Source: Lachnospiraceae bacterium
GTDB taxonomy: Bacteria; Bacillota; Clostridia; Lachnospirales; Lachnospiraceae
DNA length: 64,000 nt
Reading direction: 5' to 3'
NCBI GenBank assembly: GCA_024696005.1
Contig: JAILHF010000051.1
Location: 372,001 to 436,000, forward strand
A program made the translations under genes and the position numbers. This document shows, in pieces, positions 1-64,000 of the stretch. Below the pieces are notes generated by a model. That model saw only the letters and a list, made by a program, of their open reading frames with translations, had not been told where the DNA came from and searched no databases. Within the stretch, counting starts at the first letter, position 1, and every line of letters begins with the position of its first letter.

Positions 1-23
1 CACTGCCTGCAGCCTCCGCCTCC

Positions 24-425
24 TCACACCGCTGCCTCCTGCTTTTCCAGATACGCGATAGCCCGGTTCATCAGTTCTTCGGCCCGTTCCCTTCTGTCCT
101 GAAGCCAAAGCCAGCCGATCAGCGTCTCAAAGCCCGTGGCCTTGCGATAGTCGGCCGTCTTGGCATTCTTCGGGGCCGCATGCGCCTTGGCATTGCGCCC
201 GCGCCTGAACTGTTCCGCTTCTTCCTCGTCAAAGCCATCCTTCAGTGCTTCCGCCGCAGCCGCCTGTGCCGCCGCGCAGACAAAACGCAGGGCGATCTTG
301 TGGTATTTCTCCACCTGGGTATTCCCGCGGCTTTTCAGGATGTATTCCCGGACATGGCGCTCATAGACCGCATCCCCGAGGTACGCGCAGGCAAGCGCGG
401 AATAATTCTTCAGATCTTCTCCCAC
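24..425 (-). CDS. mrnC: Mini-ribonuclease III
   Basis: RNase III-type nuclease without a dsRNA-binding domain; in Firmicutes it matures 23S rRNA precursor ends. The 133-residue length fits the family. The catalytic segment YLGDAVYE sits at residues 15-22 with Asp18, and the conserved C-terminal TADYRKATGFETLIGWL block is present. The start is a GTG at 423-425, preceded on the minus strand by AGGGAAGG, and overlaps the end of cysS by 16 bases, so the two are almost certainly cotranscribed. A cysS-mrnC pair, often followed by an rRNA methyltransferase, is a common Firmicute order; the next gene lies outside the window. Confidence 0.93.
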   Translation of the reverse strand: MGEDLKNYSALACAYLGDAVYERHVREYILKSRGNTQVEKYHKIALRFVCAAAQAAAAEALKDGFDEEEAEQFRRGRNAKAHAAPKNAKTADYRKATGFETLIGWLWLQDRRERAEELMNRAIAYLEKQEAAV

Positions 426-1810
426 TTCACACCTTCCCTGGTATCCTTGATGGCGATGCCCTTTGCAAGCAGCTCGTCACGGATCGCATCCGCTATCGCA
501 AAATCCTTTGCCTTCTTTGCTTCTGCACGCTCCGCGATCTTTTCCTGCACAAAGGCTTCCAGCTCGCTGTCCACTTCCTCCGCAGCCGGTGCTTCCAGGA
601 GCTTGAGCGACAGCACTTCATCGAAGCTCTCTACCAGCTTCCGCTTGGTCGCCTCGCTAAGCTCTGCCTTCAGCACATCATAAAGGACCGTAAATGCGCT
701 GGATGTATTCAGGTCATCCGTCAGCGCTTCCTCAAACTTCTTTCTGTACTCTTCAAACGCCGCAGCATCCACCTCTCCGTCCGCTTTAAGCTCCGAAGTG
801 CGCTTGCGAAGCTTCTTGTAGGCATCGCTCATCTGATCGAGCACATCGTAGGAAAACTCAAGAGGCTTGCGGTAATGGGACTGGAGGCAGAAGTAACGGT
901 AAGCCAGAGGATCATACCCCTTCTCTTCCAGCAGCGATACCGTGAGGAACTCCCCGCTGGACTTGCTCATCTTGCCATGGCCTTTCTCTACCAGATGGTG
1001 CACATGGAACCAGTAACGGCACCAGGGATGTCCCAGGAATGCCTCGCTCTGTGCGATCTCGTTGGTATGATGGGGGAAGATGTTGTCCACGCCGCCGCAG
1101 TGAATGTCCATGTATTCGCCCAGGTGCTTGATCCCGATGCAGGAGCACTCGATGTGCCAGCCGGGATATCCTTTTCCCCAGGGGCTCTCCCACTTCAGCT
1201 CCTGGTCGTCAAATTTCGACTTGGTGAACCACAGGACAAAGTCCGTTTTATTGCGCTTGTTCGTATCCTCATCCACATCATCACGGACACCGACCTTCAG
1301 GTCTTCTTCGTTCATGTTGGAAAGCCTGTAATACTTTTCCAGCTTCGAGGTGTCAAAGTAAACGTTCTCACCCGCCTGATAGGCATAGCCCTTTTCCAGC
1401 AGCACCTCGATCATGTGGATGAATTCCGGGATGCAGTGTGTCGCAGGCTCGACCACATCCGGCATGCGCATGTTCAGCTTGTTGAAATCACTGAAGAACG
1501 CTTTCGTATAACGCTCCGCGATATCCAGCACCGTGGTATGCTCGCGCTTCGCGCCTTTGAGCATCTTGTCCTCGCCGGTATCGGCATCCGAAGAAAGATG
1601 CCCAACATCCGTGATGTTCATCACGCGTTTCACGTCATATCCCGCATAAAGCAGGGTCTTGACCAGAATGTCCTCGCAGATATAGCTGCGCAGATTCCCG
1701 ATATGCGCAAAATGATAGACCGTGGGTCCGCAGGTATAGACCGCTGCCTTCCCTTCTTCGTGCGGCTTGAACTCCTCCACCATTCTGCTTGCTGTATTGT
1801 AGATCCTCAT
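410..1810 (-). CDS. cysS: Cysteinyl-tRNA synthetase
   Basis: Class I aminoacyl-tRNA synthetase charging tRNA-Cys. The zinc-site motif CGPTVY, the HIGH-like HIGN, the second zinc segment with GWHIECS, HHTNE and the KMSKS loop (GKMSKSSG) are all present, and the 466-residue length is normal. I place the start at ATG 1808-1810 because it has a GGGAG ribosome binding site 8 bases upstream and the protein then begins MRIYNTASR; the open frame continues 23 codons further without a comparable site. The gene overlaps mrnC downstream. Confidence 0.96.
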   Translation of the reverse strand: MRIYNTASRMVEEFKPHEEGKAAVYTCGPTVYHFAHIGNLRSYICEDILVKTLLYAGYDVKRVMNITDVGHLSSDADTGEDKMLKGAKREHTTVLDIAERYTKAFFSDFNKLNMRMPDVVEPATHCIPEFIHMIEVLLEKGYAYQAGENVYFDTSKLEKYYRLSNMNEEDLKVGVRDDVDEDTNKRNKTDFVLWFTKSKFDDQELKWESPWGKGYPGWHIECSCIGIKHLGEYMDIHCGGVDNIFPHHTNEIAQSEAFLGHPWCRYWFHVHHLVEKGHGKMSKSSGEFLTVSLLEEKGYDPLAYRYFCLQSHYRKPLEFSYDVLDQMSDAYKKLRKRTSELKADGEVDAAAFEEYRKKFEEALTDDLNTSSAFTVLYDVLKAELSEATKRKLVESFDEVLSLKLLEAPAAEEVDSELEAFVQEKIAERAEAKKAKDFAIADAIRDELLAKGIAIKDTREGVKWEKI

Positions 1811-1891
1811 CTTTCTGTCTCCCTTATCTTTATTTCGATCTGCGGCACTCAAGGTGCGAGATCGATCATGATTATTCAAATACTTAAGTCT

Positions 1892-2443
1892 CTAATCCCC
1901 TTCAACAACGATCTTTTCCAGTTCAGGCCAATAACTGAACCAGTCTACCCTCATGGCATCCGCTTTATCCTGTATTGCTTTGTCAACATGAAGAACTTTT
2001 ATTCCTTCGATTTCCGAATAGAGCGTAGGATCGCAGAATGCCTCGTTAAAATCCATCTGATCTAAGATATACAAGTAACTTATACTATCATATATCTCTC
2101 CCACATCATCATAATTTCTAACAACAAACATCGTTGCAAAGCCTCCCATAATATGAAAGGAGACTATAAAGGAGATTTTTTCTTTTTTTTCCGGGAGAGC
2201 GTTATTACATGCATCAACAAAATCACTTACCGTCGATGGCTCCATTGTTATAATCTCAAAATTATAGAATGTTTTGTCATCATTCTCTTCATGATAACGA
2301 AAAGAATAATCATCCCCTATAGTCTCCATAATCATTCTTGATATCGAATCATCCGGCTTTTTACTATATGCTCCGGTATCACGACATCCCGAAAGCAGTA
2401 TAAAAGTCATACTCCATACCAACCACACCCTGCTTTTTTTCAT
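1892..2443 (-). CDS. Putative lipoprotein of unknown function
   Basis: 183 residues. The N-terminus MKKSRVWLVWSMTFILLSGC is a type II signal peptide with lipobox LLSGC (Cys20), so the mature protein is probably membrane-anchored outside the cell. The rest is polar, with many Asp, Glu, Tyr and Ser residues, and I recognise no domain. A GGAG site lies 6 bases before the ATG. The coding sequence is clearly more AT-rich than its neighbours (many AAA, ATA, GAT codons), which suggests a later acquisition than the flanking cysS and ispF. No mobile-element genes or repeats accompany it. Confidence 0.75.
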   Translation of the reverse strand: MKKSRVWLVWSMTFILLSGCRDTGAYSKKPDDSISRMIMETIGDDYSFRYHEENDDKTFYNFEIITMEPSTVSDFVDACNNALPEKKEKISFIVSFHIMGGFATMFVVRNYDDVGEIYDSISYLYILDQMDFNEAFCDPTLYSEIEGIKVLHVDKAIQDKADAMRVDWFSYWPELEKIVVEGD

Positions 2444-2510
2444 CTTATCTCCAAAATATTAGAAAACAAACTAATAGATTCAGCATATCCAGTCCAAAAA
2501 GCATATAACT

Positions 2511-2516
2511 ATTATA
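2511..2516 (-). promoter_or_regulatory. Possible -10 element for the lipoprotein gene
   Basis: The AT-rich gap 2444-2524 holds a perfect TATAAT on the minus strand 67 bases before the lipoprotein ATG. No convincing -35 hexamer lies at the right distance, so this is only a candidate start site for a separate transcript. Confidence 0.3.
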
Positions 2517-2524
2517 CCGGAGTC

Positions 2525-3079
2525 TTATTCTCCCATCCCGGGACACCCCCGGCCCGGACAGCCTGCGCAGCCGCCTGCTGCGGTCACATCCGTCGAATAG
2601 AGTTCCCGCACGGTGGCAAGCAGACAGACCGCCTGCGCGGCGATCCCTTCTCCCCGGCCGGTAAAACCCAGATGCTCTTCCGTCGTGGCTTTGATGTTGA
2701 TCTGATCCGGATCCAGCTCCAGCACTTCCGCAATGCGCCGGTTCATCTCATCAATGTAGGGGCGCATCTTCGGCGCCTGCGCGATGATCGTCGCATCGAT
2801 GTTTTCGACGAAATATCCCTTCTCCGAAAGCAGGTCGCGGACTTTTGCCAGAAGTACCAGGCTGTCCGCTCCTTTATAGGCATCGTCCGTATCCGGAAAA
2901 TGCTTTCCGATATCGCCCAGCGCCGCTGCGCCAAGCAGAGCATCCATGATCGCATGCGTCAGCACATCCGCATCCGAATGCCCGATCAGTCCCATTTCAT
3001 AAGGGATCTTTACGCCTCCGATGATCAGATCCCTGCCTTCTCCTAGACGGTGCACGTCATAGCCGTTACCGATCCTCAT
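2525..3079 (-). CDS. ispF: 2-C-methyl-D-erythritol 2,4-cyclodiphosphate synthase with Cys-rich tail
   Basis: Fifth step of the methylerythritol phosphate pathway: ring closure of CDP-ME 2-phosphate to MEcPP. Metal ligands Asp8, His10 (GYDVH) and His42 are present, as are the SDADVLTHA segment and the C-terminal [16 protein letters not shown] block. The family usually ends there, at about 157-160 residues; this protein continues to 184 with a tail containing Cys171, Cys174 and Cys179 in CAGCPGRGC. The start overlaps the upstream gene's stop as TGATG. The function is certain; the tail's role is unknown. Confidence 0.95.
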
Positions 3080-3732
3080 CAGACATACCTCCTGTAATTC
3101 CCCTGCGGGCGGCGTACCACATTCCGCTTTCCGCTCTGCTCCGCCTGCAGCAGCCGGCCCACTTCGCTGTCCTGCTGCTTGACGATGCGCCCGAAACGGT
3201 CATAATGTGTCAAAAGCTCCGTATTCTTTGCCGACTTCTTTTTCCCGTGTTCGGTAAGGAGCTCCATCAATCCTTCCTCATCCCCGGCCGCGATCAGCGC
3301 GCGGATGCGTTCCTCCCGGTCCGCTTCGTCGTCCCCGTCCGCCTCCTGCGGTCCCGCCGCTTTGACCGAAACAGCTTCCTTCTTTTCGGCTGCTGTTTCT
3401 TCCGTGCCTCCGTACCAGAGGTCGTGGAAAAAGCGCCCCAGGAAAGCACTGATCCGCTCCCAAAGTTTCCGGATGGACGATCCCGCCTTCGCACCGGCTT
3501 CTTCCCCGGCCTTTTCCGCGGAAGCCGAATGGAATGCCGTTTCCTTTACGACCTCTTCGGTCTTTTTCGCCTGCGGCTTGCGTTCCTTCTGTTCCCCGTG
3601 TTCCCAGACAACGCCGTCATCCTCTCCGGGCAACAAAAAAGCCGGCGCATCATCCTGCATGCGCGCAGCTTTTTTTCCGCTTCGCCCATAAGCGCCGGCA
3701 TATGAATTTCCGCTATCGATCGGCCGGATCAT
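3079..3732 (-). CDS. Hypothetical charged protein
   Basis: 217 residues, not recognised. It is highly charged and mostly disordered-looking (Lys/Glu/Ala-rich at residues 45-80 and 110-150), with a short amphipathic stretch around [24 protein letters not shown] near residues 85-108 that could touch a membrane or a partner. The C-terminus is basic. It sits between a zinc-ribbon gene (12 bases upstream) and ispF (1-base overlap), and has a good GGAG site 8 bases before its ATG. No signal peptide or transmembrane segment is visible. Confidence 0.7.
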
Positions 3733-3744
3733 GAGAACTCTCCG

Positions 3745-5643
3745 TCAGGGTGTGCCCCCGAGCAAAGGATTCGCATTCACCTGGGACGGTCCGCCGAGAA
3801 CAGGATTTCCTCCGGGTACCCCCGGTGCGGAAGAATAAGGCACAGCTGCAACTCCGGGAGGCATGCCCGGTGCTGCCGCAAATGCGGGCATCCCGGCTGC
3901 CGGTGTTGCCGGCCCGCCAAAGATCGGCGATGCGGACTGCGCATTTCCCAGATAAGAGGAAAGGCCGCTCGGTCCCACTGCCTGCTGGCTGGCATATGCG
4001 GGCGCATTGCCGCGCGCAGGGCCGTTGCCTGAAGCCGCGAATGCAGCCTGCTGCATGGCCTGGATCTGTTCCGTCGTGACACGCCCGAAGGAACCTCTTT
4101 CGGGAGTGATATAGTTGTCAAAAGATATCTCGCCGTGAAGGCCGCCGGCCGGAGCCTGCGTGCCGTTTTTGATCGCTCTCTCGGCAGCACGGAGACTTGC
4201 CGATTCAAAGATCGATGCTTCCGCCTTTTTCTTCTCTTCCTCTGCGCGCATCTTTTCCAGGATGCCGGGTTCGCTCATCATGCCGGACAAAGCACCGCCT
4301 CCCTGGCCGCCGCTGTTTAAGGATGCCGATTCGAAAATGCCGCCTTCCACGGGTGCGGAAGTCTGCTCCGTATTGGTAACATTGGTAACGCTGACAGACT
4401 GTCCCGGCATCGAAGACGGTACCGCACGTGCGGCGGCATAGCCTCCCGCCTGGTAAGGTGCCGATCCGTAAAGAGCAGCCGGCGAAGATGTCGGTGCCGC
4501 ATACGGTGCTGCGGGTGCAGCGGGCTGCGCATATAACAAAGCCTCAGGCGGAACGTTTCCGCTCGGTGCCACTCCATACGCTGCGGGTGCGGCAGGTGCT
4601 GCGGGTGCAGCGGGCTGCGCATATAACAAAGCCTCAGGCGGAACGTTTCCGCTCGGTGCCACTCCGTACGCTGCGGGTGCGGCAGGTGCTGCGGGTGCAG
4701 CAGGCTGCGCATATAACAGTGTCTCGGGCGGAATGTTTCCGCTCGGTGCCACTCCGTACGCTGCGGGTGCTGCCGGTGCAGCAGGCTGCGCATATAACAG
4801 TGCCTCGGGCGGAACATCACCGCTCGGTGCCACTCCGTACGCTGCGGGTGCTGCCGGTGCTGCCGGTGCAACAGGCTGCGCATATAACAGTGCCTCGGGC
4901 GGAACATCACCGCTCGGTGCCACTCCGTATGCTGCCGGCGCAGCAGGAGCTTCCGCTCCCAGACTCGGGATCGGCGGAGGCGTCAGATAAGACTCTGCCG
5001 GTGCTGCCGGTGCAACAGGAGCCGCAGGCGCTGCAGGTGCAACAGGTGCTGCAGGAGCTGCGGGTGCTGCTTCGGGTGCCAGCGAAGCCAGATTGCTTCC
5101 GCTGTGCGTTTCTTTATAGTTGGGCTGATATGCCGGAGCGGACGCTGCCACACGCGGCTTGTAAGCAGGACGGAACGGAGAAACGGGTGCCGGCGAGAAC
5201 AGAGCTGCCGGATCAACGGACGATACACCTGCTTCCACCTGTGTGGAAGGGTTCTCGCTTTCGTAAGCATAGGGCTCCGGAGCCGGTGTATAGGAAACGT
5301 TCGGCATGTCCGGAACGACAGGCGCATTCGGCGCTGCAGGCAGCGGATACGCTTCGGGTGCGGGTGCCGGTGCAGGCGCTTCCGCAACCGGTTCGGGCGC
5401 AGGTGCCGCTGCAGGGGCCGGCGCAGGCGCGGGTGCCGCCGACTTCAGGAAATCCAGCTCCGCCACACCGTGGGTATCGCCGGAACGGTTGTATACACTG
5501 CCGAAGGAGATCGAGCTGTTCACCTGACCGCCCTTTTTCTTGAGCTCTCTCATGTATTTTTTGAGATTGAATTTACAGCCCGGGCAAAGCTTTGAACTGT
5601 CGTCTACAAAGCGGTTGCACTGCGGGCAGGTGATATTGGCCAT
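3745..5643 (-). CDS. Zinc-ribbon protein with Pro/Ala tandem repeats
   Basis: 632 residues. The N-terminus carries a zinc ribbon, CPQC at residues 6-9 and CPGC at 20-23, followed by a basic segment (KKYMRELKKKGG). The rest is a long, low-complexity Pro/Ala/Tyr-rich region containing five near-identical copies of a module around AAYGVAPSG, PPE and LLYAQP, then a Gln/Ala/Gly-rich C-terminus. No signal peptide or membrane span is visible, so it is probably cytoplasmic. Such an architecture suits a flexible scaffold anchored by its zinc ribbon, but that is inference. The start has an AGGAGG site. It heads the operon with the unknown gene and ispF. Confidence 0.85.
   Translation of the reverse strand: MANITCPQCNRFVDDSSKLCPGCKFNLKKYMRELKKKGGQVNSSISFGSVYNRSGDTHGVAELDFLKSAAPAPAPAPAAAPAPEPVAEAPAPAPAPEAYPLPAAPNAPVVPDMPNVSYTPAPEPYAYESENPSTQVEAGVSSVDPAALFSPAPVSPFRPAYKPRVAASAPAYQPNYKETHSGSNLASLAPEAAPAAPAAPVAPAAPAAPVAPAAPAESYLTPPPIPSLGAEAPAAPAAYGVAPSGDVPPEALLYAQPVAPAAPAAPAAYGVAPSGDVPPEALLYAQPAAPAAPAAYGVAPSGNIPPETLLYAQPAAPAAPAAPAAYGVAPSGNVPPEALLYAQPAAPAAPAAPAAYGVAPSGNVPPEALLYAQPAAPAAPYAAPTSSPAALYGSAPYQAGGYAAARAVPSSMPGQSVSVTNVTNTEQTSAPVEGGIFESASLNSGGQGGGALSGMMSEPGILEKMRAEEEKKKAEASIFESASLRAAERAIKNGTQAPAGGLHGEISFDNYITPERGSFGRVTTEQIQAMQQAAFAASGNGPARGNAPAYASQQAVGPSGLSSYLGNAQSASPIFGGPATPAAGMPAFAAAPGMPPGVAAVPYSSAPGVPGGNPVLGGPSQVNANPLLGGTP
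4525..4943. repeat. Five tandem coding repeats, period 90/90/81/90 bases
   Basis: The motif CTGCGCATATAAC starts at 4525, 4615, 4705, 4786 and 4876. Period differences are a multiple of 9 bases, meaning gain or loss of one Pro-Ala-Ala tripeptide. The reading frame stays open through all copies, so the repeats evolve as protein. Sequence identity between copies is very high, which suggests recent slippage or recombination. Confidence 0.92.
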
Positions 5644-5712
5644 GATCCGTTTCCTCCTGATTTTACGTCAAAAAAGTACTGTTCACGGGTATCCGTCAAC
5701 ATACATAGAAAT

Positions 5713-5741
5713 ATTATACACGATAAGATTTCAAAAGAAAA
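5713..5741 (-). promoter_or_regulatory. Probable promoter of the zinc-ribbon operon
   Basis: Minus-strand TATAAT at 5713-5718, preceded by GTG. The -35 region at 5736-5741 (TTTTCT) is weak at 17-base spacing. It lies about 70 bases before the zinc-ribbon ATG. Confidence 0.4.
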
Positions 5742-5747
5742 GAATAT

Positions 5748-5775
5748 TTGACGATATTGCACAAAATTGTATACT
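5748..5775 (+). promoter_or_regulatory. Upstream aroC promoter P1
   Basis: TTGACG at 5748-5753, a 16-base spacer and TATACT at 5770-5775: a good sigma-A-type match about 125 bases before the aroC start. Confidence 0.55.
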
Positions 5776-5810
5776 CTGCTACCCGATGGCCATATATCTT
5801 GTGTTTTTTA

Positions 5811-5839
5811 TTGCATCACAGGCTCCGGGATGGTAAAAT
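5811..5839 (+). promoter_or_regulatory. Proximal aroC promoter P2
   Basis: TTGCAT at 5811-5816, a 17-base spacer and TAAAAT at 5834-5839, about 62 bases before the aroC start. The TTGCAT -35 recurs before several other genes in this window. Confidence 0.55.
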
Positions 5840-5901
5840 CAGTAACCGTAACAGAAAAACAGGAGGATATTTTCGGAATATCCTTTCACGGGAGGGAAAC
5901 C

Positions 5902-7011
5902 ATGTCGGGATCAAGTTTCGGAAAACTGTTTCGTGTCACCACCTGGGGGGAAAGCCACGGGCCGGCGCTGGGATGCGTCATAGACGGCTGTCCCGCGGGA
6001 TTGCGTCTTAGCCCCGAACTCCTTCAGCCCATGCTTGACCGCCGCAAGCCCGGCACCTCTTCCGCCACCACCGCGCGCAAAGAGGACGACCTGGTCGAGA
6101 TCCTTTCGGGTGTTTTCGAAGGCTTCACTACCGGCACCCCTATCTCGCTCCTGATCCGCAACACCTCCCAGATATCAAAAGATTACGGCAACCTGGCCGA
6201 TACCTATCGTCCGGGCCACGCCGATTATTGCTATGACGCAAAATACGGCATCCGCGACTACCGCGGCGGCGGACGCAGCTCCGGCCGCGAGACCGCAGCC
6301 CGTGTTGCCGCCGGCGCCGTTGCTTCCCTCATCCTTGAAGAGCTCGGGATCCGTCTGCGTGCCTACACTACCGCGATCGGTTCCGTTACGCTCCCGGAGG
6401 GGTTTGCTGCCTCTCTTTCGCTGAAAGAACTGGCCGCTGCAAGCGCCAATCCCGTCTGCATGCCTTCCGCCGAAGAAGCGGCAAAGGCTCTGGCGCTCGT
6501 GGAGGAAGCCCGTTCCGAAAAAGATTCCCTCGGCGGTGTCGCGGAATGCCGCATCGAGGGCGTTCCCGCCGGGATCGGCGAGCCCGTCTTTGACAAACTC
6601 GACGCCGTTCTGGGACAGGCTGTCTTTTCGATCGGCGGCGTAAAAGCCGTGGAGATCGGAGACGGCATCGCAGCTGCCAAAGCACGCGGCAGCGAGAACA
6701 ACGATTGTTCCCACATGGAAAACGGGAAAGTCGTTTTCGAAACGAACCATGCAGGCGGCATCCTCGGCGGCATCTCCAACGGCGCCCCCATCCTCCTGCG
6801 TGCCCACTTCAAGCCCACACCTTCCATCTTCCGCGAACAGAAGACCGTAAACAAAAATGGCGAGGATACACTCCTCACCATAGCCGGCCGGCACGATCCG
6901 GTGATCGTTCCGCGCGCCGTTGTCGTTGTGGAAAGCATGTGCGCCATTGCCCTTCTCGATCTGCTGCTCGAAAATAACGGCAGCCGCATGGACAGGTTGT
7001 CCGGGCGTTAA
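5902..7011 (+). CDS. aroC: Chorismate synthase
   Basis: Last step of the shikimate pathway: 5-enolpyruvylshikimate-3-phosphate to chorismate, needing reduced FMN. GESHG at residues 16-20 and the RGGGRSSGRET block at 121-131 are family signatures, and 369 residues is the usual length. The start at ATG 5902 follows GGGAGGG and gives MSGSSFGKLF; an in-frame extension back to 5767 would run across the promoter region and lacks a ribosome binding site. It is monocistronic and convergent with the lactonase gene, separate from aroE-aroQ-aroK near 15-16.6 kb. Confidence 0.97.
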   Translation: MSGSSFGKLFRVTTWGESHGPALGCVIDGCPAGLRLSPELLQPMLDRRKPGTSSATTARKEDDLVEILSGVFEGFTTGTPISLLIRNTSQISKDYGNLADTYRPGHADYCYDAKYGIRDYRGGGRSSGRETAARVAAGAVASLILEELGIRLRAYTTAIGSVTLPEGFAASLSLKELAAASANPVCMPSAEEAAKALALVEEARSEKDSLGGVAECRIEGVPAGIGEPVFDKLDAVLGQAVFSIGGVKAVEIGDGIAAAKARGSENNDCSHMENGKVVFETNHAGGILGGISNGAPILLRAHFKPTPSIFREQKTVNKNGEDTLLTIAGRHDPVIVPRAVVVVESMCAIALLDLLLENNGSRMDRLSGR

Positions 7012-7040
7012 AACGCACTCTTTCGAAAAGCAGATCCTTC

Positions 7041-8090
7041 TCAGGAAAGCCTGTGGAATACGATGCAGTTGGGCTGCATGATCTTGATCTCCTTCGTGTT
7101 CATCACCAGCGTTCCCTTTTTCAGATCCGTTGCGAAAAAGGTCATCGTGTTATTCCCGTGATTCAATGAGACCAGATGGCGGTTGTCCGGGAACAGCGCC
7201 GCATCCTTCGGGTAATCCCCGCTGATCGGCAGGCAGAGGATCTTCTCAAGACGTCCGCTCAGCTGATCGATGCGGTAAATGATCACGCTGTTGTCTCCGG
7301 CATTCGAACAGAGCACGTAGTTGAAATCTTCGGACAGATTCAGCGCCGATGCCGCCGCGTCTCCCGCGTGGTATTCGTTCAGCGTCGAAATGGACTGCAG
7401 CTTCTCAAATTCGGGATTGTCGTTTTTCTCGTAGTAATGATATACATCCACGCACTTGCTCGCTTCGTGCACGATATAGATGTAATCCCCGTTCTTGGAG
7501 ATCTTGATGTGCCTGGGGCCGGAATACTGCTCGGAATGGATGATGTCCACCATCTTGAGCGTTCCGTGCGCGTGATCCAGACGGTAGACCTTGGTATGGT
7601 CGAGGCCCAGATCAGCTGCCAGCAGATAATGGTTATCCCTGGTCATCTTCACACAGTTGACGTGCGGGCGGAAATTCCGATCCGCCACGCTGCCGATGCC
7701 CTTGTGATAGACCTCGTCCGTGATCTCGCCGATCACGCCGTCCTCTTCAAGGCGGAGCGCCGTGATCTTTCCGTCGTGATAGCCCGCCACAAAAAGATAG
7801 CGGTCATCGTAATCCGTCGAAAGATAACAGCCGCGCATGCCGTTGATCCCGGCCGCCGCGATCATCTCCAGCGTCCCGTCGGGGCGGATGCGGTAAGCCT
7901 CCACGCCGTAATCGGTGATGGAATACAGGACCTTGCGGTTGTGTGTGATCGTCATGTAGGAAGAATTCGAGATCTCGACCTGGTCCTTCTCGCTGAAGAT
8001 CCCGTTCTCCATGTCCACGTCGTAAACGCGGATGCCGACCTTGCTTCCCTGCGTATAGCAGGATACATACGCAACATAATGATCTGCCAT
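7041..8090 (-). CDS. pgl: Lactonase-family beta-propeller protein (6-phosphogluconolactonase type)
   Basis: 349 residues of repeated beta-propeller blades typical of the seven-bladed lactonase family (Pfam Lactonase), whose studied members hydrolyse 6-phosphogluconolactone. Conserved segments such as RPHVNCV, GPRHIKISKNG, HAGDAAASALNLS and LVSLNHGNNT can be seen. No signal peptide. The ribosome binding site (GGAGAGGG) lies inside the end of the citrate synthase gene, one base apart, so the two are coupled. Family membership is secure; the actual substrate is inferred, since many relatives have no measured activity. Confidence 0.85.
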   Translation of the reverse strand: MADHYVAYVSCYTQGSKVGIRVYDVDMENGIFSEKDQVEISNSSYMTITHNRKVLYSITDYGVEAYRIRPDGTLEMIAAAGINGMRGCYLSTDYDDRYLFVAGYHDGKITALRLEEDGVIGEITDEVYHKGIGSVADRNFRPHVNCVKMTRDNHYLLAADLGLDHTKVYRLDHAHGTLKMVDIIHSEQYSGPRHIKISKNGDYIYIVHEASKCVDVYHYYEKNDNPEFEKLQSISTLNEYHAGDAAASALNLSEDFNYVLCSNAGDNSVIIYRIDQLSGRLEKILCLPISGDYPKDAALFPDNRHLVSLNHGNNTMTFFATDLKKGTLVMNTKEIKIMQPNCIVFHRLS

Positions 8091-8091
8091 G

Positions 8092-9468
8092 TCAATCCCT
8101 CTCCTTCAAAGGGCAATATGCCCGATGGTGTCCCACATATTTATAGGCGGGACGGATGATCTTCCCCTTGTTCACCAGTTCTTCCAGACGATGGGCGCTC
8201 CAGCCCGATATCCTCGCGATGGCAAAGATCGGCGTATAGAGCTCTTCGGGTATCCCAAGCATGCTGTACAGAAAGCCGCTGTAGAAATCAACGTTTGCGC
8301 ATACCGGCTTGAAAACCCGCCGGCTCTTTGTGATCAGATCCGCCGCGATGCGCTCCACCGTGTCATAAAGGCGGAACTCCTCCATGCGCCCCTTCTCCTG
8401 CGCCAGCTTTCCGGCGCACTCCTTCAGGATCACCTTTCTCGGATCGGAAAGCGTATAGATCGCGTGTCCCATCCCGTAGATAAGGCCGCTTCCGTCAAAA
8501 GCCTCCTTTTTCAGCACACGGTCCAGATAATCCCTGACCTGGTCCTCATCGGCATAGTCCTTCACCTTGTCCTTCAGGTCGCCGAACATCTGCTGCACCT
8601 TGAGGTTGGCGCCGCCGTGCTTCGGGCCTTTCAGGGAAGCGATCGCAGCCGCGATCGCGGAATAGGTATCCGTTCCGGAGCTCGTGACCACGTGCGTCGT
8701 GAAGGTGGAGTTGTTTCCGCCGCCGTGCTCCGCGTGCAGCACCAGTGCGGTATCGAGCACCTCAGCTTCCAGCGGGGTGAACTCCCCGTCGGGCCGCAGC
8801 ATGTAAAGGATGTTTTCCGCCGTGGAGTAATCCTTTTTCGGTGTTTTGATCAGAAGGTTCCTGTTCAGATCGAAATGCTGGTAGCCGTAATAGCCGTACA
8901 CCGAGATCAGCGGCGTCTTTCCGATCATCTGCAGGCACTGGCGCAGAACGTTCGCCACGCCGGTATCCTCCGGGTTCGCGTCAAAGGAATAAAGACTCAG
9001 GATCGCCTTCTGCAGGGAATTCATGATGTTGGCGCTCGGGGTATGCAGGATCACGTCCCTGACAAAATCCCCGGACAGCTCCTGCAGATCCGTGAGGATG
9101 GCCTTGAAGCTTTCGAACTGCTTCTCGTTCGGCAGATCCCCGAACAGAAGCAGGTAGGTCACCTCCTCAAAGGCATAACGGCTTCCGCTGTTGCCCTTCA
9201 CCAGATCGTTGACATTGATCCCCTGGTAATACAGTTCTCCGTCGGCCGGCACCTTTACGCCGTCCACGACCTTGCTGCCGTTCACGTCCGAGATCTCGGT
9301 CAGTCCGGTCAGCACGCCTTTTCCGTTCGAATCGCGCAGACCGCGTTTTACGTCATATTCCAGATACAGGCTCTGATCGATCGCCCCGCTGCTCATGCAA
9401 TAGTTCAAAAGTTCATTGAAGAGCTCATTGCGGTTCTCGCTCAGTTCCATCATTGCACTACGATACAT
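8092..9468 (-). CDS. gltA: Citrate synthase
   Basis: Condenses acetyl-CoA with oxaloacetate. Catalytic-region motifs are present: HAEHGGGNNS, GPKHGGAN and GMGHAIYTLSDPR, followed by RISGWSAH. At 458 residues it is somewhat longer than Bacillus-type enzymes and has an N-terminal extension, as in related clostridial proteins. The ATG at 9466-9468 has a GGAGA site 8 bases upstream. Its operon partners, trpS upstream and a lactonase downstream, are not other TCA-cycle genes; in an anaerobe the enzyme likely serves glutamate synthesis rather than a full cycle. Confidence 0.95.
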   Translation of the reverse strand: MYRSAMMELSENRNELFNELLNYCMSSGAIDQSLYLEYDVKRGLRDSNGKGVLTGLTEISDVNGSKVVDGVKVPADGELYYQGINVNDLVKGNSGSRYAFEEVTYLLLFGDLPNEKQFESFKAILTDLQELSGDFVRDVILHTPSANIMNSLQKAILSLYSFDANPEDTGVANVLRQCLQMIGKTPLISVYGYYGYQHFDLNRNLLIKTPKKDYSTAENILYMLRPDGEFTPLEAEVLDTALVLHAEHGGGNNSTFTTHVVTSSGTDTYSAIAAAIASLKGPKHGGANLKVQQMFGDLKDKVKDYADEDQVRDYLDRVLKKEAFDGSGLIYGMGHAIYTLSDPRKVILKECAGKLAQEKGRMEEFRLYDTVERIAADLITKSRRVFKPVCANVDFYSGFLYSMLGIPEELYTPIFAIARISGWSAHRLEELVNKGKIIRPAYKYVGHHRAYCPLKERD

Positions 9469-9486
9469 GTCTTTCTCTCCGCTTCC

Positions 9487-10593
9487 TTACTGTTTCGCTT
9501 CTTTCAGCATCTTCTCCCATTCCCTGACGATGGTGCGGTCCTTGAAGTAGTCGATCCTCATGGCCTCACGCACCCGTGCAAGCGTGGCATCCGTTTTCTC
9601 CCTTGCCCTTTCGGTGCCCTGTCTGAGAATGTCATACACCGCATCGATGTCCTTTTCCCATTTTGCACGCTCCTCGCGTATGGGCTGCAGGGTCTTTTCG
9701 AGCACCTTGATCAGGAACTTCTTGCAGGTTCCGTCTCCGAGGCCGCCGCGGCGGTAATGCTCCTTCATCTCCTCCAGATTGTTGTAATCCGGAAGGAATT
9801 CCGCAAAGTCTTCCTGCGTCGAGAAGGCATCCAGATAGGTAAAGACCACATTTCCTTCGATATGTCCCGGATCTTCGATGCGAAGATGCTGCGGGTCGGT
9901 GAACATCCTTCCGTTCACCTGCTTCTTTACGGTCGCCGCGTCATCCGAAAGATAGATGCAGTTCCCGAGGGATTTGCTCATCTTTGCCTTGCCGTCCACA
10001 CCGGGCAGTCTGCGCTGCATCTCGTTTTCCGGGATCATGGCTTTGGGCATGACCAGGGTTTCCCCGTAGGTATGATTGAAACGCGTCACGATCTCGCGTG
10101 CCTGTTCCAGCATCGGAAGCTGGTCTTCCCCGACCGGCACGACCGTAGCGTCAAACGCCGTGATGTCCGCCGTCTGCGACACCGGGTAGGTAAAGAAACC
10201 GGCGGGAAGCCCTTCATCCGCAAAGCCCCGCAGCTGCATTTCCGCCTTGACGGTGGGATTGCGGGACAGACGGGCCGTTGTCACCATGTTCATGTAATAG
10301 AAGGTCAGCGCGTGCAGCGCAGGAAGCGCGGACTGTATGCAGATCGTGGTCTTTTCCGGATTCAGTCCGGCCGAAAGATAATCCAGTGCCACATTGATGA
10401 TGTTGTCCCGGATCTTGCCCGGATTGTCCGCGTTATCGGTAAGTGCCTGATCGTCCGCGACCAGGATGTAGATCTCGTCATATTCTCCGGATTCCTGCAG
10501 CTCCACACGTCGGCGCAGGGACCCCACATAATGTCCCAGATGAAGACGCCCCGTGGGCCTGTCTCCCGTCAGAATGATCTTTTTTTCTTCCAT
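9487..10593 (-). CDS. trpS: Tryptophanyl-tRNA synthetase
   Basis: Class I synthetase. The HIGH-type motif appears as [11 protein letters not shown] near residue 15 and the KMSKS loop as KMSKSLGN. The length of 368 residues is slightly above the usual 330-340. It lies between the DUF5662 gene and citrate synthase on the same strand with short gaps, so it is probably cotranscribed. No T-box leader is visible before it, because it is internal to the transcript. Confidence 0.96.
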
Positions 10594-10614
10594 GATTGCT
10601 TTTCTCCCGTTTCT

Positions 10615-11247
10615 TTATTTCGATCCGCATTCGCAGGCTGTTTCCTTTTTCCGCGATGCGTCGTCATCTCCGCAATGCCTGCCGCAGCAGCAGCCTCCGC
10701 CACCGCAGCAGCAGCTTTTCCCCTTTCGGAGCAGGCAGCGTCTGATATAAGCAAAGGTATACTCTTCTCCGTAGCGGGCGTTCATCTTCAGCAGGCGCTC
10801 CAGGATCTTCTTTGTCCTGGGATGCAGAAGCGGGCTGATGTCCCCCTTCCGGTAATACTCCAGCGCCGAAGAGTCGGTATAATCCTTTCCTTTGTAAACC
10901 TTGGAGGCCGCCAGACGGTCCATGAACATCTCAACGATGTAGCGGATGGGCATGCGCCCCGGCACCATTACGGTGTCGCAGTCCGCGTAATCGATCCAGT
11001 ATTCAAAATGATGCTTGTTGCGCCCCTTGTGATGAAGCCAGGCGGACGAATAGCCTTTATCCTCGCGCTCCGCCACGTTCGGGCTGCGATACCCCTGGTA
11101 ATACTTCACGCCGGTCAGGAACTCTTCCGGCGAATACTTGGATAGATCGTGCGTCAGCCCCTGCCAGTACAGGCCCACGGCAAAACAGCCTTTCCGCACA
11201 AGCGCCCTGTGTCGGTTTATGGTCTTCAAATGCTCCAGCGCTTTCAT
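10615..11247 (-). CDS. DUF5662 family protein with Cys-cluster tail
   Basis: 210 residues. The body matches my memory of DUF5662: THDLSKYSPEEF at residues 32-43, YYQGYRSP and the histidine-rich WLHHKGRNKHHFEYW at 70-84. The His-Asp pair (33-34) and clustered histidines suggest a metal-binding, HD-like fold, but no activity is known to me. Unusually, the C-terminus carries nine cysteines: 179-181, 186-188, 192, 205 and 207, with CCCGGGGCCC as the core. It is the first gene of the trpS-gltA-pgl operon, with a GGGGAGG site 8 bases before ATG. Confidence 0.85.
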   Translation of the reverse strand: MKALEHLKTINRHRALVRKGCFAVGLYWQGLTHDLSKYSPEEFLTGVKYYQGYRSPNVAEREDKGYSSAWLHHKGRNKHHFEYWIDYADCDTVMVPGRMPIRYIVEMFMDRLAASKVYKGKDYTDSSALEYYRKGDISPLLHPRTKKILERLLKMNARYGEEYTFAYIRRCLLRKGKSCCCGGGGCCCGRHCGDDDASRKKETACECGSK

Positions 11248-11279
11248 GGCAGCATCCTCCCCTTTCCAAACATCTAATA

Positions 11280-11307
11280 ATCATACCATAAAGAGGGATT
11301 TTGTAAA
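11280..11307 (-). promoter_or_regulatory. Promoter of the DUF5662-trpS-gltA-pgl operon
   Basis: Minus-strand TTTACA at 11302-11307, a 16-base spacer and TATGAT at 11280-11285, about 33 bases before the start codon. Confidence 0.5.
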
Positions 11308-11322
11308 AGTGCTATTTTTCGT

Positions 11323-11350
11323 TTGCAATTCCGGGCATTTACGCTACAAT
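11323..11350 (+). promoter_or_regulatory. Promoter of the DUF1292 gene
   Basis: TTGCAA at 11323-11328, a 16-base spacer and TACAAT at 11345-11350. It is arranged back to back with the minus-strand promoter at 11280-11307. Confidence 0.55.
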
Positions 11351-11419
11351 AGAGGGCAGGATAACGGCAGACGCGAAAGCCTGCCAGCCAAAAACAGATT
11401 CCGGATAAAGGAGATGCCC

Positions 11420-11740
11420 ATGGGAAAGAAAAAAGAAGACGACGATGATGAGATGTATGTGCAGCTCGATCTCGAAGACGGTCCGGTAGACTGCGCGATC
11501 GTGACGATCTTTTCCTGTGACGGAAAGGATTACATCGCCCTGCTCCCTCTTGACGAGGACGGGAACAACGACGACGGTGAAGTATGGATCTACGGTCATG
11601 AAGAGGACGAAAACGGCGAGCCCAGCCTCCGCTACATTGATGACGAAGACGAATACGAAAGGGCTTCCGAAGCTTTTGACGAATACCTCGACGAGCAGGA
11701 ATTCGACGAGCTCGTGGAAGAAGACGACGAAGAAGAATAA
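11420..11740 (+). CDS. DUF1292 family acidic protein
   Basis: 106 residues, very acidic. The body (VTIFSCDGKDYIALLPLD, VWIYGHEEDENGEPSLRYIDDEDEYERASEAFDEYL) fits DUF1292, a small family widespread in Firmicutes with no established function. The start is ATG 11420: AAAGGAG ends 7 bases before it. Another in-frame ATG 6 bases earlier sits too close to that site. The gene has its own promoter and terminator, so it is monocistronic. Confidence 0.88.
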   Translation: MGKKKEDDDDEMYVQLDLEDGPVDCAIVTIFSCDGKDYIALLPLDEDGNNDDGEVWIYGHEEDENGEPSLRYIDDEDEYERASEAFDEYLDEQEFDELVEEDDEEE

Positions 11741-11753
11741 AATGCAAGATGAA

Positions 11754-11789
11754 AGGGCGGGAAAACAGCTTTCCCGCCCTCTTTTTATT
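11754..11789 (+). terminator. Intrinsic terminator after the DUF1292 gene
   Basis: An 11-bp perfect stem (AGGGCGGGAAA at 11754-11764 with its complement at 11770-11780), 5-base loop, then CTTTTTATT. It ends at the corA stop codon; the opposite strand lacks a clear T run. Confidence 0.9.
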
Positions 11790-12716
11790 CTATAGCCACT
11801 TCTTTTTCCGGAAGAAGATCAGGCTGATCAAAACGATCAAAAGACAGACAACGATCACGGCCGGATAACCGAAAGGCGACTGAAGCTCCGGCATGTACAC
11901 AAAGTTCATGCCGTACCAGCCGACGATCAGAGTCAGCGGCATGAAGATTGCCGTCACCACCGTAAGAACCGTCATGATGCGGTTCTGTTTCATGTCGATC
12001 TGGGATTTGTACAGATCGCTCAGCTGCATCGTATAATCCCTGAGGGCGCCGGCCACGTCGTAGAGCCTGGCCATCCGGTTCAGGAACAGATGGAAATAAC
12101 GGAGATTCTCCTCCTTGAAGAAATTGTTTTCGTTTTCTTCCAGTTCCTGGCCCAGGTCGATGAGCTGCTCGTAATTGATCCGCAGCTCACGCACGTCACC
12201 CCGCACCAGGTTGATGTGTTTCAAACATTCGCTGTCCGCTCCGTTCAGGATCTCCTTTTCGACCTTGTCCAGATCCCGTTCGTAGCGCTCCATCAGCAGC
12301 AGATCCTCGTGCACGATCATTTCCAGAAAATCGTAGAGGAAACGTTCCAGAGAGGGAAAGCGCCAGAACTTTGCCGTACGGATCTTTTCGATCAACCCCT
12401 CCACGGTATGGGAATCATCGATGAAGACCACGCCCTTTTCATCCATGGCGAAGGCGAATTTCCGGTCATCTCCGGAAAGATCCGCCCGGTCCGGTATCGC
12501 AAAGCTCCCCGTCAGGGAATCGAAGTTCACTTCCAGTTTGGTACCGTGGATCTCGGAAATGTTCAGTTCCATATCGATCCCCATCTCAAAGCGGTCCTTG
12601 TGTTCGGCCCACTGATCCGGGGTAAGCACCGCTACGTACTGCTCCCCCTTTTTGAGACAGCTGCCGAGTTCGTTCTTTTCGCATCTGACCAGTCTGTCCC
12701 GGATAAGATAAAGCAT
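11790..12716 (-). CDS. corA: CorA-like Mg2+/divalent cation transporter
   Basis: 308 residues. A large cytoplasmic N-terminal domain with a long helical region (residues 120-240) is followed by two membrane helices, about 248-266 and 284-303, with the family signature YGMNF at 268-272 in the loop between them and a basic C-terminal tail (FRKKKWL). This is the CorA topology; it should form a pentameric channel. The start at ATG 12714-12716 has a GGGGAGG site; 25 more codons upstream are open but have none. It follows the helicase gene by 80 bases and may be read through from it. Confidence 0.9.
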   Translation of the reverse strand: MLYLIRDRLVRCEKNELGSCLKKGEQYVAVLTPDQWAEHKDRFEMGIDMELNISEIHGTKLEVNFDSLTGSFAIPDRADLSGDDRKFAFAMDEKGVVFIDDSHTVEGLIEKIRTAKFWRFPSLERFLYDFLEMIVHEDLLLMERYERDLDKVEKEILNGADSECLKHINLVRGDVRELRINYEQLIDLGQELEENENNFFKEENLRYFHLFLNRMARLYDVAGALRDYTMQLSDLYKSQIDMKQNRIMTVLTVVTAIFMPLTLIVGWYGMNFVYMPELQSPFGYPAVIVVCLLIVLISLIFFRKKKWL

Positions 12717-12796
12717 CCTCCGCCCTCCCCTTTTTACGCATGACGTATTTTCACAAGGAATCAGTGTACCACAGCTTTCCCGCACGGGCAAGTGCC

Positions 12797-14632
12797 TTAA
12801 GCCTTCAATTCCTTCAGAAAGCGGCTTGGGGCCTGTCGCAGCTTGGTATTCTTTTTGAGATAAAAAAGAAAAAGCCTTTCCTTTGCCCTCGTCATCGCGA
12901 CATAAAAGATCCGGCGTTCTTCCTCGAGCGCATCCCCGCTGTCCGAACGCTTCTGCGGGACATTTCCTTCGTTGACATCCGGCAAAACCACCAGCCGAAA
13001 TTCCAGCCCTTTCGAACCGTGCATGGTCATCAGGTGCACGGCATCGCGTTTTTCATCCTTTGCCTCGGTCTTCATCCCGTTCTCAAAGGCCGCGATCTCT
13101 TCGAGCCACTGTTCATAGCTCTCACAGGAGCGTGCACTGGCACAGATCGTCTCAAAGCTTTCCGAGAGCTCCTGCACATCCTTCCCCTTCCGCTTCGCCT
13201 CCGCAAGCATCCAGGCTTCATAGCCCATGGCTTTCCGGATATAGCACAGCGCCGCGTAGATCGGAAGTTCGGAAAGCTCCTTAAGCTGCGCGTCCAGGTG
13301 TTTCAGATCCGCTACATTCCTTGCGCTCATGCCCTCCTTTGCGATCAGCTCCGCAAGCTCTGCTTCTTCCTCCGTCACGAGCGAACGCCGGATGTAGCGG
13401 ACGGGTTTATTCAAAAAGCGCAGCAGATGGGCGCGGCGGTGTTCCCCGTGCGCATAAGCCAGGATCGCCAGGATGTCCTGACCGACCGTTCCCGAAAAAA
13501 CACTCCCGACCTCCTCCTTCAGAAAGACCGGTATCCCCTCCGCCCGGAGGACGTGGGCATAATAGCGCGCCCCGCTGCGGGTCCGGAAGAGAAGGGCCAT
13601 GTCCCTGTACGCCATGTGCCTTCCCGCTTCTTTGAGCAGGCTTACCACCGCGTCTGCTTCTTCCGAACGGTTTTCACAGGCACAGGCTTTCAGGGACGCT
13701 TCGTCGCTCCGCGCGGCCTTAAGCTGCTTTGCAAAACGCTTCCCGTTATGTTCCACGAGCTTGAGCGCCGCCTTCACGATCTGCTCGCTGCTGCGGTAAT
13801 TGTTCCGCAGCACGATGCGTCCGCCGGAAGGATAGTCGTCGGAAAAGCCGAGCATGATCCCCGGGTCGGCACTGCGGAAGCCGTAGATCGACTGGTCGTC
13901 ATCCCCGACGATGAAGAGGTTTCTTCTCGGTTCCGCCAGCAGACGGATCACGGCATACTGCTGCGGGTTAATGTCCTGGAACTCATCGATCAGGATATAG
14001 CGGTAACGTTCCTGCCAGATCTTCAGCACCTCCGGCCGCTGCACAAAAAGCTGATGGCACTTAAGGACCATATCGTCAAAATCGAGCATGCCCTCCTCCT
14101 GCAGGATGCGGTGATATTCCCCGTAAAGGCGGACAAAGTCTTCTTTTTCGAGGATCCCCCTGCCTGCGTCATAAGCTTCCGGTTCCAGCGCATCGTTCTT
14201 CAGACGGGAGATGCAGGAAAGCACGTCCTCCATGGCCGCATCATCGCAGGTAACCGTCGGGATGCAGCCGAAGGCCTCTTTCAAAAAACGCTTCTTGTCG
14301 CTCTCCGCCAGGATCGCCGTCGCGCTTCCCGGCAGGCTTTCCCGGAGCATCGCGTAAAACACCGCATGAAAGGTTCCGAAGCAGACCCCCGCTCCTTCGT
14401 CACCCATCAACGAAAGAAAACGCTCTTCCATTTCAAGCGCCGCAGCTTTTGTAAATGTGATCACAAGGATGTGCGCAGGAGAGACATGATGCTCGCGGAT
14501 CAGATGCGCGATCCTGCGCGTGATGACAAAAGTCTTTCCGGATCCCGGTCCCGCCAGCACCATCATGGGACCGTCCCCATGGCGGATCGCGAGCGCCTGC
14601 TCCGGATTGACCGTGTCGCTGTTCTTATGCAT
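12797..14632 (-). CDS. UvrD/PcrA-family ATP-dependent DNA helicase
   Basis: Superfamily 1A 3'-5' helicase. Walker A AGPGSGKT at residues 27-34, motif II DEFQDINP, motif III GDDDQSIYGFRSADP, and the motif V-VI segment TMHGSKGLEFRLV ... EERRIFYVAMTRAKERL are all intact. At 611 residues it is over 100 shorter than PcrA or UvrD (about 720-740), ending soon after motif VI and lacking the usual C-terminal RNA polymerase-binding region. It could be a PcrA paralogue; the window does not show whether a full-length PcrA exists. GGAGG lies 7 bases before the ATG. Confidence 0.9.
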   Translation of the reverse strand: MHKNSDTVNPEQALAIRHGDGPMMVLAGPGSGKTFVITRRIAHLIREHHVSPAHILVITFTKAAALEMEERFLSLMGDEGAGVCFGTFHAVFYAMLRESLPGSATAILAESDKKRFLKEAFGCIPTVTCDDAAMEDVLSCISRLKNDALEPEAYDAGRGILEKEDFVRLYGEYHRILQEEGMLDFDDMVLKCHQLFVQRPEVLKIWQERYRYILIDEFQDINPQQYAVIRLLAEPRRNLFIVGDDDQSIYGFRSADPGIMLGFSDDYPSGGRIVLRNNYRSSEQIVKAALKLVEHNGKRFAKQLKAARSDEASLKACACENRSEEADAVVSLLKEAGRHMAYRDMALLFRTRSGARYYAHVLRAEGIPVFLKEEVGSVFSGTVGQDILAILAYAHGEHRRAHLLRFLNKPVRYIRRSLVTEEEAELAELIAKEGMSARNVADLKHLDAQLKELSELPIYAALCYIRKAMGYEAWMLAEAKRKGKDVQELSESFETICASARSCESYEQWLEEIAAFENGMKTEAKDEKRDAVHLMTMHGSKGLEFRLVVLPDVNEGNVPQKRSDSGDALEEERRIFYVAMTRAKERLFLFYLKKNTKLRQAPSRFLKELKA

Positions 14633-14678
14633 GGCATACCTCCGTTCCGCGGCTTTCGCCGCAAAGATGCATGCCTTC

Positions 14679-15218
14679 TCAGAGTGTGTCTATTGTATTA
14701 TAACAGTAGTATCCTGTCAAGAAGCTGACGATCTCGGAAACGCTCTTGTCATCCGTATCCAAAACCAGCTCCGACGCTTCCCGGTAATAGTCTTCGCGCT
14801 TTTTCAGCATCTCCGAAATACGCGCAGCCTTTTCCTTCACGCTCCTTGTCCCGGCCAGAAGCGGGCGGGTCGTATCCTTTCGCAGGCGGTACGCGATCGT
14901 GTCCGCCGAGGCACGAAGCCAGACCACAGGTCCCAGTTTCTTCATCAGCGAGCGGCATTCCCGGCGCAGGACCATGCCGCCGCCTGTGGACAGCACACCC
15001 GAAAAATCGCGCCCGGCCAGTTCTTTCAGGATCTCTTCCTCCCAGCGGCGGAAAGCCTCCTCGCCCTCTTTCGCGAAATAGTCGGAGATGCGCATCCCGA
15101 GCCTTTTCTCGATCATCTTGTCCGTATCCACAAGGGGAAGATGCCAGGCATCGGAAAGCGCGGATGCCACCACACTTTTCCCCGCTCCCATGTAACCTAC
15201 CAGAACTATGCTCTTCAT
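14679..15218 (-). CDS. aroK: Shikimate kinase
   Basis: Phosphorylates shikimate at the 3-OH. Walker A GYMGAGKS at residues 8-15, the shikimate-binding DTD at 31-33, GGG in STGGGMV and the lid arginine in RPLLAG are present. The 179-residue length is normal. It overlaps aroQ by 4 bases (ATGA) and ends 46 bases before the helicase gene. It is the last aro gene of the aroE-aroQ-aroK run. Confidence 0.95.
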   Translation of the reverse strand: MKSIVLVGYMGAGKSVVASALSDAWHLPLVDTDKMIEKRLGMRISDYFAKEGEEAFRRWEEEILKELAGRDFSGVLSTGGGMVLRRECRSLMKKLGPVVWLRASADTIAYRLRKDTTRPLLAGTRSVKEKAARISEMLKKREDYYREASELVLDTDDKSVSEIVSFLTGYYCYNTIDTL

Positions 15219-15652
15219 GCCTTTCCTTTTTCCAGGATGTGATCGATCGCCACCAGGTATCCGTCCAGTCCGAGTCCTTTGATCTGCTCATCGCAAACCT
15301 CGGCCGTGACGGAAATGTGCCGGAAGGCTTCCCTGGCTTCGATGTCCGAGATGTGGATCTCGATCTTGGGAAGCTCCACGGATGCCAGGGCATCCCGGAT
15401 CGCATAACTGTAATGGGTATAAGCACCCGGATTGATGATGATCCCTTCGGTCCCGTCGCTGTAGGCATCCTGGATGCGGTCGATGATCGCTCCTTCATGA
15501 TTGGACTGGAACACTTCGATCCTGCAGCCGCACTCCTGCGCCTTGTCCTCGATCATCTTCAGGAGATGATCGTAATCCTGCGTTCCGTATACGGCCTTCT
15601 CCCGTATCCCGAGGAAATTGATGTTCGGTCCGTTGATCACCAGAATGTTCAT
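15215..15652 (-). CDS. aroQ: 3-dehydroquinate dehydratase, type II
   Basis: Third step of the shikimate pathway. The 145-residue, type II (dodecameric) signature is clear: NGPNINFLG with the catalytic loop REKAVYG (Arg17, Tyr22), FQSNHEG, INPGAYTHYS and HISDIEAREAFR. It is unrelated to the type I AroD enzyme. It overlaps aroK by 4 bases and follows aroE by 21 bases. Confidence 0.96.
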   Translation of the reverse strand: MNILVINGPNINFLGIREKAVYGTQDYDHLLKMIEDKAQECGCRIEVFQSNHEGAIIDRIQDAYSDGTEGIIINPGAYTHYSYAIRDALASVELPKIEIHISDIEAREAFRHISVTAEVCDEQIKGLGLDGYLVAIDHILEKGKA

Positions 15653-15673
15653 GTCCTGTTCTTCCTTTCCCTG

Positions 15674-16594
15674 TCAATTCATCGCGTCCAGTTCGGCCCG
15701 CATCCGCCCCAGCAGTTCCAAGGCAACTTCGTCCGGAACGCTTACGTCATTCCAGATCTCGAAGGAACGCACGCCCTGAAAGAGCAGCATCTTCAGGCCG
15801 TTATAGGCCTTTTTGTCCGGGCCTGCCGCCCTGACCGCTTTCATGAAAGCCGTCTCCGCCGGATTGAACACGATGTCGACCCCGCATTCCAGAAGCTCGT
15901 AAAACGCAGGATCCTCCACCGCTTTCGACTCCGTCTCCGGATACATGCCCAGGCTCGTGGTCTGCACCGCAACCCAGCCGTCTCCGGCCCGGCTCATCTT
16001 TTCCAGCAGCTCCTGCAGGTTGAAGGCAACACTCAGATCCGTTTCCGGAAAATGCTCTCTCATGTGATCCTGCAGCGCCTGCGCCCTGTCCACACTCCGG
16101 TTATAGATCAGTACCCGCTTCGGTTCGCGGCTCAGGATCCCGTAAAGCACTGCATAAGCGGCTCCGCCCGCTCCCAGAAGCACGATCTTTTTTCCCTTCA
16201 GTTCCACCCCGTCCGAATCGCAGGCGCGAAGGAAACCCGATACATCGGTATTGTATCCTTTCCATCCGCCTTCCCGGCGCTTCAGCGTGTTCACGGCTCC
16301 GATCCGGGCCGCCACCTCGTCTTCCTTCAATAGAAATTCCCGCACGGCCTGCTTGTGAGGCACCGTGACGTTGAGGCCGCTCATGCCAAGCGCATGGGCA
16401 CCTTCCACCGCTTTTTCCAGGTCTGAAGGTTCCACATCGTATGCCAGATAACACTGGTCCGTCCCCATGAATTCCGCCAGACCATTCTGCAGACAGGGGG
16501 AGAGGGAATGCCCCACCGGATGCCCCAAAAGACCGAGGATCCCGGTACGCGCCGTGATGCGGCGTTCTCCCTTCTGTTCGTTTGTCATGCTCAT
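15674..16594 (-). CDS. aroE: Shikimate dehydrogenase
   Basis: NADP-dependent reduction of 3-dehydroshikimate. Substrate-site motifs GHPVGHSLSP and NVTVPHK (catalytic Lys), GAVNTL, GYNTDVSGF, and the dinucleotide-binding GAGGAAYAV are present. 306 residues is a little longer than the usual 270-290. The start at ATG 16592-16594 has a GGGGGA site 8 bases upstream; a second ATG follows two codons later. It sits between yqeG and aroQ on one transcript. Confidence 0.95.
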   Translation of the reverse strand: MSMTNEQKGERRITARTGILGLLGHPVGHSLSPCLQNGLAEFMGTDQCYLAYDVEPSDLEKAVEGAHALGMSGLNVTVPHKQAVREFLLKEDEVAARIGAVNTLKRREGGWKGYNTDVSGFLRACDSDGVELKGKKIVLLGAGGAAYAVLYGILSREPKRVLIYNRSVDRAQALQDHMREHFPETDLSVAFNLQELLEKMSRAGDGWVAVQTTSLGMYPETESKAVEDPAFYELLECGVDIVFNPAETAFMKAVRAAGPDKKAYNGLKMLLFQGVRSFEIWNDVSVPDEVALELLGRMRAELDAMN

Positions 16595-16622
16595 CGGAAG
16601 TTTCCCCCGTAACGTTTTTTGT

Positions 16623-17129
16623 TCAGACCTTCAGGCTTCTGAGGCGGTAAGCCAGACGGATCGGCCACTCCAGCACACGCTTCAGGTGGATGTGCGGCGG
16701 CTCGCGGAAGGAAATGCGCCCGACCAGCAAGCTGTGAAGTCCGCTCCTGTTCGCTCCCCAGATATCCGTGAAGAGCTGGTCCCCGATCACGATGACCCGC
16801 TCCCTTGCCAGCCCCATTTTATCAACCGCCTCCAGATAGCCCCGCCTTCCGGGTTTTCCGGCACGGAAGACATAGCCTCCGTTGACGCCCTGTGCAAAGC
16901 TTCGTACCCTCGGCTCTTTGTTGTTCGAGACGATCATGACCCTGAAACCGGTCTTCTTAAGCTTCCGCACCAGCAGGGCTGCTTTGGCCGTGGCCGGCGC
17001 ATCGTGAGGCACCAGCGTGTTGTCGATATCAAAAATGATCCCGCGGTATCCGCGGTTATAAAGATCCTTATAATCGATCGCATAGGCATTCCGGGCGTAT
17101 CCGTCCGGATAATAGCGTTCAAAGAGCAT
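16623..17129 (-). CDS. yqeG: YqeG family HAD-type phosphatase
   Basis: 168 residues, HAD superfamily subclass IIIA. The nucleophile motif DIDNTLVPHD, the SNN of motif II, Lys in GKPGR and the motif III IGDQLFTDIWGAN are intact. Relatives include the mitochondrial phosphatidylglycerophosphatase Gep4, so a role in phosphatidylglycerol synthesis is possible but unproven. The ATG at 17127-17129 is directly preceded by an in-frame TTG at 17130-17132; both are within reach of AGGAG. It follows oppF by a few bases. Confidence 0.88.
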   Translation of the reverse strand: MLFERYYPDGYARNAYAIDYKDLYNRGYRGIIFDIDNTLVPHDAPATAKAALLVRKLKKTGFRVMIVSNNKEPRVRSFAQGVNGGYVFRAGKPGRRGYLEAVDKMGLARERVIVIGDQLFTDIWGANRSGLHSLLVGRISFREPPHIHLKRVLEWPIRLAYRLRSLKV

Positions 17130-17136
17130 CAAACAC

Positions 17137-17859
17137 TCACTCCTGTTCTTTTCGTATTCCGGCGCTCTGAAGCAAAAGCTTTGTATACTCCTCCTTCGGC
17201 TCGCGGTAGAGCTCTGCCGGCACGCCTTCCTCGATGATCTTTCCGTCCTTCAGGATCAGGATGCGGTCACAGAAATGATACATGGTCCGCAGATCGTGCG
17301 AGATGAACAGCATGGACAGACCTTTCTCGTCATGAAGCCGTTTCAAAAGAGCCAGGACCTGGGCCGCCACTGTCACATCCAGGGCCGAGACCGGTTCATC
17401 GGCGATCAAAAGCTCCGGGGAGCGCATCAGCGCCGTCCCTATGCAGACTCTCTGTCTCTGTCCTCCGGAAAGCTCGGCCGGTTTATGACCGGCGACATTC
17501 TCGGGCAGCCCCACCTCGGCAAGCATCTCAAGCACCTTTTTTTGGCGCTCCTCCGCTCCGAGCTTTGTGTGAAGACGCAGCGGCTCCTGCATGATCCAGG
17601 AAATGCTGTAGGCAGGGTTCAGGGAACCGTACGGATCCTGAAAGATCATCTGTGGCTCGGCCGTATGCTTCGTGACCGTTCCCGCCTTGGGCGAAAGCAG
17701 CCCCAGGATCGTGCGTGCGATCGTGCTCTTCCCGCTCCCGCTCTCTCCGGCCAGCCCAAGGATCTCACCTTTGCGTATCGCAAAGCTAATGCCCTTCAGG
17801 ACCTCTTTGTTCCGGAAGGAAACCATCACATCATCCAATTCTACCAGATTTTCGCTCAT
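17137..17859 (-). CDS. oppF: Oligopeptide-type ABC transporter, second ATPase (OppF-like)
   Basis: 240 residues. Walker A GESGSGKS near residue 39, the ABC signature LSGGQRQRV, Walker B LLIADEP with SALDVTV, and the His switch in ISHDLRT are intact. It has the peptide/nickel-class oligopeptide extension at the C-terminus only in short form. It overlaps oppD by 4 bases. Together with OppD it powers the transporter encoded upstream. The substrate is not evident from the ATPase. Confidence 0.92.
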   Translation of the reverse strand: MSENLVELDDVMVSFRNKEVLKGISFAIRKGEILGLAGESGSGKSTIARTILGLLSPKAGTVTKHTAEPQMIFQDPYGSLNPAYSISWIMQEPLRLHTKLGAEERQKKVLEMLAEVGLPENVAGHKPAELSGGQRQRVCIGTALMRSPELLIADEPVSALDVTVAAQVLALLKRLHDEKGLSMLFISHDLRTMYHFCDRILILKDGKIIEEGVPAELYREPKEEYTKLLLQSAGIRKEQE

Positions 17860-18644
17860 AGTTCCACCCTCGGGATCGCGGACAACAGCTGTTTGGTATA
17901 GTCCTTGCAGGGATGCTCGAAGATTTCCTCCACCTCCCCCTGCTCCACCAGACGTCCGTTCTGCATGACCAACACACGGTGCGAGATCTGCCGGATCAGG
18001 GACAGATCGTGGGAGATGAACAAAATGGCAACCTTTTCTTTCCTGTTGATCTTCTGCAGAAGCTTTATGATCTGGGCCTGAACCGTCACGTCAAGCGCCG
18101 TCGTCGGTTCATCCGCGATCAGAAGCTGCGGGCCTCCGACCATGGCCGCCGCGATCATCACCCTCTGGCGCATCCCGCCCGAAAGCTGATGCGGGTAAGA
18201 TTCATAGACCTGTTCGGGATCGGGAAGCTCCACATCTGCCAGGCAGGAAAGCGCTCGCTCCCTTCGGGCAGCCGCATCCATTTCCCTGTGATGGATGCGC
18301 AGCGCCTCTTCCACCTGAAGGCCGATGCGCATCGTCGGATTCAGTGCCGTCATGGGCTCCTGGAAGATCATGCAGATCTCGTCCCCCTGCAGCTCTCTGA
18401 GCGCTTTGCGGTCCATCCGCAACACATCCTGGCCGTCAAAGAGGATCTCGCCTTCCTTTTTCAGCTTCTTTCTGGGAAGCAGCCCTGCGATCGCCAGAGC
18501 CGTCAGGGACTTTCCTGAACCGCTCTCTCCTACGATCCCCAGGATCTCGCCGGCATCCAGCGAAAAACTCACGCCCTCCACGGCACGTTCCGGACGGTCA
18601 TGATCATGAAATTCAATTCCGAAATCCTTACATTCCAAAAGCAT
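17856..18644 (-). CDS. oppD: Oligopeptide-type ABC transporter, first ATPase (OppD-like)
   Basis: 262 residues with GESGSGKS, signature LSGGMRQRV, Walker B LLIADEPTTALDVTVQ and the switch histidine in ISHDLSL. Compared with E. coli OppD (337 residues) it lacks most of the C-terminal region that carries the four-cysteine iron-sulfur segment. GGAGG is 8 bases upstream of ATG, within the end of oppC. It pairs with OppF as a heterodimer. Confidence 0.93.
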   Translation of the reverse strand: MLLECKDFGIEFHDHDRPERAVEGVSFSLDAGEILGIVGESGSGKSLTALAIAGLLPRKKLKKEGEILFDGQDVLRMDRKALRELQGDEICMIFQEPMTALNPTMRIGLQVEEALRIHHREMDAAARRERALSCLADVELPDPEQVYESYPHQLSGGMRQRVMIAAAMVGGPQLLIADEPTTALDVTVQAQIIKLLQKINRKEKVAILFISHDLSLIRQISHRVLVMQNGRLVEQGEVEEIFEHPCKDYTKQLLSAIPRVEL

Positions 18645-18647
18645 CGC

Positions 18648-19442
18648 TCAGGCCTCCGTCATCCCTTCCGCCAAAAGCGCAAAACCAAGCACCATCAGCA
18701 CGATCATCAGGCCCGGGAATATCGCGTACCAGGGCGCCGTGAACAGATAGGACTGCGCTTCCGAGAGCATGCGTCCCAAAGACGCCTGCGGCGGCTGCAC
18801 ACCCACTCCGAGATAGCTGAGCCCGGCCTCTGCCAGCACGGCATTGTTAAAGCCGATCATGACCGAACTCAAAAGAACCGGCAGGATATTGGGCAGGATA
18901 TGCACAAAGATCACGCGAAGGTGCCCCGCGCCCATGAGCCTTGCGCTTTCCACGTACTCCAGCGCGCTCTGCTTCTTCACTTCCGAACGGACGATCCTCG
19001 CAAAGCTGGGGATGAAGGCAATGCCGAGGGCCAGTGTCACGTTCAGGCTGCCCGTTCCGAGCAGGCTGATGATGACCAGCGCCAGCAGTATGCTCGGGAA
19101 GGAAAAGAGCACATCATTGACCCGCATCAGGATATCGTCCAGAAGGCCGCCGAAATAGCCGCATACCGCACCGATCACAACCCCGGAGAGTGTTCCGATC
19201 GCGACGGTGAGCAGCGCGATCCAGACCGTGTTGCGCATCCCTTCCATCACGCGGCTCAAAATATCCCTGCCGTAGTTGTCGCAGCCCATCCAATGCGCGA
19301 AGCTCGGCGCGGAAAGCCTGTCCGCGACGCTCATGGCGGTCGTGTCGTAGGGCGTACGGATCAGCCCCGTCAGCACGATCAGCAGACAAAAGCCCGTCAG
19401 CACCGCTCCGCATATGAAATTGAAATTCCGGTACTTCTTCAT
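18648..19442 (-). CDS. oppC: Oligopeptide-type ABC transporter permease (OppC-like)
   Basis: 264 residues with an N-terminal membrane helix (FICGAVLTGFCLLIVLTGLI) and several more hydrophobic segments. The opening GCDNYGRDILSRV and the EAA-loop region with EYVESARLMGAGHLRVIFVHILPN are typical of OppC/DppC permeases. It overlaps oppB by 4 bases and precedes oppD by 3 bases. Confidence 0.93.
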   Translation of the reverse strand: MKKYRNFNFICGAVLTGFCLLIVLTGLIRTPYDTTAMSVADRLSAPSFAHWMGCDNYGRDILSRVMEGMRNTVWIALLTVAIGTLSGVVIGAVCGYFGGLLDDILMRVNDVLFSFPSILLALVIISLLGTGSLNVTLALGIAFIPSFARIVRSEVKKQSALEYVESARLMGAGHLRVIFVHILPNILPVLLSSVMIGFNNAVLAEAGLSYLGVGVQPPQASLGRMLSEAQSYLFTAPWYAIFPGLMIVLMVLGFALLAEGMTEA

Positions 19443-20380
19443 TCCGCTCTCAGCCTCGGGTCGATGCGGCGGTACAAAAGATCCACCAGCAGATTCATCA
19501 AAAGAACAACGGCAGCGATCAGCAAAATGACCGCTTCCACCACGGGATAGTCCCGGTTGGCGATGGATGTCAGGAGGATCCTGCCCAGCCCCGGGATGTT
19601 AAACACCTGCTCCACCACGATGGAGCCGGCGATCATATCTGCCACTGCCATTCCCCAGAAGGTGATCAGGGGCATCAGCGCGTTTTTCAGCACATGACGG
19701 TAAAGCACCTCCATCGTCGACAGGCCGCGGCTGTATGCCGTGCGCACGTAATCGCGGTTTGCCTCGGAAAGGATGGCACTTCGCAGGAGCTTCACGCTCA
19801 TGGCGCATTTGGGAATGGCGATCGCCACAGAGGGCAGGATCAGATATCCCAGGAAAGCTCCGAAGTCTTTTTTGTAGGAAACATAGCCTCCCGGCTTGAA
19901 CCAGCGCAGCACCATGCCGAAGACCCAGGTCATCAGAATGCCCAGGAAAAATGACGGAACGGCCATCAGGAACTGGTTCCCCGCATAAACGGCACGGTCC
20001 AGACGGCTGTTGGCGTATTTTGCCGAAAGCAGCGCAAGCGGAACCGAAACCGCCATGGTAAGAAGCATCGAAAGGATCGTGAGTGTCACCGTGATCGGGA
20101 TCTTTTCCAGGATCATCCCGGCCACCGGCATGTGATAGGAATAAGATGTGCCCAGATTGCCGCGAAAGCAGCCTCCGAGCCAGGAAAAATAACGTAGCAA
20201 AAAGGGGCGGTCCAGCCCCATTTCATGCCGCAGTGCCTCCACGGAGGCCTGCGTGGCATTGCTCCCGAGGCGCGAACTGGCCGCGTCCCCGGGAATGATC
20301 TCGAATGCCGCGAAGACGATGAAACTTACCGCAAGGAGGGTAAGCAGCATCGAAATCGCTTTGCGAAGATAAACCTTCAT
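19439..20380 (-). CDS. oppB: Oligopeptide-type ABC transporter permease (OppB-like)
   Basis: 313 residues with the N-terminal helix followed by the conserved RLGSNATQASVEALRHEMGLDRPFLLRY region and GNLGTSYSY, then further transmembrane helices. The EAA loop (DYVRTAYSRGLSTMEVLYRHVLKNAL) is intact. Its start directly abuts the oppA stop codon, so translation is coupled. It forms the channel with OppC. Confidence 0.93.
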   Translation of the reverse strand: MKVYLRKAISMLLTLLAVSFIVFAAFEIIPGDAASSRLGSNATQASVEALRHEMGLDRPFLLRYFSWLGGCFRGNLGTSYSYHMPVAGMILEKIPITVTLTILSMLLTMAVSVPLALLSAKYANSRLDRAVYAGNQFLMAVPSFFLGILMTWVFGMVLRWFKPGGYVSYKKDFGAFLGYLILPSVAIAIPKCAMSVKLLRSAILSEANRDYVRTAYSRGLSTMEVLYRHVLKNALMPLITFWGMAVADMIAGSIVVEQVFNIPGLGRILLTSIANRDYPVVEAVILLIAAVVLLMNLLVDLLYRRIDPRLRAE

Positions 20381-21895
20381 TTACTCTTCTTTCTCATAAA
20401 GTGCCGCAAGATCCTGCACATAGAGCGGATAGAATTTATATCCGTCGTATTTCTTGTTCAGTGCCACAAAAGTGGGCAGATCCTGAATGTACACGTTTGC
20501 CGCTTCCTCCGAAAGGATCTGCAGGCATTTCTTGTACTGTGCGGTCTGCTCGGCGTCATCCGTCGTGGCGACCGCCGCCGCAAATGCCTTGTCATAATCA
20601 CCGGAAGCAAAATTGATGAAGTTCTTTCCGTTATCGGAAACAAAGCGCTCCAGCAGTGCCCTGGCTGTCAGGGTGGAAGCATCCACGCCGATCACGGTAG
20701 ATTCAAACTGGCGTCCCACATACACATCCGAAAGCCAGCTGTCCCATTCGATCAGCTCCAGCTTCGCGTCCACTCCGATCTCCTTGAACTGCTCGGCAAG
20801 CACCTCCGCAGTGGAGATGTGCTGCTGGTAGTTGGACGGCACGCTCATGGTAAAGGAAAAGCCGTTGGGATATCCCGCTTCCGCAAGAAGCGCTTTTGCC
20901 TTTTCCACATCCTTGTCGTAGGTATGATTGAGGCTTTCGTCAAAGTACTTTCCGAATGCAGGGAACATGCTGCTTCCCAGCTCGGTACCCTTTCCGCCGG
21001 AAACAAAATCCATGATCTGCTGCGGGTCGATCGCATAGCAGAGCGCCTGACGCACACGCGCATCCGTAAACGGTTCCACCGCGTTGTTCAGATAAAGTGC
21101 CTGCACCAGGTTCATCGTTCCTTCCAGGACATTGAAATCGCTGCCCTGAAGCTCCGCTGCCTGCGTGTCGGTGATGCGGGCGATCATGTCGATGGAGCCG
21201 CCCTTCAGTTCCATCACGATCGCGTCGGGATTCGCCACGACCTTCAATACCACATCCTTAATATGTGCCTTTTCACCCCAGTAATCCTCAAACGCCTGCA
21301 GCGTGATGGATTCCTGCGGTGCGCGCTCAACGAAGCGGTAAGGTCCGGTCCCGATCACGTTCACGGCCGGATCCGCATTGTCGGCGGGTATGATCGCCGC
21401 CGTCATGGACGCAAGAAAATCCGTATCCGGTGCGGCAAGCGCCACTTCCACGGTCTTATCATCCTTCTTTTCGATATTGGTAATGTTTGCAAAAGCCGGT
21501 ACCAGGGCTTCCCCGCCCGATGCATCGGCACAGCGATTGATGGAATAGATCACATCCTCCGCCGTAACAGCATTCCCGTTGTGGAACTTCACTCCGTCCC
21601 TCAGGGTAAAAGTGTAAACGAGTCCGTCGGAACTCGTCTGTACGTCGCTGGCAACGGCCGGCTTCAGGTCACCGCTCTCATCGTATTTGACGAGGCCTTC
21701 ATAGATATTGAACAGGATCTCTTTGGTACCTGCCGCGCTTACCTTGTGCGGGTCAAGTCCGTCTTCCAGATCCTGAGGAATACCGATGGTGATCTGTCCG
21801 GAGGTAGTCTCCTCTGCCTTGCCGCCTGTGCATCCGCCCAGTGCAACAGCCATTGTAGCGAGCAATACCGCAAGTACTAAACCTGCTTTTTTCAT
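20381..21895 (-). CDS. oppA: ABC transporter substrate-binding lipoprotein, family 5
   Basis: 504 residues. A type II signal peptide ends in lipobox LGGC (Cys22), so it is a membrane-anchored receptor. The family 5 (oligopeptide/dipeptide/nickel) fold is shown by VYTFTLRDGVKFHNGNAVTAEDVIYSINR, TGPYRF, VRQALCYAID and KALLAEAGYPNGF. The specificity is unknown: peptides are the default, but glutathione, nickel or opines are handled by relatives. GGAGGAGAG precedes the ATG. It opens the operon that continues into yqeG and the aro genes. Confidence 0.93.
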   Translation of the reverse strand: MKKAGLVLAVLLATMAVALGGCTGGKAEETTSGQITIGIPQDLEDGLDPHKVSAAGTKEILFNIYEGLVKYDESGDLKPAVASDVQTSSDGLVYTFTLRDGVKFHNGNAVTAEDVIYSINRCADASGGEALVPAFANITNIEKKDDKTVEVALAAPDTDFLASMTAAIIPADNADPAVNVIGTGPYRFVERAPQESITLQAFEDYWGEKAHIKDVVLKVVANPDAIVMELKGGSIDMIARITDTQAAELQGSDFNVLEGTMNLVQALYLNNAVEPFTDARVRQALCYAIDPQQIMDFVSGGKGTELGSSMFPAFGKYFDESLNHTYDKDVEKAKALLAEAGYPNGFSFTMSVPSNYQQHISTAEVLAEQFKEIGVDAKLELIEWDSWLSDVYVGRQFESTVIGVDASTLTARALLERFVSDNGKNFINFASGDYDKAFAAAVATTDDAEQTAQYKKCLQILSEEAANVYIQDLPTFVALNKKYDGYKFYPLYVQDLAALYEKEE

Positions 21896-21964
21896 TGCTT
21901 CTCTCCTCCTTTTTGGATGTATGAAATTGAAATGTACCCGGGTTCCTCACCCGAGTTGCATTCT

Positions 21965-22007
21965 ATTATATCTTTTGCAAAAAAGCAAGAAAAAAATATT
22001 ATGTCAA
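21965..22007 (-). promoter_or_regulatory. Possible opp operon promoter region
   Basis: The minus strand has TATAAT at 21965-21970 and a perfect TTGACA at 22002-22007, but they are 31 bases apart. A pairing of CATAAT overlapping the TTGACA with an upstream TTCAGA at 17 bases is another possibility. The region is very AT-rich and lies 70-110 bases before oppA. Confidence 0.35.
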
Positions 22008-22011
22008 GCCC

Positions 22012-22040
22012 TTGAACGCTTCTGAAAAGAGTGTTAATAT
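22012..22040 (+). promoter_or_regulatory. Promoter of the unknown gene at 22133
   Basis: TTGAAC at 22012-22017, a 17-base spacer and TAATAT at 22035-22040; a TATAAT also occurs at 22040-22045. The leader is about 85 bases and AT-rich, with an inverted repeat GGTTA/TAACC downstream. Confidence 0.45.
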
Positions 22041-22132
22041 ATAATCTGCATATAAAGTGATCATTTTTGGTTATTTTCATTATATAGATTAACCATATTT
22101 ACTAACCGAATAATCGCATGGGAGATAACGTG

Positions 22133-22834
22133 ATGACCGAAGACGAGATCCGTAATCTTGCAACGACACTGCATCAGTGCAAAGAATACTATGATTATGC
22201 AAGTTCCATCGTGGATCAACAGGGCTATAATCCCGAACTTCTTGACCAGGGTTGCGGGCAGACGCTTGCCTGCCTTCAGAGCATTTCCGATATCTGCAGA
22301 AGCGAGATCCTTGCCAGACGGGGCACCGGTTCCGCATCCGACTCCCTTCTGCTCACCTTCATGACCTACGGCGATACCTGCAACGAGCTGATCAAGAAAA
22401 TGAACAACCTCCGGGAACGCCGTCCCTCTCTGTTTTCCACACCGGGTTCCGGAGCAGCGGACGAAGGTGTGCGTTCCAAGGTCGAGAAGCTCCTTACGGA
22501 TCTTTTTCAGCTGGACTGGGTCAAAAAATACTGCGGCGTAGCCAATCCCTCCGATCTGAAAGGTTACCAGATCAAGCATCCGTTCATGCAGAAAGGCAGT
22601 CATGTAAAGATGCTGACCAGCTATATGCTCGAGCTTGAAGAATTTGACACCCTTCTGGCTGCTCTCGCCCGCTTCGCTTACGATCCCGAAGCCGGCCTGA
22701 ACCCGGATACGGAAGCCTGCATGGACAAGACCGCGGACATGATCCGCGATTCCTTCCTGGACGGCGGCGACATCCGCATGGCCAAGAGCGCGATCAACAA
22801 ATACATGGAAGTTTACAACAAAATGGTAAAATAA
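22133..22834 (+). CDS. Hypothetical helical protein
   Basis: 233 residues, not recognised. It looks all-helical and soluble, with seven cysteines scattered through the sequence (for example QGCGQTLACLQ and DICRSE near residues 40-60) and no signal peptide. I take ATG 22133 as the start because GGGAGA lies 7 bases before it; the ATG 15 bases earlier has no such site. It is a single-gene unit, divergent from the opp operon and convergent with ppdK, ending at a strong terminator. Nothing in the context indicates its role. Confidence 0.75.
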   Translation: MTEDEIRNLATTLHQCKEYYDYASSIVDQQGYNPELLDQGCGQTLACLQSISDICRSEILARRGTGSASDSLLLTFMTYGDTCNELIKKMNNLRERRPSLFSTPGSGAADEGVRSKVEKLLTDLFQLDWVKKYCGVANPSDLKGYQIKHPFMQKGSHVKMLTSYMLELEEFDTLLAALARFAYDPEAGLNPDTEACMDKTADMIRDSFLDGGDIRMAKSAINKYMEVYNKMVK

Positions 22835-22856
22835 GGACTTCCGATCCAAGGCAGAA

Positions 22857-22891
22857 CAAAAAAGGGCTTCCGCTGCAGCGGAAGCCTTTTC
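22857..22891. terminator. Two-way intrinsic terminator
   Basis: A perfect 22-base palindrome at 22865-22886 (GGCTTCCGCTG and its complement) is followed by TTTT on the plus strand and by TTTTTT on the minus strand. It should end both the unknown gene at 22133 and ppdK. A second hairpin (stem 22900-22907/22913-22920) lies on the ppdK side. Confidence 0.9.
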
Positions 22892-22952
22892 TTATGGTCC
22901 AGCGGCCTTCCCGGCCGCTGAACGTGTCTTCTTTCCTGTTTCGGGATGCGCA

Positions 22953-25580
22953 TCAGCCGTTGGCGATTGCAGCCTGTGCCGCTGCCAGTCTGGCAATGGG
23001 CACACGATACGGCGAGCAGCTCACATAATCCAGGCCGATCTTGTGGCAGAACTCGATCGAGGAAGGATCGCCGCCGTGCTCACCGCAGATGCCGCAGTGG
23101 ATGTCGGGGCGAACGCTCTTGCCCTTCTTGATGGCCATGTCCATGAGCTCACCGACACCGTCCTGGTCAAGTCTTGCGAACGGATCGTTCTCAAAGATCT
23201 TGCGCTCGTAATAAGCCTGAAGGAACTTGCCGGCATCGTCACGCGAGAAACCGTAGGTCATCTGCGTCAGGTCGTTGGTCCCGAAGCAGAAGAACTCCGC
23301 TTCCTTGGCAATGGTATCTGCCGTAAGTGCCGCACGGGGGATCTCGATCATGGTACCGACCTCATACTTCAGGTCGCTCTTGAGTGCCTTGAGCTCCTCA
23401 TCCGCAGCCGCGATCACGATATCCTTGACATACTTCAGCTCCTTGGCGTCGCCTACGAGCGGGATCATGATCTCGGGGACCACAGTCCAGTCGGGATGCT
23501 TCTTCTTGGTATTGACAGCCGCGCGGATCACGGCGATGGTCTGCATCTTTGCGATCTCGGGATAGGTCACGTCCAGACGGATGCCGCGGTGACCCATCAT
23601 CGGGTTGAATTCCACCAGGCCTTCGATGCGGGCCTTGATCTGGGCCACGGTCTTGCCCTTTGCCTTGGCAAGCTTGGCAATGTCTTCCTCCGTGCGGGGA
23701 ACGAACTCATGCAGAGGCGGATCCAGGAAACGGATCGTGACAGGGTTGCCTTCCATGGCCTCGAAAAGCTGTTCGAAGTCGCCCTGCTGCAGAGGCTCGA
23801 TCTTGTCCAGTGCCTCTTCTCTCTCTTCAACGGTATCGGATACGATCATCTCACGGAAGGCCTCGATGCGGTCCTCATCAAAGAACATGTGCTCGGTACG
23901 GCAAAGGCCGATGCCTTCGGCACCGAGTTCTCTCGCTTTCTTCGCATCGTGAGGGGTATCCGCGTTGGTACGCACCTTCAGCGTGCGGTATTTATCCGCC
24001 CAGCCCATGATGCGGCCGAACTCGCCGGCGATCTGTGCATCCACGGTCGGAACCGCTCCGTCGTAGATATTGCCGGTCGTTCCGTCAAAGGAGATGACGT
24101 CTCCCTCGTGATATTCCTTCCCTGCAAGGGTAAACTTCTTGTTTTCTTCGTCCATGATGATGTCGCCGCAGCCGGAAACGCAGCAGGCTCCCATTCCGCG
24201 GGCCACAACTGCCGCATGGCTGGTCATGCCGCCGCGAACGGTCAGGATGCCCTGCGAAACCTTCATGCCCGTGATATCCTCGGGTGAAGTCTCCAGACGT
24301 ACCAGCACGACCTTCTCACCACGTGCTGCCCATTCCTCGGCATCTGCCGCCGTAAAGACGATCTTGCCGCATGCAGCTCCGGGAGCAGCGCCCAGTGCCT
24401 TGCCGATCAGTCTTGCACGCACGATCGCGCTCTGGTCGAAGGTAGGATGCAGAAGCGTATCCAGGTTTCTGGGATCGATCATGGCAACCGCTTCCTTCTC
24501 GCTGCGGACGCCCTCATCAACCAGATCGCAGGCGATCTTCAGGGCTGCCTGCGCCGTGCGCTTTCCGTTACGCGTCTGAAGCATGTAAAGCTTGCCGTGC
24601 TCAACGGTAAACTCCATGTCCTGCATGTCACGGTAATGGCTCTCCAGCTTCTGGCATACATCCTTGAACTGGGCAAACGCCTCAGGGAACTTCTCTTCCA
24701 TCTCGGAGATCTTCATGGGTGTACGCACGCCGGCCACCACATCTTCACCCTGCGCATTGGTCAGGAACTCACCAAAGAGACCCTTCTCGCCGTTTGCGGG
24801 GTTTCTCGTGAAAGCAACGCCGGTACCGCAGTCGTCACCCATGTTACCGAATGCCATGGACTGGACATTGACTGCCGTCCCCCAGGAATAAGGGATGTCG
24901 TTGTCGCGACGGTACACGTTTGCGCGGGGATTGTCCCAGCTGCGGAACACGGCCTTGATGGCGCCCACCAGCTGAACCTGGGGATCCGTGGGGAAATCCT
25001 CTCCGAGCTTGTTCTTGTATTCTGCCTTGAACTGGTTTGCCAGTTCCTTCAGATCTTCCGCATCGAGCTCCACATCCTGCTTCACGCCCTTGCGGCTCTT
25101 CATCTTGTCGATGAGTTGTTCGAAATACTTCTTTCCGACTTCCATGACCACGTCGGAGTACATCTGGATGAAACGCCGGTAGCAGTCCCACGCCCAACGG
25201 GGATTCTGGGACTTCTCGGCCAGAACGGCCACCACATCTTCATTCAGGCCCAGGTTCAGGATCGTATCCATCATGCCGGGCATGGATGCTCTTGCGCCGG
25301 AGCGCACGGAAACCAGGAGCGGATTCTCTTTGTCACCGAACTTTTTGCCGGTGATCTCCTGAAGCTTCTGAACGTATTCATTGATCTGGTTCATGATCTC
25401 GTCATTGATCTGCCGCCCGTCCTCATAATACTGCGTGCAGGCTTCCGTCGTGATCGTGAAGCCCTGGGGCACCGGCAGGCCCAGATTGGTCATTTCGGCA
25501 AGATTTGCCCCCTTTCCTCCAAGGAGTTCCCGCATGTCTGCAGCCCCCTCGCTGAACAGATACACCCATTTCTTTGCCAT
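22953..25580 (-). CDS. ppdK: Pyruvate, phosphate dikinase
   Basis: Interconverts pyruvate, ATP and Pi with PEP, AMP and PPi; in anaerobic clostridia it is a pyrophosphate-linked glycolytic enzyme. 875 residues matches the family (874 in Clostridium symbiosum). The N-terminal nucleotide domain starts GGKGANLAEM, the swivelling phosphohistidine site is GGMTSHAAVVARG near residue 455, and the C-terminal PEP/pyruvate barrel has GLCRTEHMFF, NPMMGHRGIRL and GICGEHGGDP. AGAAGGAGA precedes the ATG. It is transcribed alone, ending at the palindromic terminator. Confidence 0.97.
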   Translation of the reverse strand: MAKKWVYLFSEGAADMRELLGGKGANLAEMTNLGLPVPQGFTITTEACTQYYEDGRQINDEIMNQINEYVQKLQEITGKKFGDKENPLLVSVRSGARASMPGMMDTILNLGLNEDVVAVLAEKSQNPRWAWDCYRRFIQMYSDVVMEVGKKYFEQLIDKMKSRKGVKQDVELDAEDLKELANQFKAEYKNKLGEDFPTDPQVQLVGAIKAVFRSWDNPRANVYRRDNDIPYSWGTAVNVQSMAFGNMGDDCGTGVAFTRNPANGEKGLFGEFLTNAQGEDVVAGVRTPMKISEMEEKFPEAFAQFKDVCQKLESHYRDMQDMEFTVEHGKLYMLQTRNGKRTAQAALKIACDLVDEGVRSEKEAVAMIDPRNLDTLLHPTFDQSAIVRARLIGKALGAAPGAACGKIVFTAADAEEWAARGEKVVLVRLETSPEDITGMKVSQGILTVRGGMTSHAAVVARGMGACCVSGCGDIIMDEENKKFTLAGKEYHEGDVISFDGTTGNIYDGAVPTVDAQIAGEFGRIMGWADKYRTLKVRTNADTPHDAKKARELGAEGIGLCRTEHMFFDEDRIEAFREMIVSDTVEEREEALDKIEPLQQGDFEQLFEAMEGNPVTIRFLDPPLHEFVPRTEEDIAKLAKAKGKTVAQIKARIEGLVEFNPMMGHRGIRLDVTYPEIAKMQTIAVIRAAVNTKKKHPDWTVVPEIMIPLVGDAKELKYVKDIVIAAADEELKALKSDLKYEVGTMIEIPRAALTADTIAKEAEFFCFGTNDLTQMTYGFSRDDAGKFLQAYYERKIFENDPFARLDQDGVGELMDMAIKKGKSVRPDIHCGICGEHGGDPSSIEFCHKIGLDYVSCSPYRVPIARLAAAQAAIANG

Positions 25581-25754
25581 ATTCGTCTCCTTCTTTTGTA
25601 ATAGTGTATTTTACGGCTTGCGCCGTCATCCTGTACAGTTTACCACAAAATCCCGTGCATTGCACTTCTTTTTTGGCATTTATCGATGGAGATTGCGAAA
25701 AAAAACGGACGTTCTTCACGCCCGGTTCCGCGCCTGTTCGATCAAAGCCCTACG

Positions 25755-27395
25755 TCAGATGATGGCATCCCTCTTTGTGATATAGGACGCAATGTTGACA
25801 GCATGGTCCGCCACACGTTCCAGAGCCGCTGCCACATCGGAAAAGATCATTCCGGCCTCGGGGGTGCATTCGCCCTCGGTCAGGCGGTCGATATGGTTCT
25901 GCTGGAGCTCGCGTTCCTTCTCGTCCACGCGGTTCTCCATCTCGTACATCTCTTTCATCACTTCGGCGCTGCCGCTCCCGAGTATCACCTTCAGCGAACG
26001 GCCGAGCATCTTGTTGACCATCTCGAGCATGTCCGCCAGCTCCTTCTGCGCGACCGGCGAGAAGCCCGCCCCCATCTCCTTGCGGCGCTGGGCCATGTCG
26101 GCTATGTTCTCGGCATGGTCACCGATGCGCTCGATATCGTTTGCAACATGGAAAAGGGCACCCAGGCCCTGCAGGTCTTCGATCGGCAGGGTGGACTGGT
26201 TGATCTTGATGAAGTACGAAGTGATCGAATGGTTCAGGAAATCAATATTCTTCTCCATCTCATGCACGGCCTGGATATCGTCATCATCGAGCGTGATCAG
26301 GGCGTTCATGGAACGGTTCAGATTATCGTTGGCCAGCGAAGCCATGCGCTCCAGCTCTTTCAGGCCGTCCACGACAGCCGTGGAGGGATTGAAGAGAACC
26401 TTGTCACCGATGAACTTCAGCTGGAAGGTATCGAGATAGCCGACCTTCTGATCTTTGCCGGGAATGAAGAAATAGGTGAGCTTCACGATCACACCCGAGA
26501 ACGGGAAGAGCATGATGACCTGCGCGATCTTGATGATGGTATGCGCATTTGCGACGAAACGGCCGTCATCCGCCGAAATGGCATGCAGTGCCGAGGCGAT
26601 CGGATCCATGGCTACCAGGAACAGGATGAACATGATCACGGTTCCGATCACGTTGAAGAGCAGATGGATGAATGCCGCGCGTTTGGCGTCTTTTTTACCG
26701 GCCAGGGATGCGAGCAGCGCCGTGGTGCACGCGCCGATGTTGCAGCCGAGTATGATGAAGAGACAGATGTTGACATCCCGGAAAAGCCCCTGCTGTGCCA
26801 TCAGCAGTGTAAGGGAGACCGTGACCGAAGAGCTCTGCACAACCGCCGTGATGATCAGTCCCGTCAGGACCGCAAGGAGCGGGTTGGTCAGGCTGGAAAG
26901 CGTGTTGACCACGGACTCGGATTCCTTGATCGAAGCCATGCCGGAAGACATCGTGGAAATACCCAGGAAAAGAACGCCGAAGCCGGCGATCACGTCCGCC
27001 ACTTTTTCGACGGTCTGGCTCTTGCTCACCATGGAAAGGATCACACCGCCCAGAAGAATCAGCGGCGCGTATGCCGAGAAATTAAAGGAAACCAGCTGGC
27101 TGGTAATGGTGGTACCGATATTGGCACCGAAGATCACTCCCGCTGCCTGCGCCAAAGTCATCAGACCCGAGTTTACGAAGCTGACCACGAGGGTGGTACA
27201 GGCGGAAGACGATTGCATGATACCGGTAAAAACGATGCCGACCAACAAACCCGTGAACGGATTTGTGGTAAACATCTCCAGTATTCCTCTCAACTTGGCA
27301 CCGGCCGCCTTCTCGATGCCTTCGCTCATCAATGTCATGCCCAGCAGGAACAGGCCAAGGCCGCCCGCCAGTGACAATATCTCTTTCAGCCCCAT
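25755..27395 (-). CDS. Na+/Pi cotransporter with PhoU-like C-terminal domain
   Basis: 546 residues. The N-terminal half is the NptA-type sodium-phosphate symporter with two inverted repeats marked by QSSSACTT and QSSSVTVS and about eight hydrophobic helices. From about residue 340 the protein is soluble and helical, with PhoU-like features (MEKNIDFLNHSITSYF, NDIERIGDHAENIADMA, ERVADHAVNIASYI), probably regulatory. The start at ATG 27393-27395 has GAGGA upstream and gives MGLKEILS; an open extension to 27527 overlaps the promoter. Confidence 0.92.
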   Translation of the reverse strand: MGLKEILSLAGGLGLFLLGMTLMSEGIEKAAGAKLRGILEMFTTNPFTGLLVGIVFTGIMQSSSACTTLVVSFVNSGLMTLAQAAGVIFGANIGTTITSQLVSFNFSAYAPLILLGGVILSMVSKSQTVEKVADVIAGFGVLFLGISTMSSGMASIKESESVVNTLSSLTNPLLAVLTGLIITAVVQSSSVTVSLTLLMAQQGLFRDVNICLFIILGCNIGACTTALLASLAGKKDAKRAAFIHLLFNVIGTVIMFILFLVAMDPIASALHAISADDGRFVANAHTIIKIAQVIMLFPFSGVIVKLTYFFIPGKDQKVGYLDTFQLKFIGDKVLFNPSTAVVDGLKELERMASLANDNLNRSMNALITLDDDDIQAVHEMEKNIDFLNHSITSYFIKINQSTLPIEDLQGLGALFHVANDIERIGDHAENIADMAQRRKEMGAGFSPVAQKELADMLEMVNKMLGRSLKVILGSGSAEVMKEMYEMENRVDEKERELQQNHIDRLTEGECTPEAGMIFSDVAAALERVADHAVNIASYITKRDAII

Positions 27396-27430
27396 GATCT
27401 TCCTCGCGTATGGTTTCTCATACGCAACCC

Positions 27431-27459
27431 ATTCTACCAAAGCGCGGCATAATATGCAA
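27431..27459 (-). promoter_or_regulatory. Promoter of the Na/Pi cotransporter gene
   Basis: Minus-strand TTGCAT at 27454-27459, a 17-base spacer and TAGAAT at 27431-27436. The short leader contains a 7-bp hairpin (27406-27412 with 27419-27425) just before the ribosome binding site. Confidence 0.55.
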
Positions 27460-27510
27460 TGAGGAAATGTAACAAAGAGTTTGCGAAAAAGAGCCCCTTC
27501 GGAACGGAAA

Positions 27511-27539
27511 TTGCCAAAAATGCCCAAAAGAGCTATGAT
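27511..27539 (+). promoter_or_regulatory. Promoter of the DUF202-mutY unit
   Basis: TTGCCA at 27511-27516, a 17-base spacer and TATGAT at 27534-27539, about 48 bases before the start codon. Confidence 0.55.
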
Positions 27540-27587
27540 ACATTCAATGAACCCGACGCAAGCATATTTTTACGGAGGATCCTTTCC

Positions 27588-27983
27588 ATGAACGAAAACA
27601 ACAGGCAAAAACTTTCGGAACGGGAACTGGCCCTGGAGCGGACGGAACTGTCCCACGAACGGACCGGTCTCTCCATCCTGCGGACAAACCTCGCCTTTCA
27701 GAACACGAGGCTTTCCGTGGAGCAGACGCATCTGTCCTTTCTCCGGACCATCGTTTCCCTGGTGGGCAGCTCCGCGACCGTTTACAAGGCGCTTCCCGCC
27801 CTCGGTGTTTCCGACCTTTTCAGCACCTGTCTGGCCGTCTTTCTGATGGCAGCCGCGCTGTATTTCCTGATCAAGGACCTGCTGACCTACCCCCGCATGA
27901 AAGCCGCTGTCGCGGAAATGGAAAGGCAGAAAGCCGAGCTGATCGCCGCGACGGACCACAGCGGCATCTTAAGCGACGAATGA
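27588..27983 (+). CDS. DUF202 family membrane protein with heptad repeat
   Basis: 131 residues. Residues 13-54 form six consecutive seven-residue units of the type L-[AS]-x-x-[RNQ]-T-x, ending in LSFLRT, the conserved entry to DUF202 membrane domains. Two hydrophobic helices follow (about residues 52-70 and 75-96), then a charged C-terminal helix. GGAGG lies 9 bases before ATG 27588. The stop overlaps the mutY start (ATGA). DUF202 proteins have no established function. Confidence 0.8.
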   Translation: MNENNRQKLSERELALERTELSHERTGLSILRTNLAFQNTRLSVEQTHLSFLRTIVSLVGSSATVYKALPALGVSDLFSTCLAVFLMAAALYFLIKDLLTYPRMKAAVAEMERQKAELIAATDHSGILSDE

Positions 27984-29062
27984 AAACGGAAACCCGTCTG
28001 AAAAAATGCGTTGAGCCCCTTCTGCTCTGGTATGCCGGAAACAGAAGGGTCCTTCCCTGGCGGGAGGATCCTGTGCCTTATCATGTCTGGCTTTCCGAGA
28101 TCATGCTGCAGCAGACGCGCGTGGAAGCCGCAAAGGGCTATTACGAGCGTTTTCTCGCCTCACTTCCCGACATCCCCTCTCTGGCCGCCGTGCCCGAGGA
28201 CGAGCTGTTAAAGCTATGGGAAGGCCTGGGATACTATAACCGTGCGCGCAATCTCAAAAAAGCCGCCGGTGTCATCCTTGCGCAGTACGGCGGAGAAATG
28301 CCCGCCTCTTACGAAGAGCTTCTGGCACTCCCGGGCATCGGTGAATACACTGCCGGCGCGATCGCCTCGATCGCCTTCAAACTGCCCTGTGCCGCCGTTG
28401 ACGGGAATGTGCTCCGCGTATGTGCGCGCCTCCTGGCCGATGATACGGACATCTCCGATCCGGCACTCAAAAAGACACGCAAGGCCGAGCTGGAAAACAT
28501 CATGCCTGCCGACAGGCCGGCCAGCTTCAACCAGGCATTGATGGACCTGGGGGCCATGATCTGCGTGCCAAACGGCGCTCCCCGCTGCGGGGACTGTCCC
28601 CTGTCATCCCACTGTCTGGCAAAGCGCCTGAAATGCCAGGACAGCCTGCCTGTCAAAAAAGCGCAAAAAGCAAGAAAGATCCAGGACCGCACCGTGTTCG
28701 TGATCCGTTACCGCGACCGCGTCCTGCTGCACAAGCGCCCTCCGAAGGGACTGCTTGCCGGTCTGTATGAGCTCCCCTCCGCGGAAGGGCATTTAGCCCG
28801 CCCGGAAGCCCTGTCCCACGTCCGCATTCTCGGCTTCGTCCCGCTCCATATAGAAGAGCTTCCGGAAAGCCGTCATGTCTTTTCCCATCTGGAATGGCGG
28901 ATGAAGGCTTATCTCGTCCGTGCCGATGAACTGTGTTCGCCGGATGCCCCCGGGGAAGACTACCTTCTGAAAACCCCGCAGGCCGTTTCGGGCGAGTGTT
29001 CGATCCCTTCGGCTTTTTCCGCCTATGCGCCGTATATCAAGGCCGATGTCACAAAACAGTGA
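27980..29062 (+). CDS. mutY: A/G-specific adenine DNA glycosylase
   Basis: Removes adenine mispaired with 8-oxoguanine. HhH-GPD domain: PWREDPVPYHVWLSEIMLQQTR with Glu40, the helix-hairpin-helix LPGIGEYTAGAI, and VDGNVLRV with Asp141. The iron-sulfur ligands are Cys195, Cys203, Cys206 and Cys212 in the classic spacing. Residues 230-360 form the Nudix-like 8-oxoG recognition domain. It overlaps the DUF202 gene by 4 bases and precedes the superoxide dismutase gene, so oxidative-damage functions adjoin. Confidence 0.96.
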   Translation: MKTETRLKKCVEPLLLWYAGNRRVLPWREDPVPYHVWLSEIMLQQTRVEAAKGYYERFLASLPDIPSLAAVPEDELLKLWEGLGYYNRARNLKKAAGVILAQYGGEMPASYEELLALPGIGEYTAGAIASIAFKLPCAAVDGNVLRVCARLLADDTDISDPALKKTRKAELENIMPADRPASFNQALMDLGAMICVPNGAPRCGDCPLSSHCLAKRLKCQDSLPVKKAQKARKIQDRTVFVIRYRDRVLLHKRPPKGLLAGLYELPSAEGHLARPEALSHVRILGFVPLHIEELPESRHVFSHLEWRMKAYLVRADELCSPDAPGEDYLLKTPQAVSGECSIPSAFSAYAPYIKADVTKQ

Positions 29063-29093
29063 CCGTTACCCTTCCGTCCCAAACCGGGCGGCG

Positions 29094-29122
29094 TTGACAC
29101 TCCGGACGCACCATTATATAAT
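29094..29122 (+). promoter_or_regulatory. Consensus promoter of the superoxide dismutase gene
   Basis: TTGACA at 29094-29099, a 17-base spacer and TATAAT at 29117-29122: a full match to the sigma-A consensus, the strongest promoter in the window. No operator palindrome is evident around it. Confidence 0.8.
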
Positions 29123-29171
29123 GGCAACGGTCCATTCGACTTCATATTTCACATAAAAAAGGAGGTCTATC

Positions 29172-29786
29172 ATGTTCACACAAGTCACCCTGCCGTACGC
29201 CACCGATGCACTCGAACCTCATATCGACACCCTTACCGTGGAGACCCATTACGGAAAACACCACGCAAACTATGCCGCGCAGTTCAATGCAGCTGTCAGC
29301 AAAGCAGGCCTCGAGGGCAAAAGCGCTGAAGAGATCCTCTCTTCCCTTGACGAAGTCTCCGATCCCGCCGACCGGAAAGCCCTCCGGAACAACGGCGGCG
29401 GCTTCTATAACCATAATCTCTATTTTTCCACGCTCTCACCGGCCCCGGCCCGGGAGCCTTCCGGAAAGCTCGCGGAAGCAGTCGCGCGCGATTTTGCTTC
29501 TCTCGATGCCCTGAAAGAAGAGATCAGCCGGCTGGCCGCCACGCAATTCGGTTCCGGCTGGGCCTTCCTTTCCGCGGACAAAAGCGGAAAGCTGAAGCTG
29601 AGCGCATGCCCCAATCAGGATAACCCGCTGATGGAAGGCGAGGGCTTCGTCCCCATCCTGGCGCTGGATGTCTGGGAGCATGCCTATTATCTCAAGTATA
29701 AAAACCTTCGTGCCGACTATATCAAAGCTTTTTGGGAAGTGCTTGACTGGAATGCCGTAAGCTCCCTTTACGAAAAGCTTCTGTAA
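29172..29786 (+). CDS. sodA: Superoxide dismutase, Fe/Mn family
   Basis: 204 residues. All four metal ligands sit at family positions: His26, His81, Asp166 and His170 (in DVWEHAYY). GGGFYNHNLYF and the active-site Tyr34 are present. GGAGG precedes the ATG. Whether it uses iron or manganese cannot be settled by eye. A perfect consensus promoter suggests strong, constitutive expression, notable for an organism that appears to be a strict anaerobe. Confidence 0.95.
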   Translation: MFTQVTLPYATDALEPHIDTLTVETHYGKHHANYAAQFNAAVSKAGLEGKSAEEILSSLDEVSDPADRKALRNNGGGFYNHNLYFSTLSPAPAREPSGKLAEAVARDFASLDALKEEISRLAATQFGSGWAFLSADKSGKLKLSACPNQDNPLMEGEGFVPILALDVWEHAYYLKYKNLRADYIKAFWEVLDWNAVSSLYEKLL

Positions 29787-29808
29787 GCGTCCGAGCGGAG
29801 CAGCAGCC

Positions 29809-30078
29809 ATGCGATTCTGGTTCCGGATCTGGAAAGACGCCCGCCTGCAGCGCGACCTCACCGTTGACCGCGATGAGGAGGATACCCGCACGCACAAAGT
29901 CATCCATGCCCTGGAAGACGCCTGCCATGCTTTCGATCTGCCCATTCCGATCTGGCTGGACAAAAACATACGTGATTTCAAGCGCAGCTCACGCTGCCGC
30001 TTTGACGGGGACAGCTTTCTCGAGCCCGTCGATTTTGATCATCTGGAAATGAGCGTTCTTGAGGACGACCACTATTAA
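29809..30078 (+). CDS. Small conserved-looking hypothetical protein
   Basis: 89 residues, not recognised. The N-terminus is basic and aromatic (MRFWFRIWKDARLQRD) and the C-terminus acidic, with a well-formed globular-looking core (KVIHALEDACHAFDLPIPIWLDKNIRDFKR). No membrane span. It starts 22 bases after sodA and ends 25 bases before the next gene, so it is probably cotranscribed with both. Confidence 0.65.
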   Translation: MRFWFRIWKDARLQRDLTVDRDEEDTRTHKVIHALEDACHAFDLPIPIWLDKNIRDFKRSSRCRFDGDSFLEPVDFDHLEMSVLEDDHY

Positions 30079-30103
30079 CTTTACCATAAGGAGGATCTGC
30101 CGG

Positions 30104-30568
30104 ATGAAGCAGAACGAAGAAGAACTCAAAAAGGAAGAGATCTCAAGAGAAGAGAAACAGGAAGCCCACAATCGGGACATGGCTGCCACCGAAAAGGCAC
30201 AGCTCCGCTATCAGAAGCTTTCTTTCGCGATGAACGTGCTGCGCACCCTGTTCATGGCCGGCATCTTTGCCGTGGTGCTCTGGCTTGCCTATTACATTGT
30301 CCCGAAGGTGAACACGGTCTACGACAGCACCATGCACTCCCTCAACAACCTGGAACATCTCACGACCGAGCTTCAGGAGGCAAACCTGGGCGGCACCGTG
30401 CAGAACATCAATTCCCTCACGATCAAGGCGACCGATGATCTTTCCAGCGCCATGAACAAGATGAACTCGATCGACATGGAAACCCTGAACAACGCGATCA
30501 CCAATCTGAACGATACCGTCAAACCGATGGCGGAATTCTTCGGAGCTTTCGGCGGCGGGCGGCGTTGA
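30104..30568 (+). CDS. Small single-pass membrane protein
   Basis: 154 residues, not recognised. A very charged N-terminus (residues 1-30) is followed by one membrane helix at about 43-67 (LRTLFMAGIFAVVLWLAYYI) and a helical, probably coiled-coil C-terminal part rich in Asn, Thr and Leu. The orientation is probably N-in by the positive residues before the helix. AAGGAGG sits 7 bases before ATG 30104. The stop overlaps the next start (TGATG). Confidence 0.75.
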   Translation: MKQNEEELKKEEISREEKQEAHNRDMAATEKAQLRYQKLSFAMNVLRTLFMAGIFAVVLWLAYYIVPKVNTVYDSTMHSLNNLEHLTTELQEANLGGTVQNINSLTIKATDDLSSAMNKMNSIDMETLNNAITNLNDTVKPMAEFFGAFGGGRR

Positions 30569-31656
30569 TGAAAAGCCGGGAAAAAGCCGTTTATCTGGAG
30601 ATCCTGCGGATCCTCGCGACCCTGTTTGTCCTGCTCAACCACGTGCCGTCAAACTCGGTCTATCAGCTCCACGAGGGCCTTGTCCGCTATCTGCTCCTGT
30701 CCATGATCCTGCTTAGCCGCGCCAGCATCCCGCTTTTTTTCATGATCTCGGGTGCGCTGCTTCTGGATCGGGACGAGGACCTTGGCGTGGTTCTTCGCAA
30801 AAGAGCCCTGCGGCATGTCCTGGTCATTCTGCTTTTTGAACTGGGGATCTTTCTGGCCAATGCGGCCGTGAGTTTTCTGCACAAAACGGAGGTCGAGCTG
30901 TCTCCCTTTTTCTTTCTGCGCAGCGTGATCGCAGGGACTCTGCCCGGCGCCGAGACCTACTGGTATCTCTACGCCTATCTTTCCCTGCTGCTTCTCTTTC
31001 CGTTCATCCGTCCCGTGCGGAACATGCTCGGAAAAAAAGAGTATGGCTTTCTGCTATTCTTTCATGTGCTGATCTGCGGCATCCTTCCGGTGTATAACCG
31101 CTTTGCGACCATGAACCACTGGCCTCATCTCGATATCGCAAACGACTTCGGCCTGCCGCTCGCGATCTACCGTCCTGTCTTCTTTGCCTTCAGCGGCTAC
31201 TTTTTCGCCAAAAAGGTCGATATCCGCAGCTTCACGGCACCGCGCCGGCTTCTGCTCTTTGCCGCCTCCGTGGCCGGCATCATCCTAAGCGCTTATTGCA
31301 ATCTGTCACAGGCCGAATCCACAGGGACTTTCACAACGGATTATTACCATTGCTTCGATTATGTGACGGCTTTCTGGCTTTTTGTTTCCGTGCGAAGCCT
31401 TACGGAAGTCCGGGCCGCAAAGTTTTTCGAGGGACGCCTTGCGTCGGTCCTGGGCTTTTGCGGATCCCTCTGCTTTGGCGTTTACCTTCTGGACCCCTAT
31501 CTCAAAATGGCCTGTTACCCCTTCTTCTGCCGGCTGGCCGGCGACAAAGCCGTGACGCTCCTGTTTTCCCTCTTCTGGGTCTTTTTCAGCTTTGTGGTCT
31601 GCAGCGCGCTGACCTGGCTTCTTAAGAAGATCCCGTTCATGCGCCGCCTGATCTGA
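30568..31656 (+). CDS. Acyltransferase 3 family membrane protein
   Basis: 362 residues with about ten hydrophobic helices. The start, EKAVYLEILRILATLFVLLNHV, carries the family's R/E-x10-H arrangement with His at about residue 26, and SIPLFFMISGALLL follows. Members O-acylate cell-surface sugars, peptidoglycan or secondary metabolites; nothing nearby identifies the acceptor. ATG 30568 overlaps the previous stop as TGATG; a TTG directly before it is an alternative. Confidence 0.85.
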   Translation: MKSREKAVYLEILRILATLFVLLNHVPSNSVYQLHEGLVRYLLLSMILLSRASIPLFFMISGALLLDRDEDLGVVLRKRALRHVLVILLFELGIFLANAAVSFLHKTEVELSPFFFLRSVIAGTLPGAETYWYLYAYLSLLLLFPFIRPVRNMLGKKEYGFLLFFHVLICGILPVYNRFATMNHWPHLDIANDFGLPLAIYRPVFFAFSGYFFAKKVDIRSFTAPRRLLLFAASVAGIILSAYCNLSQAESTGTFTTDYYHCFDYVTAFWLFVSVRSLTEVRAAKFFEGRLASVLGFCGSLCFGVYLLDPYLKMACYPFFCRLAGDKAVTLLFSLFWVFFSFVVCSALTWLLKKIPFMRRLI

Positions 31657-31677
31657 TCAGGGCAGCAAGCCTTTTCC

Positions 31678-32586
31678 CTACGGCCTGTTTTCTTCGATGT
31701 CAGCGGCAAGCTGCGCTTTCAGGCTTTCCAGGCTGTCAAAACGCCTTTCGGGCCTTGCAAAGGAAAGCAGTTCCACCCGGATCTCTTCCCCGTATGCATC
31801 TTCATCAAAATCGTATACATAGGTCTCTGCGGTAACGGCCGCGTTCTCCCTGACCGTGGGCTTCACGCCGATATTGGTCAGTCCTGCGTAGCTTTTTCCG
31901 CCAAGGCAGATCTTTGTCCTGTAAACACCGAAGGGCGGCAACAGCTTCTCCGCCGGCGGTTCAAGGTTCAGCGTGGGAAACCCGATCTCGTGCCCGATCC
32001 TTGCCCCGTGTATCACTTTTCCGCGAAGGGAATACGCCCTTCCCAGACAACGGTTTGCATCCTCCATCCTGCCTTCCGCGATCAGGGCGCGTATCCTCGA
32101 AGAACTGACCGCACTTCCGTCCACCGTAAGCTTTTCCACTTCCGCCGTCTCGTAGCCGCCGCTCCTTCGCATGGCATTCAGCAGTGCGAAGCTTCCCTTC
32201 CCTCCGGCGCCGAAAGACAGATCACTTCCCGCAGCCACCAGGCCGGCCCGCAGCCTTTTGCAGAGAAACTCCTCGATAAAAAGTGCCGGATCGATCGCTG
32301 CCGTTTCGGCATTCAGGGGATATTCCACCAATAGCTCCACGCCAAGCGCTTCCAGAAGCTCTCTCTTTTCGTCTTTCTCCGAAAGGAGCTTTACGCCTTC
32401 CCCTCCGAAAAAGCGCTCCGGCGAAGGATCGAACGTAAACGCGCAGGGCGTCAGCCCGTCGGCTTTTGCCGCTTCGATCACACCGAGCAGACGCCGGTGG
32501 CCGGCGTGCACGCCGTCAAATTTGCCGATCGCGACCGCCGTTCGCTTTTCGCTGCATATTGTTTCCAGAGAATCCACAATCTTCAT
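31678..32586 (-). CDS. ribF: Riboflavin kinase / FAD synthetase
   Basis: Bifunctional enzyme making FMN and then FAD. The N-terminal nucleotidyltransferase has GKFDGVHAGHRR near residues 22-33 and the AAGSDLSFGAGGKG and SSSRIRALIAEG segments; the C-terminal kinase has GRAYSLRGKVIHGARIGHEIGFPTLNL and FGVYRTKI. 302 residues is normal. It overlaps truB by 4 bases and is the last gene of the long rimP cluster. Confidence 0.95.
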   Translation of the reverse strand: MKIVDSLETICSEKRTAVAIGKFDGVHAGHRRLLGVIEAAKADGLTPCAFTFDPSPERFFGGEGVKLLSEKDEKRELLEALGVELLVEYPLNAETAAIDPALFIEEFLCKRLRAGLVAAGSDLSFGAGGKGSFALLNAMRRSGGYETAEVEKLTVDGSAVSSSRIRALIAEGRMEDANRCLGRAYSLRGKVIHGARIGHEIGFPTLNLEPPAEKLLPPFGVYRTKICLGGKSYAGLTNIGVKPTVRENAAVTAETYVYDFDEDAYGEEIRVELLSFARPERRFDSLESLKAQLAADIEENRP

Positions 32587-33482
32587 GTCAGATACATGCG
32601 CTCCGCCTTGAAGCGCTCTTTACCGGCTTCGTATACATAGAGGGCACGGAATCGCCCTTCCGCATCGCAGACACGGAAACGCTCTCCGTCTTTTGCTTCG
32701 ATTTCCTCCGAAAAAGCAGCAGCCGGAAGAGGGTTCCCGTTTTCGAGAAGCCGCATCTCTTCCGCTTTTACCGTAAGGCATTTGCACTCCCGGTAAAAAT
32801 GCTCCACCGGCAGGACATGCTCTTCCATAGCCCCTTCTGCCGCCAGTTTTTCCACCTCTTCAAGCCTGAGTGCGCCATCCAGCGCGAACTCACCGCTTCT
32901 GCTGCGAAGCAGCTCTTCCATGGCCGCACCGCAGCCAAGCTTTTCACCGATGTCACGGCAGAGCGAACGGATATAGGTCCCGCGGCTGCAGACCACACGG
33001 AAACGGAACAGCGGAAGCTCCGTCCCGAGGATCTCAAGCTCCGTGATACGGAGTGCCCTGGGCTTTCGTTCCACTTCGATCCCTTCCCTGGCCAGCTCAT
33101 AAAGTCGCCTGCCGTTCTGCTTCAGCGCCGAATACATCGGCGGGACCTGAAGGTATGCCCCAAGAAACGACTCCGCCGCCAGGCGGACTTCTTCTTCCGC
33201 AAGCCTCACATCGCTTCGGGAAAGCACCGTTCCGGTCATGTCCTCGGTATCGGTGGTCACTCCCAGGCGGCATGTGCAGACATATTCCTTATCGTGGTCG
33301 GTAAGACTCTCCACCAGACCGGTCGCATTACCCAAACATACCGGAAGCACTCCCTCCGCAGCCGGGTCGAGCGTTCCGGTATGACCGATCTTTTTCTGGT
33401 GAAGGATCCCTCTGAGCCTTGCCACCACATCCGCCGAGGTATATCCTTTTTCTTTGAAGATATTGATGACGCCGTTGATCAC
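32583..33482 (-). CDS. truB: tRNA pseudouridine-55 synthase
   Basis: Makes pseudouridine 55 in the T arm of tRNAs. Catalytic Asp39 lies in KIGHTGTLDPAAEG; QVPPMYSALK and SRGTYIRSLCRDIG are further signatures. I place the start at GTG 33480-33482: it overlaps the nrnA stop as GTGA and gives the expected MNGVINIFKEKG-type N-terminus and 299 residues. The reading frame stays open about 56 codons further upstream inside nrnA, which is a shadow. Confidence 0.95.
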   Translation of the reverse strand: MINGVINIFKEKGYTSADVVARLRGILHQKKIGHTGTLDPAAEGVLPVCLGNATGLVESLTDHDKEYVCTCRLGVTTDTEDMTGTVLSRSDVRLAEEEVRLAAESFLGAYLQVPPMYSALKQNGRRLYELAREGIEVERKPRALRITELEILGTELPLFRFRVVCSRGTYIRSLCRDIGEKLGCGAAMEELLRSRSGEFALDGALRLEEVEKLAAEGAMEEHVLPVEHFYRECKCLTVKAEEMRLLENGNPLPAAAFSEEIEAKDGERFRVCDAEGRFRALYVYEAGKERFKAERMYLT

Positions 33483-34441
33483 TTTGCCTCTACCTGTTTC
33501 CCCACTTCCTCTACCAGCGCACTGATAAAAGCTTCCAGATCGCCGTTTCGTTCGCAGCCCGAGGCACGGGCATGACCGCCGCCCCCGAACGCTTCTCCGA
33601 CTTTCGCCACATTCACCAGATCGGAAGACGAACGGAGACTCGCTTTCCACTGTCCGGGCTTCTTTTCATAGATATAGATCGCGCACTCCACATCCTTTGT
33701 GATGCGAAGACGTTCCACGATGCCGCCCGTATCATCACGGGTCGCACCGATCTCCCGCATGCGCTTCCAGTCGGTATAACCGATGATCAGCCGCCTGTCA
33801 AAGAAGAAACGGCTCTCGAGTATCGCATGCGCCAGCATCTGATTGGTCATGTGCGAGCGTGCAAAAAAGGTATCATCGAGCATCTTGGAAAAATCAAAAG
33901 GATAACGCATCAGCTCCGCCGCGATCCGCATGGTCTGCGGCGTCGTGTTGGAAAAATGGAACACGCCCGTATCATGAGCGATGCCCATGTACAGAAGCTC
34001 GGCAATGTCTTGATCCATGTAGGCCGGATCGATGCAGTCAAAGATGATCTCGGCGCAGGCTGCCGCCTCGGGAACGACATGACAGATCTGCCCCGTCCCT
34101 TCCGCGTTGCTGACATGATGATCGATGTTGATCGTTTTCTTTGCTTTGTCAAAATACTCTTTCGCGTCTCCGGTACGCTCGTAATTCGTATCGCAGACGA
34201 TGAAGACATCAAAAGGTTCGCGCGCGGGATGGTCGCTGATGATCTGATCCCGCAGGGGAATGTGATCAAACGAAAACTCCGGCGCTTCCAAAAAAAGCTC
34301 CACCACGGCTTCGGGCAGGCGCTTTCTCAGATAAGCAAGCAAAGCCAGACAGGATCCGATGCAATCCCCGTCCGGCTTGATGTGTCCTGTGATCCCGATC
34401 GTGCGGGCTTCTTTTACCGCTTCATAGATGTCCAGCGTCAT
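33479..34441 (-). CDS. nrnA: DHH/DHHA1 phosphoesterase (NrnA-type nanoRNase / pAp phosphatase)
   Basis: 320 residues. The metal-binding motifs are HIKPDGDCIGS (residues 20-30), the CDTNYERTGD segment, DHH at 107-109 and the DHHA1 GGGHARASGC near the end. NrnA-type enzymes degrade 2-5 nucleotide RNAs and pAp. The ATG at 34439-34441 has GGGAG 6 bases upstream; an upstream in-frame TTG is less likely. The gene starts 20 bases after a hairpin-rich repeat and overlaps truB. Confidence 0.94.
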   Translation of the reverse strand: MTLDIYEAVKEARTIGITGHIKPDGDCIGSCLALLAYLRKRLPEAVVELFLEAPEFSFDHIPLRDQIISDHPAREPFDVFIVCDTNYERTGDAKEYFDKAKKTINIDHHVSNAEGTGQICHVVPEAAACAEIIFDCIDPAYMDQDIAELLYMGIAHDTGVFHFSNTTPQTMRIAAELMRYPFDFSKMLDDTFFARSHMTNQMLAHAILESRFFFDRRLIIGYTDWKRMREIGATRDDTGGIVERLRITKDVECAIYIYEKKPGQWKASLRSSSDLVNVAKVGEAFGGGGHARASGCERNGDLEAFISALVEEVGKQVEAK

Positions 34442-34460
34442 TCCCTTCTCCCGCAGACTC

Positions 34461-34602
34461 AACTGCCATTCGCAGCCCTCCGGGCTTCAAATGGCAGCGG
34501 GTTTTGCCAACAGAATCGCCTTCGGCGATGGGCAAAACCCAATCCGTATATACAAGTCGGGCCGTAACTGCGCAGCAGGTGCGCAGTTCGGCCGTGGACA
34601 GT
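34461..34602. repeat. Three-hairpin dispersed repeat, copy 1
   Basis: Fills the rbfA-nrnA gap. Hairpin A: 34463-34470 with 34490-34497, inner stem 34474-34478/34482-34486. Hairpin B: 34499-34508 with 34531-34540, inner stem 34515-34520/34524-34529. Hairpin C: 34560-34574 with 34580-34593. A second copy at 40395-40538 has the same order, sizes and loops with compensating changes. No ribosome binding site or terminator T run is present. Confidence 0.85.
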
Positions 34603-34608
34603 AACGAC

Positions 34609-35010
34609 TCAGTCTTCCTCCGTATCATCCCCGCCGCGTGCCGCGATCGTCTTTTCGTCGGCATCACGCACCTGATCGATCAGTTGCGACATGTGATTTC
34701 CGTAAGCAATGGAATGGTCCGGCAAAAAGATCAGCTCGGGCGTGTTCCTGAGATTCAGTTCGTGCGCAAGCTGTCTTCTGAGATATCCCTCGGCGCTCTT
34801 TAAGCCTTCCAGTCCTTCCCGCATGGCCTCTTCATCACCGAGCATGCTAACCCATACCTTGCAGCTCTTCAGATCCGGCGCCACCTCGGCATCGGTGACC
34901 GATGTGAACTCCGGCACGCGCGGATCCTTGACTTCGCTGCGGATCAGCTCTGCGAGGACTTTGACGACTTCGGAATTGATCCTTGTATTTTTAACACTTC
35001 CCTTTCGCAT
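34609..35010 (-). CDS. rbfA: Ribosome-binding factor A
   Basis: 133 residues, KH-like fold, binds the 30S subunit during late 16S rRNA maturation. Conserved features: RINSEVVKVLAELIRSEVKDPRV at the start, VTDAEVAPDLKSCKVWVS, and LRRQLAHELNLRNTPELIFLPDHS. The acidic tail is a short addition. It begins directly after the infB stop codon and ends 6 bases before hairpin repeat copy 1. Confidence 0.95.
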   Translation of the reverse strand: MRKGSVKNTRINSEVVKVLAELIRSEVKDPRVPEFTSVTDAEVAPDLKSCKVWVSMLGDEEAMREGLEGLKSAEGYLRRQLAHELNLRNTPELIFLPDHSIAYGNHMSQLIDQVRDADEKTIAARGGDDTEED

Positions 35011-37926
35011 TTAGCTTCTGGGTACCTCCACCATGATATATGCTTCTACCACATCGAGTTCCTGCATGGCATCAAAGCCTTCAAACACGAGACCGCATTC
35101 GTAGCCGGCCTTTACTTCCTTCACATCGTCCTTGAAACGCTTGAGGGAAGCCAGCGCACCTTCATAGATCTGCTCGCCTTCTCTCGTGATGCGGATCTTG
35201 CAGTCTCTCTTGAACTCACCATCCAGGACAAAGGCACCGGCGATATTACCGACTGCCGAAGCCTTGAAGATCTGGCGCACTTCGGCGTGACCGATGATCT
35301 TCTCCTCGAAGACGGGATCCAGCATGCCCTTCATGGCTGCCTCGATATCTTCGATCGCCTGATAGATGACCTTGTACAGTCTTACATCCACGCCTTCGCG
35401 CTCGGCCGTCTGCTTTGCAACGGCATCGGGACGAACGTTAAAGCCTATGATGATCGCGTTGGATGCGCTCGCCAGAACCACATCGGATTCGTTGATGGCA
35501 CCCACACCGCCGTGTATTACTTTTACGACCACTTCTTCGTTGGAAAGCTTGAGGAGTGACTGCTTCACCGCTTCCACGCTGCCCTGTACATCGGCCTTGA
35601 TGATCAGGTTCAGTTCCTTCAGGTTGCCTTCCTGGATCTTGCTGAACACATCCTCCAGGCTCATCTTGACCTTGGTATCCTCAAGCAGCTTCTCCTTGTT
35701 CTGTGCGATAAAGGTATCCGCAAAGCTCTTGGCTTCCTTGTCGTTCGGATGGCAGATAAAGATCTCGCCGGCGTTGGGAACATCATCCAGACCCAGGATC
35801 TCCACAGGCGTGGAAGGCCCTGCATCCTTGACACGGCGTCCCTTGTCATCCACCATGGCACGTACCTTGCCGTGGGAAGCCCCGGCCGATACAAAGTCGC
35901 CGATATGAAGGGTTCCCTTCTGTACCAGAACGGTGGCAACAGGTCCGCGTCCCTTATCCAGCTCGGCCTCGATGACCAGACCTCTGGCCTGACGCTTCGG
36001 ATTGGCCTTGAGTTCCATGACATCCGCCGTGAGAAGGATCATCTCGAGCAGGTTGTCAATGCCCTCGCCGGTCTTGGCCGATACGGGAGCAAAGATCGTG
36101 GATCCGCCCCAGTCCTCGCTGACCAGTTCGTATTCCGTCAGCTCCTGCTTCACCCTGTCCACATTGGCGCCGGGCTTATCGATCTTGTTCACCGCAACGA
36201 TGATCTCGATCCCCGCAGCCTTGGCATGGTTGATCGCCTCGACCGTCTGCGGCATCACGCCGTCGTCCGCCGCAACCACCAGGATCGCGATATCCGTGGA
36301 ATTCGCTCCGCGCATACGCATGGAAGTGAATGCTTCATGACCCGGCGTATCCAGGAAGGTGATCGAACGTCCGCCGATGGAAACCGTGTAAGCACCGATA
36401 TGCTGCGTGATGCCGCCGGCCTCCTTGTCGGTCACATGCGTCTTCCGGATCGCATCCAGAAGGGAGGTCTTACCATGGTCAACATGGCCCATGACGCAGA
36501 TGACGGGCGGTCTGGAAACCAGCTTGCTCTCGTCCTCTTCATCCTCCTTGAGGAGCTCGGCGATCACATCCACCTTTTCTTCACGTTCGCACATGATCTC
36601 GTAATCCAGGGCGATCTCTTCGGCTTTTTCAAAGCTGATCTCCTGGTTCACGGTGACCATCTCGCCCTGCAGGAAGAGCTTCTTGACGATCTCGGAAGGC
36701 TGGACGCGCATCTTGTCGGCAAATTCCTTTACCGTGATGGAATCCGGAAGGATGATCACCTTGATCTCGTCCTCCTGTGCCTCCTGCTTCTTCACAACGG
36801 GCTTCTGGAAGGAACCGGCTCTGTTGTTGCGGCCCTTCCCCAGATTATCCTCATACGCGCTGGCGTTCTTGCGCTGCTCGCGGTCTCTGTCCCTGTCGTT
36901 ATGACGGCCTCTGCGGTCTCCGCCGCGGTTATTGTCGGCCGGTGCCGGAGCAGAAGAAAATCCTCCGCGGCCGCCACCCTGTGCGGGTCTCTGGCCGGGT
37001 GCGGGTCTGCCGCCACCCTGTCCGGGACGTCCCGGTCCACCGAAACGGTCGCCGCCGGGCCTGGGTCCACCCTGTCCGGGACGGTTCGGTCCGCCGAAGC
37101 GGTCTCCGCCGGGTCTGGGTCCACCCTGTCCGGGACGGTCCTGATAACGCTGTCCTGCAGGCGCCTGGGGCCTGTCGGTGCGAATCTGCGGCCGGTCCGT
37201 ACGGGGTGCCACCGGCGCGCTGTGCGTATCTGCCGGTGCAGTTGCAGGTGCAGCTTCCGCTGCCTCCTGTCTTGCTTTCTGCTGGGCAGCCGCAGCCGCT
37301 TCCGCTTCCCTGCGCTGTTCTTCGAGCTCACGCTCCCTTTCGGCCGCTTCACGCCGGCTTGTGATGGCACCGGCACGGTCGACCATGTTGTCACGGGGAC
37401 GGATCGGTCCTCTGGTGTAGGCGTTTCCTCCGTTATTGTTCTGCGGATAACGGCGCTCCCCGCCACCCTGCGAAGGGCCGCGTCCCTGAGAACTGCCCTG
37501 TCCGCTCACGATGATGATCTTTTTCTTCTTGGGCGGCATGCCCTGGGGATTGCTTCTCTGGGGGGCACCACCCTGCGGTGCGCTTCCCTGCGGCCTGGGC
37601 TGCTGGGCGGGCTTATCCGCGGGCTTTTTCTCGATATCCTTCTTCTCTTCCGCAGGCGCTGCCTTCGGAAGCTCTTTTTTCTCGGGGCTCTGATCCGTTA
37701 CGGGAGTAGGTGCGGGCTTTTCCGTCTTTTCTTCCGCTCCGCCACGAGAAAAACCCCGGCTCTTCAATTCGTCCGCGATCTTTCCTTCAAGCTCAGCCGG
37801 AAAGGTGCTGGAAGCCGTTTTGCCGGCCGCACCGTGCTTTTCCAAAAGCTCGATGATCAGATTGTTTTTGGGTGCTTTGCCGTCAGCTCCCGTAAATTCC
37901 CTTGAAAATTCGCTGATCCTTGCCAT
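35011..37926 (-). CDS. infB: Translation initiation factor IF-2
   Basis: 971 residues. A short IF2-N module begins the protein (ISEFSREF ... [10 protein letters not shown]), followed by a long disordered Pro/Gly/Arg/Ala linker (about residues 60-370) with tandem repeats, a second IF2-N module ([29 protein letters not shown]), then the G domain ([31 protein letters not shown]) and domains II-IV with the fMet-tRNA-binding C-terminus. The start lacks a close ribosome binding site: GGGAGG is 12 bases away. Confidence 0.97.
37013..37138. repeat. 54-base tandem repeat in infB linker
   Basis: CCACCCTG recurs at 37013, 37067 and 37121, a 54-base period encoding an 18-residue Gly/Pro/Arg unit beginning [16 protein letters not shown]. 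Two full copies plus a partial third. Confidence 0.85.
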
Positions 37927-37944
37927 TTGTTCGCACTACCTCCC

Positions 37945-38256
37945 TTATTGTTCCTGATCCAGAAGCGCCAATATGCTCTTGCAGAACCCGCTGTCCTCTA
38001 CCGAAAGGACGCTGCGGAATTCCTTGCCTATGGCGGCTCCCAGCCGTTCTTTATCCGCGTATTCCCGGCATGTGGTCTCATAATAAGTGCACATGTCCCG
38101 GATATGCTTTTTCGATGCATCCGAGGTGTCACAAGTCATGATCACCAGGCACGCGGCTCCTGTCTTGACACTCTGTTCCACGGCGTAGTTGCCGCTCTTG
38201 ATCTTTCCTGCCCGCTGGGCAAGTCCCAGCAGCGATAAAAGTCTGTCCTGTTTCAA
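37945..38256 (-). CDS. ylxQ: L7Ae-family ribosomal-like protein YlxQ
   Basis: 103 residues. LLSLLGLAQRAGKIKSGNYAVEQSVKTG, followed by LVIMTCDTSDASKKHI, is the L7Ae/L30e/S12e/Gadd45 fold, an RNA-binding family. I place the start at TTG 38254-38256, which overlaps the ylxR stop as TTGA with GGAG 8 bases upstream; the frame is open far upstream within ylxR but that part has no L7Ae similarity. The next gene, infB, follows by 18 bases. Confidence 0.88.
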   Translation of the reverse strand: MKQDRLLSLLGLAQRAGKIKSGNYAVEQSVKTGAACLVIMTCDTSDASKKHIRDMCTYYETTCREYADKERLGAAIGKEFRSVLSVEDSGFCKSILALLDQEQ

Positions 38257-38519
38257 AGCAAGCTCTCCAGTTCGCCGTATACTTCCGCGGGGACTTCCGT
38301 TTTTAAGGATCGTTCCGCCGCTTTCTTCTTTTCCGCCAGCCGGATGCAGGCTGCATCCCTGCAAAGGTATACCCCTCTGCCGTTCGCGCGTCCCGTCCCA
38401 TCCGCCGTAACCTTTCCTTCCGGTGTCCGCACGATGCGTATCAGGTCTTTCTTCTCCCTGCGCGTGCCGCAGGCGCAGCACATGCGTTCCGTGGTTCGCT
38501 TCTGACCGGTCATTCCCAA
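38253..38519 (-). CDS. ylxR: YlxR-family RNase P modulator
   Basis: About 88 residues. CCACGTRREKKDLIRIV and GRANGRGVYLC mark YlxR (DUF448), recently described in B. subtilis as RNase P modulator RnpM. The start is either TTG 38517-38519, with GGGGA 7 bases upstream, or ATG 38511-38513, where the same site is 13 bases away; I favour TTG slightly. It follows nusA by 3 bases. Confidence 0.92.
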   Translation of the reverse strand: MGMTGQKRTTERMCCACGTRREKKDLIRIVRTPEGKVTADGTGRANGRGVYLCRDAACIRLAEKKKAAERSLKTEVPAEVYGELESLL

Positions 38520-38522
38520 ATC

Positions 38523-39689
38523 TTATTCCCCATCATTATCCGAAGGAGCTTCCTCCGCGGCGTAGCCTTCCTCCACGTAATAACCTTCTTCGTCATATTC
38601 CTCGCCGTAATCATCCTGGTAATCCTCGATACGGAAACCGACGGCATCCACGGCCTGGGATTCGCTCTTGATGTCGATCTTGAAACCGGTGAGCTTTGCG
38701 GCAAGACGGGCATTCTGTCCGGACTTGCCGATCGCCAGCGAAAGCTGGGAATCCGGCACGACCACGTTGGCGGTCTTTTCCTCGGGATCGGCAAATACGT
38801 TCACGATCTTGGCCGGGGAAAGGGCATGCATGATCAGGTCACCGGGGTTATCACTCCAGTTGATGATATCGATCTTCTCGCCGTAAAGCTCGTTCACGAT
38901 CGCGTTGACACGCGAGCCGTTCACGCCAACGCAGGCTCCGACGGGATCCACATTAGGATTGTACGAGCAGACCGCCATCTTGGTACGGCTGCCCGCTTCA
39001 CGGGCGATGTTCATGATCTCGACGGTACCGTCTTTGATCTCGGTCACTTCCTCTTCAAAAAGCTTGCGCACCAGTTCCGGATGGGAACGGCTCACCGTGA
39101 TCTTGGCGCCCTTCGGGGTGCTCGTCACATCCAGGACATAGACCTTGATGCGGCCGCCCTGCTTGAGTCTCTCGCCGGGCACACATTCCTGATCGGGCAG
39201 GAGTGCATCGGTCTTGCCCAGATTGATGGAAAAGCCTCTGCCCACACGACGCTGCACCACACCCGTGATGATCTGATGCTTGCGCTCGGAGAACTGATTA
39301 TAGATCACGTTGCGCTCTTCTTCACGAAGCTTCTGGGTGATCACGTTCTTTGCGTTCTGGGTGGCGATGCGTCCGAATTCCTTGGAATTGATCTCCACTT
39401 CCACAAAGCCGCCGGGAACCACATCAGGATCGATCTCCTTCGCTTCGTCCCAGCTGATCTCGATCGCGGGATCCATGACGTCATCCGCGAGCTCGATCAC
39501 TTCCTTGGTCGCGATCACATGGAACTCACCCGTCTTTTCATTGATGTCGATGCGGATATTGTCCGCCGACTTGAAGTGGTTCTTGCACGCCTGGATCAGG
39601 GAATCCTTGATCGCTTTGAGGATCGCGTCCTTGCTGATCTCTTTGTCCCGCTCCAGTGTTTCCAGTGCATCCATCAACTCCGAATTCAT
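38523..39689 (-). CDS. nusA: Transcription termination/antitermination factor NusA
   Basis: 388 residues: N-terminal RNA polymerase-binding domain, S1 domain (IITGVVQRRVGRGFSINLG), KH1 and KH2 (REAGSRTKMAV, GACVGVNGSRV, LAIGKSGQNARLAAKLTGF). It ends with a Tyr/Glu/Asp-rich acidic tail (about residues 355-388), common in Firmicutes, in place of the proteobacterial acidic repeats. GGAGGG is 5 bases before ATG. Confidence 0.97.
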   Translation of the reverse strand: MNSELMDALETLERDKEISKDAILKAIKDSLIQACKNHFKSADNIRIDINEKTGEFHVIATKEVIELADDVMDPAIEISWDEAKEIDPDVVPGGFVEVEINSKEFGRIATQNAKNVITQKLREEERNVIYNQFSERKHQIITGVVQRRVGRGFSINLGKTDALLPDQECVPGERLKQGGRIKVYVLDVTSTPKGAKITVSRSHPELVRKLFEEEVTEIKDGTVEIMNIAREAGSRTKMAVCSYNPNVDPVGACVGVNGSRVNAIVNELYGEKIDIINWSDNPGDLIMHALSPAKIVNVFADPEEKTANVVVPDSQLSLAIGKSGQNARLAAKLTGFKIDIKSESQAVDAVGFRIEDYQDDYGEEYDEEGYYVEEGYAAEEAPSDNDGE

Positions 39690-39786
39690 CTCTACCCTCC
39701 TAATATCGTTAACGCTCCGTCAACTGATGTTATTTTTTGCCGGCATCTTCCGCAGTTTAGACCGGCGTTTTTCCCGTTTCTATTTT

Positions 39787-40251
39787 TCAGAAATCAACCG
39801 CAAGCTTGACCACGGCGATCTTTGAACGCTCAAAGCTCCGTTCCTCTTCCCCGATCAGAAGATTCACGCTGTTTTTGTCAAAAGACTTCAGCTCGCCCCG
39901 GAATTCCTTTTCTCCGTCCAGGGCTTCAAAAAGCTTCACTTCCACTTCCTGCCCCAGACTGTTCTCGAAATGTCTGTCCTTCTTGAGCTGCCTTCCCAGT
40001 CCCGGGCTGCTCACTTCCAGGATGTAAGCCTCGGGGATCGGATCCGTTTCATCAAGCTTTTCCGACAGCGCCCGGCTCACGTTCTCGCAGTCCTGGATAT
40101 TGACGCCGCCGTCCTTGTCGATGTAGGCCCGGAGAAAATAATCGCTTCCTTCCTTCACATATTCCACATCATAGATCCGGACGCCGTTCGCCTCGGCGAT
40201 CGGCTTCAAAAGCTCTTCCGTCAGCTGTTCCGTGTCTTTCCTGCTCGGCAT
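39787..40251 (-). CDS. rimP: Ribosome maturation factor RimP
   Basis: 154 residues, needed for 30S maturation. YDVEYVKEGSDYFLRAYIDKDGGVNIQDCENVSRALSEKLDE and YILEVSSPGLGRQL are family hallmarks. GGAG lies 8 bases before ATG. First gene of the cluster, with its own promoter and a leader that can form a 12-bp hairpin. A 97-base gap with no evident feature separates it from nusA. Confidence 0.95.
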   Translation of the reverse strand: MPSRKDTEQLTEELLKPIAEANGVRIYDVEYVKEGSDYFLRAYIDKDGGVNIQDCENVSRALSEKLDETDPIPEAYILEVSSPGLGRQLKKDRHFENSLGQEVEVKLFEALDGEKEFRGELKSFDKNSVNLLIGEEERSFERSKIAVVKLAVDF

Positions 40252-40285
40252 CGTTTACGCTCCTTTGCAGTTGTCCGCAAACAGA

Positions 40286-40312
40286 TAAGAGTAGGTGCAG
40301 CACCTACTCTTA
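40286..40312 (-). promoter_or_regulatory. Perfect leader hairpin before rimP
   Basis: TAAGAGTAGGTG pairs with its exact complement 3 bases later, a 12-bp stem with a triloop near the 5' end of the predicted rimP transcript and 35 bases before the start. No T run follows, so it is not an intrinsic terminator; it could protect the 5' end or bind a protein. Confidence 0.7.
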
Positions 40313-40328
40313 CCATAACAACGCGTTA

Positions 40329-40357
40329 AGTTTACCACTATTATCGGGGAAATGCAA
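40329..40357 (-). promoter_or_regulatory. Promoter of the rimP-infB cluster
   Basis: Minus-strand TTGCAT at 40352-40357, a 17-base spacer and TAAACT at 40329-40334; the predicted start is near 40322, ten bases before the hairpin. Confidence 0.6.
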
Positions 40358-40394
40358 GCGTTTTTCATAAATTATGTGGTCTGCAAGCCGGCGG

Positions 40395-40538
40395 TTGTTA
40401 CCATTCACAGCCCTTTGGGCTGTAAATGGTAACGGGTTTCGCCAATAAAATTGCCTTCGGCAATGGGCGAAACCCATCGCCGGGTATACAGCCTGGGCCG
40501 TAACTGCGCAGCAAGTGCGCAGTTCGGCTGTGAACAGT
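40395..40538. repeat. Three-hairpin dispersed repeat, copy 2
   Basis: Hairpin A: 40397-40405 with 40425-40433, inner stem 40407-40413/40417-40423. Hairpin B: 40434-40443 with 40466-40475, inner stem 40450-40455/40459-40464. Hairpin C: 40496-40510 with 40516-40529. It starts 10 bases after the stop codon of the TPR gene and ends before the rimP promoter. Same orientation and order as copy 1. Confidence 0.85.
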
Positions 40539-40548
40539 ATCCGGCAGT

Positions 40549-43020
40549 TCAACCTTCCAGCCTCTTCTCTGCGTCCTCCAGATCCTTATATCCGAGAAGC
40601 CTGGCCGTATTGCCCATGATCTCGGCGGCCAGGTTGCGGCCGGCCTGGGCAAGGCCCGCGATGAAGCGGCCGTAGAGGATCAGCGTTCCATCGGAATAGG
40701 TGCTGATCTCGCCGCGCAGATAGGTTTCGTATGAAGTATTGTATGCCGTGTCTTCGCTTGTATGGATGCTTCTGGCACTGTCCGCCATCTTCGGGTATTT
40801 CTTTGCGAATTCCTCCATCCAGCCGATCTGGATCGCGATGATCTCTTCCTGGATGCGGAGGCGATCCTCATCGAGCTTCGGGAAGTAAGGCTCCAGCTCC
40901 TTGTAGCGTTCCGGCGCGGTGCTTTCCATCATGCGGCCGTATTTTTCGGTGATCAGATTGCGGCCGTGTGCCTTCGCATCGCTCAGGTCGCTGAAAAAGC
41001 TGACCAGCAGTTCTTCCGGCCAGGTCATGTACTGGCTCTTTCGCATGACGGAAAAGGTCTCCCAGTTGTCCTGACAGTCCGCCCTTCCGCCTTCGTTTTC
41101 CGTCCGGTCAAACTGTTCCCATTCCAGGGCGACCACAGCCTCGATCAGGCGCGTCTTTTCATCGGCACCGGCTGCATCCTTTTTTATATCTTCCCTTTTC
41201 AGGACTTCGGGCTTCCATTCCCGGATCTCGGGCTGCTTACCGCCTTTCGCCTTCCGCTTTACAAGCCCTGCGATCTCGGCGATATAGCGGTCCGCAAAGG
41301 GTTCGTTTTTGTCGTAATCGGCGATCATTCCCTGCTGTACCATCTGATCCAGGATCAGCGCCGAAGCGATGTCAAAGCTCAGCGCCTTGTTGTCGGTCCC
41401 GTTCTCGAGGACCACATCCTTCCCCGAGGGCATGTCCGCGATCGCTCTCGCGATGTCGGAAAGCTCGGGCAGGACGGAAAGCTCGGCCGTTCCCCTGCAG
41501 AGCAGCTTCAGATAAGGCGGAAAACGCCGGTTCAGATAAAAAGCGATCTGCAGCATGCATTGCACGGCCCTGGCTTCGTAAAGCCCGGCCGTCACAAAGT
41601 CGCCGCGTTTCAGGGAACGCAGGTAATTGTATTGCCCTGCCTGCGAGAACAGATGCGTCAGGTTCGCAAGCTTCTTACGCCGGAAGCCTTCTGGCATCTC
41701 CTCGCGGAAATAGCGGCGCAGCTTGGTGATCGTTCCTTCCCCGTCATGGAAGATCCCGCCGTTTACGGCCGCGGCCACACCGGCAAGGGTCTCGTCATCC
41801 ATGTCGTTCAACAGGGCTTCGATCCCTTTCGCGTAATAACGCATCGTGATCTGCGGGATGGTCGTGAGGCGCTCGAAGAACTCGTCGATCTCCATCACAC
41901 CCTGCCGTCCCAGCTTTACGTCGGGTTCGCCGCCGAAAGCGCTCTGGTATGCATCCCTGTAAAGCGCTTCCAGCTTTTTGCGGTATTTCTCCGCATGGAC
42001 TGCGGAAAGCCAGACACAGCAGCCCGGCGCATAATCGTGATCCCTGGAATATTCGTCATCAAAACCGAAATGCTCGCTGCCTTCTCCGGCATAGCCCACG
42101 GCAATGTAAGAAAGGGCATCCGGGATTTCCCGTTCGATGCGCGGAAGAAGGTATTCTTCGTAGAAATAGCCGCTCCGCGAGAATGCGTCGTTCTCATCGG
42201 GTGCGATCTCCCGCTGTTCTCCCGCGCAGCGCATGGAGAGCTCGTAGTTTTCCTTCACACGCCGGTAATTCTCACTGGCTCCGGTCCCGGCATAGAGCTG
42301 CTCCATTGCCTTGCGGAAGCAGGCTGCCGCGCCGAGATAATCTTCTTTCTGGAAATACAGGGTACCCAGGGCGGAAAGCGCCGCGCTGTAATGAAAGTCG
42401 GTGCCGCCGTCCCGTTCAAAGATATCGATGGCATCGCGCAGGCACTGCTCCGCCTCTTCGCGCCCCTCGGGGGATGCGTAGATCAGGGCAGCCGCCAGAT
42501 TGGCCTTGGTGCTGGCCAGTTCGATCTCGTGCTCGGGATGGGAAGTGTTCAGGATGGCGGCCGCGCGCTGGAAATCTTCGACGGCACGCTCCCATTCTTT
42601 GAGTTCCTGGTATAAAAGACCGCGGTTGTTGTAGAGTCCCGCGAAAAGAAAATCGTTCTTCGGGAGCATGGCATTGTAGAGCTCCTCGCAGATCGCATAG
42701 CGTTTCTCCGATTCCTCCGGCATGCCGAAGCCCCGGTAAGCGTTTGCCAGATTCAGCATCGTCGTGGCATACTCGATGCGCCCTTCAAAATCGAGCTCAT
42801 GCATCAGGTTCTCGAGTTCCCTGGCATAGCGCACGCCCTCTTCCTTGAAAGCAGCGTCGCGGCAAAAACCGATCACCTCGTTTAAGAGAATGATCTCGGC
42901 CGCCACATCCCGCTCCTCCCTGGCGATGTCGATCTTCTGCATCAGCCAGGACAAAATCTCTCTGGGCTCCCTGGCCCCGAACATCGCATCATATTCTTCC
43001 AGGATCCCGTCGATATTCAT
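40549..43020 (-). CDS. TPR - DUF4037-like nucleotidyltransferase - DUF4125-like fusion protein
   Basis: 823 residues. Residues 20-270 are TPR-like helical pairs (LANAYRGFGMPEESEKRY, YNNRGLLYQELKEWERAVEDF, LGTLYFQKEDYLGAAACFRKAM). Residues 283-500 resemble DUF4037: GS at 314-315 and DHD at 327-329 in SRDHDYAP match the GS-x11-DxD signature of polymerase-beta-type nucleotidyltransferases. The last 200 residues resemble DUF4125 (NTSYETYLRGEISTYSDGTL). No signal peptide. Domain names are from memory. It overlaps rseP by 4 bases, so it is translated with it. The substrate is unknown; peers of this fold modify tRNA, proteins or small molecules. Confidence 0.8.
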   Translation of the reverse strand: MNIDGILEEYDAMFGAREPREILSWLMQKIDIAREERDVAAEIILLNEVIGFCRDAAFKEEGVRYARELENLMHELDFEGRIEYATTMLNLANAYRGFGMPEESEKRYAICEELYNAMLPKNDFLFAGLYNNRGLLYQELKEWERAVEDFQRAAAILNTSHPEHEIELASTKANLAAALIYASPEGREEAEQCLRDAIDIFERDGGTDFHYSAALSALGTLYFQKEDYLGAAACFRKAMEQLYAGTGASENYRRVKENYELSMRCAGEQREIAPDENDAFSRSGYFYEEYLLPRIEREIPDALSYIAVGYAGEGSEHFGFDDEYSRDHDYAPGCCVWLSAVHAEKYRKKLEALYRDAYQSAFGGEPDVKLGRQGVMEIDEFFERLTTIPQITMRYYAKGIEALLNDMDDETLAGVAAAVNGGIFHDGEGTITKLRRYFREEMPEGFRRKKLANLTHLFSQAGQYNYLRSLKRGDFVTAGLYEARAVQCMLQIAFYLNRRFPPYLKLLCRGTAELSVLPELSDIARAIADMPSGKDVVLENGTDNKALSFDIASALILDQMVQQGMIADYDKNEPFADRYIAEIAGLVKRKAKGGKQPEIREWKPEVLKREDIKKDAAGADEKTRLIEAVVALEWEQFDRTENEGGRADCQDNWETFSVMRKSQYMTWPEELLVSFFSDLSDAKAHGRNLITEKYGRMMESTAPERYKELEPYFPKLDEDRLRIQEEIIAIQIGWMEEFAKKYPKMADSARSIHTSEDTAYNTSYETYLRGEISTYSDGTLILYGRFIAGLAQAGRNLAAEIMGNTARLLGYKDLEDAEKRLEG

Positions 43021-44141
43021 TTGAAGAACCTCCCGATATCATTGAACAGGACTACCAGCATCAGGATCATCAAAAGCACAAAGCCGATCAGATGAACGAT
43101 CCCTTCCTTTTCGGGCGGGATCTTCCGGCCGCTGACCGCTTCGAACAGAAGGAAGAGCAGACGCCCTCCGTCCAGCGCCGGGATCGGCAGCAGATTAAGG
43201 ACGCCGAGGTTCACGGAAAGCAGCACCGCGATGTTTAACATGTTAAGCACCACCAGAAAGGCGCCCATGGGTTTGGTCTCTTCTATGGTGTCGTCGATGA
43301 TGTTGGCCACCCCGACGGGGCCGGCCAGATCATCCAGCGCGGCGTGCCCGCTCACCATGTACTTCAGGCTCTCCACCGTGGCGACGAGCCAGTAGCGCAC
43401 TTCAAACCAGCTGTATTTGAGCACTTTGACATTGTTGCACTTCTCATATTCCGCGCCGCCCGAAAAGCCGATATAATAACGCCCTTCCGCTTCATCATAG
43501 CGCGGCGTCAGCGTGGTGGTGTATTTCTGTCCGTCCCTCAGATAGGTGATGCTCATCTCGCGCCCGCTGCTCATGTAGGAATGCACCATGATCTCACGCC
43601 ACAGATGCGTATGGAGATTGTCGATCTTGATGATGGTGTCGCCTTCCTGTATTCCGGCAGCCTCGGCCGGATAGCCCTCCAGCACACTTCCGACGACCGG
43701 AAGATCCGCGCCGCAGAACCAGACGATGACCAGACTGAGCAGATAAGCCAGAATGACATTGAAGACCGGCCCCGCAAATACGGATGCGATGCGCGCCCAC
43801 ACCGGCGCCTCCTGAAAACTCTTTGCCTCCAGGCTGCTTTTCAGCTCCTTATCGATCTTTTCGGTCTTTTCGCCGTCTTCCGTCTCCTCTTCACCGTCCG
43901 GCAGGGATGCTTTCCCGTCCTCGCCTTCAAAGATGCAGGCTCCGCCTATGGGCAGGAGGCGTATCACAACCTCCGTCATCTTTCCCTTCTTCCGGAACAG
44001 GGCCGGTCCCATGCCGATGGAAAACTCGTTTACCCGTATGCCGTTCAGCCTGGCGATCAGGTAATGTCCGAATTCGTGGCTGACAACAACCACGGTGAAG
44101 ATGATGATGAAAGAAACTATGGTCAATATCGGTGAATGCAT
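43017..44141 (-). CDS. rseP: Site-2 intramembrane zinc metalloprotease RseP
   Basis: 374 residues. The zinc site HEFGH is at residues 22-26 in the first membrane helix, and NLLPIPALDGGRL near 320 supplies the third ligand. A single PDZ domain (GSVLEGYPAEAAGIQEGDTIIKIDN) lies between. An acidic insert (GEEETEDGEKTEK) sits in the first cytoplasmic loop. Likely substrates are anti-sigma factors or signal-peptide remnants. It lies downstream of dxr, the normal Firmicute order. Confidence 0.95.
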   Translation of the reverse strand: MHSPILTIVSFIIIFTVVVVSHEFGHYLIARLNGIRVNEFSIGMGPALFRKKGKMTEVVIRLLPIGGACIFEGEDGKASLPDGEEETEDGEKTEKIDKELKSSLEAKSFQEAPVWARIASVFAGPVFNVILAYLLSLVIVWFCGADLPVVGSVLEGYPAEAAGIQEGDTIIKIDNLHTHLWREIMVHSYMSSGREMSITYLRDGQKYTTTLTPRYDEAEGRYYIGFSGGAEYEKCNNVKVLKYSWFEVRYWLVATVESLKYMVSGHAALDDLAGPVGVANIIDDTIEETKPMGAFLVVLNMLNIAVLLSVNLGVLNLLPIPALDGGRLLFLLFEAVSGRKIPPEKEGIVHLIGFVLLMILMLVVLFNDIGRFFK

Positions 44142-44153
44142 GTTAAACTCCGC

Positions 44154-45308
44154 TTATTTAATAGATTTCAATACAGATTCCCTGGCCTCTTTCTCGGCCT
44201 CCAGGATACGGTCCACATCGGGATCGGTCACGGGCACGTGAGCATCCATCGCCTCTTCGATCAGTTCGACGATGCGAAGAAAAGAGATGCGCCCCGCCAG
44301 GAAATGGGCGACCGCCTCTTCATTGGCGGCGTTGAATATCGTCGGCATCGTGCCTCCCGTTTTGCCTGCCCTTACTGCCAGCGGCAGGGCCCGGAAGGTC
44401 TCCGTGTCGGGTTCCTCAAAGCACAGCTTTCCGAGCGCGCAGAAATCCGCGCGCGGGCGCGAAGCATCAGCCGGCCGTCTGTCCGGATAAAACAGGGCAT
44501 ACTGGATCGGCAGGCGCATGTCGGGCGCCCCGAGCTCCGCCATCACGGCCCCGTCCACATATTCCACCATGGAGTGGACCACGGATTCGGGATGGATCAC
44601 CACCCTGATCCTGTCGTAATCCACGCCGAAAAGCCATTTGGCTTCCATGACCTCCAGCCCCTTGTTTACCATGGAGGCACTGTCGATCGTGATCTTTTTG
44701 CCCATCGACCAGTTTGGGTGCTTCAGGGCATCCTCCGCCTTTACGGAAAGGAGCTCTTCCCGCTTCTTTCCCCGAAAGGGTCCCCCGGAACAGGTCAGCC
44801 AGATCTTTTCGATCCGGTCCTTCGGCTCGCCGTTCAGGGATTGAAAGATCGCGCTGTGCTCGGAATCCACCGGCAGGATGGCCGATCCGTATTCCTTTGC
44901 CAGCGGCATGATGATATGCCCGGCACAGACCAGTGTCTCCTTGTTCGCAAGTGCGATGGTCTTGCGGGCCTTGATGGCGGCGATGGTGGGACGTATTCCG
45001 ATCATCCCCACGACTGCCGTGAGCAGGATATCGTAATCCGGAAGGGATGCGATGGTCAGAAGGCCGTCCATACCGCTCAGCACCTTTGTGGGCAGATCAC
45101 CGATCCGGACTTTCAGCTCCGCTGCCGCGTCTTCGTTCCAGAGCACGGCATAAGCAGGTCCGAACTCCCGCACCTGTTTTTCCATGAGCTCCGTATTCGA
45201 AGCGGCAGCCAGTGCCGTCACGGAAAACTCTCCCGCATATTCCCGCACGATATCAAGGGTCTGCGAACCGATGGAACCGGTCGAACCCAGCAGGACCAGA
45301 CGCTTCAT
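44154..45308 (-). CDS. dxr: 1-deoxy-D-xylulose 5-phosphate reductoisomerase
   Basis: First committed step of the methylerythritol phosphate pathway. NADPH site LGSTGSIGSQTLDIV at the N-terminus, LANKETLV, the metal-binding VDSEHSAIFQ and SASMVNKGLEVMEAKWLF are all intact; 384 residues is normal. Pathway partner ispF is at 2.5-3.1 kb in this window. GGGGAGGTAGGAGG lies just before ATG. Confidence 0.97.
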   Translation of the reverse strand: MKRLVLLGSTGSIGSQTLDIVREYAGEFSVTALAAASNTELMEKQVREFGPAYAVLWNEDAAAELKVRIGDLPTKVLSGMDGLLTIASLPDYDILLTAVVGMIGIRPTIAAIKARKTIALANKETLVCAGHIIMPLAKEYGSAILPVDSEHSAIFQSLNGEPKDRIEKIWLTCSGGPFRGKKREELLSVKAEDALKHPNWSMGKKITIDSASMVNKGLEVMEAKWLFGVDYDRIRVVIHPESVVHSMVEYVDGAVMAELGAPDMRLPIQYALFYPDRRPADASRPRADFCALGKLCFEEPDTETFRALPLAVRAGKTGGTMPTIFNAANEEAVAHFLAGRISFLRIVELIEEAMDAHVPVTDPDVDRILEAEKEARESVLKSIK

Positions 45309-45312
45309 CCTC

Positions 45313-46209
45313 CTACCTCCCCAAAACGCTCAAGGTGAGCAGATAGATCAAAGGTCCGGTGAAGATCACGCTGTCGAAGCGGTCGAGTATGCCGCCGTGG
45401 CCGGGGATGCATCTGCCGTAGTCCTTGATCCCGAAATCCCTCTTGATGGCCGAAGCCGCCAGATCGCCGATCTGGCCCACCACGCTGCCTCCCAGTCCCA
45501 GCAGCGAATAGCCCCAGACGCTCTCAGCCGGTATCCTGCCCAGTCCGCTTAAGAGCAGGCCGTAGATCAAGCCCAGCAGTCCCGCTCCGATCACGCCGCC
45601 GATACATCCTTCCACGGATTTCTTCGGACTCAGCCGCGGGGTGATCTTGTGCTTGCCGAAGAGCACGCCCACGAAGTACGCGCAGGTATCGGAGCCCCAG
45701 GCCGAGATAAAGCTCATCCATACGGCAAAGAAGCCCACATTGTAGATCGCATCATCCTGGGTGAAGGAAAGAAGCCGTGTCATGAGCACGAAGGACAGCA
45801 TGACGGGGCCGTAGACAAAACTGAAATAACTGCGCATCACCTGGGATGCGCGATAGGCGGGAAAGGTAAACACAAAGATCAGCATCAGCACAACCACATA
45901 GAGCACCACCAGAAGCATCAGCCAGGTGGCGGAAAAGCCGAGATAGATCATCACATAATAGATCACGGTCGCCAGCGTGCCGGTCACTTCAAAAATACAG
46001 GGAGCATGCCCCTCTGTCATGCGCACTCCCGTTGCGCTGATCATTTCCGAATGTGCGATACAGCTGATGATGCAGAGTCCGGCAGCGGTCACGATCCCGC
46101 CGGGCCAGATCACGGCAAGCATGACCAGTACCACGGCGATCCCGCTGATGATGCGGATCAGCATATTGGATGCTTTCGTCTCTGCGTTCTTCTTAGTCTC
46201 CTGCGCCAT
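45313..46209 (-). CDS. cdsA: Phosphatidate cytidylyltransferase
   Basis: 298 residues with about eight membrane helices. The C-terminal signature is complete: SWGSDTCAYFVGVLFGKHKI, SPKKSVEG and KRDFGIKDYGRCIPGHGGILDRFDS. It makes CDP-diacylglycerol for phospholipid synthesis. Its start overlaps the uppS stop by one base (TAATG). Confidence 0.96.
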   Translation of the reverse strand: MAQETKKNAETKASNMLIRIISGIAVVLVMLAVIWPGGIVTAAGLCIISCIAHSEMISATGVRMTEGHAPCIFEVTGTLATVIYYVMIYLGFSATWLMLLVVLYVVVLMLIFVFTFPAYRASQVMRSYFSFVYGPVMLSFVLMTRLLSFTQDDAIYNVGFFAVWMSFISAWGSDTCAYFVGVLFGKHKITPRLSPKKSVEGCIGGVIGAGLLGLIYGLLLSGLGRIPAESVWGYSLLGLGGSVVGQIGDLAASAIKRDFGIKDYGRCIPGHGGILDRFDSVIFTGPLIYLLTLSVLGR

Positions 46210-46916
46210 TACACCTTTCCGTAACGCCGGTCTCTCGCAGCATATGCCGCAAGCGCCTGCACGAGTTCCTCTTCTTTAAAATCGGGCCAGCAGACCTCGG
46301 AAACATAGAATTCCGAATAGGCAAGCTGCCACAACAAATAATTGGAGATACGCAGCTCTCCGCTGGTCCGGATCAGAAGATCCGGATCCGGATAACCTGC
46401 CGTATCCAATTCGTCTGCGATCGTCTGCTCCGTGATGTCTTCCGGAGCAAGCTCACCGCCTGCGACTTTCTCTCCCAGGCGGCGGACTGCCCTGCGGATC
46501 TCGTCACGTCCGCCGTAATTGATCGCGATCGTAAATTTGAGTCCGCTGTTGTCTTTCGTGGATTCCTCAAGCTCCCGGATGCTTTCCTGTATATCCTCAT
46601 CCAGGCCGCTCTTATCCCCGATGACGCGGACTTTCATGTTATTGGAATTGGCCCGCTTTACACAGTTCACCATGTAATCGCGAAGCAGCTTCATCAGCGT
46701 CTTTACTTCGTCTGCCGGCCTTGCCCAGTTTTCCGTGGAAAAGGCATAAACCGTGAAGTACTCCACCCCGTGGTTGTACACCCATTCACACATGTCTTCC
46801 ACATTTCTGGCACCCTGCACATGCCCGGCTGTCCGGGGCAGACCGCGCTTTTTTGCCCAGCGGCCGTTCCCATCGAGAATGACAGCCAGATGACGCGGAA
46901 CGGATGCGCCGCTCAT
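46209..46916 (-). CDS. uppS: Undecaprenyl diphosphate synthase
   Basis: 235 residues, cis-prenyltransferase that makes the C55 carrier lipid for peptidoglycan. HLAVILDGNGRWAKKRGLPRTAGH carries the catalytic Asp; NYGGRDEI and DLLIRTSGELRISNYLLWQLAYSEFYV are conserved. It overlaps frr by 4 bases. Confidence 0.97.
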   Translation of the reverse strand: MSGASVPRHLAVILDGNGRWAKKRGLPRTAGHVQGARNVEDMCEWVYNHGVEYFTVYAFSTENWARPADEVKTLMKLLRDYMVNCVKRANSNNMKVRVIGDKSGLDEDIQESIRELEESTKDNSGLKFTIAINYGGRDEIRRAVRRLGEKVAGGELAPEDITEQTIADELDTAGYPDPDLLIRTSGELRISNYLLWQLAYSEFYVSEVCWPDFKEEELVQALAAYAARDRRYGKV

Positions 46917-47464
46917 ACCTTCAGGATATCCTGGGACTTTTCGTCCACAGCCTTCTCAACATCCTTGACGAACTTATCGGTAAGCTTCTGGAGTGCATCT
47001 TCCAGATCCTTGATCTCGTCCTCGCTGACCTCGGTCTTCGCAAGCTTCTTGAAGGCTTCGTTGCCGTCGCGGCGGATATTGCGGACTGCCACCTTGCAAT
47101 CCTCACCCTTCTTCTTGATGTCCTTGACGAGCTCCTTGCGTCGTTCCTCGTTCAGCTCGGGGAATACCAGACGTATCACGGAGCCGTCGTTGCTGGGTGT
47201 GATCCCTACATCCGAAGACAGGATCGCTTTCTCGATCGGCTTGATCATGTTCTTTTCCCAGGGTGCGATCTGCAGGATCCTGGGCTCGGGAACCGTCACA
47301 TTGCCGACCTGCTGGAGCGGCGTGGGTGTTCCGTAATAGTCCACGCGGATCCGGTCCAGTACATGGGGATTCGCTCTTCCCGCACGTATGGCGGAAAGCT
47401 CCGTCTGCAGGAATTCAAACGCTTTTTTCATTTTTTCCTCGTATTGACTGATCCTTTCGTCCAT
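46913..47464 (-). CDS. frr: Ribosome recycling factor
   Basis: 183 residues. AIRAGRANPHVLDRIRVDYYGTPTPLQQVGNV and VRNIRRDGNE are diagnostic. With EF-G it splits post-termination ribosomes. It follows pyrH by 48 bases; that gap shows no clear promoter. Confidence 0.97.
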   Translation of the reverse strand: MDERISQYEEKMKKAFEFLQTELSAIRAGRANPHVLDRIRVDYYGTPTPLQQVGNVTVPEPRILQIAPWEKNMIKPIEKAILSSDVGITPSNDGSVIRLVFPELNEERRKELVKDIKKKGEDCKVAVRNIRRDGNEAFKKLAKTEVSEDEIKDLEDALQKLTDKFVKDVEKAVDEKSQDILKV

Positions 47465-47512
47465 CTTCTCACCCTCCCGTGATAGCTGTTTTATCGTTTG
47501 CTCTTATTTTTC

Positions 47513-48205
47513 TTATCCTACCGTGATCCTGGTCCCGCTGAAGGAGCCACCCAGTGCCTTGACGATGCTGTCCTCCTCCGTCAGGTCGAATACCCACATG
47601 GGCATCTTATTGTCCCGCGCAAGTATGGAAGCCGTCATGTCCACCACCTGCAGATTCTTTGCGATCACATCATCAATGCTGATGCTGTCATATTTCACTG
47701 CCGAAGGATCCTTGGCCGGATCCGCACTGTACACGCCGTCAATGGACTTGGCGAGATAGATCCCGTCGGCTTCGACCTCGACCGCACGCAGGACCACTCC
47801 CGTATCCGTCGAGAAATAGGGATGCCCGGTACCGCCGGCAAAGAAAACGACCTGGCCGTTCTTCATCGCGGCAACAGCCGCATCCTTGGAAAACAGCTCG
47901 GTAAAGGTCGAACATGCAAACGGCGTAAAGATCCTCGTTCCGATCCCTGCCGCCCGGAAAGCCTCCGAAACATAGATGCAGTTCATGACCGTTGCCAGCA
48001 TTCCGATCTGATCGGCCTTGGTCCGGTCCATGTTCCCGCTGCTGCGGCCGCGCCAGTAATTGCCGCCGCCGATCACGACGCCCACTTCGTTGCCATCCGC
48101 CAGGATGCGCTTCACCTGTGATGCGATCCCGCCGATCACGGCGTCGTCATAATGTCTGTTCTCGTCTGCGAGTGCCTCCCCGCTGAGCTTCAATAAGATC
48201 CTCAT
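47513..48205 (-). CDS. pyrH: Uridylate kinase
   Basis: 230 residues, amino-acid kinase fold, converts UMP to UDP. LLKLSGEAL, IGGGNYWRG, GGTGHPYFSTDT and DGVYSADP are conserved. The distance to the bactofilin gene upstream is 3 bases between stop and start, and AAGGAAG precedes the ATG. Confidence 0.96.
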   Translation of the reverse strand: MRILLKLSGEALADENRHYDDAVIGGIASQVKRILADGNEVGVVIGGGNYWRGRSSGNMDRTKADQIGMLATVMNCIYVSEAFRAAGIGTRIFTPFACSTFTELFSKDAAVAAMKNGQVVFFAGGTGHPYFSTDTGVVLRAVEVEADGIYLAKSIDGVYSADPAKDPSAVKYDSISIDDVIAKNLQVVDMTASILARDNKMPMWVFDLTEEDSIVKALGGSFSGTRITVG

Positions 48206-48208
48206 GGC

Positions 48209-49369
48209 TTATGCTTCCTTTTTCTTTTTTCCGCCTGCAGCGCGTGCGCTCTTCTTGAAATCCTCGAAGAAGGATGACGGGTTCACCGCCGCGTACACCT
48301 GCGAGCACATGCCTTCGATCACCGCACCGTTGGAGATCTGCACGGACTGGGAGCGGATATTTCCCATTACGATCGCCGCGGAATCCAGGATGACCGGTCC
48401 GCGGACATCGATGTCGCCTTTTACCGCCCCGGCGATCACCGCGCTGGTAGCGCTTACATTTCCGATGATGACCGTGCTCTGTCCCACCTTGACACTGCCG
48501 CTGCTGTTCACGTCACCGTTGATCTCGGCTCCGTCCGCATATACCTCGCTTGCGCTCGAATTGCCCGTGATCACGCCGGATACGTTCAGCTTGCCGGCTA
48601 TGGAGATATTGCCCTCCACTGTTCCCAACACGTCCATGCTCCCGTCGGATTCCACGTTGCCCCGGATCGTCATTCCCCCGGTGATCAGCGCCGTCTCCTC
48701 CGAGATCGGACGGTTTTCCGCATCTTCCATCTTTCTTCCCTCTTTTCTGAGTTTTGCTGCTGCGCGTCCGCGGGCCGTCATGACGGATTCGTCCTCACCC
48801 GCGCTTCCCTCCTGTTTTTCCTGCTGTGCCTTCAGAACCGCGGCTTCCGCCATGGCTTCTGCACGCGCGACAAGCTCCGCTTCCTCTTCGGAAACGGCAT
48901 TCTTCATCTTTTCCGCCTCCGAAACGGCTTCGTCTTCCTCTTCGTCAGCACTTTCATCCATTTCGTCCGCGCTCTCTTCCTCTTCTTCAGCCGGACTGCT
49001 TTCTTCGGCGCTTTCTTCCTCAGCGGCAGGCTCCTCCGCCTCTTCCGCCCGGGACTCTTCTGCCGGAGTTTCTTCCGACGCTTCTTCTTCCGCCGGCGTT
49101 TCCTCCGCAGGAACTTCTTCCTCAGAGCTCTCTTCCGGAGCGCTTTCCTCCGGATCAGCCTCTTCCTTGGCAGGTGCTTCCCCTTCCAGGGAGACCGGAT
49201 CTTCGGATGCCGCGATGCTGTCGAGCTCCTCGAGCATCTTATTCAGATCGATATCCGCAAGGCTGTCCTCTTCCGCGGACGTCTGTTCCTCTTTCTTCTC
49301 CTCTTCCTCTCCGATCAGACCGTTCATCGCCTCGGAAAGGTCATCCTTCAGATTCTGAAAAAAACCCAT
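48209..49369 (-). CDS. Bactofilin-like polymer-forming protein with long acidic N-terminus
   Basis: 386 residues. Residues 228-355 form a right-handed beta-helix of the bactofilin family (ITGGMTIRGNVESDGSMDVLGTVEGNISIAGKL and further GNV/GDI turns). Residues 20-165 are an extreme Glu/Ser/Ala-rich tract, then a helical segment. The N-terminal MGFFQNLKDDLSEAMNGLIG may be an amphipathic anchor. The C-terminus is basic. Bactofilins polymerise without nucleotides and often localise wall enzymes, in keeping with the deacetylase gene 9 bases upstream. Confidence 0.88.
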   Translation of the reverse strand: MGFFQNLKDDLSEAMNGLIGEEEEKKEEQTSAEEDSLADIDLNKMLEELDSIAASEDPVSLEGEAPAKEEADPEESAPEESSEEEVPAEETPAEEEASEETPAEESRAEEAEEPAAEEESAEESSPAEEEEESADEMDESADEEEDEAVSEAEKMKNAVSEEEAELVARAEAMAEAAVLKAQQEKQEGSAGEDESVMTARGRAAAKLRKEGRKMEDAENRPISEETALITGGMTIRGNVESDGSMDVLGTVEGNISIAGKLNVSGVITGNSSASEVYADGAEINGDVNSSGSVKVGQSTVIIGNVSATSAVIAGAVKGDIDVRGPVILDSAAIVMGNIRSQSVQISNGAVIEGMCSQVYAAVNPSSFFEDFKKSARAAGGKKKKEA

Positions 49370-49378
49370 ATTTCCTCC

Positions 49379-50335
49379 TCAATCCGCCGCTTCCCGCATC
49401 ACGACATGCTGGACGGTTTCCGTTTCTTCCGTGATCGGAAGCAGGACCGTATCCTCCATGGCCTGCAGCTTTTCAATGATGATCGGAAGCGCTTCCACGG
49501 TCGCATGTTTTCCTACGGCGTCATGCATGAGCACGACCACGGTGTCGCTGTCCAGATTTCTGACCTGGCTGATCACGTTATTCACAAGCTCGGAAGCTGT
49601 ATACGAGACCCCGGTCGCGTCCTGAGCAGAGACATTCCAGTCAAAATAGCGTATCCCTTTCGCGTCCAGATATTCCATGCAGCGCTGCATGTCCATGTGA
49701 TGCAGCTGGTTGCTGCTCCCGCCGGGAAAACGGTACAGATCGCAATCCACACCCGTGATATCACTGATCAGCCGCTGGTTCTGGTACAGGTCCTCCGCGA
49801 AACTATCGAGATCGTTATAGACCTTGTTAAAATCGTGGCTGTAAGAATGCATCCCGATGCTGTGCCCTTCGGAAACGATGCGCAGATACTCCGCTTCGTA
49901 TCCCTCATGGCCGTTCACAAAAAACGTTGCCTTCACATCATAGCGGGCCAGGATGTCGAGGATATCATCCGTATAAACGGACGGTCCGTCATCAAAGGTC
50001 AGATAAACCTTCCGCATCCCGGCATAGGGATCTTCCCCGGGCTCTTCGGTCACGGCCGGCTCCTCCGTCTGGCTGAGAGTATGTTCCGCAAGAGGCGTGG
50101 GCCCTACTGCCGAACGGATGACCGTGCGTTCCTCGGTTTCCTGCGCGCTCATCTGCTCCAGAAGAAGGCGTATCTCACGCAGTTCTTTTTTCTGCGCTCC
50201 AAGGCCTGCCAGTGCGACGATCGAAAGGATCGTCGGGATCAGGCACATCACGATCACGCTTGCGACTATGATCCTGCGAAGCCTTGCTATCCTCTGTTTA
50301 TGTTCTTTTTGCCGTCTCTCTTCCGACGCGTCCAT
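49379..50335 (-). CDS. Membrane-anchored polysaccharide deacetylase (NodB domain)
   Basis: 318 residues. One N-terminal membrane helix at about 21-46, a Glu/Thr/Pro-rich linker, then a NodB domain with TFDDGPS at 113-119 and the metal histidines HSYSH at 163-167, followed by RFPGGSSN and VLMHDA. It likely removes N-acetyl groups from peptidoglycan or another surface glycan outside the cell. ATG 50333-50335 has GGAGG; an in-frame ATG at 50395 would overlap the previous gene. Confidence 0.9.
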   Translation of the reverse strand: MDASEERRQKEHKQRIARLRRIIVASVIVMCLIPTILSIVALAGLGAQKKELREIRLLLEQMSAQETEERTVIRSAVGPTPLAEHTLSQTEEPAVTEEPGEDPYAGMRKVYLTFDDGPSVYTDDILDILARYDVKATFFVNGHEGYEAEYLRIVSEGHSIGMHSYSHDFNKVYNDLDSFAEDLYQNQRLISDITGVDCDLYRFPGGSSNQLHHMDMQRCMEYLDAKGIRYFDWNVSAQDATGVSYTASELVNNVISQVRNLDSDTVVVLMHDAVGKHATVEALPIIIEKLQAMEDTVLLPITEETETVQHVVMREAAD

Positions 50336-50379
50336 AAAGCCTCCGTCAGTATACCACAAACTTATGTTAAGTACAAATC

Positions 50380-52182
50380 TTATCTGCTGTTGCAATACAG
50401 GGTGTAGATCTCATCGTCAACCTCATACAGCGGCTTGAAAACGATCTCCCTGTCATCATGGGGAAGCCGGTAATGACTCTGAAGCCATGGTCCTCCCACA
50501 TAAACATGCTCGCTCTGCTTCATCAGGCAGCGTTTCGGAACATTCTCCAGACAGACATTTTCCGCAAGGGCCGCGAGCACGATGGGCCCCTCCATGACCG
50601 CCTTTTTATCCGGGCGGTCGGGAAACTCCTCCGCACGAAGCTCCGCCGGGAAGCAGATGCGTATCTCCTCGTCCTCCCATTCCTTGTCCAGCTTCAGATA
50701 TCCGTCCCGCAGAACATCCTCCGTAAGGAAACGGCGTTCCCCGCCGATGCTTACAAAAGGCTGGCCTTTGACCCAGGACGGTATGCGCAGGCGGAGAAGA
50801 AAACGCTGGCTCTTCCCGGACCTTACCGTGATGACAAAACTCCAACGCGAGCGCTCGTCTGCCTCTGTTTCCCGGAGCGTGTTTTCCGCGCCGCCGGGCA
50901 CATTCTGCCTGATCTCGATGACCACCGGTGCGCCGCCGATCTTGAATTCGGCACGGCTCGGGATATACTGGGCGATCGTCACCTTGTCTTCATCCCGGTA
51001 ATAGATCAGGTTCGAAACAATGGCATGCGCCTGCACCATCGATCCGTGGCAGCACCAGAAGTCGTTCTTTTCGCTGCCCCAGCTCTTGCGGCTCCCGGCC
51101 GCCATCGGCAGGAAATAAGCCGGCATCCCGTTCTTTGCGTTCTGCTGTGCCAAAAAGCCGTTGTACAGGTTACGCTCGATATAATCCGCATAAACCGTCT
51201 CTCCGGTAAAACGGAAGAGATAATCTGCCAGGCGGACCATGTTGTATACGGTACAGAATTCCTGGTTGCGCTCTCCCGCGTATTCCCCGAAGCGCCCGGC
51301 CGGAACCCAGAATTCACCGGCATTCGCCCCGCCCGTGCAATAACTGCCCCTGCGGCTGACCGCACAATCCCAGAAAGCTTTCACAAGAGAGATCCACTCT
51401 TCCTTGTGCTTGATCTCATACAGCCTTGCCGCGCCGAGGATCCAGGGGATCGACGTATTCGCATGTTCCCCGCTCAGCGGATCCCCGCCTTCTTTCAGAA
51501 TGCGGAACATTTCCGGATATTCATATCTTTTCAGAAGACTGCGGTACTTTTCCTCACCGGTCAGGCGGTAGAGCCTGGTCCAGATCTCGAGCATCCCGCC
51601 GGACTCGCCGCGGTAAGCCACCGCCGGATCCACGGCGTCGGCCCTGGCAAAAAAGTCAACATACCAGTCGCTCAGATGGGAAAGGATCGTAAGAGCCGGC
51701 GAATAAGCCGTGCATTCATAAGCATCCAGCAGACCCATGAAAAGCTTGTGCATCACATACTGGGGACTCCAGATATCCCCTCCCGCCAGGAGCAGGTCGA
51801 AGTATTTTTCGGGGATCGGCCCGACCCAGCGCCCGCCGTTCTTCAACTGGTATTCCCGCAGGCGGTCGATCATGTCAAAAAGCCGCGCTTTCAGCACCCT
51901 GTCCTTCTCCGAACGGACAAGGGCAGCGGCAGCGCTCATCCAATGTCCGAGGAAATGCCCGCGAAGCTGGCAGGTCGGCGATTCCCAGCCCCAATGAAGC
52001 CAGCTCGACGCCGGATCGGCAAGATCCTGCATCCCGTCAAGCCGTTCTCCTGCCTCCAGCGCATAGTTCTGCAACAGCGCCCTCTCGTCCAGGGAAAGCA
52101 GATATCTTCTGTTTATTTCCATGCGATCCCGAAACAGTCCGGGCAGCAGCCGGACCCGTTCGGAAGGAATACGCTCCAGCAT
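50380..52182 (-). CDS. Glycoside hydrolase family 127 protein (beta-L-arabinofuranosidase type)
   Basis: 600 residues, no signal peptide, so cytoplasmic. The fold and residues match GH127: Glu290 (CTGGANAGEFW), Glu308 and Cys310 (EFCTVYNM), and Cys377-Cys378 (DFWCCHGS), which correspond to the acid/base, the zinc ligands and the cysteine nucleophile of the Bifidobacterium enzyme HypBA1. The likely substrate is a beta-L-arabinofuranoside from plant glycans, but related DUF1680 enzymes vary. It is the first gene of the bactofilin-pyrH-cdsA run, an unusual place for a sugar enzyme. Confidence 0.9.
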   Translation of the reverse strand: MLERIPSERVRLLPGLFRDRMEINRRYLLSLDERALLQNYALEAGERLDGMQDLADPASSWLHWGWESPTCQLRGHFLGHWMSAAAALVRSEKDRVLKARLFDMIDRLREYQLKNGGRWVGPIPEKYFDLLLAGGDIWSPQYVMHKLFMGLLDAYECTAYSPALTILSHLSDWYVDFFARADAVDPAVAYRGESGGMLEIWTRLYRLTGEEKYRSLLKRYEYPEMFRILKEGGDPLSGEHANTSIPWILGAARLYEIKHKEEWISLVKAFWDCAVSRRGSYCTGGANAGEFWVPAGRFGEYAGERNQEFCTVYNMVRLADYLFRFTGETVYADYIERNLYNGFLAQQNAKNGMPAYFLPMAAGSRKSWGSEKNDFWCCHGSMVQAHAIVSNLIYYRDEDKVTIAQYIPSRAEFKIGGAPVVIEIRQNVPGGAENTLRETEADERSRWSFVITVRSGKSQRFLLRLRIPSWVKGQPFVSIGGERRFLTEDVLRDGYLKLDKEWEDEEIRICFPAELRAEEFPDRPDKKAVMEGPIVLAALAENVCLENVPKRCLMKQSEHVYVGGPWLQSHYRLPHDDREIVFKPLYEVDDEIYTLYCNSR

Positions 52183-52216
52183 ATGACACTCCGTTCGATC
52201 ATTTTTCGCTTAATGC

Positions 52217-52245
52217 ATTATAGCACCACCTGCACTGCACAACAA
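52217..52245 (-). promoter_or_regulatory. Possible promoter of the GH127 gene
   Basis: Minus-strand TATAAT at 52217-52222 with TTGTTG at 52240-52245, 17 bases apart and about 35 bases before the start. The AT-rich stretch to 52356 also has an inverted repeat TTGACATAA (52286-52294) / TTATGTCAA (52343-52351). Confidence 0.45.
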
Positions 52246-52349
52246 GAAGAAAAAGCCCCGAAAGTGCCGAAAATAAAGTATTTCGTTGACATAACAACCT
52301 TTAACGTCAATCAAATCAAGGTTTTCGCTTAACATAACTTAATTATGTC

Positions 52350-52378
52350 AAGTAAAAAAAGGGCCTTCCGGCCCTTTT
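52350..52378 (-). terminator. Intrinsic terminator of the rpsB-to-LRR transcript
   Basis: Minus-strand stem of 9 bp (52370-52378 with 52357-52365), tetraloop, and a run of seven T. The stem begins at the stop codon of the leucine-rich-repeat gene. Confidence 0.9.
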
Positions 52379-53130
52379 CAGATTCCCAACATCGCAAACG
52401 GATCTCGTCCTCCGCCTTCCCTTCTGAGGAAAAATGACTTCATGCGGTTTGCGCTCTCCGGGATCTCTTCGAGGATCTGCTCCAGATTGTCCTCGTTAAC
52501 ACCTCCCGCCTCCGCAAATGCGGCATACCACGCTTCCTCCTCCGCATAACGCTCGAGGATCAGCTTCCATGCCTCTTCCCCTGCCGGACTGCCGGCCGTA
52601 TGCTCCGAAACATAGTTTTGAAGCCGCTTTTTTTCCGCCTCTCCGAGGCTCTCCGCGTGCATCAGCCGCAACAGGCAGCGCCTTGCCTTCTCCCTTCGCC
52701 GCCCGCTCTCGTACGCCGCCGCGTCCGAGGTCCCGAAATCCTCTTCGCCGCAGGGGACCTGTCCCGAATAGCCTTCCGCGTCTTCTTCCTCCAGGAAACG
52801 GAAAAGCCAGGAATCCCAGAGCGCAAACCATTCCCGCGACCCTGCCGTCCCCGGCTCGACCAGATATTGCACGTCCCATCTTGCCGCCTCAGCCAAAAGG
52901 GCGGCCGTATCCTCTCCTCTTCCGATGTCCAGACATTTCAGCGCGCCGCAATCCCGAAACACCCCTTTTCCCAGCTCACAGGGCGGCATTTTCACACGCT
53001 CCAGATGACTGCAGCCGGCGAAGGCCCAGTCACCGATCCGCTTTACGCTCTCCGGGATCTCGACTGACGTGAGTCTGTGCCTGCCCAGCATCGCCTTTGC
53101 CGGGATCTCGCTTATCCCGTCCTCAAACAT
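52378..53130 (-). CDS. Leucine-rich-repeat (LRR_5-like) protein
   Basis: 250 residues. The first 70 residues hold BspA-type repeats (IPAKAMLGRHRLTSVEIPESVKRIGDWAFAGCSHLERVKMP, GVFRDCGALKCLDIG). The rest is helical and charged with no domain I recognise. No signal peptide, so it is probably cytoplasmic. It overlaps the diguanylate cyclase gene by 8 bases and is the last gene before the terminator. The repeats are few; the C-terminal part probably carries the function. Confidence 0.75.
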   Translation of the reverse strand: MFEDGISEIPAKAMLGRHRLTSVEIPESVKRIGDWAFAGCSHLERVKMPPCELGKGVFRDCGALKCLDIGRGEDTAALLAEAARWDVQYLVEPGTAGSREWFALWDSWLFRFLEEEDAEGYSGQVPCGEEDFGTSDAAAYESGRRREKARRCLLRLMHAESLGEAEKKRLQNYVSEHTAGSPAGEEAWKLILERYAEEEAWYAAFAEAGGVNEDNLEQILEEIPESANRMKSFFLRREGGGRDPFAMLGI

Positions 53131-54577
53131 TTTTCTCCGCCTTCATCTCCTGCTTTTTGGCATACATCGCCCGGTCCGCACGCCGGAATACCTCCGCGGG
53201 GTTCCGGTCTCTTTCCATGTCATAGATCGCCATGCCGGCCGCCGCCTGTATGCGCTCCCAGGGGTTCAGCTTTGTATCCATGCCGCAGCAGAGGATCATG
53301 CTTTCGAAGCGCTGCATCAGTTCATCCGCATTCTCGTAATCGCTCCTCTCGAGGATCACCACAAATTCATCCCCGCCGTAGCGGAATACCGGCGAATGCG
53401 CGAAAACGCCGCAGATGATCCCGCAGAGTTTCCGGATCGCCTGGTCCCCCATCTCATGTCCGTAATGGTCATTGAGTTTTTTGAGATCGTTCAGATCGAT
53501 CACGACCAGACCGAAGCTCTTTCCGCCCTGCTCCATGCGCTTTTCCAGGCGGCTCATCTCCAGCTCATAGGCGCGTTTGTTCCGCACGCCGGTCAGTTCA
53601 TCCAGATTGGCGATCTCGTTCATCCGTTCCGCCTCTTCCCTGGTGGAAAGCAGCTCCTGCTTCGCCGCAAGGAGATTGCTGAAGTAATCGTTGATGTCGC
53701 TCTCCATCTTCTTCATCGAATCGGCAAGATCCTCGATCTCGTCACCCGTGTGGATCTTCAGGGAATAAAAACCGTGACGGATGCTGTCCGGCTCTTCGTG
53801 GCAATAGCGCACTGCCGCCTCGGAGATCTTCCGTATGGGACGGACCACCGCAAACTCCACGATGATGAAGGCCAGGATGCACACAACAAGCGTGAGAATC
53901 AGGAGCGTGATCCCCGTCATCCGGATCATGTCGCCGCATACCTTCTGCAGCTCACCCATCACAATGTCGACCAAAGCGTATGCGACAACGCTTCCGTCCG
54001 CGCCGTGAACCGGTGCACCGGCCGTTACCAGTTCACCGTATTCCTCCGTATCCGTAACAAATGCGGGAAATCCTCTTTCGGGATCATCATAGATCCCGGC
54101 ATTGAAATCATAGATCGGATCGAAAGATCCCGGAGGACAGTCATTTTCCTCCGCAGCGTCCACCAGATAGACAGCCGAATCCGTCTCTTTGTCTACCGCG
54201 ACCAGATAGAGGCAGTCAACGTCATTGACCCGCTGCACCTTTAACAGCTGTTCACGGAGCGCAAGAAAATCTTCATCCTTTTCGATATCGGAAAAACGGG
54301 CGATGTAGGAATCGTAAGCTCCGCTGCCCATTTCCGTATTGCCGACTTTTTCTTCTGTGGCCTGATAAACACTCATGACCCTGTCTTTCAGGCGGCGCAC
54401 CTGTTCCCCGTCAAGGACCACCGATACCGTCCCTGCCAGTCCCTCGCCCCGCGAAAAATACGCACGGGTCACCATGTTATCTATGACACTTCCGCTGATC
54501 GTCAGCGCGACTCCGCCGAGAACCAATGCCAAAACCGCGATCATCAGACTGGTCTTGATCCGTATCGATACTCTCAT
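53123..54577 (-). CDS. Membrane diguanylate cyclase (sensor-HAMP-GGDEF)
   Basis: 484 residues. Membrane helix at about 9-31, an extracellular sensory region to about 215 (Cache-like by layout), a second helix at about 221-243, a HAMP-like linker, coiled coil, and a GGDEF domain with the intact GGDEF motif at 401-405. The RxxD inhibitory site five residues before it is absent, so product inhibition at that site is unlikely. Its own promoter lies at 54643-54671. It should make cyclic di-GMP in response to an external signal. Confidence 0.93.
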   Translation of the reverse strand: MRVSIRIKTSLMIAVLALVLGGVALTISGSVIDNMVTRAYFSRGEGLAGTVSVVLDGEQVRRLKDRVMSVYQATEEKVGNTEMGSGAYDSYIARFSDIEKDEDFLALREQLLKVQRVNDVDCLYLVAVDKETDSAVYLVDAAEENDCPPGSFDPIYDFNAGIYDDPERGFPAFVTDTEEYGELVTAGAPVHGADGSVVAYALVDIVMGELQKVCGDMIRMTGITLLILTLVVCILAFIIVEFAVVRPIRKISEAAVRYCHEEPDSIRHGFYSLKIHTGDEIEDLADSMKKMESDINDYFSNLLAAKQELLSTREEAERMNEIANLDELTGVRNKRAYELEMSRLEKRMEQGGKSFGLVVIDLNDLKKLNDHYGHEMGDQAIRKLCGIICGVFAHSPVFRYGGDEFVVILERSDYENADELMQRFESMILCCGMDTKLNPWERIQAAAGMAIYDMERDRNPAEVFRRADRAMYAKKQEMKAEKNV

Positions 54578-54642
54578 CCGTCCCCCAATAATGCCTCCCT
54601 GTCGGAAGTCCCCCGTTTTTCCGTATTCCGGATTTACCCTGT

Positions 54643-54671
54643 ATTATATCGGTTTTTCAGCTATCTGTAAA
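54643..54671 (-). promoter_or_regulatory. Promoter of the diguanylate cyclase gene
   Basis: Minus-strand TTTACA at 54666-54671, a 17-base spacer and TATAAT at 54643-54648. The leader of about 60 bases is too short for a cyclic di-GMP riboswitch. Confidence 0.65.
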
Positions 54672-54690
54672 TATCAAGTAAAGCACGGAC

Positions 54691-56199
54691 TCAGAACACA
54701 CCGAGTGCTTCGATCTCCTTCCGCAGGTCCTGCCCGCGTTCCCGTACCATCATCCCCGCGGAAAGGCGGCTGTACTCTTCGCTTCCGAAAAGGGCAATGA
54801 AACGCGAGGCATCGGCGTTGACGGTAAGTCTGGTCAGAAGCAGCAACAGCTCCTGGCCTTCCCCGAATGCCTCCTCCGCAAAACAGAACAGATTTTTCAG
54901 CCTTTCACTGATCTGCGCGCTCTCCTCCTTTACGCCGGAAAGCTTCTCCATGTACCAGGCCTCCGCGATCCCGAAAGCGCTCCTTCCCTCTTCCCTGCTT
55001 TCTTCCGCGATCTTTGCTCTCAGCTCGTCATAGAGGAACAGCGTCCTGCGGATCGAGGAGCGTTCTTCGTCCGACAGGCTCTGTGCGGCTCCCAGACGCT
55101 TTTCCTTCTCCCTGAGGGCTTCTTCCCCCTTCGAAAGGATCTCTGCCCCCGAGCTTTCCTCCTGCTTCGCTTTCCAGGCTTTCAAAACGGTCTGCAGGCG
55201 TCCCAGCGCATCCAGTCCCTGCAGCACCCGTCTCATATCCGTCTCGATCCGCTCCGAAAGCATGGAGGACAAAAGGATGCGTTCGTCAAAAGGCGCCTCC
55301 CTGACGCGGTCACGCATCAGCTCCGTGCCTTCGCCTTTCAGGATACCGAGCGGCGAATAATCCTTCTCGTATTTCCGGTAGAGCTCGTAATATGCCGCAA
55401 ATTCCTTTACCACCGTCTCGTGATGCAGATACTGGCGTATCACGCTCTCGCCTGCCGCCATCCCTTCTTCTTCACAGAGCAGCAGGACGCGCGAAAGATC
55501 TTCCCAGCCCCTGGCCGTCACATATTCACGCCCTTCCGCCGTCAGTTCCATCCGGTAGAAATCCTCCGGCCTGAGTTCCAGATAGGAAACGATCGCCGGA
55601 TGGATATGCTGCCGGTACGCATAATTCTGCCAGGCCTTGAGATCCGCCTCTGTTTCGATCAGGCGGACACGGTCAAGCGTCACCACATCAAATTCCCGCA
55701 CCATGCGGTTGTATTCGGGCGGGTTTCCGGCCGTGACCACCACCCATCCTTCCGGCACGCGATGCCTTCCGAACACCTTGTACTGCAGGAATTGGAGCAT
55801 GGACGGATAAAGAGTCTCCGAAACGCAGTTGATCTCGTCCAGAAAAAGGATCCCCTCCTTCAGCCCGCTCTCCTCCATCGTATCATAGACCGATGCGATG
55901 ATCTCACTCATGGTATATTCCGATACGGAGAATTCCTTTCCCCCGTAATCCTTCTTTGCGATAAACGGAAGCCCCAGGGCCGACTGCCTGGTGTGATGGG
56001 TCATGGAATAACTGACCAGTGCGATCCCAAGCTCCGAAGCGATCTGTTCCATGATCGCCGTCTTGCCGATGCCGGGAGCGCCCAGAAGAAAAATGGGGCG
56101 CTGTCTGACCAGCGGGAGCACATAATCCCCCAGTTCATCTTTTTTCAGATACAGCCGTACCGTATCCCGGATCTGTTCCTTTGCCTCTGCGATGTTCAT
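54691..56199 (-). CDS. MoxR-type AAA+ ATPase
   Basis: 502 residues. Walker A GAPGIGKT at 40-47, Walker B ILFLDEIN, sensor-type VVTAGNPPEYN and the arginine-containing VTLDRVR follow the MoxR layout; the last 200 residues are helical and charged with no domain I recognise. The ATG at 56197-56199 overlaps the VWA stop (ATGA) and has GGAGGG; the frame is open 21 codons upstream. It pairs with the VWA protein, as RavA-ViaA and CoxD-CoxE do, to remodel or insert cofactors into a target. Confidence 0.9.
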   Translation of the reverse strand: MNIAEAKEQIRDTVRLYLKKDELGDYVLPLVRQRPIFLLGAPGIGKTAIMEQIASELGIALVSYSMTHHTRQSALGLPFIAKKDYGGKEFSVSEYTMSEIIASVYDTMEESGLKEGILFLDEINCVSETLYPSMLQFLQYKVFGRHRVPEGWVVVTAGNPPEYNRMVREFDVVTLDRVRLIETEADLKAWQNYAYRQHIHPAIVSYLELRPEDFYRMELTAEGREYVTARGWEDLSRVLLLCEEEGMAAGESVIRQYLHHETVVKEFAAYYELYRKYEKDYSPLGILKGEGTELMRDRVREAPFDERILLSSMLSERIETDMRRVLQGLDALGRLQTVLKAWKAKQEESSGAEILSKGEEALREKEKRLGAAQSLSDEERSSIRRTLFLYDELRAKIAEESREEGRSAFGIAEAWYMEKLSGVKEESAQISERLKNLFCFAEEAFGEGQELLLLLTRLTVNADASRFIALFGSEEYSRLSAGMMVRERGQDLRKEIEALGVF

Positions 56200-57506
56200 G
56201 ATCTTCCCTCCTGCGTGTATTCTTTCAGTTCCTCTGCCTCCAGAACGGCTTTCATCGCCCACAAGGGCACGGGCGGACGGTGCTCGTCTTCATTCAGGAA
56301 AACAAAAAGCACGTCCATGGGCGGCTTGCGCTCCGGATAGATCCCGTAGCCGTCCGTAAAATAGATCATCCCTTTCAGCTCCGTGAATTCCTTCTGCTCT
56401 TTCAGGGCGGAAACATAGTTGAAGACCGGCCGGAAATCCGTCCCTCCGAAACCGCGAAGACTCAGATGCTCCAGAAAGCCCTCGAGCTCCTCCCGGCCGC
56501 GGATCACGGTATCGCTCTGCACCTCGCTGTCACACTGGACGACATGGATATTCACCCTGCTGAAAAAACGTTCCGTCTGCATCAGCATCTCGACGGTGCG
56601 CCTGAGAAAAGCCTTCACGGTCTTGCCGCTGACGGAAGCGGAGGTATCGATGGCGATGACAAAGTCCCGTATCCTTCTCTCCTCCCGGTATTCCAGCGGC
56701 TCGATCAGAGGCAGATCCCCGTACAGGGACAGCCCGTAGCTGTAGTAGACATAGTCAAATTCATCGGGACTGATGCCCATCTGCTCGCCCATCACAAGGA
56801 AACGCTCCAGGATCTTCGCATAATCATAGCGGCGTTTTGTCGCCTCTCCCAGCCCTTCCTCCAACGCCTCTGCCAGGGTCTTGTCCTTGGAAAAGGCCTT
56901 CAGCTCGGTCCGTATCCTGCGGGAGAGCTGCTCCCATTGTTCCTGCGTGATCTCGAGCTTCTGTCTCTCTCCCCAGTAACGGTGGTCATCACGATGAAAA
57001 CTGGCTTCATAAGCCCGCCGGCTGGCTTCCGGAAGCCCGGCATTCACAAAATACCGGTAGATGCGCTCGGCCGTAAGAGCCCCCGCAACCTGCTTCAGGC
57101 CCTTGAAACGAAGCTGAAGCTCCGAGTCCTGTTCCAGAACAAGGGAAGGGATCTTCAGGTTGACGATCACGGATTCCACAGCCGCATCGGTCGCGACATC
57201 CCATTTATCCCTATCCAGTTTTTCCGCATGGAAGGGATGGGCAAAGAGGCAATGCAGCAGAACATGCAAAAGCGTCCGGCTCAAAAGCACCGGATTTTCC
57301 CGGTAGAGGGACAGCACCGTCACGGGATCAAAAAAGAGCTTGTCCCCGTCCGTTGCCAGCGAGCCGTATCCGGGCCTGGACGCGGGCGTAAGACGGGCAA
57401 GCGCCGACGCAAAAAAACGAAGGTGCAGGAGCAGCTCATCACGAGCCAGCTCCAGCGCCTTCGTTGCAAGTTCTTCTATTTTCTTAAGATCGGGATCTGC
57501 CTGCAT
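56196..57506 (-). CDS. VWA-like protein with degenerate metallopeptidase motif (DUF2201 type)
   Basis: 436 residues. The N-terminal domain has HVLLHCLFAH at 81-90 followed by WDVATDAAVE, the pattern of the DUF2201 putative metallopeptidase region, but the catalytic Glu of HExxH is Val82. The C-terminal VWA domain has an intact MIDAS: Asp287, Ser289, Ser291 (DTSAS), GGTDF and FTDGYG. It overlaps tsf by one base (TAATG) and lacks a good ribosome binding site of its own, so it depends on tsf translation. It is the partner of the MoxR ATPase. Confidence 0.88.
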   Translation of the reverse strand: MQADPDLKKIEELATKALELARDELLLHLRFFASALARLTPASRPGYGSLATDGDKLFFDPVTVLSLYRENPVLLSRTLLHVLLHCLFAHPFHAEKLDRDKWDVATDAAVESVIVNLKIPSLVLEQDSELQLRFKGLKQVAGALTAERIYRYFVNAGLPEASRRAYEASFHRDDHRYWGERQKLEITQEQWEQLSRRIRTELKAFSKDKTLAEALEEGLGEATKRRYDYAKILERFLVMGEQMGISPDEFDYVYYSYGLSLYGDLPLIEPLEYREERRIRDFVIAIDTSASVSGKTVKAFLRRTVEMLMQTERFFSRVNIHVVQCDSEVQSDTVIRGREELEGFLEHLSLRGFGGTDFRPVFNYVSALKEQKEFTELKGMIYFTDGYGIYPERKPPMDVLFVFLNEDEHRPPVPLWAMKAVLEAEELKEYTQEGRS

Positions 57507-58615
57507 TACTGCATCTGCTTAGCCACTTCCTCTGCGAAGTTCTCTTCGCGCTTTTCGATACCTTCACCGGTCTCGAAACGGACCACATTGGTGATCATGA
57601 AGCTGCCGCCGTTAGCCTTCGCAACCTGCTCCACATACTGCTTCACCGTCTGCTTGCCGTCCTCGGCCTTGACATAAACCTGCTCGAAAAGGCTGATCTC
57701 CTTCACCTGCTTGGACACACGACCATCCACCAGTCCGGTGAAGATCTTGTCGTTCACATAATCGCTCTTTCCTGCCATTGCCAGCTGGGCAAGTGCTGCC
57801 TTTGCTGCATCGGAAAGGAAGTTGAAGAGGAAGTTCATGTTGCTCTTCTTCTCTTCGTAGATCGCCACATCTTCATCACTCCAAAGCTTGTCTGCCAAAG
57901 CCTTGTCGATGAGCTTCTGCAGAATGGGCTTGGGCAGGGATGCGGGATCGTTCAGGGAGCTGTCGATGGTGATCTCTTTCATCTTGGCCAGCTCGTCTGC
58001 GGAGATATCCTCTCTCTTTACATACTGGGGGCTCATGGCAGCCACCTGCATGGCGATGTTCTTCATTGCCTCGCGGATCTCTGCCTTATCCTCTCCCTGT
58101 GCCTCAACGATAACGGCGATCTTTCCGCCGCCGTGGATATAGCTTTCTACCAGACCGTCTGCGCTCACAACCTTCTTGAAGCGGCGGATGTCAAGCTTCT
58201 CACCGATGGTCAGCACCATGTCGTTCAGAGCTTCCCGAACGGTCTTTGCGCCGTCATCGATCCACTTTTCCTCCATGAACGCATCCATGTCGGCTGCGCC
58301 GCTCTCCAGAGCCTGTGCTGCCACACGGGTAACAAAATCCTTGAACTTCTCGTTCTTTGCAACGAAGTCGGTCTCGGAGTTCACTTCAACGACCGCAGCG
58401 GTCTTTCCGTCATCCTTCTTTGCGACTGCGCAAAGGCCTTCTGCCGCGATGCGGCTTGCCTTCTTCGCTGCCTTCATGGCACCGCTCTTCTTCAGAACTT
58501 CGATCGCAGCATCAAAATCGCCGTCGGTCTCGGTAAGTGCCTTTTTACATTCCATCATGCCTGCGCCGCTTGCTTCGCGCAGTTCTTTTACCATTGCTGC
58601 TGTAATAGCTGCCAT
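57506..58615 (-). CDS. tsf: Elongation factor Ts
   Basis: 369 residues, guanine-nucleotide exchange factor for EF-Tu. The N-terminal UBA-like module (VKELREASGAGMMECKKALTE) and NSETDFVAKNEKF are canonical, and the C-terminus GEGIEKREENFAEEV is typical. It is longer than E. coli EF-Ts (283); the extra length lies before the C-terminal module (about residues 255-315, around MNFLFNFLSDAAKAALAQLA). GGAGG precedes ATG. It follows rpsB by 21 bases. Confidence 0.96.
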   Translation of the reverse strand: MAAITAAMVKELREASGAGMMECKKALTETDGDFDAAIEVLKKSGAMKAAKKASRIAAEGLCAVAKKDDGKTAAVVEVNSETDFVAKNEKFKDFVTRVAAQALESGAADMDAFMEEKWIDDGAKTVREALNDMVLTIGEKLDIRRFKKVVSADGLVESYIHGGGKIAVIVEAQGEDKAEIREAMKNIAMQVAAMSPQYVKREDISADELAKMKEITIDSSLNDPASLPKPILQKLIDKALADKLWSDEDVAIYEEKKSNMNFLFNFLSDAAKAALAQLAMAGKSDYVNDKIFTGLVDGRVSKQVKEISLFEQVYVKAEDGKQTVKQYVEQVAKANGGSFMITNVVRFETGEGIEKREENFAEEVAKQMQ

Positions 58616-58636
58616 AGCATCCTCCTTTTTATTCCG

Positions 58637-59398
58637 TTATACGGTTCCTTCTGCCACCTGCTCCGCTTCAGCCGCAGCGCTCTCTGCAGCAATGTCGGAT
58701 GCATCGATGTTCTCTTCGCCCTGTCTGCCCTCGATGATGGCGTCTGCCATCTTGGAGACGATCAGCTTTACGGCACGGATCGCATCGTCGTTACCGGGGA
58801 TCACATAATCGAGTTCCTCGGGATCGCAGTTGGTATCGCAGATACCGAAGAGCATGATGCCCAGAGCCTTTGCTTCCTGGATGCAGATATGCTCCTTCTT
58901 GGGATCTACAACAAAGATCGCATCGGGAATGCGGTTCATCTCCTTGATGCCGCCCAGGTTCTTCTCCAGACGATCCCATTCCTTGCGGATGCCCATGACT
59001 TCCTTCTTGGGCAGCACATCAAAGGTGCCGTCCTGAGACATGCGCTCGATCTCTTTCAGTCTCTTGATACGGGACTGGATGGTCTTGAAGTTGGTCAGCA
59101 TGCCGCCGAGCCAACGCTCATTTACATAGTACATTCCGCAGCGCTCTGCTTCGGAGCGGATCGCTTCCTGAGCCTGCTTCTTGGTTCCCACAAAGAGCAC
59201 CGTGCCGCCCTGCGCAGCGATGTCGCTGATCGCATTGTAGGCAGCATCCACCATGCCTACGCTCTTCTGCAGGTCGATGATGTAGATGCCGTTACGCTCC
59301 GTGAAGATGTAGGGAGCCATCTTGGGGTTCCATCTTCTGGTCTGGTGGCCGAAGTGTACGCCGGCCTCCAACAGCTGCTTCATTGAAATTACGCCCAT
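58637..59398 (-). CDS. rpsB: Ribosomal protein S2
   Basis: 253 residues. [29 protein letters not shown] is the S2 signature, and the C-terminal AEGTV tail is acidic and Ala-rich. ATG 59396-59398 has GGAGG 8 bases upstream; the frame opens 12 codons earlier without a site. It leads the rpsB-tsf-VWA-MoxR transcript. Confidence 0.97.
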
Positions 59399-59427
59399 TT
59401 TCTTTTCCTCCGTTTGGGTTTCGCTTC

Positions 59428-59471
59428 CGCACACCTAAGCAGTTCTCCTGCCACCGAAACGGCCGTGTGCG
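59428..59471 (-). promoter_or_regulatory. Inverted repeat in the rpsB leader
   Basis: CGCACAC and its complement at 59428-59434 and 59465-59471 enclose about 30 bases, placing a possible stem-loop between the promoter and the rpsB ribosome binding site. Leaders of rpsB often carry autoregulatory structures; this one is not assigned to a known family. Confidence 0.45.
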
Positions 59472-59494
59472 TGCTGATTTAGTGCAACGTTGGT

Positions 59495-59523
59495 ATTCTA
59501 ACAGATAGTAAACGCAAATGCAA
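59495..59523 (-). promoter_or_regulatory. rpsB promoter
   Basis: Minus-strand TTGCAT at 59518-59523, a 17-base spacer and TAGAAT at 59495-59500, giving a leader of about 90 bases. Confidence 0.6.
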
Positions 59524-59531
59524 GAGAAAAA

Positions 59532-61058
59532 TCACTCTTCCTTCAAAAATCCGCTCTTTCGCGGAGCAAAGGCCGCAGACTGCGGCGTGATCCCGTCAAC
59601 GCCCCAGCGGTTCGGCGTCCAGTTGTACCAGATCGTGGTGGTATAGTTCTCCTTCCAGTAAGGATCATAGACCTCAGCAGTCGTCCAGCCTGCCAGCGGC
59701 ACCGGATAAGGCATGTAGAGCGCGATCAGTTCGGGATAATCCTCCGGCTCGATCCGCGGGACATAGCCGTTCTTCAGGCTGTAATCCACTGCGTACTCAT
59801 ACGGATAATCACTGATCACCTCACTCTGCATGTGATAATCGCCGCACATCACGCCGCCTTCGACCGTAAAGCTGTCGTGCTCATGCGTCGTGTTCGTTTC
59901 GATCACCGTTCCGCCTTCATCACGCTTGGTTATGGTGTTATACCGGTCGCAGCTCCCGCTCCCCTCCGGCAGATCATTTTCCCAGTTCAGCTCGTATCTC
60001 GTGAGCTTTCCTTCGCCGTCGGAAAAACACCAGCCGCCGTTTCCCTTCCGTTTCCCTTCGGCATCAAAGCTTCCGAAATACACATAGGGACGGTTGCCGA
60101 TGCTGTAGATCGCAACGCCTGCCTCCTCGCCGCCGTTCTTTGCTTCCGAACTGTAAAGGACCGTGCGGATCAGCCGGGACGCTTCCCGGAATTTTTCATC
60201 CTGAAGAAGCTCGGTCAGCTTTTCGTTATCCTTATCTTTATATGCACTCTGCAGCTTTTCCATCCTGCCCTGGAGAAGCTCGTCCGCTTTCCGGAGCTCT
60301 TCGCACTTTGCGCGGACATCTTCCAGCACATCCCTTCCGAAAATGCCGATGCACTCATCCATCAGGGCAACGGCTTCCTCGTATTCCTGATCGTACATCA
60401 GATCGATCGCCTGCTCTCTGGCAGCTTTCAGGATCGCATCCCGCACCCGCTCATCCCCCGGGCTTATCGCATTGGCTTTTCGAAGCTCTTCCATAGCCTC
60501 CGCGGTATCCCGCTGATCCCAGGCTTCCTCCGCAAAATGCAGGAGGCAGTCCAGCCGCAATGGTTCTGACTTGGCATATGCCTCCGCGTCTGCCGGCAGT
60601 TTTTCGAGCTGCTCCGAAACGAGCCGGATATCGCCGGCCTCCGCGGCCGCCACCGCATCTTTCAGGATATCGGTCTGCTCCGCGTCGCGGAGCACATCCT
60701 GCATTATGGGAATGCGCTCATCTCCCGTATTCCCGGCCGCTATCTGCAGATCCAGCCAGCTTTGGTATTCATCCGAAAGCCACGCAAGATCGTGTTTGTC
60801 GTACGCAAGCTGCATCAGGCCCTCATGCGCGGCCGAAGAAGACGGATCGATCGCAAGCGCACTGCGGAATGCCGCTTCCGCTTCCGATACAGAGCCCGCA
60901 TTCAGCAGCCGGTTCGCCCTTGTCAGTTCGCGGGACGCCCTCCCCCCTACGCTATGGTAAAGCCAGAGCGCACAAAAGCCCGGGATCAGCGAGATCCCGA
61001 ACAGGATCAGTCCGGTGACAAGGATCGGTGAGATTGTCTTTTTGTTCTTATCCATCAT
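59532..61058 (-). CDS. Membrane-anchored TPR-like protein with MORN-like C-terminus
   Basis: 508 residues. One membrane helix at about 12-35, then TPR-like helical repeats (TRANRLLNAGSVSEAEAAFRSALAIDPSSS and later units to about residue 265). The C-terminal 190 residues are beta-rich and include a MORN-like turn (YVYFGSFDAEGKRKGNGGW) and many Tyr, Trp and Glu residues. Probably faces outside the cell. It lies 6 bases after the following gene's partner at 61065. The function is unknown. Confidence 0.78.
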   Translation of the reverse strand: MMDKNKKTISPILVTGLILFGISLIPGFCALWLYHSVGGRASRELTRANRLLNAGSVSEAEAAFRSALAIDPSSSAAHEGLMQLAYDKHDLAWLSDEYQSWLDLQIAAGNTGDERIPIMQDVLRDAEQTDILKDAVAAAEAGDIRLVSEQLEKLPADAEAYAKSEPLRLDCLLHFAEEAWDQRDTAEAMEELRKANAISPGDERVRDAILKAAREQAIDLMYDQEYEEAVALMDECIGIFGRDVLEDVRAKCEELRKADELLQGRMEKLQSAYKDKDNEKLTELLQDEKFREASRLIRTVLYSSEAKNGGEEAGVAIYSIGNRPYVYFGSFDAEGKRKGNGGWCFSDGEGKLTRYELNWENDLPEGSGSCDRYNTITKRDEGGTVIETNTTHEHDSFTVEGGVMCGDYHMQSEVISDYPYEYAVDYSLKNGYVPRIEPEDYPELIALYMPYPVPLAGWTTAEVYDPYWKENYTTTIWYNWTPNRWGVDGITPQSAAFAPRKSGFLKEE

Positions 61059-61064
61059 TCTTCC

Positions 61065-62627
61065 TCAATACAACGGCAGCGCTTCGCCTGTGGAGATCCG
61101 GGCGGCTCCGGCGCAGGGATCGGTCCCTTTCTCCAGAAAGCGGTAGGTGATGGCATCCTCGAGCAGCGAGAAAGAGATCACCCCGTGCACGGAATAAAAG
61201 ATCCGCTCCTCGCTTTCCGGATCGTAACAGACGATCCCCCGGTCCACGCTTCGGTCGATGTACCAGATCTTTCCGTCCTGCGGAACGGGAACGGAATAAA
61301 AGCCGCGCAGATGGACAAAATCCCCTCCGAGCTGTTCCGCGGAAAGAGTCACATCCGATGCCGCGTCCAGCATGCCGTAACCTTCATCAAAGCTTGCATA
61401 ATAAAGCTTCCCGTCATAATAGGCGATCCCGCTGTAGTCCCCGTATTCCGTGAGGTGCATGCGTTCCCCGCCGTCCACGTTCATCCGGCAGATCACGGTA
61501 TTTTCGCGCTTTGCCCTTTCCGGATCGAGCGCCACATAATAGATGTTATTCCCGGAAACGCAGAACGAATTGCAGTCTTCTTCGGAAAGGCTGATCTCGC
61601 GTCTGTCCGCGACATGGCATTTGCAGAGTTTGCCGTCCGCGCTGCGGATATAGTAAAGCCAGTCGTTGACCATCTGCAGGGCTCCCACTTTTCCCTTTGT
61701 CAGAACGCGGGGTTCCGTCCCGTCCGTTGTGATACTGCAGATCCCCTCATCCGTCGCGAAATAGATCCGCCCGTCCGACAGGCTTAAAAGATCCGCTGCC
61801 TGCTCACAGATCTGCTCGCGGGCATGCTCTCCGCCCTTTTCCACACGCCAGATCGTATTGCCCCTGGTCGGATCTGCCAGATAGTAGTACTTCTTATCCT
61901 CCACGATGCCGGAGCCGGTCGCGTACAGGGCATGGCTGTTACCGTAGCGGAAGCTCTCCGCCATCGAACTGTTCCCGCCGGTACCTTCCGCATAGGACGG
62001 GATCGAAGGAAGCGGCACTTCCTCCTTCTGATGGCTCTCATACCAGACTGCGCCCCCGTACTTTTCCTGCACCGTGACCAGATTGCCGAGAACATAAAGG
62101 CTGGCGAGGATCACGGCCACCGCGGCAAGGCCCGCGACGATGCCCAGGATATCCCAGAAACTGAACGGATTTTCCTTCTTTTTCTTTTTTCCGTCGCCGT
62201 CTCCCCCGGCCCCCGTGCTGTCCGCAGGGGCTTCCGTCTGCTCCCCGGGTGCGGCCGGCTCTTCCGTTGAAGATGCCTCTTCCGGTGCAGCCTCCCCTTC
62301 CGGCGCGTTTTCCTCTTCGGATGCAGCCGGTTCTTCAGAAAGGGCAGCTGTTTCCTCCGGTGCATTCTCCCCTTCCGGTGCGGCTGCTTCTTCCGGCACG
62401 ACCGATCCTTCCGCTGTCGCTTCTTCTTCGGAGACAACAGTCTCCTCCGGTGCGGCTTCCTCTTCCGGCACTGTTTCCCCTTCGGGCACAGTTTCCCCTT
62501 CGTCCACGCCTTTTTCTTCGGCATGCACGGTCTCCTCAGCCACACTCATTTCTTCGGACTGTGTATTTTCTCCGGCCGGCAGATCTTCTCCGGCCGTTTC
62601 TTTTTCTTCCGTATTCTTATCTTCCAT
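61065..62627 (-). CDS. Membrane-anchored acidic protein with DUF5050-like beta-propeller
   Basis: 520 residues. Residues 1-145 are Glu/Ala/Pro-rich with imperfect repeats of the type VPEEEAAPEE, followed by KKKKKE and one membrane helix at about 158-182. The outer part (from about 200) looks like a beta-propeller of the DUF5050 type (YYLADPTRGNTIWRV, GRIYFATDEGICSI, NDWLYYIRSADGKL, GNNIYYVALDPER, DGKLYYASFD). ATG 62625-62627 has AGGAGAAGAG upstream. It has its own promoter and is coupled to the TPR-like gene. The function is unknown. Confidence 0.78.
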   Translation of the reverse strand: MEDKNTEEKETAGEDLPAGENTQSEEMSVAEETVHAEEKGVDEGETVPEGETVPEEEAAPEETVVSEEEATAEGSVVPEEAAAPEGENAPEETAALSEEPAASEEENAPEGEAAPEEASSTEEPAAPGEQTEAPADSTGAGGDGDGKKKKKENPFSFWDILGIVAGLAAVAVILASLYVLGNLVTVQEKYGGAVWYESHQKEEVPLPSIPSYAEGTGGNSSMAESFRYGNSHALYATGSGIVEDKKYYYLADPTRGNTIWRVEKGGEHAREQICEQAADLLSLSDGRIYFATDEGICSITTDGTEPRVLTKGKVGALQMVNDWLYYIRSADGKLCKCHVADRREISLSEEDCNSFCVSGNNIYYVALDPERAKRENTVICRMNVDGGERMHLTEYGDYSGIAYYDGKLYYASFDEGYGMLDAASDVTLSAEQLGGDFVHLRGFYSVPVPQDGKIWYIDRSVDRGIVCYDPESEERIFYSVHGVISFSLLEDAITYRFLEKGTDPCAGAARISTGEALPLY

Positions 62628-62676
62628 ATGTTCTCTTCTCCTGTGCGGATTTCTTCCGACACAAAAACCAGAATGA

Positions 62677-62705
62677 ATGATACCCAATTCTTCCTCCAAT
62701 GTCAA
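62677..62705 (-). promoter_or_regulatory. Promoter of the DUF5050-like gene
   Basis: Minus-strand TTGACA at 62700-62705, a 17-base spacer and TATCAT at 62677-62682. Its -35 is two bases from the -35 of the divergent polymerase promoter. Confidence 0.65.
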
Positions 62706-62707
62706 AC

Positions 62708-62736
62708 TTGACATTTGCAAACATCTGTTCGATAAT
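62708..62736 (+). promoter_or_regulatory. Promoter of the Y-family polymerase gene
   Basis: TTGACA at 62708-62713, a 17-base spacer and GATAAT at 62731-62736. The -10 ends 7 bases before the ATG, so transcription should start at or next to the start codon. Confidence 0.75.
62718..62731 (+). promoter_or_regulatory. LexA (DinR)-type SOS box
   Basis: CAAACATCTGTTCG matches 12 of 14 positions of the Gram-positive LexA consensus CGAACATATGTTCG. It lies inside the -35/-10 spacer, where a bound repressor would block RNA polymerase. Confidence 0.75.
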
Positions 62737-62743
62737 CATTTTC

Positions 62744-64000
62744 ATGGAAGAACACTGCTACGTCGCGATCGATCTGAAGAGTTTTTATGCCTCCGTGGAA
62801 TGCCGGGAACGGGGGCTTGATCCTTTGCGCGCGCGTCTCGTAGTCGCAGACCCGGAGCGCACTTCCAAAACCATCTGCCTGGCGGTATCTCCCGCCCTGA
62901 AGGCATACGGCATCCCGGGACGCCCCCGTCTTTTCGAAGTGGAACAGATCCTGAAAAACCGCGGAGTCGACTATATCGTGGCACCGCCCCGCATGTCCCT
63001 GTACATGCGCTACAGCACGGAGATCTATCAGATCTACATGAAATACGTTGCCCCCGAGGACATGCACGTCTATTCCTGCGACGAGGTGTTTCTGGATGTG
63101 ACGCATTACCTGAAGAACAGCGGCATGAGTGCGCACGAGCTTACCGTGACCATGATACGCGACGTGTTGAAAAAAACCGGCATCACTGCCACGGCCGGCA
63201 TCGGGAGCAATCTCTATCTCTGCAAGATCGCCATGGACATCGTGGCCAAACATATCCCTGCCGATGAGGACGGCGTGCGCATCGCGGAGCTGAACGAGCG
63301 TACCTACCGAGAGAAGCTCTGGAGCCACACCCCGATCACCGATTTCTGGCGCGTCGGGCACGGCACTGCCAGGCGGCTTGCGCATCTCGGGCTGTATACC
63401 ATGGGCGACATCGCACGCTATTCGGAGCAGTATGAAGATTCCCTCTATCAGACCTTCGGGATCAACGCGGAATTGCTGATCGATCACGCCTGGGGCTGGG
63501 AGCCCTGCACCATTCAGGCGATCAAGGAATACCGCCCCGAAAGCAACAGCCTCGGCCGCGGCCAGGTCCTGCAGCGGCCCTATGACTTCGACGAAGCCGC
63601 TGTGATCACACGCGAGATGATCGACCTGCTCTCCCTCGACCTTGTGGAGAAGGGCCTGGTGACCGATCAGATCGTGCTGTACATCGGCTACGATGTGGAC
63701 AGCCTGAAGGATCCCGAAGTACGAAAACAATATGCGGGAGAGGTCGGCCGGGACCACTACGGACGCGAGGTCCCGAAGCACGCCCAGGGCACGACCAACC
63801 TGAAAATGCACACCGCTTCGACACGCCTGCTCAGCGATGCCTGCATGCAGCTTTACGAGAGCATCGTCAATCCCCTGCTTCTGGTACGCCGCATCAGCGT
63901 CACTGCCTGCCGCGTCCTGCCCGAGGGAGAAGGGCTGGCACGTAACCGTTCCGAATCGCAATACAAACAGCTGGATCTGTTCAGCGATCCCGAGGCAGAG
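62744..64000 (+). CDS. Y-family DNA polymerase (UmuC/ImpB type), 3' end outside window
   Basis: 419 codons without a stop up to the window edge. The catalytic AIDLKSFYASVEC (Asp10, with Tyr15 as steric gate) and YSCDEVFLDV are intact, then a fingers/thumb region with ATAGIGSNLYLCKIAMD and WRVGHGTARRLAHLG. QLDLF near the visible end is a beta-clamp-binding motif. Tyr in the gate and DEVFLDVTHYL favour the UmuC/UvrX branch over DinB. The start ATG has no ribosome binding site. A LexA-type box lies in its promoter, so it is probably a damage-induced translesion polymerase. Confidence 0.92.
   Translation, partial: MEEHCYVAIDLKSFYASVECRERGLDPLRARLVVADPERTSKTICLAVSPALKAYGIPGRPRLFEVEQILKNRGVDYIVAPPRMSLYMRYSTEIYQIYMKYVAPEDMHVYSCDEVFLDVTHYLKNSGMSAHELTVTMIRDVLKKTGITATAGIGSNLYLCKIAMDIVAKHIPADEDGVRIAELNERTYREKLWSHTPITDFWRVGHGTARRLAHLGLYTMGDIARYSEQYEDSLYQTFGINAELLIDHAWGWEPCTIQAIKEYRPESNSLGRGQVLQRPYDFDEAAVITREMIDLLSLDLVEKGLVTDQIVLYIGYDVDSLKDPEVRKQYAGEVGRDHYGREVPKHAQGTTNLKMHTASTRLLSDACMQLYESIVNPLLLVRRISVTACRVLPEGEGLARNRSESQYKQLDLFSDPEAE

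What the first reader, a model, noticed from the sequence alone, without database searches (positions are those of the whole stretch)
34461..34602. Dispersed three-hairpin element with compensating changes (compare 40395-40538)
Two copies, 6 kb apart and in the same orientation, each fold into three consecutive hairpins of the same size and order. Four base pairs differ between copies with both partners changed: two in stem A (CTGCCATT/AATGGCAG against TTACCATT/AATGGTAA), one in the outer stem B (T-A to C-G) and one in the inner stem B (C-G to T-A). In stem C a G-C becomes G-U. The loops (triloops, and GCAGG/GCAAG) also stay the same size. This is what selection on RNA or DNA structure produces. 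I do not recognise the family; it could be a REP-like element, a small RNA or an mRNA 3'-end structure.
Basis: partly seen in the sequence, partly recalled or inferred. Interest (0 to 1): 0.82.

Follow-up and report, generated by a model that had tools for sequence, protein, structure and literature searches.

The report
Jumping DNA repeat with three hairpins
The two matching three-hairpin sequences are copies of a short mobile DNA element of gut bacteria that duplicates 8 bases of its target when it inserts and shares its end sequences with a larger transposon, so they look like jumping DNA rather than a new RNA gene, although their hairpins keep pairing as the sequence changes.

Summary
In detail: both copies exist, fold as described and differ by four double-changed base pairs. 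They are two old members of a ~145-bp non-autonomous mobile element (MITE) on the minus strand, at 34462-34605 and 40397-40541. A stem-C covariance model finds 45 matches in this genome (E ≤ 0.0135) and, at E ≤ 0.1, matches in 12 of 35 genomes of the genus and in none of 25 others.

The ends are inverted repeats. Of 64 copies with both ends recognised, 28 have a perfect 8-bp target duplication and 42 at least 6 of 8; shuffled pairings reach 8/8 in 0.02%. At the rbfA-nrnA junction holding copy 1, 29 of 29 relatives examined have no room for the element. Nearly the same terminal repeat bounds a 2,323-bp insertion sequence in a relative, with a perfect 8-bp duplication and an IS66-family transposase. 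That transposase was not found in this genome.

The fold covaries strongly among 18 diverged copies. No robust strand bias was found, and young copies in this genome show no clear constraint, so a host RNA function is not supported. The fold is more likely maintained in the moving DNA, by selection or by template-switch correction of palindromes. I call it a new MITE family with an unusual conserved fold.

The parts
34462..34605 (-). MITE copy 1 (whole element), between rbfA and nrnA
   Evidence: Full-length covariance model R2, 117.4 bits, model positions 1-147 (the model was built with this copy among 18)
34561..34592 (-). Copy 1, hairpin C (13 pairs, one bulged A, 5-nt loop)
   Evidence: Fold and alignment A5
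34499..34540 (-). Copy 1, hairpin B (outer and inner stem with a one-sided bulge)
   Evidence: Folds; alignment A5
34462..34498 (-). Copy 1, hairpin A, whose outer arm is the right terminal inverted repeat (eroded)
   Evidence: Fold; right TIR scored 7 of 12, below the script's threshold
34606..34611 (-). TGAGTC, left half of the eroded target duplication; contains the rbfA stop codon TGA
   Evidence: Read directly from the sequence
34456..34461 (-). TGAGTC, right half of the eroded target duplication
   Evidence: Read directly from the sequence
40397..40541 (-). MITE copy 2 (whole element), between a TPR-type gene and rimP
   Evidence: R2, 120.2 bits, model 1-147 (the model was built with this copy among 18)
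40497..40528 (-). Copy 2, hairpin C
   Evidence: Fold; A5
40434..40475 (-). Copy 2, hairpin B
   Evidence: Fold; A5
40397..40433 (-). Copy 2, hairpin A with right terminal inverted repeat
   Evidence: Fold; TIR 11 of 12
40542..40549 (-). Left target duplication AACTGCCG
   Evidence: 7 of 8 identical to the right one
40389..40396 (-). Right target duplication AACCGCCG

Best explanation
The two sequences are diverged copies of a ~145-bp miniature inverted-repeat transposable element. SHOWN: terminal inverted repeats, 8-bp target duplications, many dispersed copies, an empty site in relatives, a conserved three-hairpin fold with compensatory changes, and a larger insertion sequence in the same genus with nearly the same terminal repeat, the same target-duplication length and an IS66-family transposase. 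INFERRED: that this type of transposase (IS66 family, ISBst12-like) moved the elements in trans by binding the ~14-bp ends and inserting at 8-bp staggered cuts. INFERRED: that copies outlive the transposase, since none related was found in this genome, and then decay. INFERRED: that the stems stay complementary because the moving lineage keeps them so at DNA level, either because the fold helps mobility or because template switching rewrites one arm from the other, and not because each copy serves the host as an RNA.
For: Copies: 45 matches at E ≤ 0.0135 of 58 listed in the own genome; at E ≤ 0.1, 12 of 60 genomes, all 12 among the 35 of this genus. A young subfamily of 16 copies or part-copies, 96-99% identical to the query copy and 97-100% to their consensus. 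Target duplications: 133 stem-C hits from ten genomes examined, 69 dropped because an end was not recognised or the contig stopped; of the 64 kept, 28 have 8/8, 10 have 7/8, 4 have 6/8; pairing flanks of different copies gives 0.02%, 0.12%, 0.92%; exact repeats of 7 or 9 occur in 2 and 1 copies, so the length is 8. By genome the ≥ 6/8 copies are 18 of 20 in G010, 8 of 12 in G018, 6 of 16 in G030, 7 of 12 here, 3 of 4 elsewhere. Empty site: nrnA starts -11 to +46 nt from the rbfA stop in 29 of 29 relatives examined, +167 here. Partner: G027 IS of 2,323 bp, 15/15 TIR at both ends, gatacttt on both sides; its 582-aa product passes NCBIfam NF033517 (189 vs cut-off 180 bits) and Pfam PF03050 (63 vs 23.1 bits). 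Ends: G010-type MITE and IS left ends agree at 14 of 14 positions in 4 of 5 cases (13 in the fifth) and at 7-8 of the next 12 in 3 of 5. Fold: 24 of 45 pairs double-changed, covariation 0.304 vs 0.138 shuffled and ≤ 0.098 slid.
Against: The partner transposase was found in 5 of 35 genus genomes, in two of them only as remnants (G013, G018), and not in three of the four genomes richest in MITEs (this one, G010, G030). G030 has a short IS66 fragment with a stop codon, and this genome one IS66 gene of another subgroup without these ends. So mobilisation by the partner is inferred from ends and duplication length, not observed. The end match is weaker for this genome's own copies: window copy 2 agrees with the IS ends at 11-13 of 14, the young subfamily at 9-11 of 14. 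Copy 1 has lost a clean 8-bp duplication (only TGAGTC repeats) and failed the script's TIR threshold. 22 of the 64 kept copies show 5 or fewer matches of 8. Draft contigs end inside the element, so counts are approximate.
Confidence: 0.86

Rival explanations
1. The stems covary without any selection on folding: replication template switching between the arms of a palindrome rewrites one arm from the other, producing double changes by mutation alone. This is a rival for the cause of covariation, compatible with the MITE reading.
For: All three stems are near-perfect palindromes, and template switching is reported to create and maintain hairpins (PMC8794818, abstract and opening text). No strand preference is robust in a strand-neutral test, as expected of a DNA process. 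Several neighbouring pairs change together between subfamilies.
Against: Hairpin B keeps a one-sided bulge of about 6-7 nt and a triloop across subfamilies, which palindrome correction would not preserve by itself; the loops of C and A do vary by a base or more. The inner-B swap G-C to C-G leaves neighbouring pairs largely unchanged. In 27 G010/G018 copies the substitutions fall less often than expected in stems B and C (8 of 46 against 40%, p=0.0014), which may be constraint, though 6 of those 8 break a pair.
Confidence: 0.4
2. The element works as an RNA in place, for example as an mRNA 3'-end or processing structure after stop codons, and is kept in the genome for that.
For: 37 of the 64 copies with a gene pointing at the hairpin-C end lie within 20 nt after its stop codon; 47 of 126 copies have a stop within 20 nt of an end, against 18% of intergenic positions in the window. 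The CM-fitted alignment shows G·T 116 vs A·C 32, with 28 sites against 4.
Against: The other control, one random point per intergenic gap, puts 70% within 20 nt of a stop, so no enrichment is shown. Orientation to genes is mixed: 64 left genes pointing to the C end, 58 away. The G·T excess rests on one site in a strand-neutral count (59 vs 23, but 34 vs 21, p=0.10, without it) and is absent for singletons (20:20). Sense and antisense fold equally well (22 vs 16 of 38, p=0.5). Young G000 copies: 6 of 12 substitution types fall in stems and 5 of those 6 break a pair. The 29 relatives examined have no room for the element at the rbfA-nrnA site.
Confidence: 0.08
3. A REP/REPIN-type element moved by a Y1 (RAYT) transposase.
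For: Palindromic units, solo and composite forms, intergenic dispersal. Y1 transposases occur in 14 of 34 genomes searched, including the element-bearing G001, G002, G010, G018 and G020.
Against: No Y1 transposase (PF01797, E ≤ 0.001) in this genome (G030 was not among the 34). 8-bp target duplications and terminal inverted repeats do not fit single-strand Y1 transposition (general knowledge).
Confidence: 0.03

Closest known systems
IS66 family, ISBst12 group (for example ISDge4 of Deinococcus geothermalis)
   Same: IS66 transposase, 8-bp direct repeat; ISDge4 ends GTGACTACTCAGCA / GTAACTGCTCAGCA (passages of PMC12898284) match the young MITE ends at 9-10 of 14 positions.
   Different: The window elements carry no transposase. 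The candidate partner has an extra 105-aa first ORF with no family above cut-off, whereas the ISBst12 group is described as single-ORF. The ten plasmid IS66 transposases listed (of 93 records) are 23-24% identical.
Bacterial MITEs in general (Correia/NEMIS, RUP, ERIC/RU-1, Nezha, MITEAba12)
   Same: ~100-150 bp, terminal inverted repeats, no transposase, many intergenic copies, stem-loop RNA if transcribed (passages of PMC2229807; Nezha is recalled, MITEAba12 from search listings).
   Different: 8-bp duplication rather than the TA motif mentioned for some of these; three separate conserved hairpins with covariation; IS66-type ends. A 2024 review of prokaryotic MITEs (PMC10969869) has no occurrence of the word IS66 in its held text (find).
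REP/BIME/REPIN with RAYT transposases
   Same: Palindromic intergenic repeats; solo and composite forms.
   Different: Target duplications, different transposase class, no RAYT found in this genome.
Rfam structured RNA families
   Same: Conserved covarying structure.
   Different: 0 matches in the window at gathering score; 9 matches in 4 other loci at E ≤ 5, all below gathering scores; the unit is mobile DNA.

Membership tests
MITE | Terminal inverted repeats | tested here: met
   64 of 133 hits have both TIRs at ≥ 8 of 12 and enough flank; copy 2 passes, copy 1 does not (right end 7 of 12)
MITE | Target-site duplication of fixed length | tested here: met
   28 of 64 exact 8 bp, 42 of 64 ≥ 6/8; copy 2 7/8; copy 1 only a 6-bp remnant
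MITE | Short, without transposase gene | tested here: met
   54 of the 64 kept copies measure 137-151 bp (lengths); the window ORFs of 80-99 aa that overlap the copies are not transposase-like by eye, no family search was made on them
MITE | Multiple dispersed copies, present/absent between relatives | tested here: met
   empty site in 29 of 29 relatives examined
MITE | Autonomous partner with the same ends | tested here: met
   2,323-bp IS in G027, ends 14/14 with the G010 type, 12-13/14 with window copy 2; not found in the window's genome
MITE | Mobilisation in trans by that partner | not testable with these tools
   Needs an experiment
IS66 family (the partner IS) | IS66 transposase | tested here: met
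   NF033517 189 bits vs 180; PF03050 63 vs 23.1 bits
IS66 family (the partner IS) | 8-bp target duplication | tested here: met
   gatacttt on both sides in G027
IS66 family (the partner IS) | tnpA/tnpB accessory genes (typical members) or a single tnpC (ISBst12 group) | tested here: inconclusive
   One extra 105-113-aa ORF with no family above cut-off; neither layout fits exactly
REP/RAYT | Y1 (RAYT) transposase in the genome | tested here: not met
   0 matches to PF01797 in G000; present in some element-bearing relatives
REP/RAYT | No target duplication | tested here: not met
   8-bp duplications; that REPs lack them is recalled
Rfam RNA family | Match at gathering score | tested here: not met
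   0 matches in the window

The most novel reading that the evidence does not exclude
A DDE-type (IS66) MITE whose spread requires its conserved three-hairpin fold: the transposition machinery or a host factor recognises the folded strand (cruciform, single strand or transcript), so selection on structure acts on the mobile lineage. The solo 36-38-bp palindromes made of two abutting end repeats, some with perfect 8-bp duplications, would then be among the smallest transposable units.
Probability: 0.22. Interest if true: 0.72.

Novelty: new variant of a known kind. Interest (0 to 1): 0.45.

Why it matters
Covariation in intergenic repeats is often taken as proof of a functional RNA; here the same signal comes from a mobile DNA element, a useful warning for RNA-motif discovery in MAGs. 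It adds a MITE family with IS66-type ends (no such pairing turned up in my searches) and a natural series of subfamilies in which selection on folding could be separated from template-switch correction. One copy sits in a tight operon joint of translation genes (rbfA-nrnA) without interrupting either.

Tried and rejected
Rfam search of the window (0 matches) and a permissive search of four other loci (9 matches, all below gathering scores). REP/RAYT origin, disfavoured. Spread in other collections: no match to the young element in plasmids or phages.

Strand-specific (RNA) selection. The CM-fitted alignment suggested it (G·T 116 vs A·C 32; 28 sites vs 4), but the fit itself favours G·U. A strand-neutral recount of stem C left 59 vs 23, and 34 vs 21 (p=0.10) without one inherited site. 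Singletons were 20:20 and fold energies not different. Not claimed.

Preference for stop codons: one control supports it, the other does not. Not claimed.

A first, longest-ORF gene-context count was discarded because it picked antisense frames; the codon-model count replaced it and is still crude. The first nrnA mapping used a wrong frame and was redone. The first in-situ substitution count used a competing fold and included two outlier copies; one search replaced it. In one search the G010/G018 set treats hairpin A as unpaired, so its p-value is only indicative.

Literature (open-access library only; listings unless said): searches gave no description of this repeat or of an IS66-derived MITE. 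Two papers that hold both words were opened: PMC12888890 (passages) describes a MITE with a 4-bp repeat that truncates a gene at an IS66 remnant, not an IS66-derived one; PMC6807381 (passages) names IS66 only in a reference. Also seen: passages of PMC12898284, PMC8024623 and PMC2229807; abstract, opening text and section list of PMC8794818; a word search without hits in PMC10969869. ISfinder and subscription journals were not available.

Full report
What was checked. Shuffles never fold as well (0 of 200 in each of four folds). The genes around them run on the minus strand. Copy 1 sits between rbfA (34609-35010) and nrnA (start about 34441). Copy 2 sits between a TPR-type gene (40549-43020) and rimP (39787-40251) (gene names are my reading of the translations).

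More copies. A BLASTN search of the own genome found a third copy and pieces of others. A model of stem C from six copies gave 58 matches at E ≤ 10 in the own genome, 45 of them at E ≤ 0.0135, ten of these at contig ends. In 60 genomes at E ≤ 0.1 it matched 12, all among the 35 genomes of this genus; the richest were G030 (56 matches), G010 (47), this genome (45) and G018 (29). An exact pattern for the left end in the collection of 84,980 GTDB species returned 59 stretches, 57 titled Lachnospiraceae (33 from one roe-deer rumen MAG, many others from ruminants), one 'uncultured Clostridia' and one 'uncultured Blautia'. That pattern fits only some subfamilies, and records near the window may be left out.

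Anatomy. Most full copies measure 141-148 bp. They start with GTTACTGTTCAG or GTTACTATTCAC, with variants, and end with its reverse complement. Hairpin C follows the left end, then hairpin B, which has an outer stem, an inner stem with a triloop and a one-sided 6-7-nt bulge. Hairpin A comes last; its outer arm is the right terminal repeat. A young subfamily of 16 copies or part-copies in this genome is 97-100% identical to its consensus.

It is transposed DNA. I examined 133 stem-C hits from ten genomes (40 from G030, 39 from this genome, 30 from G010, 17 from G018, 7 others); these are part of the hits, six contig-edge hits of this genome and the unlisted ones being left out. In 69 an end was not recognised by the script or the contig stopped. 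Of the 64 kept, 28 have perfect 8-bp flanking repeats (16 of these in G010), 10 have 7 of 8, 4 have 6 of 8 and 22 have 5 or fewer; pairing flanks of different copies gives 0.02%, 0.12% and 0.92% for 8, 7 and 6. In this genome 7 of 12 kept copies reach 6 of 8. Window copy 2 has AACTGCCG / AACCGCCG (7 of 8). Window copy 1 failed the script's right-end threshold; by eye a TGAGTC repeat flanks it, and the left one contains the rbfA stop codon. At that junction nrnA begins -11 to +46 nt from the rbfA stop in 29 of 29 relatives examined and +167 here; 33 relatives had an rbfA match, and the four without a fetched locus were not examined. So copy 1 is an insertion into a tight operon joint.

The likely mover. 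Some end-repeat matches in relatives were followed by other sequence. One such end, searched across the genus, matched in G013, G020, G025, G027 and G029. The complete element in G027 is 2,323 bp, has a 15/15 terminal repeat at both ends, gatacttt on both sides, a 105-aa first ORF and a 582-aa transposase. The transposase passes the NCBIfam IS66 model and Pfam DDE_Tnp_IS66. Its relatives (E ≤ 1e-10) occur in 5 of 35 genus genomes: two in G027, one each in G025 and G022, pieces of a deleted copy in G013, and stop-containing remnants in G018. None was found in this genome, G010 or G030; G030 has an unassigned IS66 fragment with a stop. So these MITEs may be relics of a lost mover, or the mover may be missing from the drafts. 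This genome has one other IS66-type gene, without these ends. The G010-type MITE and the IS left ends agree at 14 of 14 positions in 4 of 5 cases (13 in the fifth), and 3 of 5 continue to agree at 7-8 of the next 12; window copy 2 agrees at 11-13 of 14, the young subfamily of this genome at 9-11. The ISBst12-group element ISDge4 has similar ends and an 8-bp repeat (passages of PMC12898284).

The fold covaries. I clustered 56 sequences at 0.88 into 22 representatives, dropped four that were truncated or composite, and aligned 18. Over 45 pairs, 89.7% of cells pair, 24 pairs show double changes, and the covariation score is 0.304 against 0.138 in shuffles and at most 0.098 when partners are slid. 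A model-fitted alignment of 92 matches (90 distinct rows, a few loci overlapping) gives 92.1% and 42 of 46 pairs; it leans to its own structure. So stems with quite different letters keep pairing.

Why it covaries is open. If RNA on one strand were selected, G·T should exceed A·C on that strand. The model-fitted alignment says so (116 vs 32; 28 sites vs 4), but a strand-neutral count of stem C depends on one inherited site (59 vs 23 with it, 34 vs 21 without, p=0.10), singletons are 20:20 and sense folds no better than antisense (22 vs 16 of 38). Young copies in this genome show 6 of 12 substitution types in stems, 5 of them breaking pairs (p=0.38 against the expected share). In 27 G010/G018 copies changes are fewer than expected in stems B and C (8 of 46 against 40%, 6 of the 8 breaking a pair). 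I read this as upkeep in the moving lineage, either by selection for mobility or by template switching between palindrome arms (PMC8794818, abstract), followed by decay in place.

Position. Of 122 copies in four genomes with a called left gene, 64 genes point to the hairpin-C end and 58 away; of the 64, 37 have the stop codon within 20 nt. Counting both ends, 47 of 126 copies have a stop within 20 nt. In the window 18% of 4,057 intergenic positions lie that near a stop, but 70% do when one point is drawn per gap. So a preference for stops is not shown.

Verdict. A new MITE family, with IS66/ISBst12-type ends and an unusually conserved three-hairpin fold, found here in Lachnospiraceae, many of them from ruminants. 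A host RNA function is not supported by the tests made.

Noticed in passing
L298:2285-2320, L269:1501-1536, L107:1479-1516, L098:1501-1538: Solo 36-38-bp near-perfect palindromes made of two abutting end repeats; three have exact 8-bp duplications and one 6 of 8. Either minimal mobile units or internal deletions of full copies. Other apparent solos in the list had no duplication.
   Followed up: partly
L288:1501-1699 and similar end pairs in G010: ~200-bp variant of the element with ~55 bp of extra sequence in the loop of hairpin C (L288 read; other ~200-bp end pairs only listed).
   Followed up: no
L073, L075, L077 (G022, G001, G010): Another palindromic repeat, GTAAGCGCAAT..ATTGCGCTTAC, with GTAAGC-type ends; perhaps a second IS66-type miniature element.
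   Followed up: no
window 40286-40312: Perfect 13-bp-arm palindrome TAAGAGTAGGTGC-A-GCACCTACTCTTA in the presumed leader of rimP, downstream of a promoter-like TTGCAT-N17-TAAACT (read by eye).
   Followed up: no
window 4415-5041 and 62235-62519: Tandem repeats of about 90 nt and 18 nt, perhaps repetitive coding sequence.
   Followed up: no
L317, L297-L299 (left end of the IS66-type elements): The stretch before the first ORF holds its own inverted repeats (CGTGACGAT..ATCGTCACG around a hairpin), and the first ORF (105-113 aa) matches no Pfam or NCBIfam family above cut-off.
   Followed up: no
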